A stretch of DNA of 20,687 bases from a virus, in the IMG/VR virus record IMGVR_UViG_3300039412_000174, positions 1 through 20,687 of that record; one strand, written 5' to 3'. The notes beneath the pieces were generated by a model. That model was not told the DNA's origin. It ran no database searches and was given only the letters and a program-made list of their open reading frames with translations. The translations under genes and the position numbers were made by a program. Shown in pieces: positions 1 to 20,687 of this stretch (within the stretch, counting starts at the first letter, position 1; every line of letters starts with the position of its first letter).

Positions 1-146
1 TCTTCAATCGCATAGAGATAAACACTTCTGCTAAATTCAGTATCCCCTAAACTGTTGAATATTTGTTTAGTTTTTTTTACAAAGAACAATCTTTTAGTAA
101 ATGGAATTTCCAAATACTTTTCCCACCCGACTACACGAGCGGTCAT
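1..146 (-). CDS. Hypothetical phage protein, 3' part beyond window edge
   Basis: An open frame runs from an ATG at 146 to the window edge without a stop, giving at least 48 residues beginning MTARVVGWEKYLEIPFTKR. The ATG lies one base after the TAG stop of the preceding gene, and an AGGA about ten bases upstream could act as a weak Shine-Dalgarno. A second in-frame ATG at 170 would add eight residues and overlap the upstream gene, so the start is uncertain. The fragment is basic and aromatic-rich and shows no recognisable motif. From its place after the fibre-like gene it may be another tail or virion gene. I assign no function. Confidence 0.6.
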   Translation of the reverse strand, partial: MTARVVGWEKYLEIPFTKRLFFVKKTKQIFNSLGDTEFSRSVYLYAIE

Positions 147-147
147 T

Positions 148-501
148 CTAACTACTTCCTGCGTTGTCATCGGTTATCGTTTTTAAGTTATTTGTTTTAT
201 TCACTAAATTTGTCAATAAATTTTGTCTGTCCTGTTCTTTCTCTGTCTGTAATTGAGCTATGGTGTTGGCAATATCCGCATCATCATCCGCCTTTTGAGT
301 ATTGACAGCCCACTGGGTAATAGTATCCATTATTTTTTGCGCCAGATAATCGTTGATAGAGTCGGGGTTATCAATCATCTGCCCCTCGTTATCGGGGTCG
401 GGGACTTGAACTTTCCAACTGACATCACGAGCCATAAGAAGTATCGTGTCGTCGCTTATTCCACTTGTTAATTCACTTAGTTTTGAGATTACTTCATTCA
501 T
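148..501 (-). CDS. Hypothetical phage protein, acidic, 117 aa
   Basis: The frame starts at ATG 501, just downstream of the fibre-like gene, and ends in TAG. The product is acidic. Its last third (about residues 68-110) is rich in Asp, Gln, Asn and Lys with spaced Leu/Ile and could form an amphipathic helix or short coiled coil. There is no signal peptide or membrane segment. No Shine-Dalgarno is visible upstream, as for most genes here. Its place between the fibre-like protein and the next tail-region gene suggests a small tail or fibre accessory protein, but nothing in the sequence shows this. I do not recognise the family. Confidence 0.75.
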   Translation of the reverse strand: MNEVISKLSELTSGISDDTILLMARDVSWKVQVPDPDNEGQMIDNPDSINDYLAQKIMDTITQWAVNTQKADDDADIANTIAQLQTEKEQDRQNLLTNLVNKTNNLKTITDDNAGSS

Positions 502-525
502 ATATTTTTTATATTAATCAATAAT

Positions 526-3500
526 TTATAATTGTGTGATTGTGCTACCCGAATTATTACAAATCGTATATCTAATCTGTTCAACTGTCGTAGTCAAACT
601 ATCGGTATCTGTAACAGTAACCGTAAATTTATTTGTTCCAGTAACGATTGTAAATACAGGGACATTTGTGCCACCGATGTTTGAAGTCGCTACTGTATTA
701 ACTGTCGGAGTAATTTGTGAAGTGTATACTCCGCCTTTATTTACTACATCATATAAAACTCTTCCTGAAATGCTGTGCATATTCGTTCCGTCTGTTGCGG
801 TAATTGTATAGTCTACAATTCCACCTGCTGTTGCGAGAGTTGGTAAAGAAACATCAAATAATCCTATTGCTCCAGTATTAGTTAGATTTTTTACTGATGG
901 CACGATTATTCTGTCTTCCATAGTATTATCCGCTGTTCCTGTTGAAGCGGCGCGAGATAGACTTTGTAAACGGACAGAACTAAAACCCATGCCAGTTGAA
1001 AGACCAGGAGCTAAAACCATCGCACCTCCATTCTTATCAGTCGCCGCACTTGTTGCTCCACCTGCTTGAATAGTAAGTCCTAATCCTGCGGTATTAGCGG
1101 TAGTATTTCTTTCCATCCAGATTGCTTGAGCAGATTGACCACCGAAAGAAAGAGCATAAGTCGGAGTTAATCCTGCCGTCAATCCTATTCCAATTTTTGT
1201 ATCAAAAATATAACCAATATATCCATTCTGTGACCCAGAAAATTGAAGCATTCCTGACGAAGAATTTCTTTGAATGGTATAATAATAACCTCCGGTAAAA
1301 TCTCCCATCCTGATATAAGCTGTTGCTGAATTTAGTCCTATGCTCCCCCCATCGGTATTTGTAGCATTATTTACTTGAAAATATACAGGGTCTGATGTAA
1401 GCACGGGATTGCCATTAAGTTTAAGAGCAGACGTAAAATTACCAGTGCCGGTTGTAATTCCAGAATACGGATTACCTTGACTTCCAAGGATATCCAAAAA
1501 TCCTGTGGAGGAATTACGATTAAATGTATAAGTATAACCACCATTATTTAAAGTCAATAACACAGCACTTTGAGAACTACTGGATATATATAAAGGAGTA
1601 GTCGGAGCTGTAGTTCCGATACCGACATTGCCGAGAATATAACTATTCCCTGCACCGGTTGAAGCCAGTTGTCCGCCCATTGTCAAATCTCCAGCGGTGT
1701 CGATGATAACAAGAGGCGCGGAACCTGCAGCGGTGTTCAGAGTTCCAGTGTATCCATTATTATAAAGCCATGGACCAAGCAAAGAAGAAGGTGGAGTTGT
1801 TGCAGAAGAACCATAATACCATTGACCACCAGCACCACTACCCAAAACTGTTGAAATAGTCCAGTAAGTGGCACTCTGGTACCAAATATACCAACTATCA
1901 GTTCCGCGTTGATAATAATTATACCCACCATACTGTCCTTTATACGAGTAAGTCCCTGCTGGATTAGTATTACAACCAGAACAACTCACCACCACCGGAA
2001 TAACTGTCGACGCACCGATTGTTGCCGACTGCGACACCAAAGCCCCAACACTCGAAACCGTAAACTGATTATTATCCCCCACGGTCAGCAACTGACTCGG
2101 ATTCGTCGTCCCGATGCCCAATCTATTATTTACTTCATCATAAGCTGAAGTTCCAAACAATATCTTGCCCTTCGTCGCATTAATAGTTGACGACAGAGTA
2201 AGATTTCCCGAAGCCGCCGTATCGCCATAGATAGTTTGTCCGCCAGAAAGACCTGTTGAAAGATTATTAGTAATAGTTCTGCCTATATTAGTCAGACCAG
2301 TTGAAAAAGTTAATCCTGAAGCGGGCGAGGAATTACCGATAGTAAAGTTTGGATATGAACCAGACACCGATATTCCCGTTGTGGTAGCTATACTGACGAC
2401 TTTATCAGGGGCGGTGTTAGTGATAACGCCCGTAGAAGTAGCGTAAGAAATCCCCGTGCCGGCCGACAGACTGTTTAAAGTAATAAATTTAGAAGTAGAA
2501 TTGCTGGCGGTTGAAAGGTCTTGACCGGAGATATTTAAGATATACCCTGGATTAGTGAATACTAAATGAGAGCCAGAAGTTCCTGAGCCAGATAAAGGAC
2601 TATCGGCGATTACTCCTGATATATAACTGCTTGGATTACTATCCGCATAACATCCAAGATTAGTCCTCGCTACCGTTGTAGAAGCAACATCACTTAAATT
2701 ATTAGAATTAATAAGATAGCCCATTCCCGTCCAAGGTGTATCTGTGATACCATATCCTGAAACAGTCGTCGGATGACTTGTTAATTCGGCGAAAGAATAA
2801 CTTGGTTTTACAGAAGCCTTAGCCCAAGCGTAGACATCACTGGCAGGAAGAGTCGTAGGATAATCAGGTAAGCCATAAGCTGATGTAGTCGTCGGATGAC
2901 TACCAGAATACCAATAGCCTAATAATGTCCATGGAGTTCCTGATACATATCCTGCGTCATTAGTCCATTGTGAAACAGATGATGTGGCAAAATTAGCAAC
3001 TGTTAAATTAGTTGAAGTAGAGATGTAATGATTTGGATTAGAAGCAAGATAATAAGTTCCTGATGTAGCATTTTGCCAAGTTCCTTGCCAATTTCCCGTT
3101 GAAGTCGCCACATATTGAGTAGACGAAGCAAGAAAATCTGATGAATTTTTTGATTGCCAAGTGCCTATCCAGTTGCCTGTCGTAGTTGAAATATAAGAAC
3201 CAATCGGTTGATAAATAAGAGCCGCGGTGCTTGTTGTTAAGTAAGGGATTAAAGCTGTTGAAGTTATATATCCAGCAGGATTGGAAATTCTATAATAAGT
3301 TGAAGAGGCGGTGCTTGTAGTTAAATAAGGACTTAATGCCGCTAAGGTAATATAACTCGCGGGATTAGTTTGTAGATAATAAGTTGAAGCCGCCGTCGTC
3401 GTTGAAAGTTTTGAATTTAATGCCGATTGTAAATCGCTTTGATTAGCTATATTTCCAGTAATCTGTCCCCATACTCCACCACCGCTAATAATTCCTAATG

Positions 3501-3741
3501 AGGAGGTAGAAACCCATTGTGGATAGCCATTATTAGTTTGTAAAACATAACCTGTTGTTCCAGTGGGAAGAGTATTTAAAATCTCATTGGTTGAAGAGCC
3601 ATATAAAAGAGCCCCATTAGAAATGGACGATAACCCCGTGCCACCTTGATTAACTTTAAAAACAGAAGGACTAAGAGCTAATGCTGGAAAAGCAAGAGCT
3701 AATAGTAAGGAGGATAATAATAGTATTTTTTTTATTTTCAT
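526..3741 (-). CDS. Tail-fibre-like repetitive surface protein with Sec signal peptide, 1071 aa
   Basis: This is the largest gene downstream of the neck. Residues 1-22 look like a Sec signal peptide: basic MKIKK, a Leu/Ala core, and an ALA site before LSPSV. The motif VNQGGTG follows at about 30-36, then a GYVLQTNNGYPQWVS block, both common at the start of phage fibre and phage-like adhesin proteins. Residues about 112-240 hold degenerate repeats of the type STTTAASTYYLQTNP...YIT, plus NWIGTW and NWQGTW. The middle is Ser/Thr/Gly-rich with LGIGTTNP and VGIGTTAP motifs typical of beta-helical trimeric fibres. The last ~90 residues look like a beta-rich tip. The start overlaps the tail terminator stop by ATGA, so translation is probably coupled. 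A fibre or host-binding adhesin is likely; the signal peptide is odd for an intracellularly assembled tail part. Confidence 0.85.
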   Translation of the reverse strand: MKIKKILLLSSLLLALAFPALALSPSVFKVNQGGTGLSSISNGALLYGSSTNEILNTLPTGTTGYVLQTNNGYPQWVSTSSLGIISGGGVWGQITGNIANQSDLQSALNSKLSTTTAASTYYLQTNPASYITLAALSPYLTTSTASSTYYRISNPAGYITSTALIPYLTTSTAALIYQPIGSYISTTTGNWIGTWQSKNSSDFLASSTQYVATSTGNWQGTWQNATSGTYYLASNPNHYISTSTNLTVANFATSSVSQWTNDAGYVSGTPWTLLGYWYSGSHPTTTSAYGLPDYPTTLPASDVYAWAKASVKPSYSFAELTSHPTTVSGYGITDTPWTGMGYLINSNNLSDVASTTVARTNLGCYADSNPSSYISGVIADSPLSGSGTSGSHLVFTNPGYILNISGQDLSTASNSTSKFITLNSLSAGTGISYATSTGVITNTAPDKVVSIATTTGISVSGSYPNFTIGNSSPASGLTFSTGLTNIGRTITNNLSTGLSGGQTIYGDTAASGNLTLSSTINATKGKILFGTSAYDEVNNRLGIGTTNPSQLLTVGDNNQFTVSSVGALVSQSATIGASTVIPVVVSCSGCNTNPAGTYSYKGQYGGYNYYQRGTDSWYIWYQSATYWTISTVLGSGAGGQWYYGSSATTPPSSLLGPWLYNNGYTGTLNTAAGSAPLVIIDTAGDLTMGGQLASTGAGNSYILGNVGIGTTAPTTPLYISSSSQSAVLLTLNNGGYTYTFNRNSSTGFLDILGSQGNPYSGITTGTGNFTSALKLNGNPVLTSDPVYFQVNNATNTDGGSIGLNSATAYIRMGDFTGGYYYTIQRNSSSGMLQFSGSQNGYIGYIFDTKIGIGLTAGLTPTYALSFGGQSAQAIWMERNTTANTAGLGLTIQAGGATSAATDKNGGAMVLAPGLSTGMGFSSVRLQSLSRAASTGTADNTMEDRIIVPSVKNLTNTGAIGLFDVSLPTLATAGGIVDYTITATDGTNMHSISGRVLYDVVNKGGVYTSQITPTVNTVATSNIGGTNVPVFTIVTGTNKFTVTVTDTDSLTTTVEQIRYTICNNSGSTITQL

Positions 3742-4397
3742 ACAGTTTTGTAAAATGCGACAGGCGGATTATCAATTGGAGCGTTTAATAAAGTTATAAC
3801 CCTACCTGAAATTGTATAATCAGCTCCAGGTGACAAAAATTGACCATCTAAACGAACATCCGCAAATCCAGGAGCGACATCAAGCGGAAATGAAAAAACT
3901 TTATTAACTCCATCAACGACTCCAATAAGGATTGTAAACGGTTGCTCGCCATATATCGGCTGAGGAATAGGTGGAGCAGGTTGATAAACATAACTTCCTT
4001 CTTTAATCCAACATCTGAAAGTTAAAGCTTTATGCCAGATACGCCTATCGCTCTCAAACAAATCTACGCCAGCGTCTTGTCGTTGCCATCTTAATATCGC
4101 TGAATTTACGCCTTGATTGAATTGCTGATAATCTAAAAGCTGTTGAACTCGTTCGGTAATCTGCTCTTTTTCCAACTCGCTTAATCTTGACCAGATATTG
4201 ACTTGGATTTGAACACTCTTCTCATATTTTGGATTAGTCAAGATAGCTTCTCCGACCATGTTAACCGTTATCAAAGGAAATAAAGTCGTCTCAGGAAAAA
4301 TATCAACTCCTTCAGGGTAAATTCTGTCGCCAACAAAGGCGTTGATTACCGTATCATTTAAAAGCGTGTTTATCGTATTTTGGAGAATGACAATCAT
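3738..4397 (-). CDS. Tail terminator-like protein with C-terminal beta module, 219 aa
   Basis: Residues 1-135 have the pattern of phage tail terminator/tail completion proteins of the DUF3168-like type: a helical start (ILQNTINTLLND), then a GDRIYP strand, an ITVNMVGE strand, an IQVNIW strand, a helix over the SELEKEQITERVQQLL region and a closing strand. These proteins cap the tail tube and join it to the neck. A Pro-rich hinge (about 136-147) leads to an extra C-terminal module with GVVDGVNKVFSFP, VRLDGQFLSPGADYTISG and ITLLNAP, a beta module also seen attached to other phage structural proteins. The gene is joined by ATGA overlaps to both neighbours. Gene order (gp10-like, then this) supports the call. 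The exact family is inferred from pattern and position. Confidence 0.7.
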   Translation of the reverse strand: MIVILQNTINTLLNDTVINAFVGDRIYPEGVDIFPETTLFPLITVNMVGEAILTNPKYEKSVQIQVNIWSRLSELEKEQITERVQQLLDYQQFNQGVNSAILRWQRQDAGVDLFESDRRIWHKALTFRCWIKEGSYVYQPAPPIPQPIYGEQPFTILIGVVDGVNKVFSFPLDVAPGFADVRLDGQFLSPGADYTISGRVITLLNAPIDNPPVAFYKTV

Positions 4398-4807
4398 ATT
4401 CCGTTAAATATTTTCTTAAACATCTCTACAAATATATTTCTATTTTTCTCAACCGCAGGACGGAGATAAGGCCGCGGGGACATCTTGCTCGTTCCAAATT
4501 CCAACATCTCAGGATAAGTAGCACTGTTCTTTTGAGCGTTATCACCAACTATCCCTGTAATCAACTTACCTGTTTTTTCAATCTGATTATAAACACTTCT
4601 ATATAAAGTTCCCGTTCTCTTATGTGGTGGTTGTCCTGGCTCACTAACTGGCGGGAAATTAGTATTCAAAGATTTTTGAACATCCGATTTTACTTTTATA
4701 ACAAATGATTTCATCGCATTTTCTGCCGCGTAAATTGCTTTATCTGGTGCTTGTTTTATTCTTTTTTGATACTCTTCTAAACCTGATAAATTCATTTCTA
4801 TGTTCAT
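4394..4807 (-). CDS. HK97 gp10-like neck/tail-completion protein, 137 aa
   Basis: The sequence shows the signature of the HK97-gp10 family: an N-terminal helix region (LSGLEEYQKRI), then PGQPPHKRTGTLYRSV at about residues 57-72, and YPEMLEFGTSKMSPRPYLRPA at about 98-118. Family members act at the head-tail interface during neck and tail completion. The length fits the family. The gene follows the head closure gene and precedes the tail terminator with an ATGA overlap, the canonical siphophage order. ATG at 4807 is used; a second ATG at residue 5 is possible. No Shine-Dalgarno is seen. Confidence 0.85.
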   Translation of the reverse strand: MNIEMNLSGLEEYQKRIKQAPDKAIYAAENAMKSFVIKVKSDVQKSLNTNFPPVSEPGQPPHKRTGTLYRSVYNQIEKTGKLITGIVGDNAQKNSATYPEMLEFGTSKMSPRPYLRPAVEKNRNIFVEMFKKIFNGI

Positions 4808-4808
4808 A

Positions 4809-5246
4809 CTAAGGAATGATTAAACTGTATTCATAATGGTCTATGCCGCCAATCATTGAGATGGCGGGCATCACTCCGCTAACGATAAATTCTTGCTGAT
4901 AACCAAGTCCTGAGACATTATCGCTTGAAACCATAAACACTCTATCTTCTATATTTAACGGAGTTGAAGCGTCAACATAAAGAATATTAGTTGGCTCAAC
5001 TCTCTCGCCTGTGGGCTTAAATTGAATGCTTGATTGCTTTATCTCTAACCGACAAGGCAGATTGATATAAATATTTACCCAGTTATCTACCTTTCCATAA
5101 TTCGGAGCGTTTAAGATGTCTTTGACTGGATTTCCTGCTCTCCTTTTAACATTACACTTCATCGTTAAAGCCGCGAATATAGAACCTGAAACGACGGGAG
5201 ATTGAACCGCTACGAAGCTATCACTTGTTAAATTTATATTCGGCAT
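4809..5246 (-). CDS. Putative head closure (head-tail joining) protein, 145 aa
   Basis: The product is a small, mostly beta protein. The segment CRLEIKQSSIQFKPTGERV followed by ILYVDAS and NIEDRVFMV resembles head closure/stopper proteins of siphophages, which form a ring under the connector. Residues about 20-35 carry a basic KCNVKRR segment. It sits between the connector gene and the gp10-like gene with one-base spacing to both, the expected place for this role. The assignment rests mainly on order, size and strand pattern; I do not recognise an exact family. No Shine-Dalgarno is present upstream of ATG 5246. Confidence 0.6.
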   Translation of the reverse strand: MPNINLTSDSFVAVQSPVVSGSIFAALTMKCNVKRRAGNPVKDILNAPNYGKVDNWVNIYINLPCRLEIKQSSIQFKPTGERVEPTNILYVDASTPLNIEDRVFMVSSDNVSGLGYQQEFIVSGVMPAISMIGGIDHYEYSLIIP

Positions 5247-5247
5247 A

Positions 5248-6246
5248 TTATGTAAATATCATTGAACTTAATTTATACTTGTCAAGGATTTTTGACGCCT
5301 CGTCATCAATCGGATTACTTGAACGACCTTTCGCGAATGTTTGTAAAGTAGTTTGCGTTTTAAATGAAGCCAGTCCCAGAGGATTATACTTTCCTAAGCC
5401 AATCATTTTGCCAACGATTAGAGCCGTGGCGTATTTAATATCTTGCGGGATAACATCATAGCCGCAGGTATAATTAGTCCAGACTATCCCCAGCTGAGAA
5501 GACTCCAAGATTACCGAAGGGATAGGCGTGCCTGTTCCAAGAGGAGAACCTTGTCCCGCCGTTGAAAGCATCGGCACTATCTGGTAATAACCCTGCTCTT
5601 GAAAGCACGGGATAAGATATTCCAATGAAAACGGAATAAAGAACTTGAGAACTTGGATGGTCACGGAATTAATCTGAGTGAACGGCTTTTCTTTTAAAGG
5701 AATGACGCATAACCGAGGGTTAGAAACTTGGATAGTCACATTCGGATAAGTCTCATCAATCGTTTGCTTTTGAAAATGTCTCCGACAATAACGATTGACA
5801 TGCGAAGAAGCTTGTAATAGATACTCATCTAACGAGCCATCAAGATAATCAGGATGATTAGCCGTTATTCCCAAACCCTTAGCGATTGGCTGTCTTATGA
5901 ATTCTTCCTTGGTCATGTAAGCCACATCAACTGGCACGGTCATCGGTTGTCCGTCAGGAGTTGAGTTATTAGTTGTATAGATACCTGAAGCTCTATCGGG
6001 AAAGAAAATATCTTGGACAGCGTTTGGGTCGTTGCTTAATACATCACTGGCGTCAGTCGCCTTAACCTGATAGGCGTCTCGTTCGTCTTCATCAGAGCCA
6101 AAGAAGGTGTAGCTAACCAACGGAGACAAAACATCGGCGACAAAATTATAAGCCGAAGCGGCGGGCTGTATCTTTTTACGATAGACCTTATACTTATAAG
6201 CTCCTGATATAGCATTCCAGCTAATTTGGATATTGCGTTTAATCAT
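5248..6246 (-). CDS. Head-tail connector (gp6-like) with N-terminal FN3-like domain, 332 aa
   Basis: Residues about 110-332 look like a phage head-tail connector of the HK97 gp6/adaptor kind: MTKEEFIRQP, then LDEYLLQASSHVNRYCRRHF (about 139-158), strands with PLKEKPFTQINSVTIQ, and a late helix starting PQDIKYATALIVGKMIGLGK. This protein docks under the portal. Residues 1-75 are different: ISWNAISGAYKYKVYR, a hydrophobic-alternating middle and AYQVKATDASD match a fibronectin type III-like fold. Such an N-terminal domain on a connector is uncommon and could display a surface-binding domain at the neck. The gene starts at ATG 6246, 12 nt after the preceding stop. The connector call is fairly sure; the FN3 call comes from pattern only. 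Confidence 0.75.
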   Translation of the reverse strand: MIKRNIQISWNAISGAYKYKVYRKKIQPAASAYNFVADVLSPLVSYTFFGSDEDERDAYQVKATDASDVLSNDPNAVQDIFFPDRASGIYTTNNSTPDGQPMTVPVDVAYMTKEEFIRQPIAKGLGITANHPDYLDGSLDEYLLQASSHVNRYCRRHFQKQTIDETYPNVTIQVSNPRLCVIPLKEKPFTQINSVTIQVLKFFIPFSLEYLIPCFQEQGYYQIVPMLSTAGQGSPLGTGTPIPSVILESSQLGIVWTNYTCGYDVIPQDIKYATALIVGKMIGLGKYNPLGLASFKTQTTLQTFAKGRSSNPIDDEASKILDKYKLSSMIFT

Positions 6247-6258
6247 AACTTTCTTTTT

Positions 6259-6411
6259 TTAACTGATTTCAAAGTATAAAGCGCCGATAGACATTATCGC
6301 CGAGTGAAACATGCATAAATTTTTTACCTGATTATTACACTCATCTTCAATTTGTTGTTGAGTATAAGCCGATGCGTCTACCAACTTGTAATCTTTCTCA
6401 CCTTGTATCAT
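6259..6411 (-). CDS. Small hypothetical protein, 50 aa
   Basis: A short frame starting MIQGEKDYKLVDASAYTQQQ and ending FEIS. I chose ATG 6411, eight bases after the stop of the glycosyltransferase gene; a longer frame from 6444 would overlap that gene by 25 nt. The N-terminal half is polar and the C-terminal third is hydrophobic (ALYFEI). It sits tightly between a glycosyltransferase gene and the connector gene. No motif is recognised and no function is assigned. Confidence 0.55.
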   Translation of the reverse strand: MIQGEKDYKLVDASAYTQQQIEDECNNQVKNLCMFHSAIMSIGALYFEIS

Positions 6412-6419
6412 ATATTTTA

Positions 6420-6962
6420 TTAGCGAAGACGATTGTAAAAACAAAGTATCTTCTCTATTCTTATAAATTTTTCTTTATTAGCGTTGTAAAGTTCTTCAAG
6501 GAACTTTCCATCGGCGGTATACATCTCATCATATCTTTTATCAACGATTAATTCTTTTTTTAAAACAAACTGTGCCTGGTCTATATGACAATGCCTCGGG
6601 TCAATCCCTCGCTCACAGCCATTGTTGAATTGCTGTTTGAATAAAACTCCTTGGACATTTGGGTCGGTGATATTTTCAAGCTCTTTGACCAGCTGCGGAT
6701 GTAAGAGGTTGTCGTCATCCAATACCCACACCCAGCCTTCTTCTATTATGCTGAGAGCGAGATTTCTCTGTGGATAGCCAGCAAGTTTTTTGTCAAGCCA
6801 AAATTCTCTTACCCAAGGAATATGTTTAAATTTTCTCTCTCCCTGCTCAGCGTCATAGACGATATACCACCAAATTTTTTCTTTATCGCCATAAGACTTT
6901 ATTGACTCGTATAATTTTTGTAAATTCTCGGGACGGGAACAGGGCGTGACAATGTTTAGCAT
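6420..6962 (-). CDS. Small GT-A type glycosyltransferase, 180 aa
   Basis: The product begins like a GT-A enzyme (LNIVTPCSRPENLQKLYESI), has WWYIVYDAE at about 31-39, AGYPQRNLAL at 61-70 and VWVLDDDN at 78-85. The DDD at 82-84 is the expected DxD motif for metal and nucleotide-sugar binding. QRNLAL followed by a DDDN motif is reminiscent of the GT43-like arrangement, though the protein is short and a GT2-like relative is equally possible. The likely reaction is transfer of a sugar from a nucleotide sugar in the cytoplasm. It overlaps the upstream GT4 gene's stop by 7 nt, so the two are probably made together. The acceptor cannot be told from sequence. Confidence 0.75.
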   Translation of the reverse strand: MLNIVTPCSRPENLQKLYESIKSYGDKEKIWWYIVYDAEQGERKFKHIPWVREFWLDKKLAGYPQRNLALSIIEEGWVWVLDDDNLLHPQLVKELENITDPNVQGVLFKQQFNNGCERGIDPRHCHIDQAQFVLKKELIVDKRYDEMYTADGKFLEELYNANKEKFIRIEKILCFYNRLR

Positions 6963-8188
6963 AATATCTTATCTAATGTATTTATAAAATCTGTCGTTGA
7001 CTTAGTCCAATTCCAATTAAAGTGAACTCGCTCACTGGCCTGCTTGCCCATCGTCTTTATCTTATCCCGATGCTCATAAGCCCAGCGCATCTTCTGCTTT
7101 AACTGTGCGAAATCAGGCTCCGCCCATAAACCACATTCTTCCTTATAAATTTCCTTGGTAAAATTTAACGCTGGCTCTAACTTATAATCTAACAATAAGG
7201 TATCATCTTTATCCCCAAAATCAGCTAAGCCTGACCAGTTAGTCATTATACAGGGAATGCCGGTCGCCATCGCCTCTAACGGCGGAAGACCAAACCCTTC
7301 GCCACGGGACGGGAAAACGAAACAATCCATCTGGCTTAGATACTCCAACTTCTTCTCGTGACTACACACCTCACCGATGACGATTATTCTACTGTCGTCT
7401 ATCTTGCCTAAGTTCAACATCGCATCGCTGGTCTTCAACATCAAGGCTACATCTTTCTCGGTCTTAAATTCCTCCTTGAAAGCCTTAATCAATAAATCCG
7501 TTCCTTTTCTGATTGATAGCCTTCCTAAGCTGCCAAACACGAAGGTGCTATTCTCAGAACGCTCTATGTAGGGATACTTCAACGGATCAACTCCGTGATA
7601 ATAGATATAGATAGGAACTTTAACTCCTGAATTTTTAAAGCACTCTACATTTTGCTTACAGGTGGTAAATATTCCATCCATCTTATTCATCTGGCCGACC
7701 CAAGACGGCGGCACTTGTGAGGTCTCCCAGGGAGTGTAGCCGAACATCCTCTCGGCCATGTTCCGCCGATACTGCCCAGGTTGACGATACTGAATGACGA
7801 CGCAGTCAGGGTCAATATTCTTTTTGTAGTTGCTAAATTCCTCATCGAAAAAAGACTTCTTATCAAACTGCTGACCGCCGAAACAAACATCAACCCCTAA
7901 ATTTCCCAAGCTCTTGACGGCGTTCATTGACACCGAGCCAAACCCAGAGAAGCTGTCGGCGTTAGACTCCCAATACAACTTACGATAATCCTTAGTCCAG
8001 TTTTTAGAATTATATGGACAAGTGTAGTCAGAGAGCAGCTCAAAGTCGTCATTCTTCAATAGCTCAATGGCGTCGGCCGGAGAGACCTTAGTCAAGCTAT
8101 CTTTAAATTGAACATAATGACCTTTAATGTTATCTCTAACCCAGAAAAATCTTCCTGGATATTTTTTGTCTCTGACTACACATTCCAT
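6956..8188 (-). CDS. Glycosyltransferase family 4-like (GT-B), 410 aa
   Basis: The C-terminal half is a typical Glycos_transf_1 domain: FVFGSLGRLSIRKGTDLLI (about 216-234), a helix-strand region ending IIVIGEV, MDCFVFPSRGEGFGLPPLEA (287-306) with the E-x7-E pair at E297 and E305, and GIPCIMTNWSG. The N-terminal GT-B half includes SFSGFGSVSMNAVKSL (79-94), the glycine-rich acceptor-side loop. Residues 1-60 form an extra polar stretch before the GT-B fold. The predicted role is retaining transfer of a sugar from a nucleotide sugar. It belongs to the three-gene glycosyltransferase group between the capsid and connector genes. Acceptor and sugar are unknown. No Shine-Dalgarno precedes ATG 8188. 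Confidence 0.88.
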   Translation of the reverse strand: MECVVRDKKYPGRFFWVRDNIKGHYVQFKDSLTKVSPADAIELLKNDDFELLSDYTCPYNSKNWTKDYRKLYWESNADSFSGFGSVSMNAVKSLGNLGVDVCFGGQQFDKKSFFDEEFSNYKKNIDPDCVVIQYRQPGQYRRNMAERMFGYTPWETSQVPPSWVGQMNKMDGIFTTCKQNVECFKNSGVKVPIYIYYHGVDPLKYPYIERSENSTFVFGSLGRLSIRKGTDLLIKAFKEEFKTEKDVALMLKTSDAMLNLGKIDDSRIIVIGEVCSHEKKLEYLSQMDCFVFPSRGEGFGLPPLEAMATGIPCIMTNWSGLADFGDKDDTLLLDYKLEPALNFTKEIYKEECGLWAEPDFAQLKQKMRWAYEHRDKIKTMGKQASERVHFNWNWTKSTTDFINTLDKILC

Positions 8189-8199
8189 ATTTAGATGTA

Positions 8200-8439
8200 T
8201 TATTGAATATAATCAGTCACGTAATCCAAAACTTCATAGGCGGCATCAAAGGCGTTGCTCGCTCCAGCCATAAGCGCTCTGACTTGGGTGATGTCTAATC
8301 CTGGGTCTTTGTAATTAAAGCCATTAGCCTGATCAGGTGTTAATCCACCTGACGAGGAATAGCTCGCAGCTCTGGCTACGCGATGAGCCATCTTCAAATA
8401 CCTCTCAACCGTTCTTAAGTTTTCAATTGATAGTATCAT
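8200..8439 (-). CDS. Small paralogous protein B (tandem pair), 79 aa
   Basis: Starting at ATG 8439 (MILSIENLRTVERYLK), this product aligns over its whole length with the gene at 8541-8786. Shared are IENLR..ER.LK.A.R..RAASYS near the start, a conserved DI..VR.LMA.A in the middle and DYIQ at the very end. An upstream in-frame ATG at 8454 is possible but would overlap the 32-codon gene before it, and the paralog supports the inner start. The protein looks mostly helical with a Gly/Ser-rich loop. There is no signal peptide, Cys motif or recognised domain. Its position in the structural block suggests a minor virion protein or an accessory of the glycosyltransferases; neither is shown. Confidence 0.7.
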   Translation of the reverse strand: MILSIENLRTVERYLKMAHRVARAASYSSSGGLTPDQANGFNYKDPGLDITQVRALMAGASNAFDAAYEVLDYVTDYIQ

Positions 8440-8440
8440 A

Positions 8441-8539
8441 TTATTTCTTATCAACTAACGGAACATATTCTATTCCAAGCTCTTTACAAGCGGCCTTAAT
8501 CAATAATCCTAACGCTATTAATTCTGTTTTGATGTTCAT
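8441..8539 (-). CDS. Tiny hypothetical protein between paralogs, 32 aa
   Basis: ATG 8539 opens a frame MNIKTELIALGLLIKAACKE...VDKK ending in TAA at 8441, one base before the next gene's chosen start. It begins one base after the upstream paralog's stop and fills the gap exactly, which is the main argument that it is translated. It has a short hydrophobic centre (LIALGLLIKAA) that could be an amphipathic helix. It could be the residue of a third copy or a leader that couples translation of the pair. Function is unknown. Confidence 0.45.
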   Translation of the reverse strand: MNIKTELIALGLLIKAACKELGIEYVPLVDKK

Positions 8540-8540
8540 A

Positions 8541-8786
8541 TTATTGAATGTAATCACTTATAAAGTAAGCTATTAATGCCGCCGCTCCCTTCGGATAGTT
8601 AGCTAACGCCATCAAAAAGCGAACTGTAGCTATGTCTCCGATGTTGCTTTTTCTGTTTAAAGAATTTACATTAGAAGGCTCAATTGAACCATCCGTTGAA
8701 TAGGAAGCCGCTCGCACCGCACGATAAGCGTTCTTTAAAATCCTCTCGGTTGACCGTAAATTTTCAATTGTTAATTCCATTGCCAT
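8541..8786 (-). CDS. Small paralogous protein A (tandem pair), 81 aa
   Basis: The product starts MAMELTIENLRSTERILK and ends FISDYIQ. It is a diverged copy of the gene at 8200-8439, sharing IENLR..ER.LK.A.R..RAASYS, VR.LMA and the terminal DYIQ. ATG 8786 is supported by a strong AAGGAG six bases upstream, one of the very few canonical ribosome binding sites in the window. The first half is basic and helical and the second half more hydrophobic. It follows the GT2 gene. I do not recognise the family; a minor structural or decoration role is only a guess from location and from the strong start signal. Confidence 0.72.
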   Translation of the reverse strand: MAMELTIENLRSTERILKNAYRAVRAASYSTDGSIEPSNVNSLNRKSNIGDIATVRFLMALANYPKGAAALIAYFISDYIQ

Positions 8787-8792
8787 ATATTT

Positions 8793-8798
8793 CTCCTT
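8793..8798 (-). promoter_or_regulatory. Strong Shine-Dalgarno for the 8541-8786 gene
   Basis: The minus strand reads AAGGAG followed by six bases and then ATG at 8786. It matters because nearly all other genes in the window lack such a site, so this small gene may be translated more strongly than its neighbours. Confidence 0.7.
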
Positions 8799-8840
8799 TA
8801 TATTTATGCGCCTTAGGGTAGCGCTTAAAAACCCGACCTT

Positions 8841-9605
8841 TTATTTTTTTATACTTTGCTGTGTCCATTTTATCGGCTTCATGATGTCATTGAAAGGATA
8901 AGCATATACCTCTTCACCTAAATTACCCCACTTACAGATATAATAATTTCTATTTTTCCTAAACATCTCAGTGTTGACTATTCCACCGTTAACTTGATTT
9001 TGCGTCTTAGAGCCAAAGTGATGATATAAGGCGTTCGGATATTTAATTGATTTTAATCCAGCCATCTTGATCCGATACTCCATGTCGTTATCTTCAAAAT
9101 ATGCTCTCTCAAATCCCTCGTCAAATTCACCGACTGACTCAAATAATCTTTTATCAATCATAAATGCTGAATAGTCGCCGCCATTTATCTCATCTATCAA
9201 AAGATTTTGCCCAAAATTACACTCAGGTTGGTTAGTTGGACTTATCAAAACGATGTTATTCTTATTCATTCTTTCAACTAATTCTCTAATACACTTTTCT
9301 TCAAATATCGTATCGTTATTAATTACAAAGCAATAATCCGCGCCCTCTTCAAACGCCTTTTTAATCCCTAAGTTCCAAGACTTAGCGACGCCCAAGTTTT
9401 CTTCGTTTCTGATTAATTGGATTGAGATACCCGCTCTTATCTTTTCTTCAATCCTCTCCTTGGTCTCATCGGTTGAGCCGTTGTCTATAATGATTAAATT
9501 CAATAGACAATCCTCGGGAAGTATCTGTCTTGCGAGAGAATTTATACAATTCTCGGTATATTCTTTCCAGAGATTTATGACAGGAATAATTGTTGTAATT
9601 TTCAT
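8841..9605 (-). CDS. Glycosyltransferase family 2, 254 aa
   Basis: The product has the GT-A layout: TTIIPVINLWKEY at the start, LIIIDNGSTDET at 37-48, NLGVAKSWNLGI at 70-81, FVINNDTIF at 93-101 where the DxD-like metal site would be (NND), a catalytic-type AYFEDNDMEYR at 168-178, and LYHHFGSKT near 193-201. This resembles rhamnosyltransferase-like GT2 enzymes that use dTDP- or UDP-sugars. It is the first gene after the major capsid gene, separated from it by a hairpin. No membrane segment is seen, so it should act in the cytoplasm. The substrate is unknown; capsid or tail decoration or host glycan change are both possible. Confidence 0.88.
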   Translation of the reverse strand: MKITTIIPVINLWKEYTENCINSLARQILPEDCLLNLIIIDNGSTDETKERIEEKIRAGISIQLIRNEENLGVAKSWNLGIKKAFEEGADYCFVINNDTIFEEKCIRELVERMNKNNIVLISPTNQPECNFGQNLLIDEINGGDYSAFMIDKRLFESVGEFDEGFERAYFEDNDMEYRIKMAGLKSIKYPNALYHHFGSKTQNQVNGGIVNTEMFRKNRNYYICKWGNLGEEVYAYPFNDIMKPIKWTQQSIKK

Positions 9606-9636
9606 AAAATAAGTTTAATTTATTTTAATCAACTCG

Positions 9637-9663
9637 CCTCAGAAACCACCGCATTTCTGGAGG
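9637..9663 (-). terminator. Stem-loop after major capsid gene
   Basis: On the minus strand CAGAAA and TTTCTG pair around an eight-base loop, and flanking CCT/AGG extend the stem past one bulged C. It starts about nine bases after the capsid stop codon. No U-run follows, so it is not a classic intrinsic terminator. It may be a partial terminator or an mRNA-stabilising structure at the end of the highly expressed capsid gene. Confidence 0.4.
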
Positions 9664-9671
9664 TGAACCGA

Positions 9672-10607
9672 CTAAGAATTCGGATCAGCTACATTCGCGA
9701 TAACCGCTTGCCACGGCTCAGCTTTAACGGCTAAGACCGTATACTCATTGATGTAAAATCTGACTGTATCAGCTACCTTAGCTAATTCAGTTCTTCCAAC
9801 CGGCAATAAGTCAACCATCTCTAATTCAGGGACGTTCAAAACGTATACATTAGAAATAGGATAACCTTGCGGTCCGGATGAACCAGCCTGATTTACAGGA
9901 TAAGGAGAGGCAGGATTGATGAAGAAATCACCAATCAATGGCAGAACGCCAGCCGGAGTCTGAATGTTATTCGCATTCAAGCCCATCGTGACGGTAGTGC
10001 CAGCGCTCGCGATATATCGTAAATCACCTAAGAGCAAAGAGTTCAATTGATTTTGAACACCAAAAGAACAAAACACGTGCGTCGGTTGACCACCTTCTAA
10101 TCTGATCAGCTTTACAGCCTTACAGATATCTTCGTAGTTCAACGCTGCGCCGCCTTTGTCAATATAGTTGGTTTTCAATTGTCTGTCTAAGCCATCAAAC
10201 TGTAGTCCGACAATCGGATTACCCTGAGAGTCATATCCAATTTGAGTCTCATCGCCGTGAAATATCGCCCACTCTTCAGCTTGAATTAACTGACGCAATT
10301 TAGCTTCAGCTACCTCAGCTTCTATATCCGTAAATGACCTGCCACTTGCAATCATCGGACCCGTTATATTCGCCGCTACGCCTAAATATTTATAGGCAGC
10401 AGTTTTTTGTTGATACACAGGGTCGCTGAAAACAGGGGCGTCGCCATCAGCATAGAAAAGTTGGGTAGTAAGTTCAGCTTGAGTCGCGCCAAGTTTAATT
10501 CTTTGATTCCATAGATGAGCTCTCCCTTCCCCTTTCTTTCTCTTTAAGATGTCTCTTAAAGGAGTTTCACGATAGGTTAGCTTAACAATGGAAGCTTCTA
10601 AATCTTG
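9672..10607 (-). CDS. Major capsid protein, exon 2 (residues 30-340)
   Basis: This exon encodes nearly all of a HK97-fold-type major capsid protein: QDLEASIVKLTYRETPLRD, then AANITGPMIASG, a long helix with EAEVAEAKLRQLIQAEEWAIFHGD, GLQFDGLDRQL, THVFCSFGVQNQL, and the C-terminal LPVGRTELAKVADTVRFYINEYT stretch. The pattern is close to SU10/DUF5309-like capsid proteins. The frame upstream runs open only to a TAA at 10617-10619, inside the intron, and has no credible start. A GTG at 10418 lies in the middle of the fold and is not a true start. Joining to exon 1 (11579-11665) after intron removal restores one 340-residue protein. It follows the protease/scaffold gene, the canonical order. Stop is TAG. 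Confidence 0.88.
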   Translation of the reverse strand, partial: QDLEASIVKLTYRETPLRDILKRKKGEGRAHLWNQRIKLGATQAELTTQLFYADGDAPVFSDPVYQQKTAAYKYLGVAANITGPMIASGRSFTDIEAEVAEAKLRQLIQAEEWAIFHGDETQIGYDSQGNPIVGLQFDGLDRQLKTNYIDKGGAALNYEDICKAVKLIRLEGGQPTHVFCSFGVQNQLNSLLLGDLRYIASAGTTVTMGLNANNIQTPAGVLPLIGDFFINPASPYPVNQAGSSGPQGYPISNVYVLNVPELEMVDLLPVGRTELAKVADTVRFYINEYTVLAVKAEPWQAVIANVADPNS

Positions 10608-11578
10608 CGATTTTGTTTATTAGCAATTACTATTATTCATTGCTCTCCAATTACTTGGAGTGTCGGACTATATCATCATCCAAAATATATTTTACAATAG
10701 TGTCTAATTTTTCATTTCTAATAACTTTAAATCTTTTTACTCTATAACCCAATTTTCTTAATTCTTTGCTAATTAAATTATCTTTATCTCTTGAATTTCT
10801 GTGCCAATAAATTCCATCAAGATAAATACAAAGATTTGTTTTAGGAATGAAAATATCTACATAAGTCAAAATTTTATCTGTTAAAACTCTATGTTGAGAA
10901 ATAAAATTAATGTTATTTAATCTTAATTTTTCACATACAATTATTTCTAATTTAGAAACTCTTGTTGTTTTAATTGATGCTCTGGCAATTCTACCTATTT
11001 ATTTTCTTCTCTCTTCGGGAATAAGCATTAATGATTTTGAAATATTTTTACTTATACTTCTTAATTTTTTAGAAGTTTTTTTAGTTAAACCTTTATTCCA
11101 AACATCATAATTATGCTTTCTGCCTAATTGCCATTTGCTCATTTTATCTCTTGTCGCTTGAGTATGCTTTTTATTAAAAGTAGATTTATGTCCCATTAAC
11201 GCTTTACTGAGTTTTATCTTATAATTTTCATACTCAGGATTATTAATCCGAGCTAAAGTATAGTTTAAAACTCTTGGGTCATCTTTCGTCAAACCTTTAT
11301 TCCAAGCGACCCTACCTTTCATAGCATCACTTAAATTTTGCCTATGTTCTATTGTAAATGTTCTTTTTGGAGTCTCGCGTGTAGTCTCTACGGACTCGCT
11401 ATTTTCTTGTCTCATAAATTTGTAGTTAATAATTATATTCCTAATTATACTACATCTTGCCGAGCAAGTAAATAGATTGCCTCGGTATTGTCCTCTATTC
11501 CCATAAATAGTAGGAGTTCACCGATACAGCGAGATTTTCTTAAAGGATATTGCTATCCTTTGCTCGCCAAAATTATCA
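10608..11578 (-). ncRNA. Group I self-splicing intron in the major capsid gene
   Basis: Intron of 971 nt. P1: exon GCUCGU (11579-11584) pairs with guide GCGAGC (11562-11567) with a U.G pair at the splice site. P10: guide UUUUG (11568-11572) pairs with 3' exon CAAGA (10603-10607). P2 at 11542-11561 has an 8-bp stem with a GCAA tetraloop. P3: UCUCGC (11529-11534) with GCGAGA (11373-11378). P4: UCGGU (11520-11524) with ACCGA (11482-11486), enclosing P5; P6 lies at 11462-11483. P7: GACUA (11382-11386) with UAGUC (10666-10670), the latter in an AUAUAGUCC S-element. P9 at 10645-10660 has a GUAA loop. The last intron base is G (10608). Both splice sites keep the capsid frame. All pairings were found by eye. 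Confidence 0.9.
10651..11415 (-). pseudogene. Intron homing endonuclease (NUMOD3 + Vsr-like EDxHD), broken by one in-frame TAA
   Basis: One frame runs through the intron from ATG 11415 to TAA 10651, interrupted only by TAA at 10999-11001 (codon 139). Codons 1-138 carry NUMOD3-type DNA-binding repeats (FTIEHRQNLSDAMKGRVAWNKG, then a WQLGRKHNYDVWNKG copy). After the stop the frame continues IGRIARASIKTTRVSKLE and enters a Vsr-like nuclease: E at codon 157 (SKLE), D187 (YVDIFIP), DG at 200-201, H205 (YWH), then RD. These are the residues of the EDxHD family. The 3' part alone has only a TTG at 10869, after the catalytic Glu, so it would not make a full nuclease. It is probably a decaying homing gene, unless the TAA is a sequencing error or is read through. 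Both ends overlap the intron core. Confidence 0.8.
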
Positions 11579-11665
11579 ACGAGCTAAGAGTGAATTTGGG
11601 ATACCACCCGCAAATGTTAAATTCACGGATTTCTCAAATTGCTCTAACGCTTTATTAATATCCAT
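11579..11665 (-). CDS. Major capsid protein, exon 1 (residues 1-29)
   Basis: ATG 11665 opens a frame MDINKALEQFEKSVNLT, continuing FAGGIPNSLLAR up to the intron 5' splice site. The unspliced frame meets TGA at 11576-11578 at once, so the product needs splicing. The joined sequence NSLLAR|QDLEASIVKLTYRE reads naturally as a capsid N-arm. No Shine-Dalgarno is visible before the ATG. A short exon like this is easily missed, leaving the capsid gene annotated as a truncated frame. No other ATG lies in the 130-nt leader upstream, and the frame meets TAG at 11693-11695, so this start is the best choice. Confidence 0.82.
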
Positions 11666-11797
11666 ATCTTTATTCGTTGTTAATTTGCTTATCTATATCG
11701 CAGTTTATCTATTTTTAAACAGCACCGCTTCACTTAGTTGACCTTTATGCCAAAGTTTTAAATATAGCGCAAAATTTTAATTAATATCTAATTCCTC
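11666..11797 (-). other. AT-rich leader upstream of the major capsid gene
   Basis: This 132-nt non-coding stretch has no ATG-started frame on the minus strand. It is unusually long for a window in which most genes are 1-10 nt apart. A short stem (UCCUCU/AGAGGA, 11793-11809) covers the preceding stop codon. The rest is AT-rich with no promoter that I can define. As the leader of the most highly expressed structural gene, a promoter or RNA-processing site is plausible but not shown. Confidence 0.4.
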
Positions 11798-13411
11798 TTA
11801 TTTAGAGGATAGATTTTTCTTAAAGTAGTCCTGAAAACTTACATCCTTATCAGCTAAGTCTTTGCTTTTATTAACCTCTTCATCTTCGCCATCATCGGCA
11901 ATCTTAGTGTTCTTTTCAACGATGAACGCTTTTGCTTTTCGTTCATTCGGCTGTTTCAAGAATTTTTCCACCGCTAACTCAAGATTAAGAACTCTCTTGC
12001 CGTGCTTAAGCAAACTCTTCTCAACAATGTTAGTCATCACCTTGGTTAACACATTCATATCAACCTCAGATTTTTTAGACTTACTTGTAGATTCAGAGTC
12101 GCTTGAGCTGTCAGATGAATCTGAGCTATCTGACTCAGAGCTGTCAGATGAATCTGAGCTATCTGACTCAGAGCTATCAGAACCATTGGAACTTTCAGAG
12201 TCTGAGCTACTATCTTCCTTTTTAGTGTGAATAGTTTGCTTTGTTGACTCCATTTTTATTCCCTTAGTTGATTCGGTTTCGGTTGTATCATCTTTCGCTT
12301 TATCGGTTTCATCGGTTGTGGAATCATCGGTCGTATCATCCGCCTTGCCACAACCTTTTTCCATTCCTTTGAAAGCATCTTCAAATGCTTTCATGACGAT
12401 GGACTTAGTCATTTTTAAATCTTTTTCATTCATAATATTGTTATTAGTAATTTTATAATTGGTTTGTTTTAAAAATTCATCAGGAATAGATTTCGCTATG
12501 GAATACTGCCAATCTAACTTCTTATTCTCTGACAGATATTGTTTATAGAAATCAGCTACTCCTGGGTCATTTTTATTCTTTTTCTTGGCGACAAGCCAAG
12601 TATCAAAATTACTTGGTCTATTTGTCACACTAACCTCCTTCAACAAGACATCGTAAAATGTCTTGACTTTTCTCCCAAGGGTTTCGGCCATTTCAAGTCC
12701 AGCTCGCTTTACTATGCCAGCGATGGACAACCCAAGTTGCGCACCATTTTTTAGTGCTCTATATAAATCAATAGACTTGCTACTGTCTTTATTTAATTCT
12801 GCTCTGATGTGGAACTGTCCTCGGTCGTCAATCCAGCCCTTCGTGATGCCGCCAAGCAATCCGTCCCACTCCTTGCTGTGTTCTGAGCGAAGTTGAACTC
12901 CACCTTTGTCAATACAATCAACCATCGCTTTCAACGCCTCAGGAGCCATCCGTTCCTCATCATGGTCAACATTCGTGGTAGAGGCGAGTCCTTCAACTAT
13001 CATGTGTTCAGGTAGCGTCTCTTCTCTGACAATATTCCCGTTAAAATCTTTAACGATCCTTGTCTCCATTTGTCCGCTCTCTGATGTGCAGGCTTTCTCA
13101 ATTATAAATTGAAAAGGAACTCCACCTGTTATCTCAAAATCTACTGGCTGGCCGTCTTTATTCACACCTTTAAATTTAGAAAAGTCTATGCCCTTCTTTG
13201 TGCGCGGAGTTTTGTCTTCAGGCTTCAGAGGCTTATGAGGTTGCTCAGGCGAGTCAATGTTTCCACCTTCACCACCCTCATAGGTATCAAAATCATCCTT
13301 CGTGGTATCTTGGGAGTCCATGAAATCACGGCCTTCATTAAATTTTTTCTTTTTTTGAACTTTTTGAACTGAATAATTATCAATCCAAAACTTTTTAAAA
13401 TCATTATCCAT
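11798..13411 (-). CDS. Prohead protease fused to Ser/Asp-repeat and scaffold-like region, 537 aa
   Basis: Residues about 95-280 are a HK97-type (U35) prohead protease: HMIVEGLASTTNVDHDEERM at 136-155, LRSEHSKEWDGLLGGITKGW at 174-193 with the expected catalytic His178, GAQLGLSIAG at 223-232 with nucleophile Ser229, then DVLLKEVSVTNRPSNFDTW. Residues 1-94 form a polar leader. Residues 330-537 resemble a scaffold: acidic, Thr/Asp-rich, then a Ser/Asp/Glu repeat (about 401-440), then a basic helical end with VEKSLLKHGKRVLNLELAVEKFLK. Protease and scaffold are therefore one polypeptide, which self-cleavage could separate. An internal ATG at 12433 (residue 327) could give scaffold alone, though no Shine-Dalgarno precedes it. 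It lies between portal and capsid genes, the canonical place. Confidence 0.88.
   Translation of the reverse strand: MDNDFKKFWIDNYSVQKVQKKKKFNEGRDFMDSQDTTKDDFDTYEGGEGGNIDSPEQPHKPLKPEDKTPRTKKGIDFSKFKGVNKDGQPVDFEITGGVPFQFIIEKACTSESGQMETRIVKDFNGNIVREETLPEHMIVEGLASTTNVDHDEERMAPEALKAMVDCIDKGGVQLRSEHSKEWDGLLGGITKGWIDDRGQFHIRAELNKDSSKSIDLYRALKNGAQLGLSIAGIVKRAGLEMAETLGRKVKTFYDVLLKEVSVTNRPSNFDTWLVAKKKNKNDPGVADFYKQYLSENKKLDWQYSIAKSIPDEFLKQTNYKITNNNIMNEKDLKMTKSIVMKAFEDAFKGMEKGCGKADDTTDDSTTDETDKAKDDTTETESTKGIKMESTKQTIHTKKEDSSSDSESSNGSDSSESDSSDSSDSSESDSSDSSDSSSDSESTSKSKKSEVDMNVLTKVMTNIVEKSLLKHGKRVLNLELAVEKFLKQPNERKAKAFIVEKNTKIADDGEDEEVNKSKDLADKDVSFQDYFKKNLSSK
12105..12170 (-). repeat. 33-nt perfect tandem repeat (two units) in the Ser/Asp region
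   Basis: Two identical 33-nt units (12105-12137 and 12138-12170) lie head to tail, followed by the start of a third from 12171. Each encodes 11 residues of the SDSSESDSSDS type. The identity at the DNA level points to recent expansion by slippage or unequal recombination, so copy number probably varies between relatives. Confidence 0.85.
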
Positions 13412-13441
13412 AAAAACGCACCACCGCTTTTATGTTATTTA

Positions 13442-16400
13442 TTATTCGCTCTTATATTGAGCGATTATATTATCCGCTAAATCATCTAAGTTATTTTCAT
13501 CAATAAACGGCTCTACGCTACACTCACAATTCGGGTGTAAGGGAGGGTCTCCAGCATCTTCTAAATCATCTCGGCTTAATAGCTGATCGGCATAGGCGTT
13601 CTGACAATCATCGCAAGCATCAGCGTCTAATAGAACTTCAAACTTCTCAACTCCTAACTCTTGGCCTGCTTCAATGCTTCCTTGATTAGCCGCCCAAGCG
13701 GTCTCAGTCTTAGCGATTCGCTTGACCTCAAACTCTTCTAAGGGTAAGGAAAACTTCTCCATCGCGTTATCAGAAATCTCGCTCATCGGCTTGCCTTGGT
13801 CGGCCTCATTCTCAATGTAGTTTAACAATCGTTCTTGCTTATTGGCGGCGACGATCTTAATCATATTCGTGCCCCGCTCTTTTAATTTTGTATAAATCTT
13901 ATTTCGCTCTATTGACTTCTCAACCTTCTTACCTAATACCGTTTCAATCATCGCTTCGCTGACTCCTTTGCCTTTCAACTTCTTAGCTATCTTCTTAGAA
14001 AAATTCTTAACGCCTAACTCAAATGATTGTTTATAAAAATCTTCAACGCTCTTGGTGTATCTTAACCCTAAGTTATTTCTTGGAGCTTTATCAGCGGCCT
14101 CGGAAAGCACGGCGTCTGAGGCAATCATCTTCTTGGTCTTAGCCGTATCCCGTATCAAGCGAGCGATGTTAGGCTTTAATTTTTTAGATTGCTCAGTTAA
14201 GTGCGAGGCTAACTCTTCGGCTGGCTTATCCATTACTCCTTTCCAGAAGTTATCATGCTCGTCAATTTGCCTCTGCTTATAATAGCCTTTTTCAAAGCTC
14301 TTCTTCATCGCCTCATTCAACCTCGTGTAATAATCAGCCTTCTCGTCCAAGTGAGCCATCACTATCTTAGCGGTCATAACTGGGTCGCCCATCGTAATGT
14401 TCTTATGTTCCAATTCTTCATTCATCCCTATCGTAAATTCGTCTATGCTGTAATCTCCGTCGTCAATGCCTAACTCCTTCCAGACTTGCTTAGTATCATC
14501 GGTCGTAAAAATGCCTTTCTCAACTCCATCCTCAGCGGACTTTTGAACCTTCAACTGCTCGGCGTCCAGGCCAGTAAGATGTAAAAATAAATCTCTCAAC
14601 CTTGGGATGCTGTCTAAGATATGCGGAATGGAAAATTTATATTTTTCCCACGCTTTTGAATTGCCGATAAATTGATAGTCAAAGCCATAAGCTCTTTTAT
14701 CGGGCGTGATGATATATTGGTTCGCCCGTCTGTCGCCCATTCCTTTTTCTTTTTCGTATTTCCAAAGGTTAGCTAAATCGGTGATAGCCTTCTCATACTC
14801 GCCAGGCACTCGCTTCATGTCATCTAATAATAAAGTCTCTGTTAACCCTTTGCCTTCAATATAAGGCATCACGGTATACTTATCATACTTGCGAGAATTT
14901 CCAAACTTAGTCTCCCACTTTTTGGAGTAATACTCCGAAGCCATATTTTGATAACGCTTAAACTCATTTCTTAATCCAGTCGTCGGCAGATAGCTATTTA
15001 TATCTACCGCCGCCACCAACGAAACAGGTTTGACGTTCAATCCTGCGTCGGCCATCTCCTTGGTTGTCTTAACCTCCACATCTATGCCGTTGATATTAAC
15101 CGCGACAGGCGGCTTAATCACAAAGCCATTCTTACCGAACTTATCCGTCCAGATAAAAGGTTGTCCAAAACCTCTATCATCCATCCAACAGATATAATCA
15201 TCAAGATGAACTTTCTTTTCAATCTGTTTCTCAGTTGAACTTTCACTTTCAGAAGTATAACCAATTTCGTCTCTTATCCCCGCGACATTCTCATGTCCAT
15301 AGTCTCCTTCCTTATTGACGCTTGACTCATCGCTTATAGTATTGATTGAGCTAATATCAGAATCTGATTGAGTCTCTGATTGAGTTTTACCGCCTGACTC
15401 ATTTTCAGTCATAGTCTCTTCGTTAGCCAAATCTTCAGGAGCCACATCATCAATCGGCGTCGCGTCAATCTCTTTAATAGTTCCACCTGGTAATAAGATA
15501 AAAGGTTTAACGCCACCCTTGATAGGTTTTAATCCTTTTAATAGTCTATATTCGTTGATAGATACCGCTCCAGCCTTAGACTCAATCGCAAATATATTAG
15601 CCGCCTCCATCGGGTCAAAGGTGTCTAACCCTGTCCAATCAAACTCCACGTCATCAAAGCCAAACCAATTTTTTATAATCTCTCTATTAAAAGAAGCTTT
15701 TAGTAATTGTAAAATTGAGCTATAACCCTTTGACTCGGAGATGTCTTGCTGCACCTCTGAGATAGCTCTGTTCAACCCCATCTCAGCCGTCATGCCGATG
15801 TCCTGCGGGCTTATCTCAAAAGCTCCACATAATATCTTCATCAGCCAAGTTTGATAATTTTTAAACTGCATGTCAATCGGCTTGCCGGTGTCCATGTCAA
15901 CGACATCAAAGCCCTCACTGCCAGCGATAAAAGCCGTCTTCCATGGCTTGCCTTCAATCTCAGATTTCCAGTAAGCTCTCATGGCCTCAACCTCAGCTGG
16001 CGGAACATCCTTGCCGAGATTAATTAACTTCGGTGGCAAAGTCCCGACGTCAAAATACTGCCCCATGTAATTGTCGGCGTTCAAGATATTAGTCGCCGCC
16101 ATTATCGCTCCCTCTAACGAGGAGAAGCCATATCCATAGTTTTGAATATCGCCTTGCGGGTTCTGCATGATATAGACAAATTCATCTCTATTCCAGACGG
16201 CGTCAGGCTCTATGCCTTGGTTCATCGGCATCCATTGGCCATATGCTGGTTCAGCCATTTCTCCATGAATATCAAACATCGGCTTGATGGTCGCTCCGTC
16301 AACAAAATAAATCTCAGCCGGCAATCCGCTCTTATCGTTAACCTTCTCAAAACACCCAGCATCTAAAACCAAGATATCCTCAAGCAACTTATCTAAGAAG

Positions 16401-16792
16401 GTGCGAAAGCTGTCGTAGCGATTTGGCTTATCAAAGAACTCGGTCAGTATCTCAATGTGCTTGTCATCGGCTTGGTTTTCTTCTTTCGACTTAATCGTCC
16501 ATTCGGTTTGAGTTATCTTATGCTTCAAGGTGTTTATACAAAGCCGAGCGATGTGAACCGCCTTAGACATCCGCCTTAGAGTTTGAAAGGTGATGCGGGT
16601 TGGCTTTCTAATTCCCTTCTCGGTGCTCCGATAGAAGACTTTGCTCGTATCTAACACCAAGCCCTGCTTCTCGGAAGACTTAACCACCTCAACGGGAGTC
16701 ACCTCGCTGGTTATCTTCTTGTTAATATTATCAACGACGCTATTTGAGATGCGGTTGATTATATTATCAAATGTTTTTTGAAAGATATTCAT
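13442..16792 (-). CDS. Portal protein fused to kinase-like, DUF5661-like and MuF domains, 1116 aa
   Basis: Residues about 45-440 are a phage portal: PTRITFQTLRRMSKAVHIARLCINTLK, LEDILVLDAGCFEKV, PQGDIQNYGYGFSSLEGA, PPAEVEAMRAYWKSEIEG, CGAFEISPQDIGM, and the SINEYRLLKGLKPI end. A Ser/Glu/Asp linker covers 450-525. Residues 528-745 resemble a small-molecule or protein kinase fold: FVIK (K560), MPYIEGKGLTETLL (642-655), GMGDRRANQYII (684-695; D687, N691) and YGFDY (D705). Residues about 778-835 (FTIGMNEELEHKN, IVMAHLDEKADYYTRL) look like DUF5661. The C-terminus is MuF: KRIAKTETAWAANQG (1024-1038), DACDDC and PLHPNCECSVEP. A typical portal is 400-550 residues. The portal and MuF calls are firm; the kinase-like call is inference. 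Confidence 0.9.
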   Translation of the reverse strand: MNIFQKTFDNIINRISNSVVDNINKKITSEVTPVEVVKSSEKQGLVLDTSKVFYRSTEKGIRKPTRITFQTLRRMSKAVHIARLCINTLKHKITQTEWTIKSKEENQADDKHIEILTEFFDKPNRYDSFRTFLDKLLEDILVLDAGCFEKVNDKSGLPAEIYFVDGATIKPMFDIHGEMAEPAYGQWMPMNQGIEPDAVWNRDEFVYIMQNPQGDIQNYGYGFSSLEGAIMAATNILNADNYMGQYFDVGTLPPKLINLGKDVPPAEVEAMRAYWKSEIEGKPWKTAFIAGSEGFDVVDMDTGKPIDMQFKNYQTWLMKILCGAFEISPQDIGMTAEMGLNRAISEVQQDISESKGYSSILQLLKASFNREIIKNWFGFDDVEFDWTGLDTFDPMEAANIFAIESKAGAVSINEYRLLKGLKPIKGGVKPFILLPGGTIKEIDATPIDDVAPEDLANEETMTENESGGKTQSETQSDSDISSINTISDESSVNKEGDYGHENVAGIRDEIGYTSESESSTEKQIEKKVHLDDYICWMDDRGFGQPFIWTDKFGKNGFVIKPPVAVNINGIDVEVKTTKEMADAGLNVKPVSLVAAVDINSYLPTTGLRNEFKRYQNMASEYYSKKWETKFGNSRKYDKYTVMPYIEGKGLTETLLLDDMKRVPGEYEKAITDLANLWKYEKEKGMGDRRANQYIITPDKRAYGFDYQFIGNSKAWEKYKFSIPHILDSIPRLRDLFLHLTGLDAEQLKVQKSAEDGVEKGIFTTDDTKQVWKELGIDDGDYSIDEFTIGMNEELEHKNITMGDPVMTAKIVMAHLDEKADYYTRLNEAMKKSFEKGYYKQRQIDEHDNFWKGVMDKPAEELASHLTEQSKKLKPNIARLIRDTAKTKKMIASDAVLSEAADKAPRNNLGLRYTKSVEDFYKQSFELGVKNFSKKIAKKLKGKGVSEAMIETVLGKKVEKSIERNKIYTKLKERGTNMIKIVAANKQERLLNYIENEADQGKPMSEISDNAMEKFSLPLEEFEVKRIAKTETAWAANQGSIEAGQELGVEKFEVLLDADACDDCQNAYADQLLSRDDLEDAGDPPLHPNCECSVEPFIDENNLDDLADNIIAQYKSE

Positions 16793-16793
16793 C

Positions 16794-16946
16794 TTATTTA
16801 TAAACCTTAGTTTGTATCTTTTTGATAAATTTTATATCCCTGCTCTGTATCGTTATCTCAATCTTTCCCCAGATTACTCGGCGAAGTATGTCTATCAAGT
16901 CGGACTCCTTATCAGTCAGGCAAAATGTCTTCAGCTCTTTTTCCAT
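16794..16946 (-). CDS. Small DUF2292-like protein, 50 aa
   Basis: ATG 16946 opens a 50-residue frame that ends with TAA one base before the portal ATG and starts one base after the zinc-ribbon gene's stop, so it fills the gap precisely. The sequence has a helical N-half (LTDKESDLIDILRRV) and a beta C-half, WGKIEITIQSRDIKFIKKI, ending with TKVYK. This recalls DUF2292 proteins, small helix plus beta-hairpin products found in Gram-positive bacteria and phages, of unknown function. The resemblance is by eye only. It is probably co-transcribed and co-translated with the portal. Confidence 0.65.
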   Translation of the reverse strand: MEKELKTFCLTDKESDLIDILRRVIWGKIEITIQSRDIKFIKKIQTKVYK

Positions 16947-16947
16947 A

Positions 16948-17148
16948 TTAAGCTCGTCTAATCCCTGGCTTAGCTAAAAATTCAATATCAGAACTCTTGG
17001 CCATCGTCAGGTGATTGCCGCAATTACGGCAGTGAAAATAAATCATCCCCTCTTCAATGGAGACATCGGTATTTGTGTTCGACATCAAATCCGTCTCATT
17101 TCTCTCCCCCAGCTCCGTGTAGCAAGCGGGGCATTTAATTTTTTCCAT
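16948..17148 (-). CDS. Zinc-ribbon protein, 66 aa
   Basis: Two CxxC pairs are clear: C6-P-A-C9 near the start and C40-R-N-C43, separated by a polar 30-residue loop. This is a typical four-cysteine zinc ribbon. The C-terminal tail is short and basic (PGIRRA). Such small proteins in phage packaging regions may bind DNA or partner proteins, but the sequence does not identify the target. It is tightly packed between two other tiny genes (one and two bases), which supports a real gene. ATG 17148 has no Shine-Dalgarno. Confidence 0.75.
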   Translation of the reverse strand: MEKIKCPACYTELGERNETDLMSNTNTDVSIEEGMIYFHCRNCGNHLTMAKSSDIEFLAKPGIRRA

Positions 17149-17149
17149 A

Positions 17150-17320
17150 TTATTTTTCTTTAATATCTACCTCTATGTTTTTAAAAATATTACAGCTCTC
17201 TAAGCCCACCTTAACGGCCTGTGAATAAGCCGCCGACACCAGGCCAGTCTTTCCTAAGACCTCCCTGTAAATCTTGCCGTCAATCACTCGCTCACTGTTT
17301 GATAAAATTAAGTAATTCAT
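17150..17320 (-). CDS. Small hypothetical protein, 56 aa
   Basis: ATG 17320 opens a 56-residue frame, MNYLILSNSERVIDGKIYRE then VLGKTGLVSAAYSQAVKVG and a C-terminal IEVDIKEK, ending TAA just before the zinc-ribbon gene. It begins two bases after the previous gene's TAG. The exact fit between neighbours is the main support. Mixed alpha/beta character; no signal peptide, Cys motif or known domain is seen. Function is unknown. Confidence 0.6.
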   Translation of the reverse strand: MNYLILSNSERVIDGKIYREVLGKTGLVSAAYSQAVKVGLESCNIFKNIEVDIKEK

Positions 17321-17322
17321 AT

Positions 17323-17766
17323 CTATAACTTAGCCGAATATCTCGGTAGCCAATCTATAAAGTATTTTAAATTATCGGTCTCGTCCTTTCTATCATCCCA
17401 GAATAGGCGAACGGCCGACTTGATAAACCGATTGATGGCCGTCAGTTTCTCCACCGCCTCCTCCATCGCTATCACGGCTTTGTGATTTTTTAAAGTGTAG
17501 GTATCATCAATCCCGAAGTTAATCTCCCACTTGCCATCCTTAGCCTTGTCCTTTATCTCATTCAACTTAGCCCAACACATCTCATCCAAGAAGCTGATAT
17601 AACTTTTTATTGAATTGGAGTTAGTCTTGCTTTGAATAAAATCATCCGCGACCTTGATGGCGAATAAAGTAGCGTATTGGATTACGATCTTCCGATTTTT
17701 ACTCTTTGCGGCGGTCGGAAGCATCATCCCGCTAAAATTAGATTTTAGTTTTTCTATCTTGCTCAT
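17323..17766 (-). CDS. Hypothetical phage protein, 147 aa
   Basis: A mostly helical, basic protein with MSKIEKLKSNFSGMMLP at the start, a helix FAIKVADDFIQSK, a Trp-containing middle (FLDEMCWAKLNEIKDKAK) and DNLKYFIDWLPRYSAKL at the end. There are no Cys pairs, membrane segments or catalytic signatures that I recognise. It is joined to the upstream zinc-ribbon gene by an ATGA overlap, implying coupled translation. It sits between terminase and portal, where phages often carry small accessory genes. No function is assigned. Confidence 0.75.
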   Translation of the reverse strand: MSKIEKLKSNFSGMMLPTAAKSKNRKIVIQYATLFAIKVADDFIQSKTNSNSIKSYISFLDEMCWAKLNEIKDKAKDGKWEINFGIDDTYTLKNHKAVIAMEEAVEKLTAINRFIKSAVRLFWDDRKDETDNLKYFIDWLPRYSAKL

Positions 17767-18008
17767 ATGACTGGCGGAGCTTTAAAGGCTTCTCTTAACG
17801 CGGCGGGCGGAGTTTTATAAGAGTTAAAGTCTTTCGGTATCAATGGACGCTCACCTAACGACCTTAACTCAGGCTTTACTATCTCGTTAAGAATAGGAGC
17901 TTTTGAAATATCACAAGAAGCGCACTTCTTTATGGTTATCGTCGCCTCCTCCAATTCTTCCTCGGGCTTTAATTGTCCACAGCAATCGCATCGCTTGTAA
18001 TTGGACAT
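17763..18008 (-). CDS. Zinc-ribbon protein, 81 aa
   Basis: The N-terminus holds two cysteine pairs, C7-D-C-C10 and C29-A-S-C32, about 20 residues apart, forming a small zinc ribbon. The rest (residues 33-81) is Pro-rich and charged, with VKPELRSLGERPLIPKDF and a C-terminal PPAALREAFKAPPVI. The start ATG 18008 overlaps the end of the upstream gene by 40 nt; the first Cys is at residue 7, so a later start would lose the ribbon. It is the second zinc-ribbon gene of this block. The partner is unknown. Confidence 0.75.
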   Translation of the reverse strand: MSNYKRCDCCGQLKPEEELEEATITIKKCASCDISKAPILNEIVKPELRSLGERPLIPKDFNSYKTPPAALREAFKAPPVI

Positions 18009-18262
18009 AAATTTAATTTAAAAATATTTAAGTAAAGTTTGTTATTAATATCTAAGTCGCAGGCTTCATAAGCAAGCGTCTTAACATCAATCGCGTGAAA
18101 TCCACTCTCATTAAAGATATAAAATTCTACTCCCATCCAATCCTTAAATGCGTTTCGCCACTCCGACTCAGCTAATCTTCCATATTGCCAAACTCCATCA
18201 CTGTCTAATCCTCTGAATAGCATCGGCTTTATAACTCCATCTGGGCAATCAATTAATTTCAT
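17969..18262 (-). CDS. Hypothetical protein, possibly YopX-like, 97 aa
   Basis: The product starts MKLIDCPDGVIKPMLFRGLD, followed by SDGVWQYGRL, and later has VEFYIFNESGFHAIDVKTL and DLDINNKLYL. A FRG-D-GxWxYG start, a VxTL element and a D.NNKLY element vaguely match the layout of YopX-type phage proteins, but the match is weak and I would not rely on it. It overlaps the methyltransferase stop by ATGA and the following zinc-ribbon gene by 40 nt. No catalytic motif is visible. Treat as a small accessory protein of unknown function. Confidence 0.65.
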   Translation of the reverse strand: MKLIDCPDGVIKPMLFRGLDSDGVWQYGRLAESEWRNAFKDWMGVEFYIFNESGFHAIDVKTLAYEACDLDINNKLYLNIFKLNLCPITSDAIAVDN

Positions 18263-18825
18263 ACATAGATAACTCCAATCCCTCTGCGTATCCCATCCTC
18301 ACTAATCTCTAATATTTTTCTATTTATCTTAATCTCTTGCCAAGGCTTCTTACATTCGTGATTGATGTCGTGTAAAGCGATGACACCGCTCTTACTCATC
18401 AGCGGCAGGTAATTTTTAAAATCAGCCATACAGCCCTCGTAGCTATGGTCGCCGTCTATGAATAAGAAATCTATGCCGTCGGGAAATTCTTGCTTGACTC
18501 TATCAATCGTTTCTTTTGACTTTGAGTCTTCCGTGATTGAAACAAACTTAGGCACATCTTTAAATATCTCAGGCCACTTAGCTCTTGACTCAATTAACTT
18601 ATCATATCGTCCATCGCTTAACGGAATTAACTTGTCAACAGACATCAACTTATTTAAGCCGATAAATCCTTCCGCCCAGCACCAGAGACTGCCGCCATAG
18701 AAAGAACCAATCTCTAAGACATTCTTGATAACCAGTGGGTCGCAATCAATAACCTCATTAATTAACTTATTCACCTCCCATTCATTTTGTAAAATCTCAA
18801 CGGGGCAGTCTTTTAATTTAATCAT
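18259..18825 (-). CDS. Class I SAM-dependent methyltransferase (CmcI/Methyltransf_24-like), 188 aa
   Basis: A Rossmann-type methyltransferase. NVLEIGSFYGGS (about 35-46) is motif I for S-adenosylmethionine; MSVDKLIPLSD carries the acidic residue at the end of strand 2; GIDFLFIDGDHSYEG (117-131) is the DGDH motif of the Methyltransf_24/cephalosporin-hydroxylase-like group; GVIALHDI follows at 147-154. Relatives often methylate sugars or natural-product scaffolds. Here it lies between large terminase and portal, and three glycosyltransferases occur downstream, so O-methylation of a glycan is one possible role. ATG 18825 (MIKLKDCPVE) is chosen; an in-frame ATG at 18849 would add eight residues. 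No Shine-Dalgarno supports either. Confidence 0.82.
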   Translation of the reverse strand: MIKLKDCPVEILQNEWEVNKLINEVIDCDPLVIKNVLEIGSFYGGSLWCWAEGFIGLNKLMSVDKLIPLSDGRYDKLIESRAKWPEIFKDVPKFVSITEDSKSKETIDRVKQEFPDGIDFLFIDGDHSYEGCMADFKNYLPLMSKSGVIALHDINHECKKPWQEIKINRKILEISEDGIRRGIGVIYV

Positions 18826-18931
18826 ATAAATAAAAGTTGGCTGACTCATCTATCGTTGGCTTCAAGTCATTTAACTGAGGATAGTTTAATTTAAGAGTCC
18901 ATCTGCCCTTTCCAACCCACCTCAGCACCAA
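18818..18931 (-). CDS. Possible tiny ORF upstream of the methyltransferase, 37 aa
   Basis: A TTG at 18931 opens a 37-residue frame with VLRWVGKGRWTLKLNYPQL and an acidic end, closing at TAA 18818 within the methyltransferase start. The same frame extends further upstream to a TTG at 19036, but that part is Lys/Arg-rich, as expected from the shifted reading of the acidic gene at 18939-19100. The tail fills an otherwise empty ~110 nt gap in a tightly packed region. With no good start or ribosome site, the evidence is thin. Confidence 0.3.
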   Translation of the reverse strand: MVLRWVGKGRWTLKLNYPQLNDLKPTIDESANFYLYD

Positions 18932-18938
18932 CTGTTTA

Positions 18939-19100
18939 TTATTTAACCTCTTCTTTAACTTCTTCCGCTTCCTTAACTTCGCCAGTATTTTCCACGGCGA
19001 CTTTTTCTCCTTCTTCGCAGGGATTAGGAGCGTCAATGACTTCCTCTTTTTTGTCTTCCATAAATTTATTGATTATTTTTTTAAAGTTTACTCTCTTCAT
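18939..19100 (-). CDS. Small acidic protein, 53 aa
   Basis: ATG 19100 opens a frame 14 bases after the large terminase stop. It starts basic (MKRVNFKKIINKF) and becomes strongly acidic, with Glu/Lys/Val runs such as EVKEAEEVKEEVK at the end, finishing in TAATAA. Low-complexity acidic tails like this are common in small phage proteins. The alternative overlapping frame (18818-19036) lacks an ATG and is Lys/Arg-rich where it overlaps, which fits a shadow of the Glu codons. This frame is therefore preferred. No domain is recognised. Confidence 0.5.
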   Translation of the reverse strand: MKRVNFKKIINKFMEDKKEEVIDAPNPCEEGEKVAVENTGEVKEAEEVKEEVK

Positions 19101-19114
19101 ATATGAATTGGCTA

Positions 19115-20473
19115 TTAGTAATCTCTCTCTATCCTCTCTTTTTCGCTCGCCTTTATCAGCTCTCGGTCTAACTGTCTGATCTGCTCTCTCTTTTCTTCAG
19201 GCGTTAGCTGTTTAACCTCTCCAACTACGATAGGCTTCAGTGGCTCAACCGTCTGTTCATAAGGCATCTTATCTCCATCTAACCTCGCGAAGCTTATCTT
19301 GGTCTTTGTAAAGAATGAGGCAAGCGGATAACGAGTGGCATCCATGGCGTGGTCATCTACCTTGACGGGTTTTTCTTTAATCTCCTTATTCTCTTTAAAC
19401 TCAGGGTAATGATAAATCTCTATCTCCTCTAAAAAGAACTTACAGCGAGGGTGAACATAAAATCTCTTTTCTTTTATCAATCCTTGAATAATCCCGACCC
19501 CGAAATCTATGTCTTTGTTAGAGTCTCTGATGACAAATCCCTCTCTCCTGAACTCCTCTATCCTGTCTTGCTCGGCTGAGTCGGCGTAAAATGTAGAGAT
19601 AGGATACTTATCTAAGAACGCCTTCGCTATGGCTGATAGCTCGCTGGTTATCTTATTACTCTCGTAAAACTCGTCTATTATGTAAATTACATTATCTTTA
19701 ATTCCCAAGATGATTATCGCCGTTGGAGCTTTAAATCCCCAGTCAATCCCCGCTAAGACTACATCAAACGAGTTTGGAATTTTATCCGTGACGTTAAATG
19801 AGTAATTAAAGTCCTCATATACCAACCCCTCCATCTTTGTAAATAAACCGCAGTATCTTCGCTCAAAGGTTCTCCTGTCCATCGTGTCTTTAACTCTATC
19901 AAACTCCTCTTGCGGGAAATAAGGATTGTCAACCGAACGGAATTGAATTACATCATAATCCTTATTGCCTTTCTTCCACTGCTCGTAGAAGTCTGTTCTT
20001 AGCCAGTTAATTGAATAAGGCGTAGTTGATAAAAAAACATTTCCCTTCAAGATGCTTATGCGACCTTGGATATTAATCCAAGCCTGAAGCTTCATCTGCC
20101 CCGCCTCATCCGCCCATATCCATCTCAGCGTCATGCCTTCAATAACATTTGGGTTCTCCGTGGAGCGAATGTAAATAATTCCCCTATTAGGAACTTCAAT
20201 CGTTCCCTTGCTCTCCTTATAAAATACTCTTAAATCTGGGTTTAATTGAAAAAATTTTGGCAGTGTTGATTGTGAAAGAATCTTGTATGTAGGAGCGCAG
20301 ATTAATCCATCATCCTTAGGATATTCGTTGTATCTCATCCTTGACCAGCTCGCACCCGCGAAAGTCTTGCCTCCTTGAATGCCTGAGATGATGGCGATAA
20401 ATCTACTCGGACTTTGTATCGCTCTCGTCTGGTAATCCGTTAGGTCGTATGATATTTGATTTGGTTGGGTCAT
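19115..20473 (-). CDS. terL: Terminase large subunit, 452 aa
   Basis: The packaging motor ATPase and nuclease. The ATPase half has an adenine-binding-like LTDYQTRAIQ (11-20), Walker A GIQGGKT (31-37), Walker B LRWIWADEAGQM (116-127) and a coupling-type LSTTPYS (148-154). The RNase H-like nuclease half has AGIDWGF (241-247; D244), FYADSAEQ (295-302; D298) and DDHAMDATRY (373-382), together the three acidic metal sites. Length is normal for a large terminase. It begins inside the small terminase gene with a 71-nt overlap in another frame; a later start would lose the LTDYQ region, so the overlap seems real. It binds the portal to translocate DNA and cuts concatemers. No Shine-Dalgarno is seen. 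Confidence 0.95.
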   Translation of the reverse strand: MTQPNQISYDLTDYQTRAIQSPSRFIAIISGIQGGKTFAGASWSRMRYNEYPKDDGLICAPTYKILSQSTLPKFFQLNPDLRVFYKESKGTIEVPNRGIIYIRSTENPNVIEGMTLRWIWADEAGQMKLQAWINIQGRISILKGNVFLSTTPYSINWLRTDFYEQWKKGNKDYDVIQFRSVDNPYFPQEEFDRVKDTMDRRTFERRYCGLFTKMEGLVYEDFNYSFNVTDKIPNSFDVVLAGIDWGFKAPTAIIILGIKDNVIYIIDEFYESNKITSELSAIAKAFLDKYPISTFYADSAEQDRIEEFRREGFVIRDSNKDIDFGVGIIQGLIKEKRFYVHPRCKFFLEEIEIYHYPEFKENKEIKEKPVKVDDHAMDATRYPLASFFTKTKISFARLDGDKMPYEQTVEPLKPIVVGEVKQLTPEEKREQIRQLDRELIKASEKERIERDY

Positions 20474-20687
20474 ACGCGTTAAATATAATAGTCGCTAACG
20501 GGTTTTCTTTATCGCCTTTGATGGTCTGGGTAGGCGTGCCGTCTATCCTATCCATAACTTCTTTCAATGCTTTAATATCTTTATCTGACATCGCCTTGTC
20601 AATCAACTGCTCAACTATAACCTGAGCTTTTGTTTTTTCCTCTAAGGTGCGTGCGTTAATCACTTTCTCTTTTAATACTTTCTTAAT
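20403..20687 (-). CDS. Terminase small subunit-like protein, 5' end beyond the window
   Basis: The frame is open to the window edge; the first visible residues are IKKVLKEKVINARTLEEKTK. A GTG at 20663 is internal to this continuous sequence and is unlikely to be the start. What follows, AQVIVEQLIDKAM, DIKALKEVMDRIDGTPTQ and KGDKENPL, matches the C-terminal half of small-terminase-like proteins (DUF5681-type), in which a helical region ending in RxxG.P leads to a disordered tail. Small terminase recognises the packaging site and regulates the large subunit. Position directly before, and overlapping, the large terminase agrees. The N-terminal DNA-binding part lies outside the window. Confidence 0.75.
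   Translation of the reverse strand: MKKVLKEKVINARTLEEKTKAQVIVEQLIDKAMSDKDIKALKEVMDRIDGTPTQTIKGDKENPLATIIFNAYDPTKSNIIRPNGLPDESDTKSE

What the first reader, a model, noticed from the sequence alone, without database searches (positions are those of the whole stretch)
13442..16792. 1116-residue portal fused to a kinase-like domain, DUF5661 and MuF
Portal-MuF fusions are known, but here about 220 residues between them resemble a kinase fold: VIK lysine (K560), a hinge-like MPYIEGKGL, then GDRRAN with D687 and N691 as a catalytic-loop candidate and FDY with D705 in the place of the metal-binding Asp. A DUF5661-like segment follows. A phosphotransferase on every portal subunit, 12 per virion, could modify capsid, MuF or host proteins on entry. 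The D-to-N spacing is 4 rather than the usual 5, so it may be divergent or inactive.
Basis: inference. Interest (0 to 1): 0.75.

Follow-up and report, generated by a model that had tools for sequence, protein, structure and literature searches.

The report
Phage portal protein carrying kinase-like domain
In a group of uncultured phages, the ring protein through which DNA enters and leaves the virus head carries a second domain that is predicted to fold like a protein kinase and keeps a kinase's active-site residues, so each particle probably holds a ring of enzymes that sequence-family searches do not recognise.

Summary
Window 13442-16792 (minus strand) encodes 1116 residues: HK97-type portal (about 50-440), variable linker (441-524), an unassigned domain (about 525-740), DUF5661 (768-827) and MuF (about 999-1093). 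The unassigned domain matches nothing meaningful by sequence in Pfam, PHROGs or the PDB, and nothing by tblastn in about 50,700 phage and 72,600 plasmid records. AlphaFold2 folds it well (pLDDT 86.8, pTM 0.83); all of the 50 best PDB matches are kinases (best E 3.4e-6), although TM-scores are only about 0.3-0.5. I found 16 further IMG/VR portals with the domain (17 sequences, 15 distinct). K560, the alpha-C-like E573, D687 and D705 are invariant in 17/17; position 691 is Asn in 5, Asp in 12. Seven of the 15 distinct portals end within about 25 residues of the domain, four carry a ~110-residue tail, and only four run on into MuF: the constant unit is portal plus kinase-like domain. Most likely it is an active kinase-fold transferase tethered to the portal inside the head. 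Activity, substrate and release are untested. Enzymes on portal/MuF proteins and kinases in phage polyvalent proteins are known; I found no published portal-kinase fusion.

The parts
13442..16792 (-). whole gene: portal - linker - kinase-like domain - DUF5661 - MuF, 1116 aa
15473..16645 (-). HK97-type portal domain, residues about 50-440
   Evidence: PF04860 E 3.7e-26; phrog_2662 portal E 6.5e-57
15221..15472 (-). Ser/Thr/acidic linker, residues 441-524, predicted disordered; 26-91 residues long in relatives, 20.7% mean identity
14573..15220 (-). kinase-like domain, residues about 525-740
   Evidence: AlphaFold2, Foldseek, conservation
15155..15181 (-). DDRGFGQPF (538-546), turn between strands 1 and 2, in the place of a kinase Gly-rich loop
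15113..15115 (-). K560, in strand 3 (VIKPP), ATP-binding Lys candidate
   Evidence: invariant 17/17; strand 3 of the model
15074..15076 (-). E573, in the alpha-C-like helix, Lys partner candidate
   Evidence: invariant 17/17; helix 48-61 of the model
14915..14935 (-). EYYSKKW (620-626), motif special to this family, in an insert before strand 5
   Evidence: Y621, S623, W626 invariant 17/17
14732..14734 (-). D687, catalytic Asp candidate in GDRRANQY
   Evidence: invariant 17/17; nine members were found by a pattern that contains it
14720..14722 (-). N691, metal-ligand candidate
   Evidence: N in 5, D in 12 of 17
14678..14680 (-). D705 in FDYQF, metal-binding Asp (DFG position) candidate
   Evidence: invariant 17/17
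14312..14491 (-). DUF5661, residues 768-827; absent from most relatives
   Evidence: E 7.2e-10; architecture
13514..13798 (-). MuF-like domain, residues 999-1093
11798..13411 (-). neighbouring gene, probable prohead protease fused to a Ser/Thr-acidic scaffold-like region
   Evidence: homologs behind the portal in relatives; EHSKEWD and LGLSIAG motifs; protease assignment is inference, no Pfam match

Best explanation
This is an HK97-type portal protein with a divergent, probably catalytically competent kinase-fold domain as its C-terminal extension, joined by a flexible linker and followed, in this subgroup, by DUF5661 and MuF. Inferred working: 12 subunits form the portal ring, whose C-termini face the inside of the head, so about 12 copies sit in the procapsid with scaffold, protease, MuF and DNA. 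The domain binds ATP-Mg through K560/E573 and the metal ligands N691 (or Asp) and D705, with D687 as catalytic base, and transfers a phosphate (or, less likely, a nucleotidyl group) to a nearby protein. Shown here: gene fusion, fold prediction, conservation of the active-site set, fixed linkage to the portal. Inferred: activity, position in the capsid, stoichiometry, substrate. I rate action during head assembly or DNA ejection and action in the host after release about equally likely.
For: Confident model with strand 3 Lys, alpha-C Glu, hinge, long alpha-E, catalytic loop and DFG-position Asp in kinase order, reproduced in the full-length run. Foldseek: 587 PDB hits at E <= 1e-3, the 50 shown all kinases; viral kinases dominate BFVD. 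K560, E573, D687, D705 invariant in 17/17. Always attached to a portal and as conserved as it: 50.4% vs 51.9% mean identity over 105 pairs, r 0.81, while the linker is at 20.7%. In the two most distant of six relatives the domain is closer to the window than the portal is (49-51% vs 39-41%).
Against: TM-scores to known kinases are 0.29-0.54. No sequence-profile link to any kinase family. Catalytic loop one residue shorter than the usual D-x4-N; position 691 varies; no conserved His before the Asp. No biochemical data. Position inside the capsid and 12 copies rest on general knowledge of portals.
Confidence: 0.62

Rival explanations
1. Injected effector: the prohead protease cuts the disordered linker, freeing the kinase-like domain (with MuF where fused) inside the capsid; it leaves with the DNA and modifies host proteins early in infection, as T4 Alt does by ADP-ribosylation and as proposed for kinases of phage polyvalent proteins.
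For: Head proteins such as MuF and portals fused to enzymes are read as injected effectors in the literature (PMC5512222; PMC9503650). Disordered variable linker and a probable protease gene next door.
Against: No cleavage site was identified. The domain stays on the portal in every member and is never swapped for another effector in the set found, unlike polymorphic effectors. Portals themselves are not known to be injected.
Confidence: 0.35
2. Assembly or ejection enzyme: the tethered domain modifies its neighbours in the procapsid, for example the Ser/Thr-acidic scaffold-like tract of the next gene or the portal linker, and so times scaffold exit, packaging or ejection.
For: Strict linkage and co-evolution with the portal. 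Ser/Thr-acidic tracts with 6-15 [ST]xx[DE] sites per 60 residues in the neighbouring protease/scaffold of all six members where that region is present, and 8 in the window's linker; other window genes have 0-3.
Against: Scaffold regions are often acidic anyway; no kinase-less control was made; no substrate data; linkers of several relatives are much shorter.
Confidence: 0.3
3. Pseudokinase or purely structural domain: the fold is kept as a binding module (nucleotide-sensing or protein-docking) without transfer activity.
For: Shortened loop, no conserved His, N/D variation at 691.
Against: Lys, alpha-C Glu, catalytic Asp and DFG-position Asp are all invariant in 17/17, and invariant residues gather in the active-site loops; pseudokinases usually lose one or more of these (general knowledge).
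Confidence: 0.2
4. Not a kinase fold: AlphaFold2 and Foldseek mislead on a shallow alignment, and this is an unrelated alpha/beta domain.
For: Low TM-scores and no sequence-profile match.
Confidence: 0.1

Closest known systems
Kinase domains of phage polyvalent proteins (Iyer et al. 2017, PMC5512222)
   Same: Kinase-like domain in a multidomain phage protein likely carried in the head; reduced C-terminal lobe; active-site residues kept
   Different: Here on a portal, with no conserved Glu before strand 2, no conserved Gln in strand 5, no conserved His before the Asp; no detectable Pfam match
Portal and MuF fusions to Nudix, 2H, ART, PBECR and other enzymes (PMC9503650, PMC5512222)
   Same: Enzyme domain fused to a head protein
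   Different: Different fold; here the domain is a constant part of the portal across the group rather than an exchangeable cassette
Portal-MuF fusion without kinase domain (Brevundimonas phage Strzyga, USN16723.1)
   Same: Portal, linker and MuF in one protein; portal homologous
   Different: No domain between them: best match to the family profile is 1.7 bits
A0A6J5S481, 1201-aa HK97-type portal of an uncultured Caudovirales phage
   Same: Hit by the kinase-like model (E 1.2e-4) and by the full-length model (E 5.6e-12), so probably also portal plus kinase-like domain
   Different: Sequence not available here; relation to this family unknown; annotated only as portal
Actin-fragmin kinase (1cja) and PI3-kinases such as VPS34 (4ph4)
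   Same: Best structural matches (E 3.4e-6 and 6.0e-6); the GDRRAN loop resembles GDRHxxN of PI3-kinases (from memory)
   Different: No match of the window to their Pfam families; loop one residue shorter; 11-14% identity
T7 gp0.7 protein kinase
   Same: Phage kinase acting on host proteins (cited in PMC5512222)
   Different: T7 makes it early in infection, as a separate protein (general knowledge); here it is fused to a late structural protein

Membership tests
Protein-kinase-like superfamily (fold) | Two-lobed fold: N-lobe sheet with alpha-C, hinge, C-lobe with alpha-E, catalytic loop and strands 7-8 | tested here: met
   Predicted only: pLDDT 86.8, elements in order; Foldseek hits are kinases; TM 0.29-0.54 leaves doubt
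Protein-kinase-like superfamily (fold) | Strand 3 Lys, alpha-C Glu, catalytic Asp, DFG-position Asp | tested here: met
   K560, E573, D687, D705 invariant in 17/17
Protein-kinase-like superfamily (fold) | Metal-binding Asn five residues after the catalytic Asp | tested here: not met
   N or D, four residues after
Protein-kinase-like superfamily (fold) | ATP binding and phosphotransfer | not testable with these tools
   needs protein
Protein-kinase-like superfamily (fold) | Sequence-profile match to a known kinase family | tested here: not met
Polyvalent-protein kinases (PMC5512222) | Conserved Glu before strand 2 | tested here: not met
   invariant Gln-Pro (Q544, P545) there, no conserved Glu
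[quoted passage not shown]
   strand 5 (638-643) has no conserved Gln
Polyvalent-protein kinases (PMC5512222) | Insert between a conserved His and the catalytic Asp | tested here: not met
   no conserved His precedes D687
Polyvalent-protein kinases (PMC5512222) | Loss of the C-terminal subdomain | tested here: inconclusive
   only short helices follow D705; extent not comparable without their alignment
HK97-type portal protein | Portal profile and place after terminase | tested here: met
   PF04860 E 3.7e-26; terminase large subunit at 19115-20473
MuF | PF04233 above cut-off | tested here: inconclusive
   23.1 vs 29.6 bits in the window; relatives L001 and L007 exceed it; PHROG E 2.8e-12

The most novel reading that the evidence does not exclude
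A whole lineage of tailed phages has turned the portal ring into a ring of about 12 kinases that works during head maturation or DNA ejection (for example on the Ser/Thr-acidic scaffold tract or the portal linker), so that phosphorylation by the portal itself controls assembly or ejection, rather than acting as one more injected effector.
Probability: 0.25. Interest if true: 0.82.

Novelty: new variant of a known kind. Interest (0 to 1): 0.62.

Why it matters
Portals are usually described as passive rings. A conserved kinase-like domain at the portal C-terminus, invisible to sequence-family searches and present in at least 15 distinct uncultured phages, would add an enzyme to the packaging and ejection machine and a new candidate class of virion-carried kinase. 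It gives a defined construct (residues about 519-745) and defined residues for a direct biochemical test.

Tried and rejected
Sequence-profile searches of Pfam, PHROGs and PDB with the domain gave no meaningful match; 4mnd and thermonuclease hits at E 0.08-0.65 vanish with seven sequences. Act-Frag_cataly and PI3/4-kinase profiles do not match the window. Genome contigs pattern scans: 41 stretches matched the GDRRANQY codon pattern, but none is a real homolog; L022 and L021 match only about 35 and 22-24 model positions, around the motif used to find them, and lack the rest. Samples of 395 and 398 genomes from two phyla, and the plasmid collection, held nothing; the genome samples had no positive control and prove nothing. 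Strzyga portal as a possible kinase carrier: rejected, it is portal-MuF only. Full-length AlphaFold2 with 7 sequences is poor for the portal (pLDDT 55.1) and was used only for the kinase and linker segments. Near-identical pairs held too few differences for a selection test on the domain.

Full report
What is in the sequence. The minus strand of 13442-16792 encodes one ORF of 1116 residues starting with ATG. The window is a virus record of 20,687 bases. Pfam finds a phage portal (83-418), DUF5661 (768-827) and a weak MuF match (999-1093, below the curated cut-off); PHROGs finds portal and minor head protein. Around it, all on the minus strand: terminase large subunit (19115-20473), a methyltransferase (18259-18849), a probable protease/scaffold gene (11798-13411), a capsid gene (C-terminal part 9672-10418), glycosyltransferases, head-tail adaptor and tail completion genes. 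This is an ordinary head-gene cluster with an unusual portal.

The middle domain has no recognised relatives by sequence. Pfam, PHROGs and PDB sequence searches give nothing meaningful. tblastn against about 50,700 phage records gives no match at E <= 1 for two different members, nor against plasmids.

Relatives. Scans of IMG/VR with single sequences, alignments and a degenerate motif found 16 other sequences with the domain, 15 distinct members in all including the window, each at the C-terminal side of a portal (the portal half aligns to the window in every one; Pfam portal matches in the members scanned). Ascertainment caveat: nine members were found only with a pattern that spells GDRRADQY, so conservation of D687 is guaranteed for those. 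K560, E573 and D705 were not in any pattern, and L001, L005, L006, L007, L011, L012 and L062 came from other patterns.

Architecture. L007, L011, L063, L064, L066, L070 and L072 end within about 25 residues of the domain. L012, L062, L068 and L071 carry a ~110-residue tail. Only the window, L001, L005 and L006 continue into MuF. In L007 MuF is the next gene; in the records of L064 and L072 a weak MuF-like match lies some 14 and 17 kb away. DUF5661 was tested in the window, and L001 has a similar segment. So the stable unit is portal plus this domain. A related portal-MuF protein of phage Strzyga lacks it.

Fold. AlphaFold2 with five sequences gives pLDDT 86.8 and pTM 0.83, with the elements of a kinase in order. 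The full-length run, poor elsewhere, reproduces the same elements for 527-740 and leaves 419-525 below pLDDT 50. Foldseek against PDB: 587 hits at E <= 1e-3, the 50 shown all kinases (or, for 7cy2, a kinase-like mycobacterial protein as far as I can tell from its entry name), led by actin-fragmin kinase and VPS34. Against viral models: kinases of giant viruses, a RIO-like kinase of a cyanophage, a torovirus replicase polyprotein (presumably its kinase-like NiRAN domain, from memory) and one other HK97-type portal, A0A6J5S481. TM-scores of 0.29-0.54 mean a distant or distorted match; I treat the fold as probable, not proven.

Active site. Across 17 sequences 43 positions are invariant. They concentrate in the beta1-beta2 turn (DDRGxxQPF), strand 3 (KPP with K560), the alpha-C-like helix (E573), a family-specific YxSxxW motif, the loop GDRRA(N/D)Q, and D705-x-Q-F. 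Position 691 is Asn in five and Asp in twelve; Asp can also bind metal (general knowledge). The spacing of 4 between D687 and 691 is fixed across the family. The D687 to D705 spacing of 18 equals that of PKA (D166 to D184, from memory). This argues for a working, unusual active site rather than decay.

How it may work. C-termini of HK97-type portals face the capsid interior, and portals are dodecamers (established for studied portals; not tested here). A tethered enzyme there would meet scaffold, protease, MuF and DNA. Two roles are about equally likely: action during assembly or ejection, or release by the neighbouring protease and delivery to the host. For the first: strict linkage and co-evolution with the portal (r 0.81), and Ser/Thr-acidic tracts in the neighbouring scaffold-like gene and the linker (no kinase-less control was made). 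For the second: literature on head-packaged effectors (PMC5512222, PMC9503650) and the disordered linker.

Known and new. Enzymes on portal or MuF proteins and kinases in phage polyvalent proteins are published. Searches of the paper library found no portal-kinase fusion, but most subscription papers and all bioRxiv preprints are missing from it. The domain fails the sequence hallmarks given for polyvalent-protein kinases, so I place it as a new variant of a known kind rather than as a member of that family.

Noticed in passing
window 9672-11665, minus strand: The major capsid gene is interrupted: exon-like parts at about 11579-11665 (ends GIPNSLLAR) and 9672-10607 (starts QDLEAS) flank about 970 bases that hold a NUMOD3/homing-endonuclease ORF (10999-11415), whose frame continues past a stop codon with further endonuclease-like sequence. 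Rfam finds no intron at gathering threshold.
   Followed up: partly
L001 12632-15563; L005 9363-11008: Capsid genes of relatives are also split; in L001 the insert lies at a different place (after AAYKYL) and HNH-type ORFs lie nearby, suggesting repeated intron invasion of this gene.
   Followed up: partly
window 6420-9605 and 18259-18849, minus strand: Three glycosyltransferase genes (6420-6962, 6956-8188, 8841-9605) and a methyltransferase lie among the head genes, perhaps for virion or host glycan modification.
   Followed up: no
C-terminal ~110 residues of the L012, L062, L068 and L071 portal proteins: A further small domain follows the kinase-like domain in these four members; no Pfam family was found for it.
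   Followed up: no
BFVD hits of the full-length model: Uncultured Caudovirales proteins annotated 'HAD_like' (A0A6J5R7M5, 722 aa) and 'Zeta toxin' (A0A6J5S9A2, 1069 aa) match this portal model, hinting at other enzymes fused to portals.
   Followed up: no
L001 4986-5543 and 5980-9651: A Gly-rich GGxGSGGAREGAGRP segment occurs both in a small upstream gene and inside the portal fusion of L001, between the kinase-like domain and the DUF5661-like segment.
   Followed up: no
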